Assembly (NCBI RefSeq): GCF_004526345.1
Contig: NZ_CP038213.1
Location: forward strand, 558,001 to 622,000
Source of the DNA: Ornithinimicrobium flavum
GTDB taxonomy: Bacteria > Actinomycetota > Actinomycetes > Actinomycetales > Dermatophilaceae
Length of the DNA stretch: 64,000 nt
Direction: 5' to 3'
Position numbers and translations under genes: made by a program. Below are positions 1 to 64,000 of the stretch, in pieces. A model generated the notes under the pieces. That model was not told where the DNA came from, ran no database searches, and saw only the letters and a program-made list of their open reading frames with translations. How positions within the stretch are numbered: the stretch's first letter is position 1; the number at the start of each line of letters is the position of its first letter.

Positions 1-413
1 AAGGGTGCGGTGATGGTGATGGCCGACTTCATGCGGGCGCTGCCGGGCTCGGCGGAGATGACTGGATGGCCGTGTCGAGCTACGGCTCCGGCACCAAGAG
101 CAGCGGTGTCGTGCGCATCCTCAAGGACCTCGACACCGACATCACCGACCGCCACGTGCTCATCGTCGAGGACATCATCGACTCGGGCCTGACGCTCTCG
201 TGGATCCGCACCAACCTGCTCTCGCGCCGCCCGGCGAGCCTGGAGATCTGCACCCTCCTGCGCAAGCCGACGGCCGCGAAGGTGGAGATCGACGTGCGCT
301 ACGTCGGCTTCGACATCAAGGACGAGTTCGTGGTGGGCTACGGTCTGGACTACGCGGAGAAGTACCGCAACCTGCGGGTCATCGGCACGCTGGCGTCGCA
401 CGTCTACTCCTGA
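1..413 (+). CDS. hpt: Hypoxanthine phosphoribosyltransferase, 5'-truncated and frameshifted
   Basis: Purine-salvage enzyme that joins hypoxanthine or guanine to PRPP in the cytoplasm. The window begins inside the gene, so the N-terminal part is missing. The PRPP-binding loop [14 protein letters not shown] and the family tail [18 protein letters not shown] are both clear. Bases 1-60 read [15 protein letters not shown] in frame 1, but the rest of the protein ([15 protein letters not shown] onward) is in frame 3. The natural join, EM-DW-MAV, needs one extra base near 60-62, so one base (probably G) is missing there. A sequencing error is more likely than a real mutation, because both sides are well conserved. 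ftsH follows 122 bases downstream, the usual actinobacterial order. Confidence 0.93.
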
Positions 414-520
414 CCGGAGCAGACCGACGGAACAGCCGCACCCGTCCGAGCGTTGTGGCGAGCAGGAACGATCCGGACCGACCGAGCAGGAGGACCGGGC
501 CGCCGCCCTGGGGCGGAGGC

Positions 521-533
521 CTGACAGCGTCAG
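521..533. promoter_or_regulatory. Small palindrome just before ftsH start
   Basis: CTGAC-AGC-GTCAG is a perfect 5-bp inverted repeat with a 3-base centre. It lies between a GGAGG sequence (515-519) and the ATG of ftsH at 536. That leaves the GGAGG 16 bases from the start, too far for a normal ribosome binding site unless the spacer folds. It could be a small operator, a translational hairpin or chance. No known regulator site is recognised. Confidence 0.25.
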
Positions 534-535
534 AC

Positions 536-2575
536 ATGAGCACCGCCAAGCCGACGCGGCCGCAGCGCCGCAAGCCCAGCCCGTGGATGTGGATCTTCCT
601 CTTCCTCGCGCTCGGGATCCTCTGGTACACCCTGCTGTCGCAGAGCCCCTTCACCCGGATCGACACCGCCGACGCGATGCAGCTGATCCGGGACGGCAAG
701 GTCGCCTCGGCCGAGATCACCCCGGACCGGATGGACCTCACCCTCACCGAGCCCTACTCCGACGAGGAGAACCGGGTCCGCGAGACCGACCAGGTCATGG
801 CCTACTACGTCGAGGCCCGCGGTGACCAGGTCATCGAGCTGGTCGAGGAGTACGTCCCGGCGGGGGAGTGGACCGACGACCCCGCCCAGCCCAACTTCTT
901 CGTCTCCATCCTGGCCAGCTTCCTGCCGCTGCTGCTCATCCTGGGCCTGTTCCTGTGGCTGATGATGCGGATGCAGGGCGGCGGGCGCGGCGTCATGCAG
1001 TTCGGCAAGTCCAAGGCCAAGCTCGCCACCAAGGACATGCCGAAGGTCACCTTCGCCGACGTCGCCGGGGCCGACGAGGCGGTCGAGGAGCTGGAGGAGA
1101 TCAAGGAGTTCCTCTCCGAGCCCCGCAAGTTCCTCGAGGTGGGGGCCAAGATCCCCAAGGGCGTCCTGCTCTACGGGCCACCCGGGACGGGCAAGACGCT
1201 GCTGGCGCGGGCCGTGGCCGGCGAGGCCGGCGTCCCGTTCTACTCCATCTCCGGCTCCGACTTCGTGGAGATGTTCGTGGGCGTCGGCGCCTCGCGCGTG
1301 CGTGACCTCTTCGAGCAGGCCAAGGAGAACGCCCCGGCGATCATCTTCGTCGACGAGATCGACGCCGTCGGTCGCCACCGCGGCGCCGGCATGGGTGGGG
1401 GCCACGATGAGCGGGAGCAGACCCTCAACCAGCTGCTGGTGGAGATGGACGGCTTCGACGTCAAGACCAACGTCATCCTCATCGCCGCCACCAACCGGCC
1501 CGACATCCTCGACCCGGCGCTGCTGCGCCCAGGCCGCTTCGACCGGCAGATCGCGGTCGAGGCCCCCGACATGCTGGGGCGCCTGCACATCCTGCAGGTG
1601 CACGGCAAGGGCAAGCCCCTGGCCGACGTGGACCTCATGGCGATCGCGCGGCGCACCCCCGGCTTCTCCGGGGCCGACCTGGCCAACGTCCTCAACGAGG
1701 CGGCGCTGCTCGCGGCCCGCAAGAACGAGAAGGTCATCCACGACCCCGACCTCGACGAGGCGATCGACCGGGTGATGGCCGGCCCGCAGAAGCGCACGCG
1801 GGTCATGAGCGCCATGGAGAAGAAGATCACGGCCTACCACGAGGGCGGGCACGCCCTCGTCGCCGCGGCGATGAACCACACCGACCCGGTGAGCAAGGTG
1901 ACGATCCTGCCGCGCGGCCGGGCCCTGGGCTACACGATGGTCCTGCCCGCCGACGACAAGTACTCCACCACCCGCAACGAGCTGCTGGACCAGCTGGCCT
2001 ACGCCCTCGGCGGACGCGTCGCGGAGGAGCTCGTCTTCCACGACCCGACGACCGCGCGGCGCGACGACATCGAGAAGGCCACCGGGCTCGCCCGCAAGAT
2101 GGTCACCCAGTTCGGGATGAGCGAGCGCATCGGTGCCGTCAAGCTGGGCTCCGCCGGGGGTGAGGTCTTCCTCGGCCGCGACATGGGCCACGAGCGGGAC
2201 TACTCCGAGAACCTCGCCGGGGTGGTGGACGAGGAGGTGCGCCGCCTCATCGAGGCAGCGCACGACGAGGCGTGGCACGCCCTCAACGACAACCGCGACA
2301 TCCTGGACGCGCTGGTGCTGGAGCTGCTGGAGAAGGAGACGCTCAACGCCGCGGCGATCGCGGAGATCTTCACCGACGTCCGCAAGCGTCCGGTGCGCCC
2401 GGTCTGGCTCTCCTCCGACGGACGGACCGTCCACCAGGAGGGCCCGGTCCTCACCGAGGCGGAGAAGCGGGCGATGGCCAACGGTCACAACCCGCTGGAG
2501 GACGCCCTGCGGGAGAAGCCTCCGGCCAAGGTGATCGAGGTGCCCGAGGGCGGACGTGTCGACCCCGGGCCCTGA
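536..2575 (+). CDS. ftsH: ATP-dependent zinc metalloprotease FtsH
   Basis: Membrane-anchored AAA+ protease that unfolds and degrades membrane and soluble proteins. The 679 residues contain a first membrane helix near residues 17-35, an extracytoplasmic loop, a second helix near 122-142, and an AAA domain with Walker A GPPGTGKT (214-221), Walker [12 protein letters not shown] and the second region of homology. The zinc-protease motif is HEGGH (435-439), with the usual second-position Ala replaced by Gly. The Asp ligand sits in DDIEKAT, where most relatives read TTGASNDI and this one reads TTARRDD. The ATG at 536 is chosen because upstream in-frame sequence has no FtsH similarity. folE overlaps the 3' end by 20 bases. 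Confidence 0.97.
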
Positions 2576-3218
2576 CGACCCCTACGCCGCCGGCCACGGG
2601 GACCTGGCCGACGCCGCCGTGGCGGTGGACGGTGCCCGTCCCCTCCAGGGTGTCGACCACGACCGGATCGCGGCCGCCGTGCGGGAGATCCTCCTCGCCG
2701 TCGGTGAGGACCCGGACCGCGACGGCCTGCTCGACACCCCGGCCCGGGTGGCCCGCTCCTACGCCGAGGTCTTCGGAGGGCTCCACCAGGACCCGAGGGA
2801 GGTGCTGGGCACGACCTTCGACGTGGAGCACGACGAGATGGTGCTCGTCACCGACATCGCCGTCTACAGCACCTGCGAGCACCACCTGCTGCCCTTCCAC
2901 GGGATGGCGCACGTGGCCTACATCCCCGGACGGCACCACCGCGTCGCCGGGCTGTCCAAGCTGGCCCGGCTCGTCGACGTCTTCGCCCGCCGGCCCCAGG
3001 TGCAGGAGCGGCTGACCACCCAGGTCGCCGACGCCCTCATGGACCACCTGGACCCGCGCGGCGTGCTGGTCGTCGTGGAGGCCGAGCACCTGTGCATGTC
3101 GATGCGGGGCGTGCGCAAGCCGGGAGCCCGCACGACCACGTCCGCCGTCCGTGGACAGCTGCGTCACCCGGCCACCCGCGCCGAGGCGATGAGCCTGATC
3201 AGCCGATCGGCCGGATGA
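2556..3218 (+). CDS. folE: GTP cyclohydrolase I
   Basis: First enzyme of tetrahydrofolate synthesis, converting GTP to 7,8-dihydroneopterin triphosphate. The 220-residue protein carries the family zinc and active-site motif [11 protein letters not shown], then HVAYIPG, a [20 protein letters not shown] helix, and the second zinc Cys and His region in [14 protein letters not shown]. The start is a GTG inside the end of ftsH (20-base overlap), giving the sequence [11 protein letters not shown], so translation is probably coupled. It heads the folE-folP-folBK operon. Length and motifs are normal for the homodecameric bacterial enzyme. Confidence 0.96.
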
Positions 3219-3228
3219 GGGCCGGGGC

Positions 3229-4158
3229 GTGAGCGCACCGCGCACCGTGGCCGACCTGGTGCTCCCGGGGGTGACCCGGATCATGGGGATCGTCAACGTC
3301 ACCCCGGACTCCTTCAGCGACGGGGGTCGCTGGCTGGACCCGACCGCGGCCGTCGCCCACGGACGGGCGCTCGCGGCCCAGGGCGCCGACCTGCTCGACG
3401 TCGGCGGCGAGTCCACGCGCCCGGGCAGCACCCGCCCCTCGGAGGCCGAGGAGCTCGACCGCGTCGTGCCCGTCGTCGAGGCGCTGGCCGGGGACGGCCT
3501 GCTGGTCTCGGTCGACACGATGCGCGCCGCGGTCGCGGCTGCCGCGCTCCGGGCCGGGGCGGTGCTGGTCAACGACGTCTCCGGCGGGCTGGCCGACGAG
3601 GCCATGCCGGAGCTCGTCGCGAGCACGGGTGCGCCGTTCGTCGTGATGCACTGGCGGGGTCTGCTCACCGACCCCTCCGCCGAGCCGCACTACGACGACG
3701 TCGTCGCCGAGGTCCGCGCCGAGCTGGAGCAGAGGGTGGACGCCCTGGCCACGGCCGGGGTGTCGCGCGGGCAGATCATCCTCGACCCCGGGCTGGGCTT
3801 CTCCAAGGACGCCGGGCACAACTGGACCCTGCTGGCGGGGATGGAGGAGATCCTGGCGATCGGCCTCCCCGTCCTGCTCGGTGCCTCCCGCAAGCGCTTC
3901 CTCGGCCGGCTCCCGGCCCGGCCCGGGGCCCCCGTGAATCCCGGCGGGACACCGACACCGGCACCGGAGCGGGACGCCGCGACGGCCGCGACCAGCCTCC
4001 TCGCGGCCCAGGCGGGGTGCTGGGCGGTCCGCGTGCACGACGTCGCCGCGACGCGCGACGCGCTGGGCGTGGAGGAGATGCGGCGGCGTCACGCCCGCAC
4101 GCACCCGAATCCGACCGCGCTCCATACGCGAGGACCCGTCGGGGGTGCGGGGCGATGA
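3229..4158 (+). CDS. folP: Dihydropteroate synthase
   Basis: Condenses p-aminobenzoate with hydroxymethyldihydropterin diphosphate to make dihydropteroate; this is the sulfonamide target. The 309-residue TIM-barrel protein shows the first signature MGIVNVTPDSFSDGG near the N-terminus, the pterin-binding motif DVGGESTRPGS, NDVSGG, and the late motifs ILDPGLGFSKD and LGASRKRF. The C-terminal region after residue 225 has a Pro/Gly-rich insertion (PARPGAPVNPGGTPTPAPE) before the final helix. It starts with GTG 10 bases after folE and ends in an ATGA overlap with folBK. Confidence 0.96.
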   Translation: MSAPRTVADLVLPGVTRIMGIVNVTPDSFSDGGRWLDPTAAVAHGRALAAQGADLLDVGGESTRPGSTRPSEAEELDRVVPVVEALAGDGLLVSVDTMRAAVAAAALRAGAVLVNDVSGGLADEAMPELVASTGAPFVVMHWRGLLTDPSAEPHYDDVVAEVRAELEQRVDALATAGVSRGQIILDPGLGFSKDAGHNWTLLAGMEEILAIGLPVLLGASRKRFLGRLPARPGAPVNPGGTPTPAPERDAATAATSLLAAQAGCWAVRVHDVAATRDALGVEEMRRRHARTHPNPTALHTRGPVGGAGR

Positions 4159-5057
4159 CGCGGCGCGGCGACCTCGTGAGACTCACCGGCGTGCGGGCCC
4201 GTGGTTTCCACGGTGTCTTCGACCACGAGCGGCGGGACGGCCAGGACTTCGTCGTCGACGTGGAGATGCACGTGGACCTGACCCGGGCCGGGCGCACCGA
4301 CGACCTGGCGCACACCGTCCACTACGGCGAGGTGGCCGCCGACGTCGTGGCCGTCGTCGAGGGGGAGCCCCGCGACCTCATCGAGAGCGTCGCGAGCCAG
4401 ATCGCCGACCGGGTCCTCGCCCGGCCCCTCGTGGAGTCGGTCACGGTCACCGTCCACAAGCCGCAGGCGCCGGTCGGGGTGCCCTTCGGGGACGTCGAGG
4501 TCGTCGTCCGCAGGGACAAGGACCTCCCCGTCGTCCTGGCACTGGGGGGCAACCTGGAGCGGGACGGCGCGGGCCCCGACGTGACCCTGCGCGAGGCCGT
4601 GGCCCGGCTGCGCCGGACGCCGGGGCTGCGACGGCTCAGGGTGTCCGACGCGTTCGTCACCGCCCCGGTCGGTGGCGACCTGGTGGCCGGGCAGCCCGAC
4701 TACGTCAACGCGGTCGCGGTGGCCCGGACCAGCCTGTCACCCGGTCGTCTCCTCGCGCGTCTGCACGACGTCGAGGCGGCGCTGGGCCGGACCCGGACGG
4801 CCCGCTGGGGAGCTAGGACCCTGGACCTCGACCTCGTCCAGTACGGCGACCCCCTCGAGGGGACCGACGTCCGCTCCACGGCCGAGGAGCTGACGCTGCC
4901 CCACCCGCGCGCCCGGGAGCGGGCCTTCGTGCTCGTCCCCTGGCTCGACGTCGACCCCGCCGCCCGGCTGCGGGTGGGCGAGGAGGTGGTGGCCGTGGGC
5001 GACCTCGTCCCGGCGCTGTCGGACCAGGCCGTGCGCCGGTGGGAGGACCCCCGGTGA
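4155..5057 (+). CDS. folB-folK: Bifunctional dihydroneopterin aldolase / HPPK (FolB-FolK fusion)
   Basis: Catalyses two consecutive folate steps: aldol cleavage of dihydroneopterin, then pyrophosphorylation of 6-hydroxymethyldihydropterin. Residues 1 to about 120 are FolB-like (GVRARGFHGVFDHERRDGQ, then ESVASQIADRVL and VTVHKPQAPV). Residues from about 124 are FolK-like (VVLALGGNLERDG, YVNAVAV, RWGARTLDLDLVQYGD, LPHPRARERAFVL). There is no stop or restart between the domains; the linker is VVVRRDKDLP. In M. tuberculosis these are two separate genes. The ATG at 4155 overlaps the folP stop, and DUF3180 overlaps the 3' end, so the operon continues. Confidence 0.93.
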   Translation: MTRRGDLVRLTGVRARGFHGVFDHERRDGQDFVVDVEMHVDLTRAGRTDDLAHTVHYGEVAADVVAVVEGEPRDLIESVASQIADRVLARPLVESVTVTVHKPQAPVGVPFGDVEVVVRRDKDLPVVLALGGNLERDGAGPDVTLREAVARLRRTPGLRRLRVSDAFVTAPVGGDLVAGQPDYVNAVAVARTSLSPGRLLARLHDVEAALGRTRTARWGARTLDLDLVQYGDPLEGTDVRSTAEELTLPHPRARERAFVLVPWLDVDPAARLRVGEEVVAVGDLVPALSDQAVRRWEDPR

Positions 5058-5554
5058 ACCCGGCGGAGGGGGTCCGTCCCTCGGCCGGGCTGGTCGTCGC
5101 CGTGCTGGCCGGGATGGCCAGCTGGCTGCTGCTCCAGGTGGCGAGGTCCCTGGGCGCCAACTACCCGGTGATCTCCTGGATCGGGGTGGTCCCCCTGGTC
5201 GCCGTCACGCTCCTCGTCCTGGGGATGTGCTGGCAGATCCGCCGCTACGCCCGGGGCAAGGGCACCGCGCGACCCACTCCGCAGCGCGGGAGGGGGACGC
5301 TGGTGGGGGCCCAGGCGGCCGCGCTCGGCGGTGCCGCGCTGGTGGGGTGGTACACCGCCAACGCCCTGGTCCACCTGCCGCACGCCGACGTGCCCAGCGA
5401 ACGGCTGCAGCTGGGGTGGGGTTTGCTGCACGCCGCCCTGGCCCTGGCGCTGTCGGTCTCGGGCTACGTCGGTCAGGCGTGGTGCCGCGTCCCGCCCGGG
5501 GAGGACGACGACGACGGTGACGGGGCGGCCGAGCGCGGGCTGGCCTACGGCTGA
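5054..5554 (+). CDS. DUF3180 membrane protein
   Basis: Conserved actinobacterial membrane protein of unknown function found directly after folK, as here. The 166 residues contain four hydrophobic segments (about 10-28, 38-58, 84-104 and 120-140) with a basic cytoplasmic loop IRRYARGKGTARPTPQRGRG between the second and third. The tail is acidic (GEDDDDGD). The GTG at 5054 overlaps the folBK stop (GTGA), which makes it the natural coupled start; a GTG 15 bases upstream is also open. No catalytic motif is visible. Membership rests on position and hydrophobic pattern. Confidence 0.85.
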   Translation: MNPAEGVRPSAGLVVAVLAGMASWLLLQVARSLGANYPVISWIGVVPLVAVTLLVLGMCWQIRRYARGKGTARPTPQRGRGTLVGAQAAALGGAALVGWYTANALVHLPHADVPSERLQLGWGLLHAALALALSVSGYVGQAWCRVPPGEDDDDGDGAAERGLAYG

Positions 5555-5565
5555 CGTCCGCCCGC

Positions 5566-6557
5566 TCAGGCCAGGGCCAGGGCCAGCCAGTCGGCGACGA
5601 CGGGCGTCGGGACCCCGAGACGGTCGGGGTCGACCGGGGCCAGCAGCCGGTCCCAGGAGGCGGCCCGGTGCAGCGCCCCCAGGCGGTCCGCCGCCCGCAG
5701 GACCTCCGCGCGGTCGGACCGGTCGACCTCGGGCCAGTGCTCGGCATACCGGTCGAGGAGTCCGTGCACCGTCGCGGTCCCCGGCAGCGGGTCCCGCAGC
5801 CGGGTCCCGCCCGCCGTGCGCAACGGGGCGGACAGGACGGCCCACGGGTGGGAGCGGAACGCGTCACCCAGGTCGAAGAGGCGCAGCCGGCCGTCGGCTC
5901 CCCGGCCGGCGTTGCCGAGGTGCACGTCGTTCGGCTGCAGCGTCGTGGGCAGCCCGGTCCCGCACAGCACGTCCATCGGGCGGTGAGCCGCCCCACCCCC
6001 GTGAGCATCGACCGGGCCCGCGTGGCGTCCACGTGCTGGGGATGGCCGGGCGGGAGCCCGGACAGGGCCTCGACGGTGCGGACGGCGTGCTCGACGGCGT
6101 CATGGGCGTCCAGGAGCGGCACCATCGCCAGCTCGTGGAGGTGCGGCGCACACGCCCGCTGCAGATCCGCGGCGAGGTCCAGGCACTCCGTCCAGGCGCT
6201 CCCGGACGGCTCCGGATGAGGTCCGGCGTCAGGGAGCAGCCACCACCCCCGGCCCGGGTCGACCGCCCACGGCGGCACGGTGAGCCCCGGTGCGATCCGG
6301 TCCAGCGCGGCGAGCAGCTCCCCCTCGAAGGCCTGCCCGGGGTTGGCCACCTTGATGAAGGCGCGTGCCGGGAGGTCGACCCCCTCCTGGTCGGCGCGGA
6401 CGACCGGGACCTCGTGCACGGCGGCCCAGAACCGGACCTTGCGCTCGGTGAGGGGCCCGGTGCGTCGCCACCCGGCGATCAGGAGCGCCGCGTCGACCCA
6501 CCGGGTCACCTCGTCGAGGAAGTCCGGCGACCGCCAGCGGCCCACCAGATCGGTCAT
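5566..6557 (-). pseudogene. Aminoglycoside-phosphotransferase-like kinase, frameshifted
   Basis: A small-molecule kinase fold (APH/choline-kinase type). The N-terminal part (MTDLVGRWRSPDFLDEV, then ERKVRFWAAVHEVPVV and AFIKVANPGQAFEGEL) reads in one frame from 6557. The catalytic part (LQPNDVHLGNAG, matching the kinase loop, and LRLFDLGDAF, matching the metal-binding Asp loop) reads in another frame down to 5566. The join near 5975-5981 is repaired by adding one base (ARMDVLCGTGLP), which restores about 330 residues. The total length is one base short of a multiple of three. The substrate is unknown. It may be intact in the living cell if the missing G is a sequencing error. TACCCT ends 8 bases before its ATG. 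Confidence 0.75.
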
Positions 6558-6569
6558 GGCGGCCCAGGG

Positions 6570-6592
6570 TAGACCCGCCCTACAGTGGCCGG
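6570..6592. promoter_or_regulatory. Divergent leaderless promoters of the kinase-like gene and methyltransferase
   Basis: The 35-base gap between two divergent starts holds one -10-like hexamer for each side. On the plus strand TACAGT ends 6 bases before the GTG at 6593. On the minus strand TACCCT ends 8 bases before the ATG at 6557. There is no room for a ribosome binding site on either mRNA, so both transcripts should begin at or next to the start codon. Confidence 0.5.
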
Positions 6593-7249
6593 GTGAACGA
6601 CCACCCCTACCGTGCACCGGTCGACCCGCTCCCCGACGGCACACCCACCTCCCTGTGGCCGGGGCTGCGGGACGAGGAGCACTCGAGGTGGTACGCCGCC
6701 CGCTTCCGGGAGATGGGGCGGCGCGGGGAGGACCTGGAGGGGGAGTCGCGCCTGGTCGACGTCCTGGCGCCGCGCGGGGCCAGGTTGCTTGACGCCGGGT
6801 GCGGACCCGGGCGGCACGGCGGTCACCTCGCGCGGCTCGGGCACCGTGTCGTGGGGATCGACGTCGACCCCGTCCTGGTCGCGGCGGCCCGGGAGGACCA
6901 CCCGGGCGCGACCTGGCTCGTGGGGGACCTGACCACCCTGGACCTCGCGGCCCAGGGGGAGGGCGAGCCGTTCGACGGGGCCCTGCTGGCCGGCAACGTG
7001 CTCGACTTCGTGCCCGAGGAGCACCGGGGCGGCGCCGTCCGTCGGGTCGCCGCCCACGTGCGTCCTGGCGGGTTCGTGCTCGTGGGTTGCCGCGTGGGTC
7101 GCGGCTTCACCTCTGCCGACCTGGACGCCGTGCTGCCCGGGGCGGGGCTGGTGCTGGAGCACCGGTTCGCCACCTGGGACCTGCAGCCCTGGCGACCGGG
7201 GTCCGACTTCTCCGTCAGCGTGCTGAGGGTCCTCGGCCGGGCTTCGTGA
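6593..7249 (+). CDS. Class I SAM-dependent methyltransferase
   Basis: A Rossmann-fold methyltransferase of 218 residues. Motif I is LLDAGCGPGRHGGHLARLG (about 68-86), followed by the acidic residue of motif II in VVGIDVDPVLV and by WLVGDLTTLDL. The catalytic loop position reads LLAGNVLDFVPEEHRGG, and the post-motif is VRPGGFVLVGCRVGRGF. The N-terminus (WPGLRDEEHSRWYAARFREM) is not a known substrate domain, so the methyl acceptor cannot be named. It starts with GTG directly behind a TACAGT -10 element. It stands alone, diverging from the kinase-like gene. Confidence 0.85.
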   Translation: MNDHPYRAPVDPLPDGTPTSLWPGLRDEEHSRWYAARFREMGRRGEDLEGESRLVDVLAPRGARLLDAGCGPGRHGGHLARLGHRVVGIDVDPVLVAAAREDHPGATWLVGDLTTLDLAAQGEGEPFDGALLAGNVLDFVPEEHRGGAVRRVAAHVRPGGFVLVGCRVGRGFTSADLDAVLPGAGLVLEHRFATWDLQPWRPGSDFSVSVLRVLGRAS

Positions 7250-7307
7250 CCCGGCCTGTCTGCTGCGTCACATCCGGGCCCGGAGCGCCCGAAAGAGGCA
7301 TCTACTA

Positions 7308-7325
7308 CATACCGTAGGGGGTATG
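7308..7325. promoter_or_regulatory. CsoR/CstR-family operator-like inverted repeat
   Basis: CATACC-GTAGGG-GGTATG is a perfect 6-bp inverted repeat around a G-rich centre. It has the ATACC...GGTAT layout of operators bound by CsoR-family (DUF156) copper or persulfide repressors. It lies 10 bases upstream of the ATG of the sulfide:quinone-reductase-like stub, where an operator of a CstR-type sulfur-stress promoter is expected. No CsoR-family gene is present in the window. Confidence 0.6.
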
Positions 7326-7334
7326 GTGGATGTC

Positions 7335-7386
7335 ATGAACACGCTCCTCATCCTGGGGGCGGGCACCGCTGGCACGATGGCCGCGC
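7335..7386 (+). pseudogene. Remnant 5' end of a sulfide:quinone oxidoreductase-like gene
   Basis: The ATG at 7335 begins MNTLLILGAGTAGTMAA, the FAD-binding GxGxxG N-terminus typical of actinobacterial type sulfide:quinone oxidoreductases and related flavoproteins. After about 17 codons the similarity stops, and the frame runs unrelated ([10 protein letters not shown]) into the opposite-strand nuoD. Only about 50 of the roughly 1150 bases of such a gene remain. An 8-base direct repeat, GCAGGTCA, occurs at 7387-7394 and 7413-7420 around the junction with nuoD, which would fit a deletion between short repeats. The operator-like palindrome just upstream supports the identification. It could also mark an assembly join. 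Confidence 0.6.
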
Positions 7387-7417
7387 GCAGGTCATCTTCG
7401 TGTGAGGTCCCGGCAGG

Positions 7418-8587
7418 TCAGCGGTCGACGTCCCCGACGACGAAGAACATCGAGCCGAGGATCGCGACCATGTCCGCCACCACGGTCCCGGGCAGCATCC
7501 GGCCGAGCACCTGCACGTTGTTGAACGACGCCGAGCGCAGCTTGAGCCGGTGGGGCGCCTTCTCCCCCCGGCTGACCAGGTAGTAGCCGTTGAACCCCAG
7601 CGGGTTCTCCGTCGCCAGGTAGTGGCTGCCCTCGGGCACCTTGAGCACCTTCGGCAGCTTGGTGCTGACCGGGCCGTCGGGCAGCTCGCGCAGCCGCGCC
7701 GTGCAGGCCCGCGCGAGGTCCAGGCTCACCTCGATCTGCTCGGCCAGGACCTCCAGCCGGGCGTAGCAGTCGCCCGCCTCCCGGGTCACGACCCGGCCGG
7801 GCCCGCCCTCGGCGAAGAGCTCGGCATACGCCAGGTAGGGCTCGTCGCGCCGCAGGTCGACGTCCAGACCGCTCGCGCGGGCGATTGGGCCGGACACGCC
7901 GTAGGCGAGCACCTGCTCCAGCGGCAGGACGCCCACCCCGCGGGTGCGGGACTGCAGGATCTCGTTGCCGAGGGTGAGGCCCAGCAGGTCCGGCATCCGC
8001 CCGCGCACGGTCTCGACGGCGGCGTCGACCCGGTCCAGCCATCCCTGCGGCAGGTCGTGGAGCAGGCCGCCGATCCGGGTCGCCATGTAGTGCATGCGCC
8101 CGCCGGAGAACTCCTCCATCACCGCCTGCAGCTCCTCCCGCTCGCGGAAGGCGTGGAACATGGGGGTGATCGCGCCGAGCTCGTGCGGGTAGGAGCCGAG
8201 GAACATGAGGTGGTTGAGCACCCGGCCGAGCTCGCTGAGCAGGGTGCGCGTCCAGGTCGCCCGCTCGGGCACCTCGAGCCCGAGCAGGTGCTCGGCGGTC
8301 AGCGCGACGCCCACCTCGTTGTTGAAGGCCGACAGCCAGTCGTGCCGGTTCGCCAGCACCAGGATCTGCCGGTAGTCGCGGACCTCGAAGAGCTTCTCCG
8401 CACCCCGGTGCATGTAGCCGATGACCGGCTCGGCGGCGGTGATCCGCTCACCGTCGGCGGTGATCCGCAGGCGCAGGACCCCGTGGGTGGCCGGGTGCTG
8501 CGGCCCGATGTTGAGCACCATCTCGGTGGTCTGCAGACCACCCACCCCGGCGGCGCCCAGGGTGACGTCCAGCTCTCCGGCGCTCAC
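7418..8587 (-). CDS. nuoD2: Stand-alone NuoD paralogue (49-kDa complex I subunit family)
   Basis: Member of the quinone-site subunit family of NADH:quinone oxidoreductase. The core is clear: [16 protein letters not shown] (25-40), [47 protein letters not shown] and the C-terminal GDVDR. The protein has 389 residues, about 50 fewer than ordinary actinobacterial NuoD; the segment matching SSMEALIHHFK is absent. His35 aligns with the quinone His (T. thermophilus Nqo4 His38). Arg81 aligns with Nqo4 Arg84, but Trp84 replaces the quinone Tyr87. No other nuo gene is nearby. It lies 9 bases after the MidA-type methyltransferase gene. TAGGGT, which overlaps that gene's stop codon, ends 6 bases before this GTG. 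Confidence 0.88.
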
Positions 8588-8596
8588 GCCGCCACC

Positions 8597-9583
8597 CTAT
8601 GCGTCCGGACGCACGAGGGCCACGACCCACCAGAAGTCGCCGGGTCCGCCCCGGGCGGTGAGGGCGGCCAGGGCGCCGCGCCGGGCCAGGGCGGCCAGGT
8701 ATGCGGCCGGTTCGAGCCGCGCGAGCTCGTGCGGCACCGGTGCCGCCGGGGGCGGGTCCGGGAGCAGGTCGATCAGGGCCTCCCGCTGGAGCAGGAGCCG
8801 GCAGGCGTCCGTCCCGCCGCGCGGGGTGCCCGCGCCCAGAGAGTCGACGGCGACGTGCGCGGTGAGGTCGCAGGACCCGTCGGGGACGGCCGGCACCTCA
8901 CGACCGCCGCGGAAGCCGGTCAGGGTCCCGTGCCGAGGGCGGTCGGTCAGCGTGTGGCCGTAGTCGACCGCGAGGACGACCCCGGAGCGCACCCGGGACA
9001 CGAGGTCGGCGAACGCCAGGTCGCGCGTCCGCCCGATCTCCGCCCGCTCGACCTCCTCCGGCAGCCAGGTCCGCGCCCACCCCAGGTCCGCGCCGACCAG
9101 CGGTGGTCCGGCCGTCTCGCGTCCCCGGTGGTCCACCCTCACGGTGCGCCACACCCCCTGCCCGTCCCGGGTCGCGACCGGGCACGGGACGACGTCCAGC
9201 CACTCGTGGGCGAGCACCAGCGTGTCCTCGAGGTCGTGCAGGTCGTGGGGGAGGGAACCGCCGCCCGGGGCGACCAGCCACTCGTGGACGTCCAGGTCGG
9301 GGGGAGCGGGCACGACGTCGACACCGGTCAGCCGGAGGGCCGGGTCGAGGTCCCGCACGTGGCGGAGGAACTCACCCCGTCCGCAGCCGACGTCGACCAG
9401 GCGGGTGCACCCGTGCCGGCGGGCGAGGGCCACCACGGCCTGCGCGAGCACCTCACCACCGCCGGGGACCCCCTGGGCCGAGGTGGCGAAGTGGGACGCC
9501 GGGGCGTGCAGGCGGTAGAAGCCCTCCTGGCCGTAGAGCGCGTCGCGCCAGGCGCGCTCCCAGGTCTGCACTCGTCCGTCCAC
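8597..9583 (-). CDS. MidA/NDUFAF7-family SAM-dependent methyltransferase
   Basis: COG1565-type methyltransferase, the bacterial relatives of the mitochondrial complex I assembly factor NDUFAF7. Visible are the N-terminal YGQEGFYRLHAPASHFATSAQ, motif I LVDVGCGRGEFLRHV, LTGVDVVPAPPDL, the family block LAHEWLDVVPCPV, and the late VVLAVDYGHTLTDRP followed by GTLTGFRGG. Length is about 328 residues. The GTG at 9583 is preferred: CACCCT lies 6 bases upstream and it avoids meeting the divergent antiporter start. An ATG at 9598 is also open. NDUFAF7 dimethylates an Arg of the NuoD homologue NDUFS2, so the neighbouring nuoD2 is the obvious candidate substrate (inference). Confidence 0.85.
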   Translation of the reverse strand: MDGRVQTWERAWRDALYGQEGFYRLHAPASHFATSAQGVPGGGEVLAQAVVALARRHGCTRLVDVGCGRGEFLRHVRDLDPALRLTGVDVVPAPPDLDVHEWLVAPGGGSLPHDLHDLEDTLVLAHEWLDVVPCPVATRDGQGVWRTVRVDHRGRETAGPPLVGADLGWARTWLPEEVERAEIGRTRDLAFADLVSRVRSGVVLAVDYGHTLTDRPRHGTLTGFRGGREVPAVPDGSCDLTAHVAVDSLGAGTPRGGTDACRLLLQREALIDLLPDPPPAAPVPHELARLEPAAYLAALARRGALAALTARGGPGDFWWVVALVRPDA

Positions 9584-9602
9584 GGCACTAGGGTGCATCA
9601 CC

Positions 9603-10706
9603 GTGGAGCTCCTCGACGTCGGCCGGATCGTGCTCGGTGTCATCCTCCTGGTCGGCGGCGGAGAGCTGCTGGTGCGCGGGGCGTCGTCCCTGGCCGTCCG
9701 GGCGGGGATGTCGTCGCTGGTCGTGGGACTCACCGTCGTCGCGGCCGCGACCTCGGCCCCTGAGCTCGCGGTGACCACGGGGGCGGTCCTGGACGGCGAG
9801 ACGGCCCTGGCGATCGGCAACGTCGTGGGGTCCAACATCGCCAACGTCCTGCTCATCCTGGGGATCTCTGCCCTCGCAGCCCCGCTGGTGGTGAGGAGGG
9901 TGCTCGTCCGTATGGACGTCCCCGTCCTGGTCGGGCTGTCCCTGCTCACCCTGGTGCTGGCCCTCGACGGCGAGATCGGCCGGGGGGACGGGGTGGTGCT
10001 GCTGGTGCTGCTCGTCGCCCACGCGGCGGTGGCGATCGTCGTGAGCCGACGGGACCCGATCGTGGCGGGGGAGCAGCCTGCTGCCGAGGACTCCTCCGGG
10101 CCAGGTGTCCTCGTCTCGGTCGCTCTGGTCGTCATCGGCGTCGGGCTGCTGGTCCTGGGTGCTCGCGTCCTGGTTGCAGGTGCGGTGAGCATCGCGACCG
10201 GGCTGGGGGTGAGCGGGCTCGTCGTCGGGCTGACCGTCGTGGCCGTCGGCACCTCCCTGCCCGAGCTCGCGACCTCGGTCATCGCCACGATCCGCGGCGA
10301 GCGCGACCTCGCCGTCGGCAACATCGTCGGGAGCTGCATCTTCAACCTCGGGATGGTGCTGGGTCTTCCGGCGCTCCTCGCCCCCGGCGGGCTGGCCGTC
10401 CCCGCGGCGGCCGTCGCGCTGGACCTGCCGCTCATGATCGCCACCGCCGTGGCGCTGGCGCCGGTCGTCTTCACCGGCTACCGGGTGGGTCGGCGCGAGG
10501 GCGGTCTCTTCCTGCTCCTCTACGCCGCCTACGTGGGCTACGTCGTGCTGGACGCCACGAGCCACGACGCCCTCGAGGGCTTCACCACCATCATGGTGAT
10601 CTTCGTGCTGCCGCTGGTCGTCCTGGCGCTCGTCGGTGCCGTGGCCTACGACCTGGGCCGCCGCAAGGAGCGGCGGCTGGCTGCCCGGGCGCAGCCCTCC
10701 GACTGA
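9603..10706 (+). CDS. Calcium/sodium antiporter (YrbG/CaCA family)
   Basis: Integral membrane cation exchanger of 367 residues with about ten hydrophobic helices. The two inverted alpha-repeats that line the ion pathway are plain: VVAAATSAPELAV with GNVVGSNIANVLLILG in the first half, and TVVAVGTSLPELATS with GNIVGSCIFNLGMVLG in the second. A hydrophilic loop (RRDPIVAGEQPAAEDSSGPG) separates the halves. The GTG start lies 8 bases after TAGGGT (9589-9594), implying a leaderless mRNA. This -10 overlaps the opposed -10-like hexamer of the methyltransferase. The ion specificity cannot be read from the sequence. Confidence 0.92.
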   Translation: MELLDVGRIVLGVILLVGGGELLVRGASSLAVRAGMSSLVVGLTVVAAATSAPELAVTTGAVLDGETALAIGNVVGSNIANVLLILGISALAAPLVVRRVLVRMDVPVLVGLSLLTLVLALDGEIGRGDGVVLLVLLVAHAAVAIVVSRRDPIVAGEQPAAEDSSGPGVLVSVALVVIGVGLLVLGARVLVAGAVSIATGLGVSGLVVGLTVVAVGTSLPELATSVIATIRGERDLAVGNIVGSCIFNLGMVLGLPALLAPGGLAVPAAAVALDLPLMIATAVALAPVVFTGYRVGRREGGLFLLLYAAYVGYVVLDATSHDALEGFTTIMVIFVLPLVVLALVGAVAYDLGRRKERRLAARAQPSD

Positions 10707-10761
10707 GATCGACGTCGTTTTCCTGCTAGACCCCCGACCCTGAGCGGCGCAGGATGGGACC

Positions 10762-12375
10762 GTGACCCCGATGCACCTCGACCCCGACCGTTGCGTCGCC
10801 GCCGTGCGCAGCAAGGACGCACGGTTCGACGGCTGGTTCGTCACCGGGGTGGTCTCGACCGGCATCTACTGCCGCCCCAGCTGTCCGGCCATCACCCCCA
10901 AGGTCCGCAACATGCGCTTCTACCCCAGCGCCGCGGCCGCCCAGGGTGAGGGGTTCCGTGCCTGCCGGCGGTGCCGGCCCGACGCCACCCCCGGCTCGCC
11001 GGAGTGGGGGGCGCGCAGCGACCTGGTCGCCCGCGCCGTGCGGCTCGTCGCCGACGGCGTCGTCGACCGGGAAGGGGTCGTGGGGCTGTCCCGGCGGCTC
11101 GGCTACTCCGTCCGTCAGGTGGAGCGTCTGGTCCGGGCCGAGCTGGGGGCGGGTCCGCTGGCGCTGGCCCGGGCGCAGCGTGCGCAGGCGGCCCGGCTGC
11201 TCGTGGAGCGCACCGACCTGCCGATGGCGCAGGTGGCCCACGCCGCGGGCTTCGCGAGCATCAGGTCCTTCAACGACACGTTCTCCCGGGTCTACGCCGC
11301 CACGCCGACCGAGCTCCGCGCGTCCGTGACGGGCCGGGGGAGCAGCACGACGTCGGGTGCCCGGCCCGGGGTCGCCGGTGGCGCACGGTCCGGCGCGCCG
11401 ACGTCGCTGAGCCTGCGCCTGCCCTTCCGCGGCCCGCTGCACACGGCCAGCCTCTTCGGCCACCTCGCCGCCACCGCGGTCCCGGGGGTGGAGGCGTGGA
11501 CGGGTGACGCGCTCGAGCGCCACCTCGCGCTGCCGGGTGGCCCTGCCGTGGCGGTGCTCCGGCCCCCGGCTGCGGGCGCGCGGCACGTCGAGCTCACGCT
11601 GCGGCTGGCCGAGGTGGCGGACCTGGCCGCGGCCATCGCACGGGTCCGTCGCATGCTGGACCTCGACGCCGACCCCGAGGCGGTGGACCGTCACCTGTCC
11701 GGCGACGCCACGCTCGCCCCGCTCGTGGCGACCGCCCCCGGCGTCCGCCTGCCCGGCGGCCCCGACCCGGCCGAGATGGCCCTGCGGGTGGTCCTCGGCC
11801 AGCAGGTCTCGACGGCTGCGGCCGCCACCCAGGCGGGGCGTCTGGTGCGTGCCGTCGGCCGGCCGCTGCCGGAGGTCTTCGGGCCGGGCCGGTTCTGCTT
11901 CCCGACCCCGGACGCGGTCCCGGCGCCGCGACGACCAGCTCCCCGGTATGCCGGCGAGCCGGCGACGCACGCTGCGCACCGTCGCCGCGGCCCTGGCCGA
12001 CGGTGAGCTCGACCTGGGGCCCGGTGCGGACCGCGACCGGGCGCGGGCCCAGCTGCTCGCCCTCCCCGGGGTGGGGCCCTGGAGCACCGAGATGGTCCTG
12101 CTCCGGGGTCTGGGCGATCCCGACGCCTTCCCCGGGACGACCTGGGCATCCGCGCCGTGGCCCGGACCGTCGGCCTGCCGGACGCGCCCGTGCCGCTGCA
12201 GGACCGCGCGGCGTCGTGGCGACCCTGGCGCGGGTACGCCACCGCCCTGCTCTGGGCGTCCTCGACCCACGCGGCCGCACGCCTGCCGCAGACCTCGCGC
12301 CCGAGGGGCGACCTCCACCCCGCCCATCCCGAAGGAGCACCCCATGACCTCCGTCCCTCCCCACCTGCGCGTTGA
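10762..12375 (+). pseudogene. alkA: Ada-AlkA fusion DNA glycosylase with two compensating frameshifts
   Basis: Fusion of an Ada N-terminal zinc domain (Cys37, Cys41, Cys68, Cys71 in YCRPSCP and FRACRRCRPD), an AraC-type helix-turn-helix (about 85-185) and a 3-methyladenine glycosylase. Frame 1 runs to FPTPDAV near 11925. Frame 2 then carries [15 protein letters not shown] and the helix-hairpin-helix [25 protein letters not shown] to about 12137. Frame 1 resumes with [23 protein letters not shown]. One gained and one lost base would explain this. The catalytic block [11 protein letters not shown] is rebuilt only across the second join. The unusual Pro/Arg-rich tail overlaps ogt by 32 bases. 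It may be functional if the indels are sequencing errors. Confidence 0.8.
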
Positions 12376-12853
12376 CAGCCCCATGGGGCTGCTGCGCCTG
12401 ACCACCGACGGCGAGCACCTCACGGGCGTCTGGTTCGAGGACCACCGGCACGGTCCGGGCGACGTCGGGCCGGCCGCCGGTCCAGGGCAGGTCCCGGCCG
12501 TGCTGGAGTCGGCGGCGCACCAGCTGGGTGAGTACTTCGCGGGCGAGCGCACCGTCTTCGAGCTGCCGGTGGCGACCCGGGGCACCGCCTTCCAGGAGCG
12601 GGTCTGGGCGGCGCTGCGGACGATCCCGTACGGGCGCACCTGGTCCTACCGCCAGCTCGCCGACGCCGTGGGGAGCCCCGGCGCGGCCCGGGCGGTGGGG
12701 CTGGCCAACGGCCGCAACCCCGTGTCGATCGTCGTGCCGTGCCACCGGGTGGTGGGGGCTGACGGGTCGATCACCGGCTACGGCGGAGGAGTCGCCCGCA
12801 AGCAGCTGCTGCTCGACCTGGAGGCCGGTGCCGACGCCCGTCAGCTCTTCTGA
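12344..12853 (+). CDS. ogt: Methylated-DNA--[protein]-cysteine S-methyltransferase
   Basis: Suicidal repair protein that takes methyl groups from O6-methylguanine. The 169 residues include [18 protein letters not shown] (the DNA-binding helix region), [37 protein letters not shown] with the acceptor Cys at about 133, and the C-terminal [25 protein letters not shown] sequence 10-15 bases upstream supports the ATG at 12344. The pair with the Ada-AlkA fusion upstream resembles the mycobacterial alkA-ogt adaptive-response operon, so co-expression after alkylation damage is likely. Confidence 0.96.
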
Positions 12854-12925
12854 GCCCCGACCGGCGGACGACGGTCGCGGTGGCGCGTGTCCGACAGGGT
12901 GGTCCCGGCGACTACCCTGGAAGGT

Positions 12926-14431
12926 GTGAGCCACCCCCCTGCCGACGCCCTTCCCGAGACCGACCTGCCCGAGCAGATGAAGGTCCGGCGCGCCAAGCGG
13001 CAGGCGATGCTGGACGCCGGGGTGGAGCCCTACCCGGTCGAGGTGCCGGTCACCCACGGCCTGGCCGAGGTGCGCGAGCGCTGGGGTCACCTCGAGACCG
13101 GGGAGGAGACCCAGGACGTCGTCGCCGTCGCCGGGCGGCTGGTCTTCGTGCGCAACACCGGCAAGCTCTGCTTCGCGACGCTCCAGGCCGGGGACGGCAC
13201 CCGGCTGCAGGCGATGCTCTCCCTGGCCGAGGTCGGGGAGGAGTCCCTGGCCCGGTGGAAGGCCTGGGTGGACCTGGGCGACCACGTCCTCGTGCGCGGC
13301 CGGGTCGTCTCCTCGCGCCGCGGCGAGCTCTCCGTCATGGCGCAGGAGTGGACCATGGCGGCCAAGGCGCTGCGACCGCTGCCCGTCCTGCACAAGGAGC
13401 TCTCCGAGGAGCAGCGGGTCCGGCAGCGCTACGTCGACCTCATCGTCCGCGAGGAGGCCCGGCAGATGGTGCGCGACCGGGCCGCCGCCACCCGGGCGGT
13501 GCGCCGGGTGCTCGAGGACGACGGCTTCGTCGAGGTGGAGACCCCCACCCTGCAGCTGGTCCACGGTGGCGCCAACGCCCGTCCCTTCCGCACCCATCTC
13601 AACGCCTTCGACCTGCCCATGACCATGCGGATCGCCCTCGAGCTGCATCTCAAGCGGGCCGTCGTCGGCGGGATCGAGAGGGTCTACGAGATCGGGCGGA
13701 TCTTTCGCAACGAGGGCATCGACTCGACCCATTCCCCGGAATTCACCATGCTCGAGGCCTACCAGGCCTACGGGGACCAGCGCACCGTCGCCGATCTGAC
13801 CCGCCGTCTCATTCTCGCTGCGGCTGACGCCGTCGGCCGGGGGCGCCAGGTCGCGACCCCTTCCGGGACGGTCGACCTGGACGCGGAGTGGGCCTGGCTG
13901 TCGTTCTACGACGGCCTTTCCCGGGCGATGGGGAAAGAGGTCTCGCTGGAGACGTCCCGCGCCGACCTCATCGCCATGGCGCAGGCGCACGACGTGCCGG
14001 TCAAGGACGGATGGGGTGCGGACAGGATCGCCCTGGAGATCTTCGGTGACGTCGTGGAGCCGACCCTGGTCCAGCCCACCTTCGTCTGCGACTACCCCGC
14101 CCTCGCCCAGCCCCTGGCGCGGCCCCACCGGACCGTCCCGGGTCTCATCGAGGCCTGGGACCTCATCATCGCCGGGGTGGAGCGGGCCACGGGCTTCACC
14201 GAGCTCGTCGACCCCGAGGTCCAGCGGGCCAGGCTCACCGAGCAGTCCCTGCTGGCGGCCGGCGGGGACGTCGAGGCGATGCAGCTGGACGAGGACTTCC
14301 TGCGGGCCCTCGAGTACGCCTCGCCGCCCATGGGTGGCCTCGGCATGGGGCTGGACCGCGTGCTCATGCTGCTGACCGGCTCAGGGATCCGTGAGACCAT
14401 TCTGTTTCCCTTCCTCAAGCCGGAGGCGTGA
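12926..14431 (+). CDS. lysS: Lysyl-tRNA synthetase, class II
   Basis: Charges tRNA-Lys. The 501-residue protein has an N-terminal OB-fold region (VAGRLVFVRNTGKLCFATLQ), class II motif 1 near QMVRDRAAATRAVRRVLEDDGFVEVET (split here only by description), motif 2 around RVYEIGRIFRNEGIDSTHSP, and motif 3 GMGLDRVLMLLTG near the end, closing with LFPFLKPEA. The GTG at 12926 is chosen because TACCCT ends exactly 7 bases before it, the leaderless pattern seen elsewhere here. A GTG further upstream (12887) is open but would place the promoter inside the gene. The next gene begins at the stop codon. Confidence 0.95.
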   Translation: MSHPPADALPETDLPEQMKVRRAKRQAMLDAGVEPYPVEVPVTHGLAEVRERWGHLETGEETQDVVAVAGRLVFVRNTGKLCFATLQAGDGTRLQAMLSLAEVGEESLARWKAWVDLGDHVLVRGRVVSSRRGELSVMAQEWTMAAKALRPLPVLHKELSEEQRVRQRYVDLIVREEARQMVRDRAAATRAVRRVLEDDGFVEVETPTLQLVHGGANARPFRTHLNAFDLPMTMRIALELHLKRAVVGGIERVYEIGRIFRNEGIDSTHSPEFTMLEAYQAYGDQRTVADLTRRLILAAADAVGRGRQVATPSGTVDLDAEWAWLSFYDGLSRAMGKEVSLETSRADLIAMAQAHDVPVKDGWGADRIALEIFGDVVEPTLVQPTFVCDYPALAQPLARPHRTVPGLIEAWDLIIAGVERATGFTELVDPEVQRARLTEQSLLAAGGDVEAMQLDEDFLRALEYASPPMGGLGMGLDRVLMLLTGSGIRETILFPFLKPEA

Positions 14432-14631
14432 TGTCCGAGGTTCTCCACGAAGGCTGGATGATCCTGGCGGCCCTGCTGCCCTCGATCGGTCTTCTCTACC
14501 TGTTCTTCGTCATCATCAAGCACATGGTCGAAGGCGACCGTCGTGAGCGCGCCGCCCAGCGCGAGCTCGACAGGCAGGAGGCCGCCCGCGCCGATTCCCC
14601 CGGGCCCGCCGGAGAAGGCTTTTCGGCGTAG
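14431..14631 (+). CDS. Small single-pass membrane protein
   Basis: A 66-residue protein starting with ATG at the last base of the lysS stop codon. One hydrophobic helix (about WMILAALLPSIGLLYLFFVI, residues 9-28) is followed by a highly charged amphipathic stretch (EGDRRERAAQRELDRQEAARAD). Short proteins of this design are common between lysS and lsr2 in actinobacteria, but I cannot name a function. The coupling to lysS suggests co-transcription. Codon use matches the neighbours. Confidence 0.7.
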   Translation: MSEVLHEGWMILAALLPSIGLLYLFFVIIKHMVEGDRRERAAQRELDRQEAARADSPGPAGEGFSA

Positions 14632-14679
14632 GTCTGCAGGATGATTTCCGGCCGGCGGCCGATTAATGTCGGACGCCGT

Positions 14680-14708
14680 TTGGCAGTGTCGGGCCGGAAG
14701 GGGATACT
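14680..14708 (+). promoter_or_regulatory. lsr2 promoter
   Basis: TTGGCA (14680-14685), a 17-base spacer and GATACT (14703-14708) form a good housekeeping-sigma promoter. It sits in the most AT-rich stretch nearby (14640-14760), about 50 bases before the lsr2 start. Lsr2 binds AT-rich DNA, so autoregulation at this site is possible (inference). Confidence 0.7.
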
Positions 14709-14759
14709 CTTTTCTCGTACGTCAGCAGAGCATGATGAGAGCCAATGATGGGAGAAAAG

Positions 14760-15098
14760 ATGGCACAGCGCGTGCAGGTCATTCTGGTGGATGACGTGAA
14801 CGGTGGTGAAGCGTCCGAGACGGTCGAGTTCGCCCTGGACGGCGTCAGCTACGAGATCGACCTCAACGACGAGAACGCCGCCAAGCTGCGTGAGGACCTG
14901 GCTCCCTGGATCGGCCAGGCCCGCCGGTCCGGCGGCCGTCGTTCGTCGCGTCGCCGCACCTCCGGCTCGGCGTCGGGCTCCGCCCGCGGCGAGGACCTGA
15001 CCAAGATCCGCGAGTGGGGCCGGGAGAACGGCTACAAAGTGAGCTCGCGCGGACGCGTCTCGCAGGAGCTGCAGGACGCCTACGCCGCCGCGCACTGA
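14760..15098 (+). CDS. lsr2: Lsr2 nucleoid-associated protein
   Basis: H-NS-like xenogeneic silencer of actinobacteria that bridges AT-rich DNA. The 112 residues have the N-terminal oligomerisation part (MAQRVQVILVDDVNGGEA, then ETVEFALDGVSYEIDL), a basic Ser/Arg-rich linker (RRSGGRRSSRRRTSG) and the C-terminal DNA-binding part IREWGRENGYKVSSRGRVSQ, with the minor-groove RGR at residues 97-99. The ATG at 14760 is preferred over 14745 because of the GGGAGAAAAG sequence directly before it and the conserved MAQ start. It lies between lysS and clpC, the usual actinobacterial neighbourhood, with the NHEJ genes inserted after it. Confidence 0.97.
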   Translation: MAQRVQVILVDDVNGGEASETVEFALDGVSYEIDLNDENAAKLREDLAPWIGQARRSGGRRSSRRRTSGSASGSARGEDLTKIREWGRENGYKVSSRGRVSQELQDAYAAAH

Positions 15099-15123
15099 GC
15101 GCGAGCGCGAGCACGGCACGACC

Positions 15124-15157
15124 GGGCCGGCCTCCCCTTTCGTGGGGACGCCGGCCC
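15124..15157. terminator. Bidirectional terminator between lsr2 and ligD
   Basis: Arms 15124-15137 (GGGCCGGCCTCCCC) and 15144-15157 (GGGGACGCCGGCCC) pair over 14 bases with one mismatch around the loop TTTCGT. The element sits between convergent lsr2 and the LigD polymerase gene. There is no long T tract, as is usual for such hairpins in high-GC genomes. Confidence 0.7.
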
Positions 15158-15177
15158 TGGCGTCGCCCGGCCCCCGG

Positions 15178-16022
15178 TCACACCTCGTCGATCGTGGACT
15201 GCGTGAGCCGCAGGTCCCCGGAGGCCGCGGCCTCCACCTGCGCCCACCCTCGGGGACGGGCGACCTGAGGGCGGTCCCGCCCGCGCAGGGACCACGGGCA
15301 GATCGTGGTCTTGGCGGCGTTGTTCTGGCTCCAGTCGAGGAAGATCTTCCCCGGGCGGAGCGCCTTGGCCATCCTGGCGGTGACTAGGTCGGGGTGCTCC
15401 TCCGCCAGCTGCTCGGCCAGGGCCTTGGCGACGGCGCTCACCTCCTCGGAGGTGCGCGTGCCCTCCAGCGGGGCGTAGAGCTGCATACCCTTGGACCCGC
15501 TGGTCACCGCACGGGCGCGCAACCCGGCGGCCTCGAGCCGGTCCCGCACCAGCACGGCCACCCGCGAGCACTCGGCGAGCCCGGTGCCCGGCCCCGGGTC
15601 GAGGTCGATCACCATCCGGTCCGGCGGCTGAGGCTCTCCCGCCTCGTCGACCTGCCACTGCGGCACGTGCAGCTCCAGGCTGCCGAGGTTGACGAGATAG
15701 ACCAGCGCCGCCACGTCGGGCACCAGGGGGAAGGTCAGCGTGTCCCGTCCGCGCGAGGAGCCGGGGTGGGCACCGTCACCCGCGGCAGCCAGTCGGGTGC
15801 GCCAGAGGGCAGGTTCTTCTCGAAGAAGTGCCCCTTCTCGACCCCCTCGGGCCACCGGATCCTGGTCACCGGCCGCCCCTGCAGCTCGGGGAGGATCTGC
15901 TCGGCATGGGTGACGTAGTAGGTGATCACCTCACCCTTTGTGCGGGTGGACGGGTAGAGCACCTTGTCCAGGTTGCTCACCCGCAGGGTGCGTCCTGCCA
16001 CTCGGACGCTCTGGCTGCTCAC
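15178..16022 (-). pseudogene. ligD-pol: LigD polymerase (PrimPol) domain protein, frameshifted
   Basis: End-joining polymerase of the bacterial NHEJ ligase system, encoded as its own gene. The first part (GRTLRVSNLDKVLYPSTRTK, then ITYYVTHAEQILPELQGRP and GHFFEKNLPSGAPDWLPRV) reads from the GTG at 16022. The second part (LTFPLVPDVAALVYLVNLGS, VIDLDPGPGTG, AVTSGSKGMQLYAPL, RPGKIFLDWSQNNAAKTT) reads in another frame. Inserting one base near 15760-15767, in a CCCCGG run, joins them as VPTPGSSRGRDTLTFP and gives about 281 residues. The catalytic acidic pair lies in VIDLDPG. It overlaps the upstream ligase gene stop (GTGA). A sequencing error is likely. Confidence 0.82.
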
Positions 16023-17006
16023 TGCGCCTCCAGCAGGTCGGCCGCGGCCAGGTCGGCCCGGGTCCCCTGGTAGGAAGGCTGCCGCAGCCTGCTGTCCCCC
16101 GGGGTGAGTCCCAGAGGCGGAGGCCACGTCGATGACGACCTCCGGCGCCACCCAGACCGAGCCCCTGGCCTCGGCATGGGGGATGGGGTCGACGAACGGG
16201 TATGTGGTGCCCGGCAGCGCGGCCAGCCGCTCGAGCAGGGTGGCCCCGGCGCGCCCGGCCAGCCCGCTGCCCACCCGGCCGAGGTACGCCAGGCGCAGGT
16301 GCCCCGCTGCGTCCCTCCGCGGTCGACCGTGGCCGTCGTCGACCGGCACGCCGACGTGCACGGCCCCGAGCCGGGAGGCCGTGCCCGTCTGCGGCCTCCA
16401 GCCTCCGACCACGACGCTCATCCGGTCCCGGTGGGGGAACTTCAGCCAGTGGGGGCTGCGCTCGCCCGGGAGGTAGGGCGCCGACCGCCGCTTGCTCAGC
16501 ACCCCCTCCAGGCCCTGCTCGTGGGTCACGGCGAGCAGCTGGGCCCCGTCCTCGAACACCGGGGAGAGCTGGGTGTGGGGCAGGTCCTGGACCAGGTCCT
16601 CCAGCGCGCCGCGACGAGCGCTCCACGGGAGCGGGGTGAGGTCGAGACCGTCCAGCCGCAGGAGGTCGAAGACCAGGTACGTGACCGGGCGGGCGGCTGC
16701 CACCCGGCGGGCCGCCGCCTCGGTGGTGAGGTGCACCCGGTCCACGACGTGCGAGAAGGACGGGCGACCGTCCAGCAGGGCCACCGCCTCCCCGTCCAGG
16801 AGCAGGTCGGGGGCGAGGTCGGCCAGGCCGGCGAGCTCGGGGAAGGCCACGGCCACGTCCCGCTGCCCGCGCGTGAGCAGCCGCAGCCGGCCGTCCCGCA
16901 CGTCCGCGAGCAGCCGCACGCCGTCCCACTTGATCTCGTGCACCCACCCCTCACCAGAGGGTGGACCCACGCTCGGGTCGCCGGGAGTGGCGAGCATGGG
17001 GCGCAT
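16019..17006 (-). pseudogene. ligD-lig: LigD ATP-dependent DNA ligase domain protein, frameshifted near the 3' end
   Basis: ATP-dependent ligase that seals double-strand breaks with Ku. The nucleotidyltransferase core is intact: adenylated Lys in EIKWDGVRLLADV, then LLDGEAVALLDG, VFDLLRLDGLDL, GLEGVLSKRRSAPY and SPHWLKFPHR. The OB-fold continues to VAPEVVIDVAS. Near 16112-16124 the frame must change by one base so that the C-terminus reads LGLTPGDSRLRQPSYQGTRA and stops at 16019. The annotated span is one base longer than a multiple of three, meaning one base gained. It diverges from ku with 18 bases between the starts and overlaps the polymerase gene. Confidence 0.85.
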
Positions 17007-17024
17007 GGGTCCATCCTGGGGGGT

Positions 17025-18071
17025 GTGAGAGCGATCTGGAAGGGTGCCGTCTCGTTCGGGCTGGTCAATGTGCCCGTGCGGCTCTACTCCGCCACCGAGA
17101 ACCACGACCTGAGCTTCCACCAGGTCCGGCGTTCGGACGGCAGCCGCATCCGCTACAAGCGGGTCGCGCAGGCTGACGGCGAGGAGGTCGAGTACAAGGA
17201 CATCGCCAAGGCCTACCAGACCGAGGACGGCAAGACGGTCATCCTCACCGACGAGGACCTGGCGAGCCTGCCCAGCCGCAGCAGCAAGGAGATCACCGTC
17301 GAGAAGTTCGTCCCGATCGACCAGATCGACCCGATCCTCTACGACAAGGCCTACTACATCGAGCCCGACGCGATGGGCGCCAAGGCGTACGGCCTGCTGC
17401 GGGAGGCCCTGCGGGAGTCCGAGCGGGTCGCGGTGGTCACGGTGTCGGTCCGGACCCGGATGACCATGGCCGTCCTGCGCGTCCTCGGTGACGCGATCGT
17501 GCTGCAGACGCTGCTCTGGCCCGACGAGGTGCGCGACGCCGGGCGGCTCGACCACCTCGACGAGGTCAGCGAGCCGAAGCAGGCGGAGGTGGGCATGGCC
17601 CGGATGCTTGTGGAGTCGATGGCCGGCGACTTCGAGCCCGAGGGGCACGTCGACGACTACAAGGAGGCCGTCGAGGCGCTGGTCGCGAGCAAGATCGAGG
17701 GCGGCGACGTCACCGAGAGCCCGGACGCCGTCGACGACGACGCCGACTCCGGCGAGGTGGTCGACCTGCTGGCCGCCCTGCAGCGCTCGGTCGAGCGGGC
17801 CAAGCAGGGCCGCGGCGGCGGCACCGCGGAGGAGGCCGACGGCCGGTCGGACGACTCCGACGACTCCGACGATGGCAGCGAGGACGAGGCCGCCGCCAGG
17901 AAGACCACGGCCACGAAGACCACCGCCAGGAAGACCACGGCCACGAAGGCCGCCGCCAAGAAGACCACGACCAAGAGGACCACCGCCAAGAAGACGGCTG
18001 CCAATGACACGGCCAAGCGCACCGGGACCGGCAGCACCACCCGGAGGTCGGCCCCCAAAAAGGCGGGCTGA
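17025..18071 (+). CDS. ku: Non-homologous end-joining protein Ku
   Basis: Homodimeric ring protein that caps double-strand breaks and recruits LigD. The conserved core (MRAIWKGAVSFGLVNVPVRL, IRYKRVAQADGEEVEYKDI, AYYIEPDAMGAKAYGLL) covers roughly residues 1-255. An acidic linker (SDDSDDSDDGSEDE) follows. Then comes a Lys/Thr/Ala-rich tail from about residue 290 to the end, built of KTTA-type repeats like a histone H1 tail. At DNA level the tail contains near-perfect direct repeats of about 30 bases from 17893 on. Long basic Ku tails are known in actinobacteria and aid DNA binding. The GTG start gives the conserved family N-terminus. Confidence 0.95.
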   Translation: MRAIWKGAVSFGLVNVPVRLYSATENHDLSFHQVRRSDGSRIRYKRVAQADGEEVEYKDIAKAYQTEDGKTVILTDEDLASLPSRSSKEITVEKFVPIDQIDPILYDKAYYIEPDAMGAKAYGLLREALRESERVAVVTVSVRTRMTMAVLRVLGDAIVLQTLLWPDEVRDAGRLDHLDEVSEPKQAEVGMARMLVESMAGDFEPEGHVDDYKEAVEALVASKIEGGDVTESPDAVDDDADSGEVVDLLAALQRSVERAKQGRGGGTAEEADGRSDDSDDSDDGSEDEAAARKTTATKTTARKTTATKAAAKKTTTKRTTAKKTAANDTAKRTGTGSTTRRSAPKKAG

Positions 18072-18096
18072 CCGGCCGGAGCGGCAGGGCCGAGCG

Positions 18097-18750
18097 TCAG
18101 GGGGCGGTCGTGGCGGCGGCGTTCTCGGCCGCCTGCTGGGCCGCCATCTTCGGGCTGCACCCGACGGCCTGGTCCAGGCTGCGCGCGACCGTCCCCGCCA
18201 CCACCACGAGGTCGCGCTGCAGGTCCTCCTCGCCCTCGGCCAGGGCCTCCACCACGAGGGAGTAGGGCTCGTAGCCCTGCGAGCCCTCGCTGTCGGGGAC
18301 CCGGCACATGGTCAGGGTGGTGACCTTGCGCGGGCCGAGGTAGGCCTCGCCCAGGTAGTCGGGACCGCCCTCGGCGATGCCGGCCTCCTGGGCGGCCAGG
18401 CGGTCCTGGGCAGGCAGCTCCTCACCCCGGTCGATCACCAGGCGCAGGAGCGGCTGGTCCCCGTCACGGCCCTCGCAGGCCCAGGTGGTCCGGTCGTCCT
18501 GCACGGTGACCTGGACCGGCTCGGTCCAGTCGGCCCCGGTGACGGCCCGCTGGACGCTGGGGCTGATGTAGCGGCACAGGAAGCCGTTGGCGGCCGGTGG
18601 CTCCTCGACGCCCACCACCGCGGTGACGTCAGCGTCGTCCGCCGCGGGCTGGCTGGGCGAGGGGCCGGCCGGGGCCGGCCCCGAGGTGCACCCCGACAGC
18701 AGGAGGGCGGACACGGCCAGGGACGGCAGGAGCGAGGAGCGGGTGCGCAT
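18097..18750 (-). CDS. Secreted lipoprotein of unknown function
   Basis: A 217-residue protein with a lipoprotein signal peptide: basic MRTRSSLLPSLAVSALLLSG with the lipobox LLSGC, so Cys21 should be acylated. The mature part begins with a Pro/Ala/Ser-rich linker. It then has a folded domain with four further Cys residues (FLCRYIS, TTWACEGRD, TLTMCRVPD, AVGCSPKM), which could form two disulfides outside the cell. The pattern is like DUF3558-type actinobacterial lipoproteins, but I am not certain. It converges on ku and diverges from clpC. Confidence 0.75.
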   Translation of the reverse strand: MRTRSSLLPSLAVSALLLSGCTSGPAPAGPSPSQPAADDADVTAVVGVEEPPAANGFLCRYISPSVQRAVTGADWTEPVQVTVQDDRTTWACEGRDGDQPLLRLVIDRGEELPAQDRLAAQEAGIAEGGPDYLGEAYLGPRKVTTLTMCRVPDSEGSQGYEPYSLVVEALAEGEEDLQRDLVVVAGTVARSLDQAVGCSPKMAAQQAAENAAATTAP

Positions 18751-18907
18751 GGGCGGACATGGTAGAGGCCGCGGCTGGGGCGGCCGTGTCGTTGCGCCGG
18801 GGGCGAACACCAGGCCGGTGCGGAACATCGGCGGTGGACGACGGCGTTGAGCGGAGCAGACGCACCGTAGAGTGAGGTTGCAGGAGCTATCGGCGAAGGA
18901 GACCGAC

Positions 18908-21433
<2,526 letters not shown>

Positions 21434-21472
21434 CCGTCCGCGTCGCGGGTCACCGACCCGACCGAGCAGTCC

Positions 21473-21511
21473 CCGGAGGGGCCGTGGCACCTGGTGCCAC
21501 GGCCCCTCCGG
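21473..21511. terminator. Strong hairpin after clpC
   Basis: A perfect 18-bp inverted repeat (arms 21473-21490 and 21494-21511, core GGGGCCGTGGCAC) closes on a three-base loop. It lies 40 bases after the clpC stop and 25 bases before the next start. No T tract follows. It is read as an intrinsic-type terminator of a high-GC genome. Confidence 0.75.
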
Positions 21512-21535
21512 CCACGTGCGGCATACCCTGACCCG

Positions 21536-22591
21536 GTGACCCTGCGCGAGGCGACCCCGACCGAGCTGGCCGCCTGGGACGACCTCGTCTGGGCCAACCC
21601 CGGGGGTCCGGACCTGTACCAGCTGGACAGCTACGCCCGCTTCAAGGCCCCCGCCTGGCGGGCGCGGCGGCTCGTCCACGAGCACGAGGGGCTGCCGCCG
21701 GTCCACGCCCTCTACCTCGTGCGGCGCCTCCCACCCTTCGGCGAGCTCTGGTACTGCCCCATGGGTCCCCGGGTCCCGGACGCCGACCACGCCCGGCGCT
21801 GCGTGGAGGACCTGCGGACGGGGGAGGTCGGCCGGCCCTTCCTCGTCGTGCTCGAGCCGTCGGTCCCGGCGACCGGTCCGCAGGACCGGGAGCGTCTCAT
21901 CGCCTCGATCCCGGGTATGCGGTCCGTCCCGGACCTGCAGCAGGGCCAGCACACCGTGGTCGTCGACCTCCGACCCTCCGAGGAGGAGATCCTGGCGGGC
22001 TTCCGGCAGCGGGCGCGCCGGCACCTGCGCAAGACGGCCGAGGCGGTCGTGGAGCACCGCACCGACGCCGAGGCCTTCGCGATCATGTGGGACCTGTTCT
22101 CGCACACGATGGAGCGGGCGGGGGTCGACTTCCGGAGCCGGGAGTACCACCAGGGCATCTGGCGGGACTACATCGACGCCGGGATGGGGCACTTCGTGCT
22201 GGCCCGTCCCCGCCCGGGCGGGGAGGTCGAGGCGGGCGCCTTCGTCGTGCACCACCGGGAGCTGGGCTACTACAAGGACGGGGGGTCCCTGCGCACCCAG
22301 GACTCCAACGGGCTGCAGTACCGCGTCCAGTGGGAGGCGATGCGCTGGTGCCGGGAGCGCGGCGTCACCGACTACGACATGTACAGCACGCCGCCCAGCT
22401 GGCTCGCGGACGACCCGGGTCACAAGGCGCACCCGCTGGTGCAGTTCAAGACCGCCTTCGCCCCGATCGTGGACCACGTGGGCACGATGCAGCTGGTGCT
22501 CAGGCCGCGGGTCGTCCGCGCCTGGGACCTGGTCGGCATGCCGGTCCACCGCCGGCTGGCCGAGCGCACACCGGCCGGGATGTTCTTCTGA
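21536..22591 (+). CDS. FemABX-family aminoacyltransferase 1
   Basis: GNAT-like FemABX enzyme that probably moves an amino acid from aminoacyl-tRNA to a peptidoglycan precursor. The 351 residues show ELWYCPMGPRVPD, HTVVVDLRPSEEEILAGF followed by RQRARRHLRKTAEAVV (the family substrate-helix region), and ELGYYKDGGSLR with TDYDMYSTPPSWL near the end. The closing LVQFKTAFAPIVDHVG matches the family FK-F motif. The GTG lies 6 bases after TACCCT. It is the first of three paralogues within 7 kb (next 25224 and 27486), all on the same strand. Confidence 0.88.
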   Translation: MTLREATPTELAAWDDLVWANPGGPDLYQLDSYARFKAPAWRARRLVHEHEGLPPVHALYLVRRLPPFGELWYCPMGPRVPDADHARRCVEDLRTGEVGRPFLVVLEPSVPATGPQDRERLIASIPGMRSVPDLQQGQHTVVVDLRPSEEEILAGFRQRARRHLRKTAEAVVEHRTDAEAFAIMWDLFSHTMERAGVDFRSREYHQGIWRDYIDAGMGHFVLARPRPGGEVEAGAFVVHHRELGYYKDGGSLRTQDSNGLQYRVQWEAMRWCRERGVTDYDMYSTPPSWLADDPGHKAHPLVQFKTAFAPIVDHVGTMQLVLRPRVVRAWDLVGMPVHRRLAERTPAGMFF

Positions 22592-25173
22592 GCGGCGCGG
22601 GCGCCGCGGGGTTCGACCTGGTCCGGATCGGTCGGGGCCTGCCCTTCGCGGAGGTGCTGCCGGAGCTGCGGTCAGGGCTGTCGAGCCGCGGGGCCGTGGT
22701 CGTGCAGGCGCGTCCCGGCGCGGGCAAGACCACGCTCGTGCCGCCGGCGGTGGCAGGCTCCCTGGCCGCGCGGGGACCGGGCCCGCGTCGGGTCGTGGTG
22801 ACGGGGCCCCGGCGCGTCCTGGTGCAGGCGGCCGCGCGCCGCCTGGCCGCCCTCACCGGCACCGAGGTGGGCGGGCTGGTGGGCAGCACCGTCCGGGGCG
22901 ACTCACGGGTGGGGCCGGCCACGGTCGTGGAGTTCGTCACGGCAGGGGTCCTCCTCCGGCGCCTGCTGCGCGACCCCGAGCTCGCCGGGACCGGAGCGGT
23001 CGTCCTGGACGAGGTGCACGAGCGCGGCCTGGACACCGACCTGCTCGTGGGGATGCTCGCGGAGGTCAGGATGCTGCGGCCGGACCTGCTGCTCGTCGCG
23101 ATGTCGGCGACCCTCGACGTGCCGGCTCTGGCGAGCGCCCTGGGCGACGCGGACGCTCCGGCGCCGGTGCTGGACCACAGCTCCGCCCAGCACCGGCTCG
23201 ACGTCGTCTGGGCCCCGCCGGGCGGTCCGCGCACCGACGCCAGGGGCGTCACCGACGCCCTGCTGGACCACGTGGCGCGCACCACGGCCGAGCACCATAC
23301 GAGGGCCCTCGCCGTCGACCCCGACGTTGACGCCCTGGTCTTCCTCCCCGGGGTCCGCGAGGTGGACGGGGTGGTCGACCGCCTGACCCGGCTCGTCCCG
23401 GGCCGGAGGGTGCTCGCGCTGCACGGTCGCCTCGGGCCGGGGGAGCAGGACCTCGCCGTCGGCGGCCGCGAGCCCGGCGGCGCCCCGCGGGTGGTGGTGT
23501 CGACGGCGCTGGCAGAGTCCTCGCTGACGGTGCCCGGCGTCCGCCTCGTCGTCGACGCCGGACTGTCCCGCGAGCCGCGGCAGGACCTGCGTCGGGACAT
23601 GAGCGGGCTGGTCACCGTCCAGGCGTCCCGGGCGGCGATGACCCAGCGGGCCGGACGGGCGGCCCGGCTGGGCCCCGGCACCGTCGTGCGCTGCCTCGAC
23701 GAGACCACCTTCGCCCTCGCGCCCGAGCACGCCACCCCCGAGATCGCCACCGCAGACCTCGCGGGAGCCCTGCTCACCCTGGCGGCGTGGGGCTCACCCC
23801 GGGGCGAGGGTATGCCGTTGCTCACCGCGCCCCCGGCGGGCGCCGTGCAGGCCGGCGAGGACCGGCTGCGCGAGCTCGGCCTGGTCGGACCGGACGGCCG
23901 GGTCACCGACCTGGGCGCGAGGGCGGCGGACGTGCCGGCGGACCCCCGGGAGGCCCGCGCCCTGCTCGTCGGGACCCCCGTGGTCGGCGCGCGGGCGGCC
24001 GCCGAGGTCGTCGCCGCGCTGGCCGGCGACCACCGTCGCCCCGACGCGGACCTGGGGGCGCTCGTCGCGGCCCTGCGCTCGGGGCACGCACCCGGTGTGG
24101 CGCGGTGGCGTGCGGAGGTGGCCCGGCTGGAACGCCTGGCCCGTCGGTCCGTGCCCGCGGGCGACCCGCCCCGGGGCGTCGTCCCGGACGGCGAGGTCGT
24201 CGGCCTGGTCACCGCGCTGGCCCATCCCTCGCGGGTCGCCCGCCGGTCCGGCGGCACCTGGCTGCTGGCCTCGGGGACGCGGGCCGCCCTGGCGGCCGGC
24301 AGCCCGGTGGCGAGCTCGGAGTGGGTCGCGGTCGCCGACGTCACCCGGTCCGGCGGCCGCGACGCCGCCGGCACCGGGGCCGTCATCCGCCTGGCCGCAC
24401 CCCTGGGCCCGGCCTCCCTGGAGCTGGCGGCCGGCCCCCTGCTCGGGCGGGAGGTGCGGGTGAGCCTCCGGGGCGGCAGGGTGACGGCGCGGGAGGTGGA
24501 GAGCGTCGGGGCGATCGAGGTCACCTCCACCCCGGTCCGGCCCACCCCCGAGGACGGGGCCCGGGCCGTGGCGGCCGCCCTCGCACGCGACGGGGTGGGT
24601 CTGCTGACCTGGTCCGCGACCGCCACCGGCCTGCGCCGCCGCCTGGCGCTGCTGCACCGCACCCTCGGGGCTCCCTGGCCGGACGTGTCGGACGAGGCGC
24701 TGGCCGCCCGCGCCGAGGAGTGGCTCGGGCCCGAGCTGCGCCGGCTGGCCGCGGGCACCCCCGTCGACCGCCTCGAGCTGGCGGAGCCGCTGCGCAGGCT
24801 CCTGCCGTGGCCGGAGGCCGCGCGGCTCGACGAGCTGGTCCCCGAGCGGCTGCCCGTTCCCAGCGGGTCCAGGGTCGCCCTGGACTACCCGCCGCACGAC
24901 GACCGTGACGCCCGGCCCGTCCTCGCGGTCAAGCTGCAGGAGTGCTTCGGGCTGGCCGAGACCCCGACCCTGGTCGACGGGCGGGTGCCGGTGCTCCTCC
25001 ACCTGTTGAGCCCGGCACGCCGCCCGCTCGCCGTCACCGACGACCTCCGTTCCTTCTGGTCCGGCCCCTACGCCCAGGTGCGGGCCGAGATGCGCGGCCG
25101 CTATCCCAGGCACCCGTGGCCCGAGGACCCCTGGACGGCCCCCGCCACCGCCCGGACCTCCCGGCGCCGCTGA
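22588..25173 (+). CDS. hrpB: ATP-dependent helicase HrpB
   Basis: DEAH-box-type helicase of unknown cellular role. The 861 residues contain Walker A QARPGAGKTTLVPPA, motif II VVLDEVHERGLDTDLL (DEVH), motif III MSATLD, motif V-like STALAESSLTVPGVRLVVD and motif VI MTQRAGRAARLGPG, followed by the long HrpB-specific C-terminus ending around RYPRHPWPEDPW. The conserved N-terminus FDLVRIGRGLPFAEVLPEL has no ATG, GTG or TTG in front of it. The best start is a CTG at 22588 that overlaps the upstream stop as CTGA, mimicking ATGA/GTGA coupling. The first in-frame GTG (22654) would cut off conserved residues. Confidence 0.9.
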   Translation: MSGAGAAGFDLVRIGRGLPFAEVLPELRSGLSSRGAVVVQARPGAGKTTLVPPAVAGSLAARGPGPRRVVVTGPRRVLVQAAARRLAALTGTEVGGLVGSTVRGDSRVGPATVVEFVTAGVLLRRLLRDPELAGTGAVVLDEVHERGLDTDLLVGMLAEVRMLRPDLLLVAMSATLDVPALASALGDADAPAPVLDHSSAQHRLDVVWAPPGGPRTDARGVTDALLDHVARTTAEHHTRALAVDPDVDALVFLPGVREVDGVVDRLTRLVPGRRVLALHGRLGPGEQDLAVGGREPGGAPRVVVSTALAESSLTVPGVRLVVDAGLSREPRQDLRRDMSGLVTVQASRAAMTQRAGRAARLGPGTVVRCLDETTFALAPEHATPEIATADLAGALLTLAAWGSPRGEGMPLLTAPPAGAVQAGEDRLRELGLVGPDGRVTDLGARAADVPADPREARALLVGTPVVGARAAAEVVAALAGDHRRPDADLGALVAALRSGHAPGVARWRAEVARLERLARRSVPAGDPPRGVVPDGEVVGLVTALAHPSRVARRSGGTWLLASGTRAALAAGSPVASSEWVAVADVTRSGGRDAAGTGAVIRLAAPLGPASLELAAGPLLGREVRVSLRGGRVTAREVESVGAIEVTSTPVRPTPEDGARAVAAALARDGVGLLTWSATATGLRRRLALLHRTLGAPWPDVSDEALAARAEEWLGPELRRLAAGTPVDRLELAEPLRRLLPWPEAARLDELVPERLPVPSGSRVALDYPPHDDRDARPVLAVKLQECFGLAETPTLVDGRVPVLLHLLSPARRPLAVTDDLRSFWSGPYAQVRAEMRGRYPRHPWPEDPWTAPATARTSRRR

Positions 25174-25223
25174 GCCCGGAACGTGAGCGCTCCCGCCCCG
25201 AGCCGGTGGCTAGACTCGCCCGC

Positions 25224-26306
25224 GTGAATCCCATCGTCGTCCGCCAGCTCGCCCCGACCGACCGGGAGGTCTACGAGACGGTCCTGGCCGGGCTGGCCGG
25301 TTCCCCCCACCTGACCTTCTTCCACTCCTGGGAGTGGGGCGAGGTGATGGCCGAGCGCACCCACCTGCTGGAGCGGGTGGCGCTGGAGCAGGACGGCGCG
25401 GTGGTGGCCGTGGCCCAGGTGGGGCTGCACCGGGACAAGGGGGTGGCGTACTGGTACTCGCCCCGCGGGCTGGCCCTGGACTATGCCGACCCCGGGCTGG
25501 TGACGGCCGCGCACGCGGCCCTGCGCGACCACTTCCGGGGACGGGAGGGCGCGGCCCTGCTGCGCGTGGACCCCAACGTGGTCCAGGGCGACCCGGCCGA
25601 GGCCGCGATCGACGCCGTGGGCGCCAAGCGGGCTGCCATCTTCACCCAGGTCGAGCGCTGCTGGATGGCCGAGGTCCGCCCCACCGAGGAGGAGCAGATC
25701 GCCTGGCTGAAGGACCACGGGCTCAAGGGCAACACCCGGCGGTTGTTCAACAAGGCGGGCAAGGCCGGCGTCACCGTCCGGGCCAGCGACGACCCGGCCG
25801 ACCTGGAGATCCTCATCGCGATGCTGCGGGAGATGGACCAGCGCAAGGGCGGCATCGGCATGCACACCGACGACCACTACCGCGTGCAGTTCGCCCACCT
25901 CGCCCCGGCCGGTCATCAGAAGGTGTTCCTGGCCGAGATGGAGGGGCGGGTGGGTGCCGCGTCCCTCATGGCGCTCTACGGGACCGAGGCCAGCTTCCTG
26001 CACGGGGCCAGCTCGGCCGACGAGGACTTCCGCAAGCTCTCGCCGAGCTATCTCATGCACCTGCGCACCATGGGGTGGCTCGCCGAGCACCGCCCGGAGA
26101 TCACCCGCTACAACTTCTGGGGCATCGTCAGCGACGAGAACCGCCACCCCGGGCACCCCCGGCACGGCTACTCCGAGTTCAAGCGCAGCTTCGGCGGCTA
26201 CAAGGTGGAGTACGTCCGGGCGCGCGACCTGGTCTACCGGCCCCTGCACCGCTCCGGGCTCTACTACCTGGACGCGGCCCGCACCCGCCTCCACCGGAAC
26301 GACTGA
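25224..26306 (+). CDS. FemABX-family aminoacyltransferase 2
   Basis: Second FemABX-type peptidyl transferase, 360 residues. Features are LTFFHSWEWGEVMAERT, GVAYWYSPRGLALDY, LLRVDPNVVQGD, the family substrate region IAWLKDHGLKGNTRRLFNKA, and the C-terminal NFWGIVSDENRHPGHPRHGY with the closing EFKRSFGGYKVEYV motif. The internal MLREMDQRKGGIGMHTDDHY is another family block. It starts with GTG 7 bases after TAGACT, so it should be leaderless. The aminotransferase-like gene follows after 5 bases, so the two are probably co-expressed. The amino acid transferred cannot be inferred from sequence. Confidence 0.9.
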   Translation: MNPIVVRQLAPTDREVYETVLAGLAGSPHLTFFHSWEWGEVMAERTHLLERVALEQDGAVVAVAQVGLHRDKGVAYWYSPRGLALDYADPGLVTAAHAALRDHFRGREGAALLRVDPNVVQGDPAEAAIDAVGAKRAAIFTQVERCWMAEVRPTEEEQIAWLKDHGLKGNTRRLFNKAGKAGVTVRASDDPADLEILIAMLREMDQRKGGIGMHTDDHYRVQFAHLAPAGHQKVFLAEMEGRVGAASLMALYGTEASFLHGASSADEDFRKLSPSYLMHLRTMGWLAEHRPEITRYNFWGIVSDENRHPGHPRHGYSEFKRSFGGYKVEYVRARDLVYRPLHRSGLYYLDAARTRLHRND

Positions 26307-26311
26307 CGCGC

Positions 26312-27481
26312 GTGAGCGCCGCCACGCACGACCGTCTCTCGGCCGACGTCCGGGCCCGGCTCGCCGCCTCGACCGGCACCGACGCCACCGACTGGCACCT
26401 GCTGTCCAAGGGACGGCACGCCCTGGAGCTCGTGCTGGCGCAGCTGGAGCCGGGGGAGGTGCTGACCCAGCCCTTCACCTGCCTCACCGCGGTCGCCCCC
26501 GTCATCACCGCCGGGCACGTCCCGACCTACGCCGACATCGACCGCGCCACCCTGGCCATGGACCCACGCGGTGTCGGCCGGGCGGTCACCGGACGCACCA
26601 GGGCCGTCATCGGACAGCACACGTTCGGTGCGGCCGCTCCTCTGGACCGGGTGCGCGCCGCGCTCGACGAGGACGTGGTGCTCGTGGAGGACGCGGCCCA
26701 CTGCCTGGGGGAGATGGCCGTCGACGCCTCCGGCCGCCCGGTCGCCGACGTGTCGGTGCACAGCTTCGGGGTCGAGAAGATGCTCCCCACCCGTGCCGGC
26801 GCCGCCCTGTGGGTGGACCCGTCCGCCGCCGGCCGCCCGTGGCACACCCGGCTGATGCACGCCCTCGCCGGGCTGCCGGGCACCGGCCTGCGGGGCGCGG
26901 TGTCCGAGGTGCTCTCCCCGACGGCCCTGCGGGCGGGCCGACGGCTGGGAGGGCCCGCCGCCCGGCTCGTGGACCGGGCCGCCGCCGCGGGCCTGGTCGA
27001 CAAGGCGATCATGCCCTCCGAGCTCTCCGGCATGGTGGCCGGGGAGCCGGCGGCCCTCACCGGTCGGTCCCTGGCGGCCGTCGCGCGGGAGCTGCCCGAC
27101 CTGGCGGCCTCCCGGCGCCACCGGCGCCGGATCGCTTCGATCTACCGGGAGGGTCTGGCCGGGCTGGCCGACGTCACCCGCCCCGCGGTCCTGGACGAGG
27201 AGGGCCGCTCCCTCGTGCGCTACCCCCTGCTGCTGGCCGACGCCGCGCAGGCGGAGGCGACCTTCGACGCGCTCGCGGCCCGCGGGCTCGTGCCCGGGCG
27301 GTGGTACCGACCCCTGCTGTTCCCCGGTCCGACCGACCCCGCGCCGTTCGCCCACGCCCCCGGATCGTGCCCGGTGGCGGAGGACGCCAGCGCGCGGATC
27401 CTCAACCTGCAGACCGCCCCCTTCGTCACCGAGGAGGCGGCCCGGGCTGCCGTCGACGTCGTCCGCTCCCAGGTAGGTTGA
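26312..27481 (+). CDS. DegT/DnrJ/EryC1-type PLP aminotransferase-like protein
   Basis: PLP-dependent enzyme of the sugar-aminotransferase fold, 389 residues. The cofactor region shows FTCLTAVAPVITAGHVPTY, then VVLVEDAAHCLGEMAVDASG (the Asp that contacts the PLP ring) and VSVHSFGVEKMLPTRAGAAL, in which the Lys should bind PLP. The C-terminal part (LVRYPLLLADAAQAEATFDA) is the typical substrate domain. Such enzymes usually aminate keto-sugars on NDP. No sugar-nucleotide genes are nearby, so the substrate is open. It sits between two FemABX genes with gaps of 5 and 4 bases, which ties it to cell-wall or surface aminoacylation. Confidence 0.82.
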   Translation: MSAATHDRLSADVRARLAASTGTDATDWHLLSKGRHALELVLAQLEPGEVLTQPFTCLTAVAPVITAGHVPTYADIDRATLAMDPRGVGRAVTGRTRAVIGQHTFGAAAPLDRVRAALDEDVVLVEDAAHCLGEMAVDASGRPVADVSVHSFGVEKMLPTRAGAALWVDPSAAGRPWHTRLMHALAGLPGTGLRGAVSEVLSPTALRAGRRLGGPAARLVDRAAAAGLVDKAIMPSELSGMVAGEPAALTGRSLAAVARELPDLAASRRHRRRIASIYREGLAGLADVTRPAVLDEEGRSLVRYPLLLADAAQAEATFDALAARGLVPGRWYRPLLFPGPTDPAPFAHAPGSCPVAEDASARILNLQTAPFVTEEAARAAVDVVRSQVG

Positions 27482-27485
27482 CCCG

Positions 27486-28592
27486 GTGCCTGTCCTCGAC
27501 CTGTCCGACCCGGTCGCCGTCGACCGTTACGCCGCCTTCGTCCGGGCCCACCCGCTGCGGGCGCTGAGCCAGGACCCCCGGTGGGGGATCGTCAAGGACG
27601 ACTGGGGCCAGGAGGCCGTCTACGTCGAGCGGGACGGGCAGATCGTCGCCGCGATGTCGCTGCTGGTCCGCCGGCTCCCCGGCGGCTTCTCCGTGCTCTA
27701 CGCACCGCGCGGGCCGCTGGTCGACTGGGACGACCACGACCTGGTCCTGGAGATCCTGGAGCAGGCCGCCCCGCTCGTGCGCAAGCACCGGGCCGTCATG
27801 ACCAAGTTCGACCCCGAGGTGACCTGGTCGACCGAGCTCGACGCCTGGCTCCGGGCGCAGCCCGGCTGGGTGGTCAAGAACGTCGGTGCCGACAAGGACG
27901 ACCTGGTGCAGCCGCGCTACTGCATGATCGTCTCCCTCCGGGACGAGGAGGGCAGGCCCCTCGACGAGGAGACGCTCCTGGCCAAGTACGACGGCAAGGC
28001 GCGCAACCGGGTCCGGGCGGGCCGGAGGAGGGGGGTGCGCACGGTGGTCGCCGACACCGAGGAGGGTCTGTCCACCTTCCACGACATCTACACCTTCATG
28101 GCCCGGCGCAACGAGATCACCGCGCGCGGCCTGCCCTACTTCCACCGGATGCGGGAGGCCTTCGGGGAGCGGATGCGGGTGGTGCACGCCGTCCACGAGG
28201 ACGACGTGCTAGCCGCGTCGGTGACGATCGACTACCACGGCAAGCTCTACTACCTCTACGCCGGCTCCAACGACACCAAGCGCAACCTGAGCCCGAACCA
28301 GGTGATGAACCACGACCTCATGGTGTGGGGCCTGTCCACGGGTGCGGAGAGCTACGACATGGGCGGGGTCTTCGCGCTCGACGAGTCCGACGGTCTCTAC
28401 CTGTTCAAGCGGGCCTTCTGCAAGGCCGACGGCGGCGCCACCGAGTTCATCGGCGAGGTCGACGTCGTCCACCGCCGGGCGGTCTACGCCGTGCTCCAGC
28501 GTCTCGTGCCGCGGGTGCAGCGGGCCCGACGCGCAGCCGCGGCCACCGTCTCCCAGGCACGCAAGACGATCGCCGCCCGGCGAGCCTCCTGA
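27486..28592 (+). CDS. FemABX-family aminoacyltransferase 3
   Basis: Third FemABX paralogue, 368 residues, most like actinobacterial FemX that adds the first bridge amino acid. Visible motifs are LRALSQDPRWGIVKDDWGQE, SVLYAPRGPLVDW, LAKYDGKARNRVRAGRRRGV, YYLYAGSNDTKRNLSPNQVM, SYDMGGVFALDESDGLYLF and KRAFCKADGGATEFIGEVDV. The tail is basic and rich in Arg/Ala. The GTG lies 4 bases after the aminotransferase stop. A TAGGTT 6 bases before the start also offers a leaderless promoter within the operon. Confidence 0.92.
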   Translation: MPVLDLSDPVAVDRYAAFVRAHPLRALSQDPRWGIVKDDWGQEAVYVERDGQIVAAMSLLVRRLPGGFSVLYAPRGPLVDWDDHDLVLEILEQAAPLVRKHRAVMTKFDPEVTWSTELDAWLRAQPGWVVKNVGADKDDLVQPRYCMIVSLRDEEGRPLDEETLLAKYDGKARNRVRAGRRRGVRTVVADTEEGLSTFHDIYTFMARRNEITARGLPYFHRMREAFGERMRVVHAVHEDDVLAASVTIDYHGKLYYLYAGSNDTKRNLSPNQVMNHDLMVWGLSTGAESYDMGGVFALDESDGLYLFKRAFCKADGGATEFIGEVDVVHRRAVYAVLQRLVPRVQRARRAAAATVSQARKTIAARRAS

Positions 28593-28619
28593 GGGCACGG
28601 ACCCCTCCCGCCCCGCGGC

Positions 28620-29509
28620 TCAGGCGGGGAGCCGGAAGCGGTCGTCATCCAGGGGCTCGACCAGGCCGTCGGAGACGAGCGCGTCCAGGCAGCGCTCACG
28701 CTGGAGCGCGTCCGGCCAGCAGGCGCGCAGGCGGGTCCCGGGGACGGGGCCGGGAGACTCGCGCAGGGTCTGCAGCAGCCGTCCGCGGCACTGCCGGTCG
28801 GTGCCCTCCCAGGCCTGCCCGCGTCGCGGCGGTCCGTCGTAGGGCGGGGAGCCGGCCAGGCGCCACGCGCACACGTCGGCGACGGGGCACGCCAAGCGGG
28901 GTGAGCGGGCCGTGCAGACCAGCGCCCCGAGCTCCATGACCGCGACGCTCCAGGTCGCGGCCTCTCGGCCGTCCCCGGGCAGCAGTGCCGTGGCCAGCGC
29001 CGTCTCGTCGCGGGTGAGCGCGGGCGCGGGCAGCGCGGCGCCCCGCACCAGCCGCGCCTGCACCCGCCGGACGTTGGTGTCGACGACGGTGGCCCGGTGG
29101 CCGAAGGCGAAGGCGGCGACCGCGGCGGCCGTGTAGTCACCGATCCCCGGGAGCGTGCGCAGGGCGGTCTCGTCCGCGGGCACCTCGCCCCCGTGCCGGT
29201 CCCGGAGCGAGGTCGCGGCCGCGTGCAGACGCAACGCCCGCCGGGGGTAGCCCAGCCGTCCCCACTCCCGCACCGCCTCGCCCGCCGGGGCCGCGGCGAG
29301 GTCCTCGGGGGCGGGCCACAGGGTCATCCAGCGCTCCCAGACGGGCAGCACCCGCGCCACCGGCGTCTGCTGCAGCATGACCTCGGACACCAGGACCCCC
29401 CAGGGGGAGCACCCGGCGGTGCGCCAGGGCAGGTCGCGCGGCGGGACGCGGCATACCACTGCCCGAGGCGGCGGTGCAGGGTGCGCCGCCGGTCAGGTGT
29501 AGCGCTCAA
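28620..29509 (-). pseudogene. mutY: A/G-specific adenine glycosylase MutY, frameshifted and missing a cluster Cys
   Basis: Removes A mispaired with 8-oxoG. The N-terminus (RRTLHRRLGQWYAASRR) reads from a TTG at 29509 that overlaps the disA end by 17 bases. The catalytic part (DLPWRTAGCSPWGVLVSEVM, LGYPRRALRLHAAA, LPGIGDYTAAAVAAFAFG, VVDTNVRRV with the catalytic Asp) is in another frame; one base is missing near 29433-29442. The iron-sulfur motif should be C-X6-C-X2-C-X5-C. Here it reads CTARSPRLACPVADVC, so the second Cys is absent and the spacing is one short, as if one TGC triplet had been lost. Order mutY-disA-radA is conserved in actinobacteria. Confidence 0.85.
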
Positions 29510-30574
29510 GGATGGAGCTCTCGGCCAGCCGGGACAGGCCCTCGCGCACGGCTCGGGCCCGGGTCTCCCCGACGCCCTCGACCTGCATCAGGTCCTCGAG
29601 GCCGCGGACAGCAGGGCCTGGAAGCTCCCGAAGTGGTCCACGAGCCGGTCCACGATGACGCCGGGCAGACGGGGTATGCGGTGCAGCAGCCGGTAGCCCA
29701 GGGGGCTCAGCTGCTGGTGGTCCATCCCGTCGCCGACCACGTGGATGCCCAGGGCGCGCGCCACGGCGGCCAGGTCGAGCAGCTCGATCGAGTCGAGCAC
29801 CGCCAGGTTGAGCAGCACGTCCGCGGGTGCGGGCGCGCCGTCCTCGGGGGGGGTGTAGTCCCGGATGACCAGCTCCCGCTCGGCCGCGACCCCGCCGGTC
29901 AGCTCCTCGAGCTGCAGCCCGATGAGCCGGCCGTCGGTGCCGAGCGCGAGCAGGTAGTGGTCGATCTCGTCGCTGATGCGGCGCACCATCTCCAGCCGCT
30001 GCAGCACGGTGACCAGGTCACGGACCGTCACCAGGTCCTCGATCTCCAGGGCCGACAGGGTGGCCGCGACCTCGTCGAGGCGGGCGCGGTAGCGCTCGAG
30101 GGTGCGCAGGGCCTGGTTGGCCTGGGCCAGGATCTGGGTGCGGTCCTCCAGGACGTGGCGCAGGTCGCCGACGTAGATGGCGATCATCGACATCGACTGG
30201 CTGACCGAGATGACGGGGAAGCCGGTCTGCTTGGCGACCCGCTCGGCGGTGCGGTGCCGGGTGCCGCTCTCGCGGGTCTCGATCGAGCGGTCGGGCACCA
30301 GCTGCACGGCGGCGCGCAGGATGCGAGTGCCGTCCCGGGACAGGACCACCCCGCCGTCCATCTTCGTCAGCTCCCGCAGCCGGCTGGCCGAGAACTCCAC
30401 GTCCAGGTCGAAACCCCCGGTGCTGATGGAGTCGACCACCCGGTCGCTGCCCAGCACGACCAGCGCGCCGGTGCGGCCGCGCAGGATGCGCTCCAGCCCG
30501 TCGCGCAGCTCGGTGCCCGGGGCGACGGCCGCCATGGTCGCCCGCAGCACGTCTTCGTCGGAGCGCTCAGCCAC
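29493..30574 (-). pseudogene. disA: DNA integrity scanning diadenylate cyclase DisA, frameshifted near the 3' end
   Basis: Makes cyclic di-AMP and scans DNA for recombination intermediates. The DAC domain shows STGGFDLDVEFSASRLREL, KMDGGVVLSRDG (usual DGA reads DGG) and the nucleotide motif SGTRHRTAERVAKQTG. A helical middle follows (LVTVRDLVTVLQRLEMVRRI). The C-terminal HhH domain begins LSPLGYRLLHRIPRLPG and then breaks at 29597-29603 after LLSAAS. Adding one base restores EDLMQVEGVGETRARAVREG and the usual ending SSILERYT at 29493. The GTG at 30574 starts VAERSDEDVL. The gene is likely intact in the cell. Confidence 0.9.
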
Positions 30575-30749
30575 GCCTGTGCCCCTTCCCCGCAGATCCG
30601 CCTCACCCTGCCCGGGGAGGGACCCGGCGGGTGCGGGCCGTCCGACGTCCCGCTCGGGCACAGGATACGGGTGGGCTGCGGCGTTCTTGTCCTCCTGCGG
30701 GACAGTCGTTACCCATTCTTGACCGGGGGCCCCGGCCCGGTGGCGGGCC

Positions 30750-32171
30750 TCAGCCTGCGGGGTGGAGCCGGGCGCGGGCGGTCGCCGGCAGGCGGGCGGC
30801 CGCGGACTCGGCCGCCGCGACGACCAGACCCACGGCGTCGGCGAGCGTCGGGACCTCGTGGACGCGCATGCCGGTCGGAGGCCCGCCCTCGCTGAGCGAG
30901 CCCGCGGGGACGACCGCCTCGGTGAAGCCGATCCGGGCCGCCTCGGTGAGCCGGCGCGGGAGCCCGGTGACCGGCCGCAGGTCGCCCGACAGCCCGACCT
31001 CCCCCACGGCGATGGTGCTCACCGGGAGGGCGAGGTCGGCCTTGGCGCTGGTGAGGGCCAGGGCCAGGGCCAGGTCGACCGCGGGCTCGGACAGCCGGAC
31101 GCCACCGACGGTGGAGGCGTAGCAGTCGTTGCGGGCCAACGGCACCCCGCCCCGCTGGGACAGGACGGCGAGCACCATGGCCAGGCGGGCCGAGTCGAGA
31201 CCGCTCGTGGTGCGGCGGGGGCTGCCGACCTCCTCGCCGCCCACCAGCGCCTGCACCTCCGCCACCAGGGGCCGGCGCCCCTCGAGGGTGACGGTGACGC
31301 AGGTCCCCGGCACGGGCCGGTCGCGGCTGGTGAGGAAGAGGCCGCTGGGGTCGGCCAGCCCGGTGATCCCCGCGTCGCCCAGGTCGAAGCACCCGACCTC
31401 GTCCGTGGGGCCGAAGCGGTTCTTCACCGCACGCACCAGCCGCAGCCGGGAGTGCCGCTCGCCCTCGAAGCCGACCACGACGTCCACCAGGTGCTCGAGC
31501 AGGCGTGGCCCGGCGATGGCGCCGTCCTTGGTGACGTGCCCGATGAGGATGGTCGCCGTCCCGCGCGACTTGGCGGCCTGGATCAGCGCCGCCGCGACCT
31601 CCCGCACCTGGCTGACGTTGCCCGGCGACCCCTCCACCTCGGCGCTCGCGACCGTCTGCACCGAGTCGACGACGAGCAGGGTGGGGGCGATCCGCTCGAG
31701 CTGGCCGAGGATCGTCGCGAGGTCGGTCTCGGCCGCGAGGAAGAGCTGGTCGGCGACGGCGCCGATGCGCTCGGCCCGGAGCTTGACCTGGGCCGCCGAC
31801 TCCTCGCCGGAGACGTAGAGCACCTGCAGCCCCGACCGGGCGGCCCGGGCGGCGACGTCCAGGGCCAGGGTGGACTTGCCGATGCCCGGCTCGCCGGCCA
31901 TGAGGACCACGGCGCCGGGGACGAGGCCGCCTCCCAGGACGCGGTCGAACTCCTCGACCCCGGTCGGGCGGGCCCGGGCCTGCTGGGCGTCCACCTCGGC
32001 GATCGGCACGGCGGGGCGGACCGGGGGCACGGCGTTGGTCCGGACCGCCGACGCGGCCCCCACCTCCGCGACCGTGCCCCAGGCCTGGCACTCGCCGCAC
32101 CGGCCGACCCACTTCGCGGTCTGCCACCCGCACTCGCCGCACCGGTATGCCGGACCTCTCGCCTTCGCCAC
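30750..32171 (-). CDS. radA: DNA repair protein RadA
   Basis: RecA-like branch-migration ATPase, 473 residues. The N-terminal zinc finger has Cys11, Cys14, Cys25 and Cys28 (YRCGECG and GRCGECQ). Walker A is MAGEPGIGKSTLALD, Walker B is LLVVDSVQTV, and the RadA-specific KNRFGPTDEVG follows. The C-terminal Lon-like domain includes DCYASTVGGVRLSEPAVDLA and GEVGLSGDLRPV. The GTG at 32171 is chosen because TACCCT ends 7 bases before it and the zinc finger starts at once. Upstream in-frame residues are not RadA-like. It is the first gene of radA-disA-mutY, with 175 bases to disA. Confidence 0.96.
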   Translation of the reverse strand: MAKARGPAYRCGECGWQTAKWVGRCGECQAWGTVAEVGAASAVRTNAVPPVRPAVPIAEVDAQQARARPTGVEEFDRVLGGGLVPGAVVLMAGEPGIGKSTLALDVAARAARSGLQVLYVSGEESAAQVKLRAERIGAVADQLFLAAETDLATILGQLERIAPTLLVVDSVQTVASAEVEGSPGNVSQVREVAAALIQAAKSRGTATILIGHVTKDGAIAGPRLLEHLVDVVVGFEGERHSRLRLVRAVKNRFGPTDEVGCFDLGDAGITGLADPSGLFLTSRDRPVPGTCVTVTLEGRRPLVAEVQALVGGEEVGSPRRTTSGLDSARLAMVLAVLSQRGGVPLARNDCYASTVGGVRLSEPAVDLALALALTSAKADLALPVSTIAVGEVGLSGDLRPVTGLPRRLTEAARIGFTEAVVPAGSLSEGGPPTGMRVHEVPTLADAVGLVVAAAESAAARLPATARARLHPAG

Positions 32172-32214
32172 ACGCCCCAGGGTAGGTGGCGGGTCCGACA
32201 GGCCCGTGCCGTCC

Positions 32215-33021
32215 TCACCGGGGGCGCGGGCTCCCACCCTGGGCGGCCCGCGTCGCCGGGTGCACGTGCAGCGGCAGGAGCGGGCGACCACCGGGCCCGC
32301 CCAGGGCCTCGACCGCGGCCAGGTGCACCTCGCAGGCGCGCGCCAGCTCCGCGTAGGCCGCCGGGCCGAGCAACTCCACCAGCTCGGCGCGCAGGGAGAC
32401 GAACACCGGCTCGGACCCGGTGTGCGCCTCCGGGGCGTTCGTGCAGTACCAGTCCAGGTCGTGCCCGCCCGGGCCCCAGCCCCGCCGGTCGTACTCCCCG
32501 ACCGAGATCTCCAGGTGGGAGGTGCCGTCGGCGCTGCTCACCTCCCGGTACTCCCGCCGCAGCGGCAGCTGCCAGCACACGTCCGGCTTGGTCGTCAGCG
32601 GCTCCAGCCCGCGGTCGACCGCGTGCCGGTGCAGGGCGCAGCCGGGTCCGCCGGGGAAGTCCCCGCGGTTCAGCAGCACGCAGGCGCCGTCGACCACGCG
32701 CGTGCTGGTGGAGCCGTCCTCGTCCGTGACCCACCACCCCTCGGTCCGGCCGGTGCCGCGCAGCTGCCACTCGTCGGCCCCGAGCGACTCCACCACCGCC
32801 GTCACCCGGGCCAGGTCGTCCGCGTCGGTGAAGTGCGCCCCGAGGGTGCAGCACCCCGCGTCCGGCGCCCCGGCGTCGATCCCCGGGCACCGGCCCTCGG
32901 CGTAGAGACAGTGCCACCTCGAGGTGAGCCAGGTCAGGTCGGCCCGGACCCGCTGGGCCGGCTCGTCGGGGTCCTGGATCTCGGCCCACAGGCCCGGACG
33001 GTCCAACGGGGTCTGCGTCAC
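32215..33021 (-). CDS. Conserved hypothetical cysteine-rich protein
   Basis: A 268-residue soluble protein I cannot assign. It has seven Cys in its N-terminal half ([42 protein letters not shown]), then VCWQLPL and LDWYCTN. This spacing, with a CC pair and nearby His, suggests metal or iron-sulfur binding. Actinobacterial homologues next to ppx or radA are known to me only as uncharacterised. The GTG lies 6 bases after TACGCT, a leaderless arrangement. It diverges from ppx by 29 bases. Confidence 0.75.
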
Positions 33022-33050
33022 CGGCCCAGCGTAGGTGGGATACTGGAAGC

Positions 33051-33980
33051 ATGCGCCTGGGTGTGATCGACGTCGGTTCGAACACCGTTCACCTCCTGGT
33101 CGTCGACGCCCACCCGGGCGCCCACCCGATGCCCGACTTCTCGCACAAGGCGACCCTGCGCCTGGCCGAGCACCTGACCCCGGAGGGGGACATCAGCGCG
33201 GAGGGTGCCAGGACGCTGGCCCGCTTCGTCACCGACTGCGTCGAGGTGGCCGAGAGCCGGGGGGCCTCCGAGCTCATGGCCTTCGCCACCAGCGCTATCC
33301 GGGACGCCGGGAACACCGAGGACGTCCTGGCGCGCGTGAGGAAGGAGTCCGGGGTCACCCTCGAGGTGCTCCCGGGGGAGGACGAGGCGCGGGCCACCTT
33401 CCTGGCGGTCCGGCGATGGTTCGGCTGGTCCGCCGGCCGGCTGCTCACGGTCGACATCGGGGGTGGCTCCCTGGAGCTCGCCGCGGGGCTGGACGAGGAG
33501 CCGGACGTCGCGGTGTCCCTGCCGCTGGGGGCGGGCCGGCTGTCGCGCGAGCTGTCGGCCGACCCTCCGGGCGAGCAGGAGCTGCGGGCGCTGGGCAAAC
33601 GGGTGCGGTCGCAGGTGGCGACGGCCCTGCCGACCCTCGCGCGGGTCGGGGTCCCCCAGCTGGCCACCGGCAGCAGCAAGACCATCCGCTCCCTGGCCCG
33701 GGCGTGCGGGGCGGCGCCCCGGGCCGAGGGTCTCTACCACCCCAGGTCGCTGCGCCGCGCCGACCTGGCCGACCTCACGCCGCGGCTGGCGCGGATGACG
33801 GCCGCGGAGCGGGCGTCGTTGCCCGGTGTGTCCGCCGAGCGCGCCACCCAGCTGCTGGCCGGCGCCGTGGTCCTGGAGGCGGTCCTCGACCTCGCCGACG
33901 TCGAGGAGCTCGCGATCTGCCCGTGGGCCCTGCGTGAGGGGCTCATCCTTCGTTTCCTGGACGGACTGTCCGATGACTGA
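33051..33980 (+). CDS. ppx: Exopolyphosphatase / guanosine-pentaphosphatase family (Ppx/GppA)
   Basis: ASKHA-fold phosphatase acting on polyphosphate or pppGpp. The 309-residue short form, as in M. tuberculosis Ppx1, shows the phosphate-1 loop [47 protein letters not shown] and the second phosphate loop [16 protein letters not shown], ending [13 protein letters not shown]. The long C-terminal HD domain of E. coli Ppx is absent, as expected. GATACT ends 6 bases before the ATG. The stop overlaps the next start, so the isomerase-like gene is in the same operon. Confidence 0.93.
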
Positions 33981-34878
33981 TCCCGCGCCCTCGTCCCCGC
34001 TCGACGACACCGGCACCACCGGGCTCGACACCACCCCCGCCGGCACCGGCCCGGCGCCGGGGGCCAGCGGCCCCATACCCGTCCACGTCTCGACCTCGTC
34101 GGTCTACCCCGAGAACGCCGCCTACGCGTTCGACCTCGCGCAGCGGCTGGGCTACGACGGGGTGGAGATCATGGTCTGGACCGACCCGGTCACGCAGGAG
34201 GCGGGGGCCCTCAACGCGCTGGCCAACCTGCACGAGCTCAGGATCGGGGCCATCCACGCGCCCACGCTGCTGCTCGCCCAGCGGCTGTGGGGCTGGGAGC
34301 CGTGGGGCAAGATCGAGCGGGCGCTCGACCTCGCGGCGGAGGTCAACGCCCAGTGCGTGGTGGTGCACCCGCCCTTCCGCTGGCAGCAGGGGTATGCCGA
34401 GGGGTTCGTGGAGGGCGTCGCGGAGCGCGAGAAGCGGTGGGGCGTGCCGATCGCCGTCGAGAACATGTTCCCCTGGCGCACGGGCGCGTCGGCGATGCAG
34501 GCCTACCTCCCGGGGCCCGACCCCCGGGACTACCCCTACGCTAACGTCACCCTCGACATCAGCCACGCCGCGACCGCGGGCACCGACGCGCTGGAGCTCG
34601 CCCGGGACCTGGCCGACCGCATCCGGCACGTCCACCTCGGCGACTCCTTCGGCTCCTTCAAGGACGAGCACCTCGTGCCCGGCCGGGGGGCGCAGAAGTG
34701 CCGGGAGGTGCTCGAGCTGCTCGTGGAGCGGGACTTCACCGGGGTGGTCAGCCTGGAGGTGGGGACGCGCCGGATGAAGCCGGCCGACCGGGAGCAGGCC
34801 CTCGCCGAGTCGCTCGCCTTCGCCCGTGAGCACCTGGGCCAGCACGACCTGCCAGGGGCCCGGCCGCGCGCCTCGTGA
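33973..34878 (+). CDS. Sugar phosphate isomerase/epimerase (AP endonuclease 2-like TIM barrel)
   Basis: Xylose-isomerase-like TIM-barrel protein of 301 residues. A low-complexity Thr/Gly/Pro N-terminus ([20 protein letters not shown]) precedes the barrel. Barrel metal-site motifs are [61 protein letters not shown] and [11 protein letters not shown]. The substrate is not known; the M. tuberculosis homologue Rv0498 lies in the same position after ppx. The ATG overlaps the ppx stop by 8 bases (ATGACTGA), implying coupled translation. Confidence 0.88.
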
Positions 34879-34898
34879 CCGGGCGTAGCCTAGCCCCC

Positions 34899-35864
34899 AT
34901 GGTCCTCGCCAACCTCGATCCCTCCCAGGTGCTGCGCCAGACCATCCTCGGCATGAGCCGCAACGACCAGCTCCGGTCGGCGATCGAGAAGGCCCCCGTG
35001 AGCAGGGACATCGTCAAGCGTTTCGTCGGCGGGGTCAGCAGCTCGGACGCGGTCCGCACCGCGACGGAGCTGGTGGACACCCGTCGGCTGGTGACCATCG
35101 ACTACCTCGGCGAGGACACCCTCGACCCCGCCCAGGCGGCGCACACGCGGGACGCCTACCTGGACCTGCTGGAGCACCTGGCCGAGGCCGGCCTGACCGC
35201 CGACGGCACGGTGGAGGTCAGTCTCAAGCTGTCGGCGCTCGGGCAGGCCCTGGGGCGGGACGGCAACCGCATCGCGCTGGACAACGCCCGGGCCATCTGC
35301 CAGGCCGCCGCCAACGCCGGGACCACGGTGACCCTCGACATGGAGGACCACACCACGACCGACCTCACGCTGTCGGTGCTGCGCGACCTGCGCCAGGACT
35401 GGCCGTGGGTGGGTGCGGTGCTGCAGAGCTACCTCTACCGCACCGAGCAGGACTGCCGTGACCTCGCCCACGAGGGGTCGCGTGTCCGGCTGTGCAAGGG
35501 CACCTACAAGGAGCCGGAGTCCGTCGCCTTCCCCGACAAGCTCGACGTCGACCGCTCCTACGTGCGCTGCCTGAAGATCCTCCTGGAGGGCGCGGGGTAC
35601 CCGATGATCGCGACCCACGACCCCCGGCTGGTCGAGATCGCGACCGTGCTGGCGGCCAAGGCCCAGCGCGCCCCGGACACCTACGAGTTCCAGATGCTGC
35701 TGGGCATCCGTCCCGAGGAGCAGCTGCGGATCGCGGCCGGCGGGGCCCGGATGCGGGTCTACCTGCCCTACGGCGAGGAGTGGTACGGCTACCTCATGCG
35801 GCGGATGGCCGAGCGCCCCCAGAACCTCGGGTTCTTCCTGCGCGGCCTGGCCACCAAGGGCTGA
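34899..35864 (+). CDS. Proline dehydrogenase
   Basis: FAD enzyme oxidising proline to pyrroline-5-carboxylate at the membrane, feeding electrons to quinone. The 321-residue monofunctional form contains the barrel motifs VEVSLKLSALGQALG, VTLDMEDHTTTD, VGAVLQSYLYRTEQD, VRLCKGTYKEPESVAF, MIATHDPRLV and FQMLLGIRPEEQ, ending with VYLPYGEEWYGYLMRRMAER. The ATG follows TAGCCT by 7 bases. proC, which makes proline from the same intermediate, follows after 10 bases. The pairing of catabolic and anabolic steps in one operon is notable. Confidence 0.94.
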   Translation: MVLANLDPSQVLRQTILGMSRNDQLRSAIEKAPVSRDIVKRFVGGVSSSDAVRTATELVDTRRLVTIDYLGEDTLDPAQAAHTRDAYLDLLEHLAEAGLTADGTVEVSLKLSALGQALGRDGNRIALDNARAICQAAANAGTTVTLDMEDHTTTDLTLSVLRDLRQDWPWVGAVLQSYLYRTEQDCRDLAHEGSRVRLCKGTYKEPESVAFPDKLDVDRSYVRCLKILLEGAGYPMIATHDPRLVEIATVLAAKAQRAPDTYEFQMLLGIRPEEQLRIAAGGARMRVYLPYGEEWYGYLMRRMAERPQNLGFFLRGLATKG

Positions 35865-35874
35865 GGGTGCTGGG

Positions 35875-36678
35875 ATGACGATCGCCCTCCTGGGGGCCGG
35901 GGTGATGGGCTCGACGCTGGTCGCGGCCCTCGTGCGCTCCGGCCACGAGCCCACCGACCTCGTCGTCGCCGACAAGGTGAACGCCCGTGCGGCGCTGGTG
36001 GCCGACGAGCACGGTGCCCGTCACGCACCGCCGGCCGAGGCCACCGCGTCCGCGGACGTCGTGGTCCTGGCCGTCAAGCCGCAGGACATGGCCGCGCTGG
36101 TGGAGGAGATCCACGACGAGGTCCGCCCGGACACGCTGGTGGTGTCCATCGCGGCGGCGATCAGCACCGCATACCTGGAGCGCCGGCTGCCCGAGGGAAC
36201 CTCGGTCGTGCGCGTCATGCCCAACACCCCCGCCCTGGTCGACCAGGGCATGTCGGCGATGAGCCCCGGACGGCACTGCACCCCCGAGCACCTGGCCCAG
36301 GCGCGCGACCTGATGGAGCACGTGGGGCGGGTGATCGTGCTCGACGAGGTGCACCAGGACGCGGTCACGGCGATCAGCGGCAGCGGGCCGTCCTACATCT
36401 TCTACGTGGTGGAGGCCATGATCGAGGCGGGCGTGCTGCTGGGGCTCCCGCGCGACACCGCCACCGAGCTGGTCGTGCAGACGTTGTATGGTGCGGCCAC
36501 GATGATCCGAGAGACGGGGCACCACCCGACGGTGCTCCGGGAGCAGGTCTCCAGCCCGGGCGGCACCAGCGTGGCGGCCCTGCGGGCCCTCGAGGATCAC
36601 AAGGTCAGGGCGGCCTTCCTCACCGCGATGGAGGCCGCCGCCATCAGGTCCAAGGAGCTGTCACCGCCGGTGGAGTGA
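35875..36678 (+). CDS. proC: Pyrroline-5-carboxylate reductase
   Basis: Last step of proline synthesis. The 267 residues have the Rossmann motif ALLGAGVMGSTLVAAL, DVVVLAVKPQDM, VVRVMPNTPALVDQG, and the C-terminal signature AITAISGSGPSYIFYVVEAM in its local form TAISGSGPSYIFYV, with SPGGTSVAALRALE. Length and motifs are normal. It sits between proline dehydrogenase and an acetyltransferase and precedes the HTH/bS22 genes, as in mycobacteria. Confidence 0.96.
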   Translation: MTIALLGAGVMGSTLVAALVRSGHEPTDLVVADKVNARAALVADEHGARHAPPAEATASADVVVLAVKPQDMAALVEEIHDEVRPDTLVVSIAAAISTAYLERRLPEGTSVVRVMPNTPALVDQGMSAMSPGRHCTPEHLAQARDLMEHVGRVIVLDEVHQDAVTAISGSGPSYIFYVVEAMIEAGVLLGLPRDTATELVVQTLYGAATMIRETGHHPTVLREQVSSPGGTSVAALRALEDHKVRAAFLTAMEAAAIRSKELSPPVE

Positions 36679-36750
36679 CGGCGCCGGTGGGCCGTCGGAG
36701 GGCGAGTCCGGCGGCGATGCACCCTTGGCCCGTGTGACAGAGTAGGGAAC

Positions 36751-37290
36751 ATGACTGAGATTCACGTGCGCGTCCTGGGCGAGGACGAGTGGCAGGCCTA
36801 CAAGGACGTCCGGCTCCGTGCGCTGCGTGAATCTCCCGAGGCGTTCGCCGCCTCGGTCGACGAGGAGGAGCAGCACCCCGAGGAGATGTGGCGCGAGCGG
36901 ATGGCGCGCTCGCGCAGGCTGCTGGCGGAGGAGGGGTCCGACATCATCGGGGTGGCCAGCCTCGGCACGACCCACCGCACGAAGATCGAGGGCGCCGCCG
37001 AGCTCTTCGGGCTCTGGGTGCAGGCCGACCGGCGCGGCGCCGGGGTGGCCCGTCGGCTGCTGGAGAAGGCGGCCACCGTCGCCCGCGAGGAGGGGCTCAA
37101 GCAGCTGCTCTACTGGGTCGGCACCGACAACGGTCGCGCCGTGGCCTTCGCCTCCTCCTTCGGGTTCCGGCCCACCGACTCCCGTCGTCCGATGCGCCTG
37201 CAGGGCGTGGACGCCGAGGACGCCGAGGCCGAGGAGATGATGATGGTCTACCCCCTGGCCGACGCCGCCGGGGTGCCCACCTCCCTCTGA
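36751..37290 (+). CDS. GNAT-family N-acetyltransferase
   Basis: A 179-residue single-domain GNAT. The acetyl-CoA loop is LFGLWVQADRRGAGVARRLL, near residues 88-108. It is preceded by the strand DIIGVASLGTTHRTK and followed by LYWVGTDNGRAVAFASSFGF, a typical GNAT tail. The C-terminus is acidic (VDAEDAEAEEMMM). The acceptor is unknown. A TAGGGA stands close to the ATG. It is separated from proC by 72 bases and from acuC by 42, so it is probably transcribed alone. Confidence 0.86.
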   Translation: MTEIHVRVLGEDEWQAYKDVRLRALRESPEAFAASVDEEEQHPEEMWRERMARSRRLLAEEGSDIIGVASLGTTHRTKIEGAAELFGLWVQADRRGAGVARRLLEKAATVAREEGLKQLLYWVGTDNGRAVAFASSFGFRPTDSRRPMRLQGVDAEDAEAEEMMMVYPLADAAGVPTSL

Positions 37291-37332
37291 CCCGCACCTC
37301 CACGACGCCCCGTCGTGGACTAGCGTGGAGGT

Positions 37333-38520
37333 ATGAGCGTGCCCTGGGTGATGTGGGACGACCGCTACACGGCCTACGACTTCGGCCCGGGTCATCCGAT
37401 GCACCCGTCCCGGCTCGACCTCACCGTCCGGCTCGCGCGGGAGCTGGGCCTGCTCGACCACGACGACGTCCGGGTCCGCCCCGTCCGCCAGGCCACGGAC
37501 GAGGAGCTGCTCAGCGTGCACACCGCCGAGCACGTCGCGGAGGTGCGCCGGGTCTCGTTCGACCCCTCCGGCGCGCGGGGGCGGCACGGTGTCGGCACCG
37601 ACGACACCCCCGCCTTCGCCGGGATGCACGAGGCGTCCGCGCTGGCCGTCGGCGGGACGCTGCTGGCGTGCGAGGCCGTCTGGTCGGGGGAGGCCGCCCG
37701 GGCGGTGAACATCGCCGGAGGTCTGCACCACGCCATGCCCGAGGCGTCCTCGGGGTTCTGCGTCTACAACGACATCGCCGTCGGCATCCAGCGTCTGCTG
37801 GACCTCGGTGCCGAGCGGGTCGCCTACCTCGACCTCGACGTCCACCACGGTGACGGCGTCGAGCGGTGCTTCTGGAACGACCCCCGGGTGCTCACCGTGT
37901 CCGTCCACGAGACCGGCCGGGCCCTCTTCCCCGGCACCGGTTTCCCCGGGGACACCGGCGGGCCCAGGGCCCAGGACACCGCCGTCAACGTCGCCCTGCC
38001 CCCGGGCACCGGCGACGAGGGCTGGCTGCGTGCCTTCCAGGCCGTGGTGCCCACGATGATGCGGGCCTTCCGCCCCCAGATGATCGTCAGCCAGCACGGC
38101 TGCGACTGTCACTTCGCCGACCCGCTCGCGCACCTGTCGCTGTCGATGGACGCGATGGCGGTCGCCGACGGCTGGGTCGCCGAGCTGGCGGAGGACCACG
38201 CCGGGGGCAGGTGGGTCGCCCTCGGCGGCGGGGGCTACGAGCTGGTCGACGTCGTGCCCCGGGCCTGGGCGCACCTGATCGGGGTCGTGACCGGTCGACC
38301 GGTCGACCTCACGACATCGGTGCCGGAGGCGTGGCTGCAGCACGTGCAGGACGTCTACGACCGGGAGGGTCCGACCTCCATGGGGGACCGGGGCGGGCGC
38401 GACATCAGGTTCGGGCGGTGGGAGGACGGCTACCACCCGGAGGACCCCGTCGACTCCGCGATCATGGCCACCCGCCGGGCGGTCTTCCCCGGGTGGGGCC
38501 TGGACCCGTACTTCGACTGA
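37333..38520 (+). CDS. acuC: Acetoin utilization protein AcuC (class I/II histone deacetylase family)
   Basis: Zinc-dependent lysine deacetylase; in Bacillus AcuC deacetylates acetyl-CoA synthetase. The 395 residues include the catalytic HHAMPEASSGFCVYND (His-His dyad), the zinc site DLDVHHGDGVE, VSVHETGRALFPGTG, and QHGCDCHFADPLAHLSLS with ALGGGGYELVDVVPRAW. The C-terminal tail ends in VFPGWGLDPYFD. The ATG follows TAGCGT by 6 bases, predicting a leaderless transcript. No acs gene is in the window. The acetyltransferase just upstream might be its counterpart (inference). Confidence 0.92.
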   Translation: MSVPWVMWDDRYTAYDFGPGHPMHPSRLDLTVRLARELGLLDHDDVRVRPVRQATDEELLSVHTAEHVAEVRRVSFDPSGARGRHGVGTDDTPAFAGMHEASALAVGGTLLACEAVWSGEAARAVNIAGGLHHAMPEASSGFCVYNDIAVGIQRLLDLGAERVAYLDLDVHHGDGVERCFWNDPRVLTVSVHETGRALFPGTGFPGDTGGPRAQDTAVNVALPPGTGDEGWLRAFQAVVPTMMRAFRPQMIVSQHGCDCHFADPLAHLSLSMDAMAVADGWVAELAEDHAGGRWVALGGGGYELVDVVPRAWAHLIGVVTGRPVDLTTSVPEAWLQHVQDVYDREGPTSMGDRGGRDIRFGRWEDGYHPEDPVDSAIMATRRAVFPGWGLDPYFD

Positions 38521-38654
38521 CCGCCGGGTGGGTCACAGCGTCCCACCGTGCGTCACCCGAGTCACAGCAGGAACTCCGGGCTGATTTCGCACCAGGCGGC
38601 GTGTCGGGCTGGACTTTTTCTGGTCACGGCTTTCGCAACGGCACCATCTGCCCC

Positions 38655-38689
38655 TAGTGTTAACCCCACATCAACCGCTTGATCGTGGG
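38655..38689 (+). promoter_or_regulatory. Promoter -10 and imperfect palindrome upstream of the HTH gene
   Basis: TAGTGT (38655-38660) looks like a -10 box; TTTCGC 18 bases upstream could be the -35. Directly after it, 38665-38689 reads CCCAC-ATCAA-CCGC-TTGAT-CGTGGG, an inverted repeat with one extra base in the right arm. It would lie at the transcription start and in the roughly 90-base leader. It may be an operator, possibly for the protein itself, or an RNA hairpin. Confidence 0.5.
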
Positions 38690-38753
38690 TCGCGTGCCGG
38701 AGGGGAAGCCGAGTTCGCGCCCGCGGGAGACAACGAGAGACGGGAAGCGTCCT

Positions 38754-38954
38754 ATGGCTGAAGAGCGTCAGCTCGCCGAGATGACGTTCATGACCGTGGC
38801 CGAGGTGGCTGCCGTCATGCGCGTGTCCAAGATGACGGTGTACCGGCTGGTGCACTCTGGCGAGCTCCCCGCCGTGCGCGTGGGAAGGTCCTTCCGTGTC
38901 CCGGAGAAGGCCGTTCACGCCTACCTCCAGGAGTCCTACCACGGCACCGCCTGA
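38754..38954 (+). CDS. Excisionase-type helix-turn-helix DNA-binding protein
   Basis: A 66-residue winged-helix protein of the MerR/excisionase class (BldC-like; homologue of M. tuberculosis Rv0500A). The core FMTVAEVAAVMRVSKMTVYR followed by LVHSGELPAVRVGRSFRVPE covers nearly the whole protein; the end is AYLQESYHGTA. It is a developmental or global regulator class in actinobacteria, acting without an effector domain. The ATG at 38754 is chosen over an upstream ATG because the preceding residues are unconserved. It has its own promoter and a long leader, followed by the bS22 gene. Confidence 0.88.
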   Translation: MAEERQLAEMTFMTVAEVAAVMRVSKMTVYRLVHSGELPAVRVGRSFRVPEKAVHAYLQESYHGTA

Positions 38955-39108
38955 GGGCGCCGCGGGACGGCGCACCCGGTGGACCCGGCGCCCGCCGCGT
39001 TTGGGGAGCGTCCCCGCGCCGCGTTAGGCTGACCCGAACCTCGCGGCGTCCGCGGCCCACGCGGTGCTGCGGACAGCACGAGACACCCCCGATCGAGAAG
39101 GACGGCCC

Positions 39109-39207
39109 ATGGGCTCTGTGATCAAGAAGCGCCGCAAGCGGATGGCGAAGAAGAAGCACCGCAAGCTGCTGCGCAAGACGCGTCACCAGCGTCGCAACAA
39201 GAAGTGA
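39109..39207 (+). CDS. Small ribosomal subunit protein bS22 (AURKAIP1/COX24 mini-protein)
   Basis: A 32-residue protein, more than half Lys or Arg: MGSVIKKRRKRMAKKKHRKL and so on, ending HQRRNKK. This is the AURKAIP1/COX24 domain, seen in mycobacterial 30S structures as the extra protein bS22 near the decoding centre; the mycobacterial gene (Rv0500B) follows the HTH gene exactly as here. A GAGAAGGA sequence lies 8 bases before the ATG. It is often missed by gene callers because of its size. Confidence 0.9.
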   Translation: MGSVIKKRRKRMAKKKHRKLLRKTRHQRRNKK

Positions 39208-39288
39208 CCGGCTGACCGGTCCAGGCATGGCGTCCCCCTCACCGGGTGGGCGCCATCGTCATACCCGGTCCGAGGGGGAAGGTGAGGT

Positions 39289-39561
39289 ATGCGGTGGCGC
39301 AGGCGGGTCCCGGAGGTGGTCGTCGTCACGCGGGCGGGCTGCCACCTGTGCGACGTCATGGTGCGGGTGGTGTCCCGCGCCGCGGGGCGGGTGCCGGTGA
39401 CCACGCGCGACCTGGACGAGGAGCTCGCGGCCGGCCGGCTGGAGCGTTCGGAGCACGACCGGTGGACCACGCTCGTCCCGGTCCTGCTGGTGGACGGGCG
39501 CGAGCTGGCCTGCCACCGCACCGACGAGGCGACCGTGCGCCGCGCCCTGCGCCGGCGATGA
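39289..39561 (+). CDS. Glutaredoxin-like (DUF836) thiol-redox protein
   Basis: A 90-residue thioredoxin-fold protein: VVVVTRAGCHLCDVMVRVV, with the redox pair CHLC, then TTRDLDEELAAG and the cis-Pro strand TTLVPVLLVDGRELA. Homologues sit between bS22 and the haem genes in mycobacteria (Rv0508). The partner is not known; the position next to rex and hemA suggests a link to redox homeostasis or haem supply. The ATG at 39289 has a GAAGGTGAGG just upstream. Confidence 0.85.
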   Translation: MRWRRRVPEVVVVTRAGCHLCDVMVRVVSRAAGRVPVTTRDLDEELAAGRLERSEHDRWTTLVPVLLVDGRELACHRTDEATVRRALRRR

Positions 39562-39591
39562 GGGGTGACCTCCGGCCCGGCACCCGGCGTT

Positions 39592-39620
39592 TTGGTTTCT
39601 TCCTGGGACACCCATAGAGT
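39592..39620 (+). promoter_or_regulatory. Promoter of the rex-hem operon
   Basis: TTGGTT (39592-39597), a 17-base spacer and TAGAGT (39615-39620) make a well-spaced sigma-70-type promoter about 85 bases before the rex start. I do not find a convincing Rex operator (TTGTGA-type inverted repeat) overlapping it. Confidence 0.65.
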
Positions 39621-39631
39621 GATGGGGTCCG

Positions 39632-39676
39632 CGCCGACCGGGCGCGGGGGTCTGGTATAAGCCCCACCGGTCGGCG
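39632..39676 (+). ncRNA. Structured leader of the rex-hem mRNA
   Basis: Arms 39632-39641 (CGCCGACCGG) and 39667-39676 (CCGGTCGGCG) are perfectly complementary over 10 bp. A nested stem of GGGG with CCCC lies inside. The structure lies just after the predicted transcription start and ends about 12 bases before the GGAG of rex. It could be an attenuator, a stability hairpin or a ligand-sensing leader. No known riboswitch class is recognised. Confidence 0.5.
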
Positions 39677-39706
39677 TTCCCGATGAGAGGAGCCGGTGCC
39701 GTCGTG

Positions 39707-40369
39707 ATGGCCGAGTCTGCCCGACGCGGAGTGCCGGAGGCCACCGTCGGACGACTTCCCGAGTACCTACGGGCCCTCACGACCCTCGCCTCCCACGGCC
39801 GGCGATCGGTCTCCAGCGAGGAGCTGGCTGCGCTGACGGGGGTGCGCTCGGCCCAGCTGCGCAAGGACCTCTCCCACCTGGGCTCCTACGGCGTGCGCGG
39901 CGTCGGTTACGACACCACCCGCCTCGCCGAGCAGATCTCCGCCGAGCTCGGGCTCTCCCAGGACTGGCCGGTCGTCATCGTCGGGATGGGCAACCTGGGT
40001 CGGGCCCTCGCGTCCTACGGCGGCCTCGCCTCCCGCGGGTTCCGCGTGGTGGCTCTCGCCGACACCGACCCGACCGTGGTCGGGACCAGCGTGGACGGCC
40101 TGGTCGTCCAGCGGCTGGAGGACATCGACCCGCGGCGCACCCCGGTCTCCGTCGGGGTCATCACCACGCCGGCCGCGGCGGCCCAGCCGGTCGCGGACGA
40201 GCTGGTCCGTCTCGGCGTCAGCTCCATCCTCAGCTTCGCCCCCGGGGTGCTCCAGGTGCCCCAGGACGTTGACGTGCGCCGCGTCGACCTGGGCACCGAG
40301 CTGCAGATCCTCGCCTTCCACCAGCATCAGCGCTCCCTCTCCCGGGCCACCGGGGAGGGGGTCTCGTGA
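39707..40369 (+). CDS. rex: Redox-sensing transcriptional repressor Rex
   Basis: Senses NADH/NAD and represses respiratory and fermentative genes. The 220 residues have an N-terminal winged helix (VPEATVGRLPEYLRALTTLA, SSEELAALTGVRSAQLRKDL, SHLGSYGVRGVGYD) and a Rossmann domain (VVIVGMGNLGRALASYGG), ending in the domain-swapped helix LGTELQILAFHQ. The ATG at 39707 (or GTG at 39704) is placed by a GAGGAG 14 bases upstream; 39683 lies before that site. hemA overlaps its stop. In Streptomyces rex also leads hemACD, so the operon links haem synthesis to redox state. Confidence 0.95.
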   Translation: MAESARRGVPEATVGRLPEYLRALTTLASHGRRSVSSEELAALTGVRSAQLRKDLSHLGSYGVRGVGYDTTRLAEQISAELGLSQDWPVVIVGMGNLGRALASYGGLASRGFRVVALADTDPTVVGTSVDGLVVQRLEDIDPRRTPVSVGVITTPAAAAQPVADELVRLGVSSILSFAPGVLQVPQDVDVRRVDLGTELQILAFHQHQRSLSRATGEGVS

Positions 40370-41745
40370 GCGTCCTCATCGTCGGTCTGTCTCACCGGTC
40401 GGCCCCCATCGACGTGCTGGAGCAGGTCGCCGTCGACCCGGACGGCGCCGCGTCCCTCACCGCCCGCGTCCACGCCGGTCAGCACGTGGAGGAGGCGCTG
40501 GTCCTCTCCACCTGCAACCGGCTGGAGGTGGTCGCCGAGGCCGGCACCTTCCACGGTGCGCTCGCGGAGGTCGGGGACGCCCTGTGCGCGGCCAGCGGGC
40601 TGTCGCGGGAGGAGCTGACCCCCCACCTCTACGTCCACCACGACGAGCGTGCGGTGGCCCACCTCTTCTCGGTGGCCAGCGGCCTCGACTCGATGGCGGT
40701 CGGCGAGAGCCAGATCCTGGGTCAGCTGCGCGACGCCCTCGCCGACGCCCAGCGCAGCGACCACGTCGGCCCCGTGCTCAACCCCCTCCTCCAGCAGGCC
40801 CTGCGGGTCGGCAAGCGGGCCCACGCCGAGACCGCCATCGACGAGGTGTCGCGGTCGCTGGCCGGACTCGCCCTCGACCGCGCCCGCGACGTCCTGGGCG
40901 ACCTGTCCGCCGTCCGCGCCGTGGTCGTCGGGGCGGGGGCCATGTCCGGCCTGGCCGTCTCCCGCCTGCTGCGCGCCGGAAGCCGCGACGTGACGGTGGT
41001 CAACCGCACCGACGCGCGGTCGGCGCGGCTGGCGGAGGTGCACGGCGTGCGGGCCGCGCGGTGGGAGGAGCTGTGGACCCTCATCGGGTCGGCCGACCTC
41101 GTCCTCACCGCGACCGGAGCCGTCGGGCACGTCGTCGAGGCGGACGACCTCGCCGCCGCCCGGGCCCGGGCCGGTCGCTCCGGCGCCCCCCAGGTGCTCC
41201 TGGACCTGGCCCTCCCGCGCGACGTCGACCCCGACGTCTCCCGCCTGTCCGGCGTGCGCCTGTGGGGTCTGTCCGAGCTGCAGCGCGAGGGTGCCGGTGA
41301 GGACCACGGGGCCGCCACGGACGCCGCGCTCCGGGCGGTGCAGCAGCTCGTGGACCAGGAGGTGACCGGCTATCTCGTCGACCGCCGGGCCGCCCGCCTG
41401 GGCCCCACGCTGGCCGCCCTGCGCGACAGCGCCGCTCGGGTCGTCGACGCCGAGATGGCCCGGTTGGACCAGCGGTTGCCGCACCTGCCCGTGGAGGAGC
41501 GCGCGGAGCTGCGCCGCACCGTCCAGCGGGTGGTCGACAAGCTCCTGCACACCCCGACCGTGCGGGTCAAGCAGCTGCACCGGAGCGAGGGGCCGGGGGA
41601 CTACGCCCACGCCCTGCGCGAGCTCTTCGACCTGGACCCGCACGAGGTCGCGCTCGCCCCGACGCCGGCGCTGACGATGCCCCGGGCCCTGGACCCGACC
41701 TCCGTCCCGCCCGAGGCGCCGGGTGCGGGAGAGGTGTCGTCGTGA
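40366..41745 (+). CDS. hemA: Glutamyl-tRNA reductase
   Basis: First committed step of C5 haem synthesis, reducing glutamyl-tRNA to glutamate semialdehyde. The 459 residues show the catalytic Cys in LVLSTCNRLEVV, VASGLDSMAVGESQILGQL, the NADPH domain VVVGAGAMSGLAVSRLL with VVNRTD, LDLALPRDVDP, and a helical dimerisation domain (LPVEERAELRRTVQRVVDKL). The GTG overlaps the rex stop. The C-terminal extension after about residue 430 is Pro-rich. It is translationally coupled with rex and hemC. Confidence 0.97.
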   Translation: MSVLIVGLSHRSAPIDVLEQVAVDPDGAASLTARVHAGQHVEEALVLSTCNRLEVVAEAGTFHGALAEVGDALCAASGLSREELTPHLYVHHDERAVAHLFSVASGLDSMAVGESQILGQLRDALADAQRSDHVGPVLNPLLQQALRVGKRAHAETAIDEVSRSLAGLALDRARDVLGDLSAVRAVVVGAGAMSGLAVSRLLRAGSRDVTVVNRTDARSARLAEVHGVRAARWEELWTLIGSADLVLTATGAVGHVVEADDLAAARARAGRSGAPQVLLDLALPRDVDPDVSRLSGVRLWGLSELQREGAGEDHGAATDAALRAVQQLVDQEVTGYLVDRRAARLGPTLAALRDSAARVVDAEMARLDQRLPHLPVEERAELRRTVQRVVDKLLHTPTVRVKQLHRSEGPGDYAHALRELFDLDPHEVALAPTPALTMPRALDPTSVPPEAPGAGEVSS

Positions 41746-42695
41746 CCGCCCCGGTCCTGCGGCTGGGCACCCGTGCCAGCGCCCTCGCCACCAGCCAGTC
41801 CGGCTGGGTCGCCGACCACCTGCGGGCAGCCGGCCACGAGGTCGAGCTGGTGCTGGTCCGGACCGAGGGGGACCTCTCGCGGCGCAGCCTGACCGAGATC
41901 GGGGGCACCGGGGTCTTCGCCTCGGCCCTGCGCGACGCCCTCCACGAGGGGCGGATCGACCTGGCCGTCCACTCGCTCAAGGACATCCCCACCGCACCCG
42001 AGCCGGGGCTGACCATCGCGGCCGTGCCGGAGCGGGAGGACCCGCGGGACGTGCTCGTGGCCCGCGACGGGCTCACCCTGGCCGAGCTGCCCCCGGGCGC
42101 GCGGCTCGGCACCGGCTCCCCCCGGCGGGCGGCGCAGCTGGCTCAGGCTCGCCCCGACCTGGAGGTCCGGGACATCCGCGGCAACGTCGACACCCGGATC
42201 GGATACGTCCGCAAGGGCGAGCTCGACGCCGTGGTCCTGGCGCGCGCCGGGCTGTCCCGGCTCGGACGCCTCGACGAGGTCACGGACACCCTGCCGCTCG
42301 ACCGGATGCTCCCGGCCCCTGGCCAGGGCGCGCTGGCGCTCGAGTGCCGCACCGACCGTCGCGAGCTGGTCCGCGATCTCGCGGACGCCCTCGACCACGC
42401 CCCCACCCGGGCCGCCGTGACGGCCGAGCGGGCCGTCCTGGCCCGTCTGGAAGCCGGGTGCACCGCCCCGGTCGCCGCCCTGGCGACCCCCCTGGACAGC
42501 ACCGGGCTGTCCCTCGAAGTCTTCGTGGCGCTGGATCGTCCTCAGCGCCACAGGGCGACCGGCAGCCTCGCTGACCCGGTCGCGCTCGGCCACGACGTGG
42601 CCGAGCACGTGTTGACCCGTCCCGCCCCCCTCGTCACCGTTGCCGACAGCAGTGCCGCTGCCGCGGGGGCCTTCGAACCGGAGCCAGAACTGTGA
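41742..42695 (+). CDS. hemC: Porphobilinogen deaminase
   Basis: Polymerises four porphobilinogens to hydroxymethylbilane. The 317-residue protein shows LRLGTRASALATSQSGWVAD, HSLKDIPTAPEPGL, LGTGSPRRAAQL, VRDIRGNVDTRI, LPAPGQGALALECR, and the cofactor loop LEAGCTAPVAALA, whose Cys carries the dipyrromethane. The GTG overlaps the hemA stop, and its own stop overlaps hemD. All key Arg and Asp positions visible are normal. Confidence 0.97.
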   Translation: MTAPVLRLGTRASALATSQSGWVADHLRAAGHEVELVLVRTEGDLSRRSLTEIGGTGVFASALRDALHEGRIDLAVHSLKDIPTAPEPGLTIAAVPEREDPRDVLVARDGLTLAELPPGARLGTGSPRRAAQLAQARPDLEVRDIRGNVDTRIGYVRKGELDAVVLARAGLSRLGRLDEVTDTLPLDRMLPAPGQGALALECRTDRRELVRDLADALDHAPTRAAVTAERAVLARLEAGCTAPVAALATPLDSTGLSLEVFVALDRPQRHRATGSLADPVALGHDVAEHVLTRPAPLVTVADSSAAAAGAFEPEPEL

Positions 42696-44352
42696 GCACA
42701 GACGTCGCGCACCTCTCACCCGTCCTGTCCGAGGCCGCCGCGGCCCGGGTGGCCTTCGTCGGCGCCGGACCCGGCGACCCCGGGCTGCTCACGGTCCGGG
42801 CCCGGGACTACCTCGCCGCCGCGGACGTCGTCATCCTCGACGACCCCCGCCGTGAGGACCAGCTCGCCGGATGGGTGCGCGAGGACGCCGAGGTCCTGCT
42901 CACCGTGAGCGACGCCGAGGCCGCGACCCCGCTGACCGAGGCGGCCCGCAAGCGGCTCCTGGTCCGGACGGCCTCGCGCTTCGCCGATCCCAGCCACCTC
43001 GTGGTCCGCCTCATCGAAGGGGACCCGACCGCCTTCGCCGGGCTCACCGTGGAGGCCGCCGCCTGTCGCGAGGCGGGGGTGCCCTTCGAGATCGTCCCGG
43101 GTGTCACCACCGCGTGGTCGGTCCCGGCCTACGCGGGGATGCCGCTGTCCGGGTCCGGCAAGGGTGTCGGGGGTGAGCTGCACGTCGTCGACGCCGGCGA
43201 CCCCCGCATCGACTGGTCGCTGTCGGCGGGGGCGGACATCACCGTGGTCGTGCTCGGCTGCGGGGACCCCCTCCTGGGGGCCCTGCGATCGCTGCTGGCC
43301 GCCGGACGCGCGGGGGAGACCCCGGTGGCGCTCACCGAGCACGGCACGACGGTCCACCAGCGCACCAGCGTGCTGACGCTCGACGAGGCGGTCGCGGCGA
43401 TCGAGAGCGGGGCGGCAGAGTGCCCCGACGCCTCGATCGCCGTCGTCGGGCCCCAGGTCGAGATGCGCCACGAGCTCTCCTGGTGGGAGACCAAGCCGCT
43501 CTTCGGCTGGTCGGTCCTCGTGCCCCGCACCAAGGAGCAGTCCGGGACGATGACGCAGCGCATCGCCGCTTACGGCGCGACCTCCTCGGTGGTGCCGACG
43601 ATCAGCGTGGAGCCGCCGCGGACCCCGCAGCAGATGGACCGCGCCATCAAGGGCCTGGTCACGGGGCGCTACGAGTGGGTGGGCTTCACCTCGGTCAACG
43701 CGGTCCGCGCGGTCCGGGAGAAGTTCGAGGCGCTGGGCCTGGACGCCCGTGCCTTCGCCGGCCTCAAGCTGGCCGCCGTCGGCGGGGTCACCGCCGAGGC
43801 CCTGCGCGAATGGGGGCTGGAGCCCGACCTGGTCCCGGACGGCGAGGAGTCCGCCCGCGGGCTGCTGGAGGTCTGGCCGCCCTACGACGACGTCCTGGAC
43901 CCCATCGACCGGGTCTTCCTCCCGCGGGCCGACATCGCCACCGACACCCTGGTGGCGGGGCTGCAGGAGATGGGCTGGGCCGTCGACGACGTCACCGCCT
44001 ACCGCACCGTCCGGGCCAGCCCTCCGCCCGCCCCGGTGCGCGAGGCCATCAAGGGCGGGGCCTTCGACGCGGTCTGCTTCACCTCCTCCTCCACGGTCCG
44101 CAACCTGGTCGGCATCGCCGGCAAGCCGCACCCGACCACCGTCGTGGCGTGCATCGGCCCGGCCACCGCCCGGACCGCGGAGGAGCACGGGCTACGGGTC
44201 GACGTCGTCGCGCCCGAGGCCAGCGCCACCGCGCTCGTCGACGCCCTGGCGGCGCACGGGCGGGAGCTGGCGGCCCAGGCGCAGCAGTCCGGCGAGCCGC
44301 TCCTGCGCCCCAGCCAGCGCAGGACGACCGGCCGCCGCACCCGCGCGCGCCG

Positions 44353-44356
<4 letters not shown>
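42692..44356 (+). CDS. hemD: Uroporphyrinogen-III synthase with N-terminal SUMT-like domain
   Basis: Fusion of 554 residues. Residues about 15-250 resemble uroporphyrinogen-III methyltransferase ([38 protein letters not shown]). The usual RLKGGDPFIFGRG block is changed to [14 protein letters not shown], so activity is doubtful. Residues about 265-515 are the HemD synthase ([84 protein letters not shown]), which closes hydroxymethylbilane to uroporphyrinogen III. Such fusions are normal in actinobacterial hem operons (M. tuberculosis Rv0511). The basic tail is [12 protein letters not shown]. Confidence 0.92.
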
Positions 44357-45366
<1,010 letters not shown>

Positions 45367-45378
45367 CCCCCCCACCCC

Positions 45379-45538
45379 ACCAGCCGCCTCGCGTGGTTGC
45401 TCCATACCCCACCGGCCGCCTCGCGTGGTTGCCCTCGACCGCACCGGCCGCGTCGCGTGGTTGCCCTCGACCGCACCGGCCGCGTCGCGTGGTTGCCGTT
45501 GACCCCACCGGCCGCGTCTATTGGTTGACATGAGTCGG
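45379..45538 (+). repeat. Left array: five tandem 32-bp units
   Basis: Units begin at 45379, 45411, 45443, 45475 and 45507, exactly 32 bp apart, each opening ACCGGCCGCGTCGCGTGGTT (or one or two changes). About 22 bases (through GGTTGCC) are conserved and the last 10 vary between CTCGACCGC, GTTGACCCC and TCCATACCCC. Unit 5 is diverged (TATTGGTTGACATG). The core CCGCG-T-CGCGTGG is itself nearly palindromic. The array starts 12 bases after hemB. There are no unique spacers, so it is not CRISPR. The 45539-45683 gap up to the right array holds no gene I can support; it contains a short CCAGG...CCTGG inverted repeat. Confidence 0.9.
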
Positions 45539-45683
45539 CGGGTCTGACCGGCTGACGCGACCGGACCAGGTCGACGTCCTGGCCGCTCGCCCGGTCAAGG
45601 TGGCTGAGGTGCCTGAGGGGGGCCCGTCGAGCAAGCACGCGATGGATCCGGCCACCACCCTGGGCGTCCGGTCGACCCCCCAA

Positions 45684-45811
45684 CAACCATTGGACGCGGC
45701 CCGTGGGGTATGGAGCAACCACGCGGGGCGGTCGGTGGGGTGTGGGGCAACCATGCGAGGCGGTCGGTGGGGTGTGGGGCAACCATGCGGGGCGGCCGGT
45801 GGGATTACGTA
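45684..45811 (-). repeat. Right array: four 32-bp units in inverted orientation
   Basis: Units begin at 45684, 45716, 45748 and 45780, again exactly 32 bp apart, each reading CAACCAYGCGRGGCGGYCGG, the reverse complement of the left-array core. The unit nearest the centre (CAACCATTGGACGCGGCCCG) mirrors the diverged unit 5 of the left array. The whole is therefore a large imperfect inverted repeat with about 145 bases between the arms. The last unit runs into the hemL -10 element. Confidence 0.9.
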
Positions 45812-45822
45812 GGCTGGCGCTC

Positions 45823-47166
45823 ATGACCCCCGACCCCGGCCAGACCAGCCAGACCAGCCCGCCGTACCCGGCGGGCGCACCGGCCTCCGAGCAGCTGATC
45901 GAGCGGGCACGCCGGGTCATCCCCGGTGGGGTGAACTCCCCGGTCCGCGCCTTCCGGTCCGTCGGCGGCACCCCCCGCTTCATGGAGCGCGCGCAGGGGC
46001 CCTGGATGTGGGACGCGGACGGGCGGCGCTACGTCGACCTGGTGTGCTCGTGGGGCCCGATGATCCTCGGCCACGCCTCCCCGCGGGTCCTGGCCGCGGT
46101 CACCGACGCGGCGGCCCAGGGGTTCTCCTTCGGCACGCCGACCGCCCGCGAGGTGGCCCTGGCCGAGGAGATCGTGCGCCGGGTGGAGCCGGTCGAGCAG
46201 GTGCGGCTGGTCAGCTCGGGCACCGAGGCCACGATGAGCGCGCTGCGCCTGGCCCGCGGCTTCACCGGCCGGTCGGTCGTCGTCAAGTTCGCGGGGTGCT
46301 ACCACGGGCACGTGGACGCCCTGCTCGCGCAGGCCGGCTCGGGGGTGGCGACCTTCGCCCTGCCGGACAGCTCGGGGGTGCCCCGCAGCTCGGCGGCCGA
46401 GACGATCGTGCTCCCCTACAACGACGTCCCGGCCCTGGAGGCCGCTTTCGCCGAGCGGGGCGCCGAGATCGCGGCCGTCATCACCGAGGCGGCGGCGGGC
46501 AACATGGGGGTGGTCCCCCCGGAGCCCGGGTTCAGCGACGCGCTGCGCAGGGTGACCGCGCAGCACGGCGCGCTGCTCATCAGCGACGAGGTGATGACCG
46601 GTTTCCGCTGCTCCGAGGCCGGCTGGTTCGGGCTGGAGGGGCGGCCCGAGGGCGGGGCGCCCGACCTGTTCACCTTCGGCAAGGTGATGGGCGGCGGCTT
46701 CCCGACCGCCGCCTTCGGCGGACGCGCCGACGTGATGGCGATGCTCGCACCGGAGGGGCCGGTCTACCAGGCGGGCACGCTGTCCGGCAACCCGGTGGCC
46801 TCCGCCGCCGGGCTCGCCACGCTGCAGGCGTGCACGCCCGAGGTCTACGCCCGGCTGGACGAGGTCAGCGAGGCCCTGGCCGGCGCCGTGACCGACGCCT
46901 TCACGCGGCACGGCATACCCCACCGCATCCAGTGGGCGGGGTCGATGTTCTCGGTCTTCTTCCGCGAGCACGCGGTCCGGGACTACGCCGACGCCCAGGA
47001 CCAGGACCGCGAGCGCTTCGCCCGGTTCTTCCACGCGATGCTGCGGCGCGGCGTGCACCTTCCCCCGAGCTGCTTCGAGTCGTGGTTCGTCTCCGCCGCG
47101 CACGACGACGAGGCGGTCGAGGTGGCCGTGCGGGCGATCGAGGAGAGCGCGGCCGAGGTGGCCTGA
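45823..47166 (+). CDS. hemL: Glutamate-1-semialdehyde 2,1-aminomutase
   Basis: PLP enzyme converting glutamate semialdehyde to 5-aminolevulinate. The 447 residues contain [70 protein letters not shown] and the PLP Lys in [13 protein letters not shown], then [15 protein letters not shown]. The ATG follows TAGGCT (45810-45815) by 7 bases, so the mRNA is probably leaderless. The -35 region falls inside the last 32-bp repeat unit. It completes the aminolevulinate branch begun by hemA. Confidence 0.96.
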
Positions 47167-47217
47167 GCGGGCTCGCCCCTCAGGGCCTGCTCAGGCTGGC
47201 GTGGGAGAATAGGTGAC

Positions 47218-47946
47218 ATGTCCCCTGCCGTGCCCGTCGAGGACCCCGTGCCCCCGGATCGGTCCCGCGGCCCGCGCGCGCTGCGCGACGGCAGCCCGGT
47301 CACGATCATCCACGTCGTCCGCCACGGTGAGGTCCACAACCCCGAGGCGATCCTCTACGGCCGGCTGCCCGGCTACCACCTGTCGGACCTGGGCCGGGAG
47401 ATGGCCCGGGCCGCCGCGGACCACCTCGCCGACCGTGACATCACCTACGTGGTCTCCTCCCCGCTGGAGCGGGCGCAGGAGACCGCGGAGCCGATCGCCC
47501 GGGCCCACGGCCTGGACGTCGCCACCGACGAGAAGCTGACGGAGAGCACCAACCACTTCGAGGGGATCCGGGTCGACCGGCGCGCGCTGCTGCGGTGGTC
47601 CACCCTCCCGGTGGTCCTCAACCCGCTGCGCCCGTCCTGGGGCGAGGCCTACACCCACGTCGCGGCCCGGATGCGGCTCGCGCTGGACGAGGCGCGCGAG
47701 CACGCGGAGGGGCACGAGGGGGTCATGGTGAGCCACCAGCTGCCCATCTGGATGATGCGGCGCTCGGTGCAGGGCCGACGACTGGCCCACCACCCGCGTC
47801 GCCGTGAGTGCTCCCTGGCCTCCGTGACCAGCGTCCGCTTCCACGGCACCTACCCCGTGCGCGTCCTGTATGCCGAGCCGGCCGCCCACCTGCTGCCGGG
47901 CGCCCTCGACGTCACCGGCACCTCCACCGAGGTGATCGGCCGGTGA
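47218..47946 (+). CDS. Histidine phosphatase (phosphoglycerate-mutase-like) family protein
   Basis: Phosphohistidine-fold phosphatase, 242 residues. The catalytic RHG motif is IIHVVRHGEVHNPEAILYGR, with further family residues SSPLERAQETAEPIA and the second His in EGVMVSHQLPIWMMRRSVQG. A charged N-terminal extension (VEDPVPPDRSRGPRALRDG) precedes it. The substrate is unknown. The homologue Rv0525 sits in the same place, between hemL and the tlpA-like gene in M. tuberculosis. The stop overlaps tlpA. Confidence 0.88.
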   Translation: MSPAVPVEDPVPPDRSRGPRALRDGSPVTIIHVVRHGEVHNPEAILYGRLPGYHLSDLGREMARAAADHLADRDITYVVSSPLERAQETAEPIARAHGLDVATDEKLTESTNHFEGIRVDRRALLRWSTLPVVLNPLRPSWGEAYTHVAARMRLALDEAREHAEGHEGVMVSHQLPIWMMRRSVQGRRLAHHPRRRECSLASVTSVRFHGTYPVRVLYAEPAAHLLPGALDVTGTSTEVIGR

Positions 47947-48575
47947 GCACGACCACCCGCTCGGTCGGGCGCCGCGCGCCCGCCCTGGCCGCCGTGCTGG
48001 CCCTGACCCTGGCCGGGTGCGGCGAGGACGGCACGAGCATCAACGAGCAGATGCGCCAGGGCGACCAGAAGGGCTACGTCGCCGGCAGCGGCCTGGTGGA
48101 GCAGCTGCCCCCCGACGGGCGCAGCACCACGATCGAGCTCTCCGGGACGACGCTCGAGGACGAGCCGTGGACCTCGCTGGACCACCGCGGCCGCGTCGTG
48201 GTCGTCAACGTCTGGGGGTCGTGGTGCGGGCCGTGCGACGCCGAGGCCCCCGACCTGGTGGCGGTGTCCGACGCCTACGAGCAGGCGGGGGAGCCCGTGC
48301 AGTTCGTCGGGGTCAACCACCGTGACAGCGTGCCGAACGCCCTGGCCTTCGAGGAGAAACACGGCGTCCCCTACCCCTCGCTGGTCGACGACGGAGGCCG
48401 CACCCTGGCCCAGCTGCAGGGCCTGGCCACGGCGCGCCCGACGACCCTGGTCCTCGACGGTCAGGGCCGGGTCGCCGCCCGCGTCAACGGCCAGGTGGAC
48501 GCCACCACCCTGCGTGGCCTCGTCGACGACGTGCTGGCGGACGAGCCCGGTCAGGCCGCGGGGGCCCAGGGGTGA
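47943..48575 (+). CDS. TlpA/ResA-like thiol-disulfide oxidoreductase lipoprotein
   Basis: Extracytoplasmic thioredoxin-fold reductant for apocytochrome c. The 210 residues have a lipoprotein signal (VGRRAPALAAVLALTLAGC), then a redoxin domain with VVVNVWGSWCGPCDAEAPDL (redox pair Cys95 and Cys98), FVGVNHRDSV and the cis-Pro region LATARPTTLVLDGQGRV. The GTG overlaps the phosphatase stop. It heads the tlpA-ccdA-resB-ccsB cytochrome c maturation (system II) operon, in which CcdA should pass electrons to it across the membrane. Confidence 0.94.
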   Translation: MSTTTRSVGRRAPALAAVLALTLAGCGEDGTSINEQMRQGDQKGYVAGSGLVEQLPPDGRSTTIELSGTTLEDEPWTSLDHRGRVVVVNVWGSWCGPCDAEAPDLVAVSDAYEQAGEPVQFVGVNHRDSVPNALAFEEKHGVPYPSLVDDGGRTLAQLQGLATARPTTLVLDGQGRVAARVNGQVDATTLRGLVDDVLADEPGQAAGAQG

Positions 48576-49326
48576 ACGAGCTCGTCCTGTCCGGCCCGTT
48601 GCTGCTGGCCGCCGCCGTCGCCGCGCTCGCCGGGCTGGTCTCCTTCGCCTCGCCGTGCGTCCTGCCGCTGGTGCCGGGCTTCCTGGGCTACCTGGGCGGG
48701 ATGACGCCGGCGCGCCCCGGCCCGGCGCGCCCCCCGCCGGGGAGCGGGGCCGGCTGCTGCTGGGGGCGGGCCTGTTCGTCCTGGGCTTCAGCGTCGTCTT
48801 CCTCGCCATGAGCGTGGTCATCTCCGGCCTGGGTATGGCGCTCACCCGCCACCAGGCCCTGCTGCTGCAGGTCTCCGGGGTCGTCGTGGTCGCGCTCGGT
48901 CTGGTCATGGTCGTGCAGCCGTCCGCCGCCTGGCAGGTGCGGTGGCGCCCCGCCGCCGGCCTGGCCGGCGCGCCGCTGCTCGGGGTGGCCTTCGGGCTGG
49001 GCTTCACCGCGTGCACCGGGCCGGCCCTGGTGGCGATCCAGACCCTCGGCACCTCGATCCTCCCGGGGAACGACCAGGTCCCCCGGGCGCTGGTGCTCGG
49101 CGCCGCCTACTCCCTCGGGCTGGGCCTGCCCTTCCTGCTGATGGCGGCCGGGCTCGGCTGGGTGCACCGGGTCTCCCGGCGGGTCCGGGCGCACCACCTG
49201 CTGATCCAGCGGGTCGGTGGCGGCCTGCTCGTCGTGCTGGGCCTGCTCATGCTCACCGGGGTGTGGACCGAGCTGACGGCCTGGACGCAGACCCGGCTGG
49301 TCAGCAGCTTCGAGACGGTGCTCTAG
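48572..49326 (+). pseudogene. ccdA: Cytochrome c biogenesis protein CcdA, frameshifted
   Basis: Six-helix membrane protein that carries reducing power to TlpA/ResA. The start VNELVLSGPLLLAAAVAALA, with LVSFASPCVLPLVPGFLGYL (first essential Cys), reads in one frame to about [13 protein letters not shown]. From GERGRLLLGAGLFVLGFSVV to the end, including LGFTACTGPALVAI (second Cys), it reads in the next. Adding one C to the six-C run at 48730-48735 gives ARPPAGERGRLLLG and about 251 residues. The location in a homopolymer and the tight coupling with both neighbours (GTGA, TAGTG overlaps) argue for a sequencing error. Confidence 0.88.
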
Positions 49327-50987
49327 TGGCCACCCCCACCCGGCCCGCGGACGAGCAGCGGATCGAGCCGGCCTACCCCAAGGACCGCAGCACCCTGGGT
49401 GGTCCGCGGCTCGGGGTCCTCGGCTGGCTGCGCTGGGCGTGGCGCCAGCTCACCAGCATGCGGACCGCGCTGGCCCTGCTCCTGCTCCTGGCCGTCGCGG
49501 CCATCCCCGGCTCCATCTGGCCCCAGCGCAGCGTCGACCCCGTCCGGGTGCGCAGCTTCTTCGAGCGCAACCCGGACCTGGCCCCGTGGCTGGACCGGCT
49601 GCACCTCTTCGACGTCTACTCCTCGCCCTGGTTCGCCTCGATCTACCTGCTCCTCATGGTCAGCCTCGTCGGCTGCATCGTGCCGCGCATGCGCCAGCAC
49701 CTGACCTCCCTGCGCTCGCAGCCCCCCCGGGCCCCGGGTCGTCTCACCCGGATGCCGGTGCACCGCCGGGTCGAGGTCGACGCCGATCCGCGGCAGGTGG
49801 TCGCCGCGGCCAGGGCCGTCCTGCGGGACCGGCGCTTCCGCCTGCGGGACGAGGACGCCGAGGACCCGCTGGCCGTCTCGGGGGAGAAGGGCCACCTCAA
49901 GGAGACGGGCAACCTCGTCTTCCACCTGGCGCTGCTCGGCGTGATCGTCGCCGTCGCCGCGGGGAGCCTGTGGGGCTGGCGCGGCGAGATCATCCTCAAG
50001 GAGGGGGAGAGCTGGACCTCGGGGGCCGGCACCTTCGACACCCTCAACCTCGGACCCCTCGTCGACGAGCAGGACGTCCCCACCTTCACCCTCACCCTCA
50101 ACTCCCTGGACGTGGAGTTCGAGAGCCGCGCCGAGGGGGCGCAGTTCGGCCAGCCGCGCCGGTTCGAGGGGGTGGCGACGGTGGAGCTCCCGGGCCAGCA
50201 GGCCCGCGAGCAGGACTTCGCGGTCAACGCCCCGCTCGCCGTCGACGGCGACTCCATCTTCCTCCTCGGCAACGGCTACGCCCCGGTCGTCACGGTGCGC
50301 GACCCCGACGGCGGGCTGCTCTACTCGGACGCGGTGACCTTCCTGCCCCAGGACAACACCTACGGCAGCGAGGGTGCGGTCAAGGTGACCGGGCGCGAGC
50401 CGGGCCTGGGCCTGGTCGGCGGCTTCTTCCCCACGATCGACGTGAGCCCGGAGACGGGGATGACCTCCACCTTCCCCGGCCTGCAGGATCCCGCCCTGGT
50501 GCTGACGGCCTACGAGGGCGAGCTCTTCCCCGACGGGCGGGCGCAGTCGGTCTTCTCGGTCGACACCGACGCGATGACCCAGCTCACCCTCGAGGACGGG
50601 AGCCCGGTGGCCTTCCTGCTGCGCCCCGGGGAGACCTACGAGCTGCCCGACGGCAGCGTCGTGGAGTTCGAGGGGGTCATCCGCTGGGGCGGGCTGCTCG
50701 TGCGGCACGACCCCGGCCGGATGCCGGCGCTGGTCATCTCGATGCTCGCCCTGGCCGGCCTGGCCCTGATGCTGGGGGTGCGGCGGCGCCGGATCTACGT
50801 CCGGGTCACGCCGGGGGCGGGCGGAGCCGGCGGGCGACGGCATACTGGGGTGAGCGTCGCCGGCCTCCCCAAGGGCACCGACCCCGGCCTCGAGGCTCTG
50901 GTCGAGGACCTGGTGCGACGGATCACGGAGGCGACGACGACGTCCGCGAGCACGGACGACAGGAACGACAGGAGCACGGACGCATGA
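49326..50987 (+). CDS. resB: ResB-like cytochrome c biogenesis protein
   Basis: Membrane component of system II haem delivery and ligation, 553 residues. Hydrophobic helices lie at about 46-62 (TALALLLLLAVAAIPGSIW), 100-117 (WFASIYLLLMVSLVGCIV), 196-215 (NLVFHLALLGVIVAVAAGSL) and near 465 (VISMLALAGLALMLGV). A large extracytoplasmic domain lies between the last two (FTLTLNSLDVEFESRAEGAQ and FFPTIDVSPETGMTS). It begins with a GTG that shares a base with the ccdA stop. The C-terminal tail is cytoplasmic and polar. Confidence 0.93.
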   Translation: MATPTRPADEQRIEPAYPKDRSTLGGPRLGVLGWLRWAWRQLTSMRTALALLLLLAVAAIPGSIWPQRSVDPVRVRSFFERNPDLAPWLDRLHLFDVYSSPWFASIYLLLMVSLVGCIVPRMRQHLTSLRSQPPRAPGRLTRMPVHRRVEVDADPRQVVAAARAVLRDRRFRLRDEDAEDPLAVSGEKGHLKETGNLVFHLALLGVIVAVAAGSLWGWRGEIILKEGESWTSGAGTFDTLNLGPLVDEQDVPTFTLTLNSLDVEFESRAEGAQFGQPRRFEGVATVELPGQQAREQDFAVNAPLAVDGDSIFLLGNGYAPVVTVRDPDGGLLYSDAVTFLPQDNTYGSEGAVKVTGREPGLGLVGGFFPTIDVSPETGMTSTFPGLQDPALVLTAYEGELFPDGRAQSVFSVDTDAMTQLTLEDGSPVAFLLRPGETYELPDGSVVEFEGVIRWGGLLVRHDPGRMPALVISMLALAGLALMLGVRRRRIYVRVTPGAGGAGGRRHTGVSVAGLPKGTDPGLEALVEDLVRRITEATTTSASTDDRNDRSTDA

Positions 50988-52012
50988 CCGACCCGACCAT
51001 GGCGATGACGAGCGACGTGGCCATCTGGGCCGCCATCGCGGTCCTCGCGCTCGCCCTCGTGGCCTTCTCGGTGCACCTGGCGATCGCCGGCGCGAGCAGC
51101 GAGCGGCGCGTGGACGCACGCTCCCGGGAGGAGGCGCTCGTCCCCGCCGGTGCCGACCCGGGGCCGGGCGCGGCCGATCTGCCCGACCGTTCGGCCGCCG
51201 CGACGTCCCCGGCCGCCTCCGCGCTGGCCCCGCCGCCCGACGGCGCGACCGGCGGTGCCGCCCGACGCTGGGGGGTCGCCGGTCTGCAGCTGACCTGGCT
51301 CGCGACCTTCCTGGTCGTCGGCGGGACGCTCATGCGAATGATCTCGGTCACCCGGGCGCCGCTGGGCAACATGTACGAGTTCGTACTCGTGACCTCCTCC
51401 TTCGCCCTCCTGGTCTACTCGGCGTGGAGCCTGCGCCGGGCCCGCCTGTGGCTCGGGGTCTTCGTGGTGCTCCCCGTCACCCTCATGCTGGTGGCCGCGA
51501 AGCTGTGGTGGTACACCGAGGCCTCCCAGCTCATGCCGGCCCTCGAGAGCTTCTGGCTGGTCATCCACGTGACGATCGCCTGCCTGTCGATCGCCCTGTT
51601 CGTCATCGGCGCGGGCCTGGCCGCGGCCTTCCTCGTCAAGGACCGGGCCGAGACCCGGGGCCGGGTGCGGGGCCGGCTGGCCGCGCTGCCCCCGGCGGCG
51701 GCGCTGGAGCGCCTCACCTACGGCATCCACGTCCTCGCCTTCCCGCTGTGGACCTTCACCCTCATCTCGGGCGCGATCTGGGCCGAGCAGGCCTGGGGGC
51801 GCTACTGGGGCTGGGACCCAAGACAAGGAGCTTGGACGTTCGTCATCTGGGTCGTGTATGCGGCGTACCTGCACGCCCGGGCGACCTCCAGCTGGTCGAT
51901 CCGCCGGGCGACCTGGGTCGCGATCGTCGGCTTCATCTGCGTGATCGTCAACTACACGGTGGTGAACCTGCTCATGACCGGCCTGCACTCCTACTCGGGG
52001 GTGGCCAGCTGA
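50984..52012 (+). CDS. ccsB: Cytochrome c biogenesis protein CcsB/CcsA (WWD haem-handling protein)
   Basis: Haem channel and cytochrome c synthetase partner of ResB, 342 residues. After an N-terminal helix and a Pro/Ala-rich loop come several helices. The WWD motif is AWGRYWGWDPRQGAWTFVIW, flanked by conserved His residues (LVIHVTIACLS, YGIHVLAF, GLHSYSGVAS). The WWD core is kept, but the following residues PRQGAW differ from the usual PKETW and are encoded by A-ending codons rare in this genome (51816-51835). An AGGAG lies 11 bases before the ATG, which overlaps the resB stop. Confidence 0.93.
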   Translation: MTDPTMAMTSDVAIWAAIAVLALALVAFSVHLAIAGASSERRVDARSREEALVPAGADPGPGAADLPDRSAAATSPAASALAPPPDGATGGAARRWGVAGLQLTWLATFLVVGGTLMRMISVTRAPLGNMYEFVLVTSSFALLVYSAWSLRRARLWLGVFVVLPVTLMLVAAKLWWYTEASQLMPALESFWLVIHVTIACLSIALFVIGAGLAAAFLVKDRAETRGRVRGRLAALPPAAALERLTYGIHVLAFPLWTFTLISGAIWAEQAWGRYWGWDPRQGAWTFVIWVVYAAYLHARATSSWSIRRATWVAIVGFICVIVNYTVVNLLMTGLHSYSGVAS

Positions 52013-52257
52013 TGGTGCTCCTGCGCTACACGATGATGCGCATCCTGCTCTTCGCCGGCTGCACCGCGGCCTTCGTGCTGCTCGGCCTGGACGTGCTGTG
52101 GGCGGCCGTCGCCGGAGCCCTGGCCTCCATGGTCATCGCCTACTTCCTGCTGCGCCCCGACCGGGATCGGATCGCCGCCGGCCTGGAGCACTCCGTCGAG
52201 GAGCGGATGGCCCGCCGCCGCGACCAGGTCGACTCCGAGCGGGCCGCGGAGGACTGA
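52012..52257 (+). CDS. DUF4229 small membrane protein
   Basis: An 81-residue protein with two hydrophobic helices (ILLFAGCTAAFVLLGLDVLW and AAVAGALASMVIAYFLL) and a charged cytoplasmic tail (RPDRDRIAAGLEHSVEERMA). DUF4229 proteins accompany ccsB and menA in actinobacteria; function unknown. The ATG overlaps the ccsB stop. It converges on menA with 45 bases between the stops. Confidence 0.85.
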   Translation: MVLLRYTMMRILLFAGCTAAFVLLGLDVLWAAVAGALASMVIAYFLLRPDRDRIAAGLEHSVEERMARRRDQVDSERAAED

Positions 52258-52302
52258 GCCTCCACCGCGCGGCACCCACGGCCGCCCGCGGCGGCCCGTC
52301 GG

Positions 52303-53175
52303 TCAGGCCAGGACGAGGCCGACGGTGAGGGCCACGGCATACCCCAGCTGGAGCACGCCCGTCTGTCCGAGCGCCGGCAGCAGCTCGCGGCCGTAGGTCT
52401 CGCCGAGCACCGAGCGGACCGGGCGGACCGCGAGCGGTGCCGCGAGCAGCCCGACCAGCGCGGTGGGGTGCGCGACCGCCGCCAGGAGGACGGAGGCCAG
52501 GGCGAGGCCGACCAGCCCCGCGTAGAGCCGGCGGGTGCGGGCGAAGCCGAGCCGGACCGCGAGCGTCCGCTTGCCCACCTCCCGGTCGCCCTCGAGATCG
52601 CGCAGGTTGTTGGTCACCAGGATCGCGCAGGCCAGCGCGCCGCACCCGATCGCGCCCCCGACGGCGCCGAGGGTCAGCGCGTGCGCCTGGGTCCAGGTCG
52701 TGCCGAGCACGGCGAAGAGGCCGAAGAAGACGAAGACCATGACCTCGCCCAGGCCGCGGTAGCCGTAGGGGTTCTTCCCGCCGGTGTAGTGCCAGGCCGC
52801 CCACAGCGCGACGACCCCGGCCAGGGCCAGCAGCCAGGTGCCCGCGAGCGCGACCAGGGCCAGCCCGGCCACGGAGGCGACGAAGAAGGAGCCGAAGGCC
52901 GCGGCCTTGACGTCGGCGGGGGCGGCGAGCCGCTGGCCGACCAGACGCACGGGTCCGACCCGCTCCTCGTCCGTGCCCCGGACCCCGTCGGAGTAGTCGT
53001 TGGCGTAGTTGACGCCGACCTGGAGCGCGAGCGCCACGACGAGCGCCAGCACCCCCAGCCCGAGGTTGGCGTCGCCGGCGGCGTGCGCGGCGGCGGTGCC
53101 GACGAGGACGGGGGCGATCGCGGCGGGGAGCGTGCGGGGGCGCGCCCCCTCGATCCACTGGGCGAGGGTTGCCAT
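52303..53175 (-). CDS. menA: 1,4-dihydroxy-2-naphthoate polyprenyltransferase
   Basis: Membrane prenyltransferase attaching the polyprenyl tail in menaquinone synthesis. The 290 residues begin WIEGARPRTLPAAIAPVLVG and carry the first Asp-rich motif VNYANDYSDGVRGTDEERVG and the second, TNNLRDLEGDREVGKRTLA, within eight to nine hydrophobic helices. A GGVNYANDYSD-type motif is exact for MenA rather than UbiA. The ATG at 53175 is 8 bases downstream of the PLDc_N gene in the same direction, so they form an operon with menE. Confidence 0.95.
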   Translation of the reverse strand: MATLAQWIEGARPRTLPAAIAPVLVGTAAAHAAGDANLGLGVLALVVALALQVGVNYANDYSDGVRGTDEERVGPVRLVGQRLAAPADVKAAAFGSFFVASVAGLALVALAGTWLLALAGVVALWAAWHYTGGKNPYGYRGLGEVMVFVFFGLFAVLGTTWTQAHALTLGAVGGAIGCGALACAILVTNNLRDLEGDREVGKRTLAVRLGFARTRRLYAGLVGLALASVLLAAVAHPTALVGLLAAPLAVRPVRSVLGETYGRELLPALGQTGVLQLGYAVALTVGLVLA

Positions 53176-53183
53176 GCGGTGGT

Positions 53184-53456
53184 CTACAGGCCCTTCAGGA
53201 AGTCCGGGTCGTCGTCGGGGCCGAGCGGCCCGCGGGGCGGGCCCTGCCGGCGGCCCCCGCGGAGCGTCTCCAGGATGCTGGTGGGTCGACCGGCGATGAG
53301 CCAGGCCAGTCCGCCGGCCACGGGGAAGATGAGGACGAGGACGACCCACAGCGGCTTGGGCAGCCCGCGCACCTGGTCCTCCTCCGTCTGGATCGCGTCG
53401 ACGATGCAGAAGACGGTGAACGCCAGCAGCGCGACGGCTGCGATCACACGGGGCAA
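53184..53456 (-). CDS. PLDc N-terminal-domain membrane protein
   Basis: A 90-residue membrane protein with two helices (VIAAVALLAFTVFCIVDAI and LWVVLVLIFPVAGGLAWLIA) and a Gly/Pro/Arg-rich cytoplasmic tail (GGRRQGPPRGPLGPDDDPDF). It matches the short PLD nuclease N-terminal (PLDc_N) family that lacks any nuclease domain. The start is a TTG at 53456 supported by GAGAGGA 8-14 bases upstream; a GTG three codons in is possible. It lies between menE and menA. Confidence 0.82.
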   Translation of the reverse strand: MPRVIAAVALLAFTVFCIVDAIQTEEDQVRGLPKPLWVVLVLIFPVAGGLAWLIAGRPTSILETLRGGRRQGPPRGPLGPDDDPDFLKGL

Positions 53457-53473
53457 CGCGGGTCCTCTCGGGG

Positions 53474-54604
53474 TCAGCGGGGCAGGGTGTCCATTCTGCC
53501 ACCCCGCAGCAGGTCGACCGCGCGGAAGCGGTCCGGCTTGCCGGAGGGCAGCAGCGGTATGGCGTGGCTCGCCACGACCCGCCGGGGCAGGGCGTGCGGC
53601 GGCAGGCTGGGGCGCAGGGCCTCCCGCAGTCGCGCCTGCCAGTCGGCACCGGCAGGGTCACCGGCCCGCACCACCAGGGCTCCGACGACCTGGCCCCACT
53701 CGGGGTCGGGCACCCCGACCACGAGGGCGTCCACCACGCCCGGGAGGGCGGTGAGCACCGCCTCGACGTCCCGCGGCTCGACCTTGTGCCCTCCGGTGAT
53801 GATGACGTCGTCGACCCGGCCCAGGACGCGCAGCCGGCCGTCGGCGTCGAGGGTCCCGCGGTCGTCGGTGACGAACCAGCGGCCCTCCATGTCGTGCACG
53901 AAGCGGGCGTGGGTCAGGTCGGGGTTGTCGAGGTAGCCGTCGGCCAGCACCGGGCCGCCGAGGTGGATCCGGCTGTCCTCGGGGTCCACCCGGACCCGGA
54001 CGCCCGGCAGCGGCACCCCGTCGTAGACGCACCCGCCGCTCGTCTCGGACATGCCGTAGGTGTGCACCACCCGGCAGCCGGTGGCGCGGGCGTCCTCGAG
54101 CAGGGCGGGGTCGGCCGCGGACCCGCCGAGCAGGACCGCGTCCAGCCGTCCCAGCGCCTCGTGACCGGCCTCGTCGTCCAGCAGCCGGCGCAGCTGGGTG
54201 GGCACCAGGGAGGTCAGCCGCAGCGGCGCCTCGGAGGAGGTGACCAGCCGCTCCACCGCGTCGGCGAAGGCGGCCCCGGTGAAGGGACGGTGCGGGTCCA
54301 GCACGACCGGGGTGGACCCCGCCAGCGCCGAGCGCGCCAGCACCTGCAGGCCCGCCACGTGATGGGTGGGCAGCGCCAGGACCCAGCCTCCGTGCCCGCC
54401 GAGCACCCGGGCGGTGGCCAGGCCGCTGGCCCGCAGGGCGGTGCCCGGCAGGCGCACGCGCTTGGGGGTGCCGGACGAGCCCGAGGTGGCCACGACCACC
54501 GCTCCGTCGTGGGTGGGCGGGTCCTCACGCCGGCCGACGAGGTCGGCCAGGGCGTCGCGGACGTCATCCCACGGCGCCCCCTGGGGGAGCACGAGGTCGG
54601 TCAC
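53474..54604 (-). CDS. menE: o-Succinylbenzoate--CoA ligase
   Basis: Adenylate-forming enzyme activating OSB in menaquinone synthesis. The 376-residue short form shows the P-loop VVVATSGSSGTPKRVRL, ALPTHHVAGLQVLAR, VVHTYGMSETSGGCVYDG, WFVTDDRGTLDADGRLRVLG and the C-terminal hinge GRVDDVIITGGHKVEP, with the catalytic Lys in LPSGKPDRFR. The GTG at 54604 overlaps the stop of the lipoprotein gene upstream by 4 bases. Confidence 0.94.
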   Translation of the reverse strand: MTDLVLPQGAPWDDVRDALADLVGRREDPPTHDGAVVVATSGSSGTPKRVRLPGTALRASGLATARVLGGHGGWVLALPTHHVAGLQVLARSALAGSTPVVLDPHRPFTGAAFADAVERLVTSSEAPLRLTSLVPTQLRRLLDDEAGHEALGRLDAVLLGGSAADPALLEDARATGCRVVHTYGMSETSGGCVYDGVPLPGVRVRVDPEDSRIHLGGPVLADGYLDNPDLTHARFVHDMEGRWFVTDDRGTLDADGRLRVLGRVDDVIITGGHKVEPRDVEAVLTALPGVVDALVVGVPDPEWGQVVGALVVRAGDPAGADWQARLREALRPSLPPHALPRRVVASHAIPLLPSGKPDRFRAVDLLRGGRMDTLPR

Positions 54605-55248
54605 GGCGTCCGGAGGTAGGCGTCGAGGTCGACGTACCAGCGGCCGTCGACCTTCCGCAGGGTGATCGTCGCGTCCCCCATGGCGTCGGCGAACAGGGGG
54701 GAGTAGTTGTCCCTGTCGATGACCGCGGTGTCCTCCTGGACCTCGGCGCCGCGGATCTGCATCGCCTCGAGGATCTCCACGCCCTCCTCACCCAGGCCCT
54801 GGGCCTGCACCGTGGACTCCATCGTGGCCGGCAGCTGGGCCCGGCACAGCTCCAGGTCGGCGGTGACCGCGGTCATGGGCAGCTCGGGGTCGGAGAAGGA
54901 CAGGAGCATCTCGCAGGCGTCGGCGTCGGCCGAGACCAGGGCCAGCAGGAAGGCCTTGGCCCGGTCGGCGGCGGCCTGGCCCTCGGCGCCCCCCTCGACC
55001 AGGGCGGGGTCGACGGTGGCGGCGGCCGGGTCGCCGACGCCGGCTGCCGCGTCGTCGTCCGGGTCCGAGGTGGCCGGGGCCGGGTCAGCCCCGGGCGCGG
55101 AGTCGTCCGCGGGAGCCGTGGTCGGGGCGGGGTCGACCGGTGTCGCCGTGGCCGGTGCTGTGGCCTCCACGACCGCCGGCTCCTCGCTGCACGCCGGCAG
55201 CAGGAGGGCGCAGGCGACGGCCAGGGCCGCTGCCGGACGGTGGCTCAT
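54601..55248 (-). CDS. Secreted lipoprotein with NTF2-like C-terminal part
   Basis: A 215-residue lipoprotein: signal AAALAVACALLLPACSEEPA with Cys20 in the lipobox LPAC, then a 60-residue Ala/Pro/Asp/Thr linker of low complexity. The folded part (ADRAKAFLLALVSADADACE, then CRAQLPATMESTVQAQ, VDGRWYVDLDAYLR) has the shape of an NTF2-like or DUF4878-type fold that ends with a W-Y strand; this is inference. It is coupled to menE, though no quinone role is known. Confidence 0.75.
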   Translation of the reverse strand: MSHRPAAALAVACALLLPACSEEPAVVEATAPATATPVDPAPTTAPADDSAPGADPAPATSDPDDDAAAGVGDPAAATVDPALVEGGAEGQAAADRAKAFLLALVSADADACEMLLSFSDPELPMTAVTADLELCRAQLPATMESTVQAQGLGEEGVEILEAMQIRGAEVQEDTAVIDRDNYSPLFADAMGDATITLRKVDGRWYVDLDAYLRTP

Positions 55249-55313
55249 GGTGGTCGACTCCCCTCGGGTGGCGCTGGCCGCAGTCTCTCACGCGGCCCGG
55301 CCGCCGGCGCCGC

Positions 55314-56255
55314 TCAGAAGTACCAGGGGAAGGGCGACCAGTCGGGTGCGCGCTTCTCCAGGAACGACTCCTTGCCCTCGACGGCCTCGTCGGTCATGTA
55401 GGCCAGCCGGGTCGCCTCGCCGGCGAAGACCTGCTGACCCATGAGGCCGTCGTCGGCGAGGTTGAACGCGAACTTGAGCATCCGCTGGGCGGTCGGGCTC
55501 TTGGCCAGGATCTCGCGGGCCACCCGGACGGCCTCCACCTCGAGGTCGGCGTGGTCGGCGACGATGTTGACCGCGCCCATCCGGTGCATGGTCTCCGCGT
55601 CGTAGGTCCGGCCGAGGAAGAAGATCTCGCGGGCGAACTTCTGCCCGACCTGCTTGGCCAGGTAGGCCGACCCGTAGCCACCGTCGAACGACCCCACGTC
55701 GGCGTCGGTCTGCTTGAACCGCGCGTGCTCCCGGGAGGCGATGGTCAGGTCGCAGACGACGTGCAGGCTGTGCCCGCCGCCGGCCGCCCAGCCGCTGACG
55801 ACGGCGACGACGACCTTCGGCATGGTGCGGATGAGCCGCTGCACCTCCAGGATGTGCAGCCGGCCCCCCTCGGCCCTCACCCTGGCCTCGTCCACCCCGG
55901 AGGCCGTGAGGTCCTCGGTGCCCTCGGCGGCGTACTGGTAGCCGCTGCGTCCCCTGATGCGCTGGTCGCCGCCGGAGCAGAAGGCCCAGCCGCCGTCCTT
56001 GGGGGAGGGGCCGTTGCCGGTCAGCAGCACCACGCCCACGTCCGGGGTCATCCGGGCGTGGTCCAGCGCGCGGTGGAGCTCGTCGACAGTGTGCGGGCGG
56101 AAGGCGTTGCGCACCTCGGGCCGGTCGAAGGCGATCCGGACGCAGCCGAGCTCCACGTGCCGGTGGTAGGTGATGTCGGTGAGCTGCTCGAAGCCGTCGA
56201 CGACCTGCCACCGGGACGGGTCGAACGGGTCCTGGGCCTGGGGTGTGTCGGTCAC
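55314..56255 (-). CDS. menB: 1,4-dihydroxy-2-naphthoyl-CoA synthase
   Basis: Crotonase-fold enzyme cyclising OSB-CoA. The 313 residues contain IAFDRPEVRNAFRPHTVDEL, AFCSGGDQRIRGRSGYQYA (oxyanion region), VVSGWAAGGGHSLHVVCDL, FKQTDADVGSFDGGYGSAYL and the C-terminal KRAPDWSPFPWYF, typical of MenB. The GTG at 56255 is chosen because TAGGGT ends exactly 7 bases before it; a GTG at 56264 would lie inside this promoter. It is transcribed toward menE but has its own promoter. Confidence 0.96.
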   Translation of the reverse strand: MTDTPQAQDPFDPSRWQVVDGFEQLTDITYHRHVELGCVRIAFDRPEVRNAFRPHTVDELHRALDHARMTPDVGVVLLTGNGPSPKDGGWAFCSGGDQRIRGRSGYQYAAEGTEDLTASGVDEARVRAEGGRLHILEVQRLIRTMPKVVVAVVSGWAAGGGHSLHVVCDLTIASREHARFKQTDADVGSFDGGYGSAYLAKQVGQKFAREIFFLGRTYDAETMHRMGAVNIVADHADLEVEAVRVAREILAKSPTAQRMLKFAFNLADDGLMGQQVFAGEATRLAYMTDEAVEGKESFLEKRAPDWSPFPWYF

Positions 56256-56353
56256 GGCGACCACCCTAGCCAGTCAGGAGGCCCCGGTCGGTGGGGTCCG
56301 GCGGACAGGGTTGACGGCTCCGGCTCCCGGTGGTGGAGGGAGAGCCCGCGCGC

Positions 56354-56773
56354 CTACTGGTCGCGGCTGCTCAGGACGCAGAACTCGTTGCCCTCCGGGT
56401 CCGCGAGCACGCTCCAGGTGACCGCACCCTCGTCCTGACCGACGTCCACCCGCGTCGCGCCGAGGTCCAGCAGCCGCTGGATCTCCGCGTCGCGGTCCTG
56501 GGAGGTGTGCGGCGCCAGGTCGATGTGCAACCGGTTCTTCAGCGTCTTGCTCTCGGGCACGGGGACGAAGACCAGTCCCTGGCCGCGGCGCATCCAGTCC
56601 TCCAGGGTCGCGACCGGGCCGGCCTCGTGCTCCTCCAGGGCCTGCCTCGGCACGATGACCGCCTCCTCCGGCGTGTCGTAGGCGCTGACCCAGTCCAGCA
56701 CCTGAGCCCACCACCGGGCCTGGGCCTGCGGGTCGTGGGAGTCGACGACGACGGTGTACCACTTGAGTGCCAT
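56354..56773 (-). CDS. VOC-family (glyoxalase-like) protein
   Basis: A 139-residue vicinal-oxygen-chelate protein of the glyoxalase-like type: YTVVVDSHDPQAQARWWAQV at the N-terminus, LKNRLHIDLAPHTSQDRDAE in the middle (His as possible metal ligand) and VLADPEGNEFCVLSSRDQ at the end. Such proteins may be enzymes, resistance or binding proteins; the substrate is unknown. It lies between menB and the divergent menC and may be unrelated to quinones. Confidence 0.85.
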   Translation of the reverse strand: MALKWYTVVVDSHDPQAQARWWAQVLDWVSAYDTPEEAVIVPRQALEEHEAGPVATLEDWMRRGQGLVFVPVPESKTLKNRLHIDLAPHTSQDRDAEIQRLLDLGATRVDVGQDEGAVTWSVLADPEGNEFCVLSSRDQ

Positions 56774-56867
56774 GCCCCCAGCGTGCCGCGGGCGGGGCAC
56801 GCGCGCAGGCCGGGGCGTGCGGGACGAGGACAGGCGCCGTCCGCCGTCGACGGCCTACCCTCGGCAG

Positions 56868-57920
56868 GTGCCCCCGTCGCCCTCCCTGCCGCCTGCGTCG
56901 TCGCGCCCCGACCTGCCCGACCTCCCGGCGCTCCTCGGCTCCGCCCATGTCGTCCGGCTTCCGCTCCGCCTGCGCTTCCGCGGGGTGACCGAGCGGGAGG
57001 CGGTGCTGCTCGCCGGGCCGAGCGGCTGGGCCGAGTGGGCCCCCTTCGTGGAGTATGACGACGCCGACGCCGCCCGGTGGCTGGCCGCCGCCGTCGAGCT
57101 GGGCTGGGGCGAGCTGCCCCCGCCGGTGCGGGAGACCGTGGGCGTCAACGCGACCGTGCCGGCCGTCCCGGCGGACCGGGTGCCGGAGGTATTGGCCCGC
57201 TACGACCTGGCGGGCGGGGTCGCCCGCCCCACCGCCAAGGTCAAGGTCGCCGAGCGTGGTCAGACCCTGGCCGACGACATCGCCCGGGTCACGGAGGTGC
57301 GTCGGGTCCTCGGGGCCCGGGCGCGGGTCCGTGTGGACGCCAACGGGGCCTGGCGGGTGGACGAGGCGCTCGAGGCCCTCACCCGGCTCGCCCCCCTGGA
57401 CCTGGAGTACGCCGAGCAGCCGTGCGCCACCGTGGCCGAGCTCGCCGAGCTGCGGGTGCGGCTCGCCCGGGCCCGCGTCGACGTGCCGGTCGCCGCCGAC
57501 GAGTCCGTCCGGCGTGCCGAGGACCCGCTGCACGTCGCCCGGGTCGGGGCCGCGGACCTTGTCGTGGTCAAGGTCGCCCCGCTGGGCGGCGTGGCCCGGG
57601 CCCTGGAGATCGTGGCCGCGGCGGGGCTGCCCGCCGTGGTCTCCTCGGCCCTGGACACCTCGGTCGGCCTGGCCGCCGGCGTGCGCCTGGCCGCCGCGCT
57701 CCCACGGCTGGAGCACGACTGCGGTCTCGGCACCGCCGCCCTGCTCGCCGCCGACGTGGTGGGGGACCCTCTCCTCCCGCGGGCGGGCACCCTCACCACG
57801 ACCCGGGCCGACGCGGCCCGAGCGGGCGTGGACCGCGCCCTGCTCACCGCATACGCCGCCCCCGCGCAGCGGCAGACGTGGTGGCGCGATCGCCTCGCCC
57901 GTGCCCACGCCCTGCTCTGA
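56868..57920 (+). CDS. menC: o-Succinylbenzoate synthase
   Basis: Enolase-superfamily dehydratase making OSB from SHCHC. The 350 residues include GPSGWAEWAPFVEY, the catalytic Lys pair in RPTAKVKVAERG, the metal ligands in VRVDANGAW, LEYAEQPCATV and VPVAADESVRR, and the second Lys in LVVVKVAPLGGV. The C-terminal ALDTSVGLAAGVRLAAAL is typical. The GTG at 56868 follows TACCCT by 6 bases. With menA, menB and menE nearby, only menD, menF and menH are missing from this window. Confidence 0.94.
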   Translation: MPPSPSLPPASSRPDLPDLPALLGSAHVVRLPLRLRFRGVTEREAVLLAGPSGWAEWAPFVEYDDADAARWLAAAVELGWGELPPPVRETVGVNATVPAVPADRVPEVLARYDLAGGVARPTAKVKVAERGQTLADDIARVTEVRRVLGARARVRVDANGAWRVDEALEALTRLAPLDLEYAEQPCATVAELAELRVRLARARVDVPVAADESVRRAEDPLHVARVGAADLVVVKVAPLGGVARALEIVAAAGLPAVVSSALDTSVGLAAGVRLAAALPRLEHDCGLGTAALLAADVVGDPLLPRAGTLTTTRADAARAGVDRALLTAYAAPAQRQTWWRDRLARAHALL

Positions 57921-57927
57921 GCCAAAG

Positions 57928-57987
57928 GTTTACCTGCGCGAAACACCCGGCAACCGGCCCGAAACACGACGCGTCCGGTGCCGAAAC
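57928..57987 (+). promoter_or_regulatory. Three phased GlnR boxes upstream of amt
   Basis: Actinobacterial GlnR boxes pair GTNAC-like and GAAAC sites six bases apart. Box 1 is GTTTAC-N6-GAAAC (57928-57944) and box 2 is GGCAAC-N6-GAAAC (57949-57965). Box 3 (57971-57987) keeps GAAAC, but its first half is weak (GCGTCC). The GAAAC sites start at 57940, 57961 and 57983, about two helical turns apart. This predicts activation of amt by GlnR under nitrogen limitation. Confidence 0.8.
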
Positions 57988-58089
57988 ATCCGCGGACTTC
58001 ACTGTCCTCACCGGCCCGCCCCGTCGGCCCCGAGGACGTGACCCGGGGGGCGGGCCACCCCTCGCAGGATCCTTATCAGGAGGCAGCAG

Positions 58090-59361
58090 ATGGAACTCAC
58101 CGCAGGTGATGTCTGGGTCATGATCTCGGCGGCGCTGGTGCTGCTCATGACACCGGGCCTGGCGTTCTTCTACGGCGGCATGGCCCGCGCGAAGGCCGCC
58201 CTCAACATGATCATGATGAGCTTCGTGTCCGTCGGGATCGTCGGCGTCGTCTGGGTCCTCTGGGGCTACGGGATGCCCCCGGTTCCCGGCATCCTCGGCG
58301 GGCTGGTCGGGGACCCGACGCGTGACGTCGGGCTGAGCAGCCACGTCGGCTCCACCGACCTCGTCGGGATCGGCTACGGCGCGACCTTCGCCATCATCAC
58401 GGTCGCGCTCATCTCCGGAGCGGTCGCCGACCGCACCCGCTTCGGCGCCTGGTCGGTCTTCGTGCCCGTCTGGGTCACGCTCGTCTACTGCCCGCTGGCC
58501 TTCATGGTCTGGGGCGGCGGCCTGCTCTCGGCCGACGGGCTGCTGGGGCGCACCTTCGGCGAGGCGATCGACTTCGCCGGCGGCACGGTCGTCCACATCA
58601 ACGCCGGCCTGGCGGCCCTCGTGCTCGTCTACATCATCGGAAGCCGGTCCGACTTCGGGCGCTCCAGGGGCTTCCACAAGCCGCACAACATCCCGCTGGT
58701 CATGGTCGGCACCGCCCTGCTGTGGTTCGGCTGGTTCGGCTTCAACGGCGGAGCGGCCGGCAGCGTGGAGGAGGCGGGCCTCATCTGGGTCAACACCCTG
58801 GCGGCCCCCGCGGCCGCGATGCTGGCCTGGATGGTGACCGAGCGGGTCCGGGACGGGCGCCCCACGTCCATCGGCGCGGCCTCGGGCGTCGTGGCGGGCC
58901 TGGTGGCGATCACCCCCGCCTGCGCCTCGGTGTCGGTGCTCGGGGCGCTGGCGATCGGCGTCCTGGCCGGTGTGGGCTCCGCGCTGGCGGTGGGCCTGAA
59001 GTACCGCTTCGGGTATGACGACGCCCTCGACGTGGTCGGCGTGCACCTCGTCGCCGGCATCATCGGCACCGTCGCCCTCGGCTTCCTGGCGCTGCCGGTC
59101 GACGGGGAGGGCGGGGGCCTGCTCTACGGCGGAGGGGCGGCGCAGCTGGTGGCCCAGCTCGCCGCGACGGCCTTCACCCTGGTCTTCACCGGCGTGCTCA
59201 CCGCCCTCATCGGTCTGGCGATCCACCGGACGATCGGCTTCCGGGTCAGCGCCGAGGACGAGGCCCGCGGCGTCGACCTGTCCGAGCACGACGAGGCCGC
59301 CTACGCCTTCGGCGAGGAGGCCGCCTCCTACGACCCCATCGCCGAGGAGACCCGCGCCTGA
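58090..59361 (+). CDS. amt: Ammonium transporter
   Basis: Eleven-helix Amt/Rh channel for ammonium uptake, 423 residues. It shows MTPGLAFFYGGMARAKAALN, IGYGATFAIITVALISGAVA, the pore His in AGGTVVHINAGLAALVL, HNIPLVMVGTALLWFGWFGF, NGGAAGSVEEA, and the second His in VVGVHLVAGIIGTVALG. The cytoplasmic tail is acidic. An AGGAGG lies 7-12 bases before the ATG. Upstream GlnR boxes indicate nitrogen control. The usual downstream glnK/glnD genes are absent; hairpins and a convergent marR follow. Confidence 0.96.
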   Translation: MELTAGDVWVMISAALVLLMTPGLAFFYGGMARAKAALNMIMMSFVSVGIVGVVWVLWGYGMPPVPGILGGLVGDPTRDVGLSSHVGSTDLVGIGYGATFAIITVALISGAVADRTRFGAWSVFVPVWVTLVYCPLAFMVWGGGLLSADGLLGRTFGEAIDFAGGTVVHINAGLAALVLVYIIGSRSDFGRSRGFHKPHNIPLVMVGTALLWFGWFGFNGGAAGSVEEAGLIWVNTLAAPAAAMLAWMVTERVRDGRPTSIGAASGVVAGLVAITPACASVSVLGALAIGVLAGVGSALAVGLKYRFGYDDALDVVGVHLVAGIIGTVALGFLALPVDGEGGGLLYGGGAAQLVAQLAATAFTLVFTGVLTALIGLAIHRTIGFRVSAEDEARGVDLSEHDEAAYAFGEEAASYDPIAEETRA

Positions 59362-59377
59362 GGTGAGGGGCGCGGAC

Positions 59378-59408
59378 GGTCCGCCCCGCGCCGGGGGCGG
59401 GGCGGACC
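59378..59408. terminator. Terminator hairpin 1 after amt
   Basis: Arms GGTCCGCCCCGC (59378-59389) and GCGGGGCGGACC (59397-59408) pair perfectly over 12 bp around a 7-base loop, 17 bases after the amt stop. No T tract follows. A second hairpin begins 2 bases later, giving a tandem terminator between convergent genes. Confidence 0.75.
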
Positions 59409-59410
59409 GG

Positions 59411-59449
59411 GTCTGGTCGGGCACGTCCGGGGGGCGTGCCCGACCAGAC
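59411..59449. terminator. Terminator hairpin 2 between amt and marR
   Basis: Arms GTCTGGTCGGGCACG (59411-59425) and CGTGCCCGACCAGAC (59435-59449) form a perfect 15-bp stem with a 9-base loop. It can act on transcripts from either direction. Confidence 0.75.
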
Positions 59450-59483
59450 GCGTCGGGGGAGGGGGGCTGGGGGAGCAGCTGGG

Positions 59484-59942
59484 TCAGGCCTCGAGCAGGA
59501 GGGTGAGCAGCCGTCTCAGCTCGGCCCGGTCCGCCTCGTCCAGGGTCTGCAGGGCCTGCTCGGCGACCGCGCGCCGGCGCTCTCGGACGGCGGTGACGAT
59601 CCCACGCCCCGCCTCGGTGAGACCCAGGAGCACGGCGCGACGGTCGGTGGGGTCGGACGACCGGGCGGCCAGCCCGGCCGATTCCAGGGCGTCGGCCACC
59701 TCGGTGGCCGAGCGGGGGGCGATCCCCAGGTGCTGGGCCAGGGACGAGACGCGGACGCCCTCGTGCTGCGCCTCGAGCCGGGACAGCGCGAGCAGGGCCC
59801 GTTCCTGGTGGGGGGTGAGGCCCAGCCCGTCCGCGCCGTCCAGGCCCAGCCGCCGCCACCGGCGGGCCAGGCGCAGCAGCAGGTCGACCTCGCCGGCGGA
59901 GCGGACCTCCTCGGTGGGCGGCCCCGGAGGGATGTCGGTCAT
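59484..59942 (-). CDS. MarR-family transcriptional regulator
   Basis: A 152-residue dimeric winged-helix regulator: LGLTPHQERALLALSRLEAQ, the recognition region VSSLAQHLGIAPRSATEVAD, LESAGLAARSSDPTDRRAVL as the wing, and LLTLLLEA at the end. It probably represses itself and the divergent ABC exporter in response to a small molecule. TATACT ends 6 bases before its ATG, so the mRNA is leaderless. The palindrome at 59972 overlaps its -35 position. Confidence 0.93.
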   Translation of the reverse strand: MTDIPPGPPTEEVRSAGEVDLLLRLARRWRRLGLDGADGLGLTPHQERALLALSRLEAQHEGVRVSSLAQHLGIAPRSATEVADALESAGLAARSSDPTDRRAVLLGLTEAGRGIVTAVRERRRAVAEQALQTLDEADRAELRRLLTLLLEA

Positions 59943-59971
59943 GCGGCCAGTATAGCGAGGCAGCGGAATAA

Positions 59972-59984
59972 GGAGGTTACCTCC
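59972..59984. promoter_or_regulatory. Likely MarR operator
   Basis: GGAGGT-T-ACCTCC is a perfect palindrome between marR and the divergent ABC transporter gene. Counting 17 bases back from the marR -10 (TATACT, 59949-59954 complement), the -35 hexamer falls on ACCTCC within it. Binding there should block marR transcription and may also affect the ABC gene. Confidence 0.55.
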
Positions 59985-60050
59985 GTACTTGTCAGGGAGG
60001 ACACATCGTCAGCCGGCACCGACGACCGGCCCGAACGGAAGGAGAAGCCC

Positions 60051-61949
60051 TTGAGCGACTTCTCACCCCTGCACCCCGGCTCCGGCCCGCTCGAACGCGC
60101 CGGTCGCGGCCCTGGCTCCGGCGCCCGACGCGACCCCAAGGACACCGCCCAGCTGGCGGCCCACCCCGTGGACGGGCGACGCGTCCTGGCCCTCTTCGCC
60201 CCGCACCGCAGCGCCATCGGCGTCGTCCTCGTGCTCATCGTCACCAGCTCGGCCCTGGGCCTGGCCACCCCGTTCCTCGTCAAGGAGATCGTCGACGTGG
60301 CGATCCCCGAGCAGGACGTCCGGCTGCTGGTCCTCCTGGTCGGCGCCATGATCGGCGTCGCCGCCGTGAGCGCCGTCCTCGGCGTGCTGCAGACCTGGAT
60401 CAGCACGACCACGGGGCAGCGGATCATGCACCGCCTGCGCACCGATCTCTTCACTCACCTGCAGCGCCAGCCGCTGTCCTTCTTCACCCGCACCCGCTCC
60501 GGAGAGGTGCAGTCCCGCCTCACCCACGACGTCTCGGGCCTGCAGGGGGTCGTCACCTCGACCGCCACCTCGCTGGCCGGCAACGTCGCCACCGTGATCG
60601 GCACCCTCCTGGCCATGCTGGCCCTCAGCCCCACCCTCGCCCTGCTGTCCCTCGTCGTCATCCCTCCCGCGGTCCTGGTCACCCGCTCCGTGGCCCGGCT
60701 GCGCCGGGACGCCACGGAGAAGCGGCAGCGGGCGCTGGCCGGTCTGCACGCCCAGGTGGAGGAGTCGTTGTCGGTGAGCGGGGCCAGGCTGAGCAAGACG
60801 CTCGGCGCCGGCGGCCAGCTCGCCGACCGGTTCGGCAGGTCCAGTGCGGGGCTCCTCGACCTGGAGGTCGCCGCGCAGATCGCCGGACGCTGGCGGCAGG
60901 CCACGATGGGCATCGTCTTCGCGGTCGTCCCGGCCGCCCTCTACCTCGTGGCCGGTCTCCCCGTCACCGGGGCCGGCATCTCGATCGGCACCCTCGTGGC
61001 CTTCACCGCGCTGCAGGCTGGGATCTTCCGGCCGGTGATGGGCCTGCTCGGCGTCGGCGTCCAGGTCACGGCCTCCATGGCCCTGTTCAGCCGGATCTTC
61101 GAGTACCTCGACCTGCCCGTCGAGGTCGCCGAGCCCGAGCCCGGGCGGGCGCGGCACCTGGACCCGTCCGAGGCGCGGGGCGAGCTGCGGCTGGAGGGCG
61201 TGACCTACCGCCACCCCGGTGGCGAGCGCGACGCGCTGCGCGAGGTGGACCTCACCATCCCCGCGGGCAGCACCGTCGCCCTGGTGGGGCACACCGGGTC
61301 GGGCAAGAGCACGCTGGCCTCCCTGCTGACCCGGCTGGACGACCCGACCCGGGGACGCGTCACGCTGGACGGGATCGACCTGCGTGACCTGCCCTCCGCG
61401 GAGCGGGCCGCGGTCGTGGGGGTCGTCTCCCAGGAGACCTACCTGCTGCACGCCACGATCGCCGAGAACCTGCGCTTCGCCTCCCCGGGCGCCACCGACG
61501 CCGACCTGGAGCGCGCGGCGCGGGACGCCCAGATCCACGACCTGATCGCCTCTCTCCCCGACGGCTACGACACGGTGGTGGGCGCCCGTGGTCACCGCTT
61601 CTCCGGGGGCGAGCAGCAGCGCCTGGCCCTGGCCCGCACGCTGCTGCGTGACCCCAGGGTGCTCGTCCTGGACGAGGCGACCAGCGCGCTCGACACCCGC
61701 ACCGAGGCGGCGATCCAGGACGCGCTGGACCGGGTGCGTCAGGGTCGCACCGTGGTGACGATCGCGCACCGGCTGTCCACCGTCCGCCACGCCGACCTCA
61801 TCGCCGTGCTCGACGGCGGCAGGCTGGTGGAGCGGGGCAGCCACGAGGAGCTGCTCGCCCTCGGGGGACGGTATGCGGCGCTCGTCGCCGCCGGTGCGCA
61901 GCCCGACGCCGGGGCGCGGACGGAGCAGCCCGTGGCGCTGGCCGCCTGA
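60051..61949 (+). CDS. ABC transporter, fused permease and ATPase (multidrug/lipid exporter type)
   Basis: Half-transporter of 632 residues that should dimerise. Residues about 55-345 are the six-helix type-1 exporter membrane domain ([20 protein letters not shown]). Residues about 380-620 are the ATPase: Walker [20 protein letters not shown]-loop [17 protein letters not shown], signature [16 protein letters not shown], Walker [13 protein letters not shown] and switch [10 protein letters not shown]. The TTG at 60051 is supported by GAAGGAGAAG 4-13 bases upstream. The divergent MarR gene suggests drug- or lipid-responsive export. Confidence 0.94.
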
Positions 61950-61982
61950 CCTGCGCGCGGCGCCCCGGGCCGGGACAAGCCG

Positions 61983-62012
61983 TTAGGCAGCCCGGCCCGC
62001 GGGCGATATCCT
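61983..62012 (+). promoter_or_regulatory. Promoter of the cold-shock-domain gene
   Basis: TTAGGC (61983-61988), an 18-base spacer and TATCCT (62007-62012) give a plausible promoter with a leader of about 35 bases before the GTG at 62054. A GAGG lies 8-11 bases before the start. Confidence 0.5.
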
Positions 62013-62053
62013 CGGGACGTTCTGTATCCCCCCGCGACATCTCGAGGTGCACC

Positions 62054-62455
62054 GTGCCCACCGGCAAGGTCAGGTTCTACGACGAGGACAAGGGCTTCGG
62101 CTTCCTGTCCAGCGACGAGGGCGACGACGTCTTCGTCCCCCGCTCCGCGCTGCCCGCGGGACAGACCACCCTCACGCGCGGCGCCCGGGTGGAGTTCGAC
62201 ATCATCGCCGGCAAGCGTGGCGACCAGGCCCTGCACGTCCGGCTGCTCGAGCCGGCGCCGTCCGTGGCACGGGGCCTCACCATGAGGGACCGCAAGCCCG
62301 CGGAGGAGATGGTCGTCGTCGTGGAGGACCTCATCTCCCTGCTCGACCAGGCCTCCAACGACCTCCGCCGGGGCCACTACCCCGACCGTCAGCACGGCTC
62401 GGTGATGGCCAAGGCCCTGCGCGCGGTGGCCGACCAGTTCGAGGCCGGGAAGTAG
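62054..62455 (+). CDS. Cold-shock-domain protein with C-terminal extension
   Basis: A 133-residue protein with an N-terminal cold-shock domain (TGKVRFYDEDKGFGFLSSDE with the RNP-1-like KGFGF, and DDVFVPRSALPAG for RNP-2). A helical C-terminal part of about 65 residues follows (AEEMVVVVEDLISLLDQASN, then HGSVMAKALRAVADQFEAGK). The long form is common in actinobacteria (M. tuberculosis CspB-like Rv0871) and probably acts as an RNA chaperone. DUF3027 follows after 4 bases, so they share an operon. Confidence 0.9.
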   Translation: MPTGKVRFYDEDKGFGFLSSDEGDDVFVPRSALPAGQTTLTRGARVEFDIIAGKRGDQALHVRLLEPAPSVARGLTMRDRKPAEEMVVVVEDLISLLDQASNDLRRGHYPDRQHGSVMAKALRAVADQFEAGK

Positions 62456-62459
62456 CCCG

Positions 62460-63206
62460 GTGGCCGCCCCGAGGACCGACGCCGTCCTGACCGGTGCCGT
62501 CGAGGTCGCCCGCGCCGCCGCGGGCGAGATCGCCGAGCCGGGGACGGTCGGTGACCACCTGGGCGTCGTGCTCGAGGGGGAGCGGGTGGCCACGCACTCC
62601 TTCGCCTGCACCGCCTCGGCCTACCCGGGGTGGCGGTGGGCGGTCACGCTCGCCCGTCCGCCGCGGGCCCGGAAGGCCACGGTGAGCGAGGTGCACCTCC
62701 TGCCGGGCGAGGGTGCGCTCCTGTCGCCGGAGTGGGTGCCCTACGCCGAGCGGCTCGCTCCCGGTGACATCGGTCCGGGTGACCGCACCCCCTACGTCGA
62801 GGAGGACCCGCTGCTGGAGGCCGGCTTCGAGGCCACCGGCGAGGAGGAGGTCGACCAGGTGGCGCTCTGGGAGCTGGGACTGGGCCGCGAGCGGGTGCTC
62901 TCCGCCGAGGGGCGCGACGCGGCGGCCACGCGCTGGGCGACCGGGGAGCGCGGCCCGCAGAGCGAGGCCGCACGGCAGGCGCCCGCGCCGTGCCGGACGT
63001 GCGGCTTCTTCGTCCCGATGTCCGGCGCCCTGCGCTCGGTCTTCGGGGTGTGCGCCAACGAGTGGTCGCCGGCCGACGGTGCCGTGGTCGCGCTCGACTT
63101 CGGCTGCGGCGCGCACAGCGAGGTCGACGCCGAGCGTCGCGCGCCCGAGCCCGTCGAGCCGCCCGTGCTGGACGAGCTCGGGGAGATCGTCTTCGAGGAG
63201 CGCTGA
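62460..63206 (+). CDS. DUF3027 protein
   Basis: Conserved actinobacterial protein, 248 residues, with unknown function. Family blocks are HSFACTASAYPGWRWAVTLA, VHLLPGEGALLSPEWVPYAE, and a Cys-rich C-terminal part CRTCGFFVPMSGALRSVFGV followed by CANEWSPADGAVVALDFGCG and AHSEV. The four Cys (CxxC, C, C) with His look like a zinc-binding domain. It starts with GTG 4 bases after the cold-shock gene, the usual partner position for this family. Confidence 0.88.
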   Translation: MAAPRTDAVLTGAVEVARAAAGEIAEPGTVGDHLGVVLEGERVATHSFACTASAYPGWRWAVTLARPPRARKATVSEVHLLPGEGALLSPEWVPYAERLAPGDIGPGDRTPYVEEDPLLEAGFEATGEEEVDQVALWELGLGRERVLSAEGRDAAATRWATGERGPQSEAARQAPAPCRTCGFFVPMSGALRSVFGVCANEWSPADGAVVALDFGCGAHSEVDAERRAPEPVEPPVLDELGEIVFEER

Positions 63207-63240
63207 GGCTCGGAGGCCCGTCGCGCGTCCGCCCGCCCCG

Positions 63241-63498
63241 TCAGGCGAACTGCGCGTTGCCGCGGCCCCGGCGCAGGTAGCCGTACCCCACGGCCCCGAG
63301 CGCCATACCGGCCACCGGCACCCACACCCACCACGCCCGCTCGCCGCTGCGCAGCTGCGGCACCAGCAGCACGACCACCAGGACGACCGCCCAGGCCAGG
63401 ATCCCCCAGCGCACGAGGGTGATCGTGCGCACCGGCGCCTCCGGGGGGTGGATCTGCCCGGACGGCTCCGGCGTGGACTCCTCGGCAGGCGTGGTCAC
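63241..63498 (-). CDS. DUF2530 small membrane protein
   Basis: An 85-residue protein with a Pro/Glu-rich cytoplasmic N-terminus and two hydrophobic helices (WGILAWAVVLVVVLLVP and WWVWVPVAGMALGAVGYGYL), ending in the basic RRGRGNAQFA. It fits the actinobacterial DUF2530 family, often next to DUF3027 and a purine permease. The GTG at 63498 lies 6 bases from a TAGCGT that overlaps the permease -10. Function unknown. Confidence 0.82.
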   Translation of the reverse strand: MTTPAEESTPEPSGQIHPPEAPVRTITLVRWGILAWAVVLVVVLLVPQLRSGERAWWVWVPVAGMALGAVGYGYLRRGRGNAQFA

Positions 63499-63503
63499 CC
63501 CAC

Positions 63504-63510
63504 TACGCTA
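63504..63510. promoter_or_regulatory. Palindromic bidirectional -10 element
   Basis: TACGCTA reads TACGCT on the plus strand, ending 7 bases before the permease ATG. It reads TAGCGT on the minus strand, ending 6 bases before the DUF2530 GTG. One 7-bp sequence thus serves both directions, and both mRNAs would be leaderless. Confidence 0.6.
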
Positions 63511-63516
63511 ACCCGC

Positions 63517-64000
63517 ATGTCTACCCCCGCGCGCACGAGCGCCACCCGGCCCGGCCCCTCCGGTGGCCCGCTCGACAGCTTCTTCCAGATCTCGCACCGC
63601 GGCTCGACGCTGGCCCGCGAGATCCGGGGTGGCTTCGTCACCTTCTTCGCGATGGCCTACATCGTCGTCCTCAACCCGCTGATCATCGGGACGGTGCCGG
63701 ACGGGTCGGGCAGCTTCCTCGCGGACGGCAACCTCGCGACGATCGCCGCGTGCACCGCGCTCGCCGCCGGGGTCCTGTCGATCATCATGGGTGTCTTCGC
63801 GAACTACCCGCTGGCCCTGGCGACGGGACTGGGGCTGAACGCCTTCGTCGCCTACGGCGTCGCGAGCCTGGACGGCATGACCTGGGCCGACGCGATGGGC
63901 CTGGTGGTGATCGAGGGCATCGTCATCCTCGTCCTGGTGCTGACAGGCTTCCGCGAGGCGGTCTTCCGCGCGGTGCCGGCCCAGCTCAAGGTCGCCATCA
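63517..64000 (+). CDS. NCS2/AzgA-family purine permease, 3'-truncated by the window end
   Basis: N-terminal 161 residues of a proton-coupled nucleobase transporter of the AzgA-like branch. After a polar N-terminus come FFQISHRGSTLAREIRGGFV and TFFAMAYIVVLNPLIIG, then FANYPLALATGLGLNAFVAY and VVIEGIVILVLVLTGFREAV, all typical of AzgA-type hypoxanthine/guanine or adenine permeases. The sequence stops inside the membrane domain at the window edge, so the C-terminus cannot be assessed. The ATG lies 7 bases behind TACGCT. Confidence 0.9.
   Translation, partial: MSTPARTSATRPGPSGGPLDSFFQISHRGSTLAREIRGGFVTFFAMAYIVVLNPLIIGTVPDGSGSFLADGNLATIAACTALAAGVLSIIMGVFANYPLALATGLGLNAFVAYGVASLDGMTWADAMGLVVIEGIVILVLVLTGFREAVFRAVPAQLKVAI

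Follow-up and report, generated by a model that had tools for sequence, protein, structure and literature searches.

A dispersed family of 32-bp repeat arrays in Ornithinimicrobium flavum, probably linked to a fixed gene for an AbiEi- and nuclease-like protein

In the window analysed here (the whole stretch of 64,000 nucleotides, positions 558,001 to 622,000 of contig NZ_CP038213.1 of Ornithinimicrobium flavum), two arrays of 32-bp repeats face each other in the gap between hemB and hemL. What are these arrays, and do they belong to this locus or to something larger? They are one copy of a dispersed array family, which is probably linked to a nuclease with a fixed cognate gene elsewhere in the chromosome.

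Two facing arrays between hemB and hemL

The element and its neighbours are as follows (window coordinates):
44422..45366, forward strand: hemB (ALAD), the upstream neighbour, with its 3′ end towards the forward array
45374..45533, forward strand: forward array of five 32-bp units (TRF and unit model)
45534..45677, no strand: centre between the arrays, with no gene called
45678..45805, reverse strand: reverse array of four 32-bp units, facing the forward array (TRF and unit model)
45823..47166, forward strand: hemL (aminotransferase class III), the downstream neighbour

Only 7 bp separate the hemB stop codon from the first forward unit, and 17 bp lie between the reverse array and the hemL start codon; the hemL product is a class-III aminotransferase, consistent with hemL, and that of hemB is ALAD. 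Both arrays, which the original prediction had read from the letters of the window, are real: TRF reports a period of 32 at 45374-45518 (4.5 copies, score 213) and at 45696-45803 (3.4 copies, score 167), and the unit model places five forward and four reverse units, every start-to-start distance being exactly 32 bp. The repeats had been called exact, which is true of their spacing but not of their letters, since the units are similar rather than identical (64-nt windows of the forward array are 78-84% alike, and 56-nt windows of the reverse array 80-84%). Each unit consists of a core of about 22 bp, for example CACCGGCCGCGTCGCGTGGTTG, followed by a spacer of about 10 bp. The two arms are inverted over 140 nt, with 77% complementarity, around a centre correctly given as 145 bases (144 when the units are framed as 32-mers), for which the BLAST matches listed show no second copy in the genome. 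The innermost units are indeed the most diverged and mirror each other: they score 27.3 and 20.8 in the unit model (the other seven score 32.5-41.8), and an ATTGG/AATGG variant is common to both. TRF also reports a 15/30-bp tandem repeat at 17893-17995 of the window, unlike the array units; its period is a multiple of 3, and it is perhaps coding.

The arrays form a family scattered over the chromosome

The genome of the window (G000) is a single contig of 3.71 Mb, in which the window element has at least 77 BLAST matches (40 of 125 candidates scored). We sampled the window, 20 stretches at BLAST matches (leaving out one match near 3.408 Mb), and ten 20-kb stretches chosen blind to arrays, 31 loci in all. 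A weight matrix found 158 units in these loci, making up at least 22 sites with 36 arrays of two or more units, plus 2 single units; 115 of 120 unit spacings are 32 bp. By the same matrix the ten array-blind stretches contain no array, and after shuffling, the first ten of the 31 loci gave 1 model match (vs. 158 in all 31 unshuffled). The arrays are a family scattered over the chromosome, mostly between genes, as expected under one of the options listed in the original prediction, a dispersed intergenic element; we read the window element as a gene-less dispersed copy of this family.

A two-unit pattern with at most two mismatches occurs in 12 of 31 genomes of the genus (2 to 211 matches each), and the same patterns written backwards gave 0 matches in every genome listed. 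With at most one mismatch, a stricter search than that of the genus, the pattern was found in G000 alone among 149 genomes of the order, the other 148 of which are all from outside this genus. A 12-base single-core pattern was discarded as a probe, its 33 matches being hardly above the control (26). That the repeats match no known family still stands as far as Rfam (at E≤1, a single match at chance level, inside the gene that precedes hemB) and the literature go, where abstracts of open-licence PMC papers yielded no report of these repeats or of AbiEi-type proteins with dispersed arrays; they can now probably be tied to a nuclease-like gene (see below).

Neighbouring arrays within 1300 bp of each other, in G000 and G010 together, are convergent in 18 of 21 pairs, with two pairs in the same direction and one divergent (L036 3200-3396, G000:1377699-1377895). 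The element had been described as a single large inverted repeat and not as two separate arrays; this fits the hemB-hemL locus, but nine of the 22 G000 sites have a single arm, so that the inverted repeat is not an obligatory form.

Arrays are absent from the same places in relatives

Two array sites of G000 in locus L033 could be compared with relatives: the first is array-free in G016 and G041, and the second in G016, G017, G041, G021, and G002. At both, the alignment with relatives runs as far as the stop codon and picks up again at the following gene or close to it, and no target-site duplication is visible by eye at the two filled sites. The first comparison leaves out G010, G017, and G021, where the gene after the array is on the other strand, and G002, which has a longer stretch there. 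The gap between hemB and hemL could be read in line in nine relatives, and it contains neither a unit nor a tandem repeat with a period of at least 17 in any of them. A MarR-family-like gene occupies the gap in eight of these nine (L050, L051, L052, L054, L056, L058, L066, and L073, with Pfam checked on L051) and is absent from it in G000; the window centre gave only short, weak matches to it, and we rejected the idea that the centre is its remnant.

Other members of the genus have arrays of the same period with other sequences. In stretches chosen blind to arrays (except G019 C18:40001-60000 and C7:300001-320000, which are known array places), TRF found 31-32-bp arrays of at least 2.3 copies in G010, G019, G005, G009, and G014, whose cores differ, as well as arrays of 22-23 bp in G002, G041, G019, and G005. 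Neither type appeared in the sampled stretches of four further genus genomes (G000, G013, G038, G012) or of three genomes from other families (G024, G034, G025). Where such arrays occur, their sequence changes but their period is kept. At L121, L183, and L186 (G005 and G014) there are other 32-bp arrays, several with cores that contain GGTTTCG.

A gene for an AbiEi- and Vsr-like protein lies between arrays

At one G000 site the facing arrays enclose a gene that lies 2.46 Mb further along the contig than the window element:
G000:C1:3061552-3062571 (L043/L223), outside the window: partner gene, encoding a 340-aa protein, between convergent arrays of the window repeat

The protein is predicted to combine an AbiEi-like DNA-binding half with a Vsr/I-Bth0305I-like nuclease domain. 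AbiEi_4 (PF13338) is found at E≤0.1 in 22 of 25 aligned homologues, AbiEi models from a defence library hit the N-terminal half (with E as low as 1.8e-17 in a scan of four homologues), and the AbiEi winged-helix and antitoxin fold is present in the N-terminal part. For the C-terminal domain the closest solved folds are I-Bth0305I and Vsr endonuclease, in a structure comparison in which VIA-align re-examined Foldseek rows only. The presumed active-site residues D44, E55, D57, and K61 (A2 numbering) are invariant in 19 of 19 sequences, and the second D is kept in at least 90% of a 25-row alignment. A PDB sequence search with the protein profile gave no match, and NCBIfam no meaningful one.

Within the genus, 27 matches at E≤1e-30 were found in 19 of 31 genomes; three that are cut at contig ends (L240, L241, and L249, the last with an upstream repeat) were left out. 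All 24 complete members have arrays within 600 bp, 19 on both sides and five on one, and in 18 of the 19 two-sided cases the flanking arrays are inverted, not direct. Among 321 random long genes, three have arrays on both sides, 57 on one, and 261 on none; among 20 other AbiEi_4 genes from five genus genomes the counts are 3, 3, and 14, and their repeats have periods of 17 to 37 or 94, never 22 or 32. This control set includes a short frame with an AbiEi_4 domain (L250 2082-2486, near 3.4448 Mb in G000) that lies about 740 bp from a 22-bp array, beyond the 600-bp limit, and that may be a decayed member of the subfamily. A second set of AbiEi-Vsr-like genes (L242-L248, in G011, G039, G040, G044, G017, G002, and G000) has its own 21-22-bp arrays, on both sides in six of seven and on one side in L243.

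In other genera, a gap in score sets 14 genes (above 160 bits) apart from the next (below 145 bits) among the fetched loci. Seven of them have arrays on both sides, three on one, and four on none, compared with one, five, and eight of 14 lower-scoring genes (Fisher, p 0.03 for both sides; p 0.25 for at least one side, 10/14 vs. 6/14). The link between gene and arrays is weaker here than inside the genus because repeat length differs between the sides in two of the seven two-sided cases, and only four of the seven are better fitted by inversion. At two loci outside the genus (L276 in G194 and L275 in G254), the flanks hold repeats 83 bp long, or 13.8 near-identical copies of 33 bp. We regard the link as well supported inside the genus and moderately so outside it, and one protein subfamily is bracketed by arrays again and again. 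It is very probable that the gene and the arrays form one system; the option of a protein-binding array, also raised by the original prediction, is supported by inference.

The G000 gene and its orthologues (orthogroup A) are present in eight genomes. In all eight the flanks align on both sides and the gene is syntenic, so it is not itself moving; arrays stand on both sides in seven by TRF, and in G040 on one side with a single unit on the other. In G000 its neighbours (one upstream and two downstream) encode an ABC ATPase, a DUF4032 protein, and an SBP_bac_3 protein, and neither a partner toxin nor an AbiEii nucleotidyltransferase is among these three. We also considered that arrays carry genes as cargo, and rejected this: of six G000 centre genes scanned, five are ordinary (cobalamin adenosyltransferase, SSB, tRNA-editing, SDR, and thiamine-binding proteins), and the sixth is the AbiEi-like gene.

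Array sequence covaries with the gene

We built matrices from dispersed arrays, with the gene's own locus left out, and scored the units that flank the orthologues. The G000 matrix gives 28.4 for the units at its own gene and 9.6-18.8 for the other seven orthologues; the G010 matrix gives 33.4 for its own and -3.4 to 28.8 for the others. Array sequence covaries with the gene in these two genomes. A cruder alignment score, which compared seven of the nine window units with the flanks of 24 genes, places all eight orthogroup-A genes at the top, although the gene of G000 itself comes only fourth (22.9, vs. 25.7 for G044). In other genomes, the single G041 array matches that of its own gene (35 vs. 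at most 15), the four G002 arrays are split between the type of their own gene and the G041 type, and the arrays of G019 and G009 show no separation by genome.

All eight genomes with an orthogroup-A gene have at least 27 pattern matches, and the pattern occurs in four of the 23 without one (45 matches in G021, 15 in G016, 10 in G006, and 2 in G023); Fisher and other P values overstate this evidence because the eight genomes are related. The arrays of G021, which lacks the gene, are of its relatives' type. In G005 and G014, which have 32-bp arrays, no gene of the subfamily was found at E≤1e-30.

Comparison with known systems

The closest parallel is with REP/REPIN elements and RAYT: many short repeats are dispersed between genes, frequently paired in inverted orientation, and each family has one non-mobile gene with its own repeats in its flanks (8/8 orthogroup-A genes). 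RAYT is described as a single-copy gene with repeats in its flanking DNA (PMC3116915). RAYT itself can be dismissed as the partner of the arrays, as no RAYT gene (Y1_Tnp, PF01797) was found in any of the 31 genus genomes, with the control found in five of 14 named genomes. The arrays also differ from REPs in having cores of about 22 bp in head-to-tail 32-bp arrays, and the one array folded, the forward array of the window, does no better than shuffles as a palindromic hairpin (z -0.9). This looks like an undescribed repeat-plus-nuclease system that resembles REP elements yet is unrelated to them.

The N-terminal part resembles, by fold and profile, the antitoxins of AbiE type IV systems (AbiEi and Rv2827c), for which one paper mentions cooperative binding, both positive and negative, to 23-bp repeats (PMC7319586). 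Unlike those systems, this one has an extra Vsr-like nuclease domain, many remote arrays, and no toxin gene among the three neighbours scanned in G000. The C-terminal domain is like the EDxHD enzyme I-Bth0305I and Vsr endonuclease at the level of the fold; unlike them, it belongs to a free-standing gene fixed between arrays and is joined to an AbiEi-like DNA-binding half. I-Bth0305I is described as dimerising on a target of nearly 60 bp (PMC3943268), about the length of two 32-bp units.

In CRISPR arrays, by comparison, the organisation is different, since here the spacers recur within arrays and the cores vary. MITEs and foldback elements have inverted arms around a short centre, and the arms of foldback elements are built of tandem repeats. 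The window element shares the inverted arms and the short centre, and differs in that arms also occur singly and the centre has no other copy among the matches listed; no target-site duplication was visible by eye at the two filled sites compared.

A proposed mechanism

We propose that the arrays are tandem binding sites of the predicted AbiEi-like protein, which would bind the 22-bp cores. Thirty-two bp is about three helical turns, and 22-23 bp about two. A 22-bp core every 32 bp, or every 22-23 bp, would then line up several proteins along one face of the DNA. The nuclease half may nick or break DNA in or beside the arrays, and repair from other arrays could lengthen and homogenise them and, rarely, seed new ones. 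Selection would spare arrays between genes and away from promoters, the window copy would be tolerated for its place between genes, and the gene would stay at one syntenic place, like RAYT for REPs. We put this whole explanation, in which the arrays are nuclease binding sites spread by break and repair, at a probability of about 0.5. Its central step, maintenance and spread of the arrays driven by the nuclease, has at best an even chance. The broadest version is more tentative still, and we would not quite bet on it: an undescribed two-part actinobacterial element, in which a fixed AbiEi-Vsr-type nuclease gene bracketed by inverted tandem arrays maintains matching arrays and spreads them over the chromosome by break-and-repair, nuclease and array coevolve so that repeats are specific to species and paralogues, and the REP/RAYT arrangement was invented independently, out of parts akin to homing endonucleases and antitoxins.

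The analysis gives an orphan repeat family a candidate protein partner, and ties proteins annotated merely as "AbiEi antitoxin domain" to DNA sites of possible action. If the proposal is true, bacteria have evolved dispersed repeats with a captive nuclease on more than one occasion, starting from unrelated proteins, and the spread of short repeats without a transposase becomes directly testable.

Array positions and other explanations

The main rival, and first among them, keeps the binding and drops the nuclease-driven spread: the AbiEi-like protein would be a domesticated regulator or nucleoid protein, the arrays sites useful to the host (for example as polar roadblock terminators, or as insulators, at the 3′ ends of genes), and spread would owe nothing to the nuclease fold. 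We consider it unlikely, although the array positions speak for it. Among 68 arrays outside predicted genes (G000, G010, and G021 combined), 26 lie in tail-to-tail gaps (47 of 272 in the background, which includes the array gaps themselves) and four in head-to-head gaps (54 of 272), with genes called by our own codon-usage script, some of whose calls will be wrong. In 48 of the 68, the 5′ side of the array is turned towards the 3′ end of a gene, and in 48 it is the side nearer to a gene. The periods of about two or three helical turns also count in its favour, and a scan for terminators gave a single match, inside hemL, and none in the gap between hemB and hemL. Mere avoidance of promoters and genes could, however, yield the same positions; the bias of orientation in tandem-gene gaps is weak (22 sense and 16 antisense arrays), relatives have no arrays in the orthologous gaps that were compared, and the presumed active-site residues are invariant.

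A defence or addiction system, with the nuclease as effector and arrays that titrate it or mark self DNA, is improbable. It would account for the defence-library matches of the N-terminal half and for the nuclease fold, but the locus is fixed and syntenic, the three G000 neighbours include no partner toxin, and a search with the member P0002 at E≤1e-5 found nothing among 50,697 phage and 72,556 plasmid records.

Slightly less credible again is a role in RNA, the inverted arms forming a long hairpin that acts as a bidirectional terminator (an option of the original prediction) or mRNA stabiliser. The prevalence of convergent pairs agrees with this, and folding of the entire gap gives -338.6 kcal/mol (z -13.6 vs. 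shuffles), so a hairpin terminator is possible at hemB-hemL; yet the forward arm, the sole arm tested, folds no better than shuffles, Rfam offers only its chance-level match, and the single-arm sites and intragenic arrays are left unexplained. Seven arrays lie within predicted genes (G000 3/36, G010 4/25, G021 0/14), and intragenic arrays hold all four 33-bp spacings of G000 and seven of the ten of G010; 33 is a multiple of 3.

Ordinary slippage minisatellites, with a coincidental link to the AbiEi-like gene, are the least credible: spacers are more alike within arrays than between loci (identity 0.66 vs. 0.46 in G000), as from local duplication, but the core is kept between loci (0.80), units are almost never single, and one protein subfamily is bracketed recurrently by different array sequences.

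Returning to arrays spread by break and repair, the difference in spacers from locus to locus means that recent copy-and-paste is not visible. Core identity within arrays is 0.89, and the blocks ACCG, CGC, and TGGTTG are constant in G000 units. Gene conversion between the arms of a locus was considered and rejected (spacer similarity in G000 7.0 vs. 6.5 permuted, p 0.07), as was a polarity like that of CRISPR leaders: among 33 arrays with at least four units, nine have their most diverged unit first, eight have it last, six have it at an inner position, and ten show a tie. Mean array length is 4.3 units in G000, 3.9 in G010, and 2.3 in G021, from stretches that in G000 and G021 were mostly picked via BLAST matches. 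The end of a gene that matches a family of ribonucleases (PF00545), at L029 2699-3082 (G000:258198-258581), abuts a forward array.
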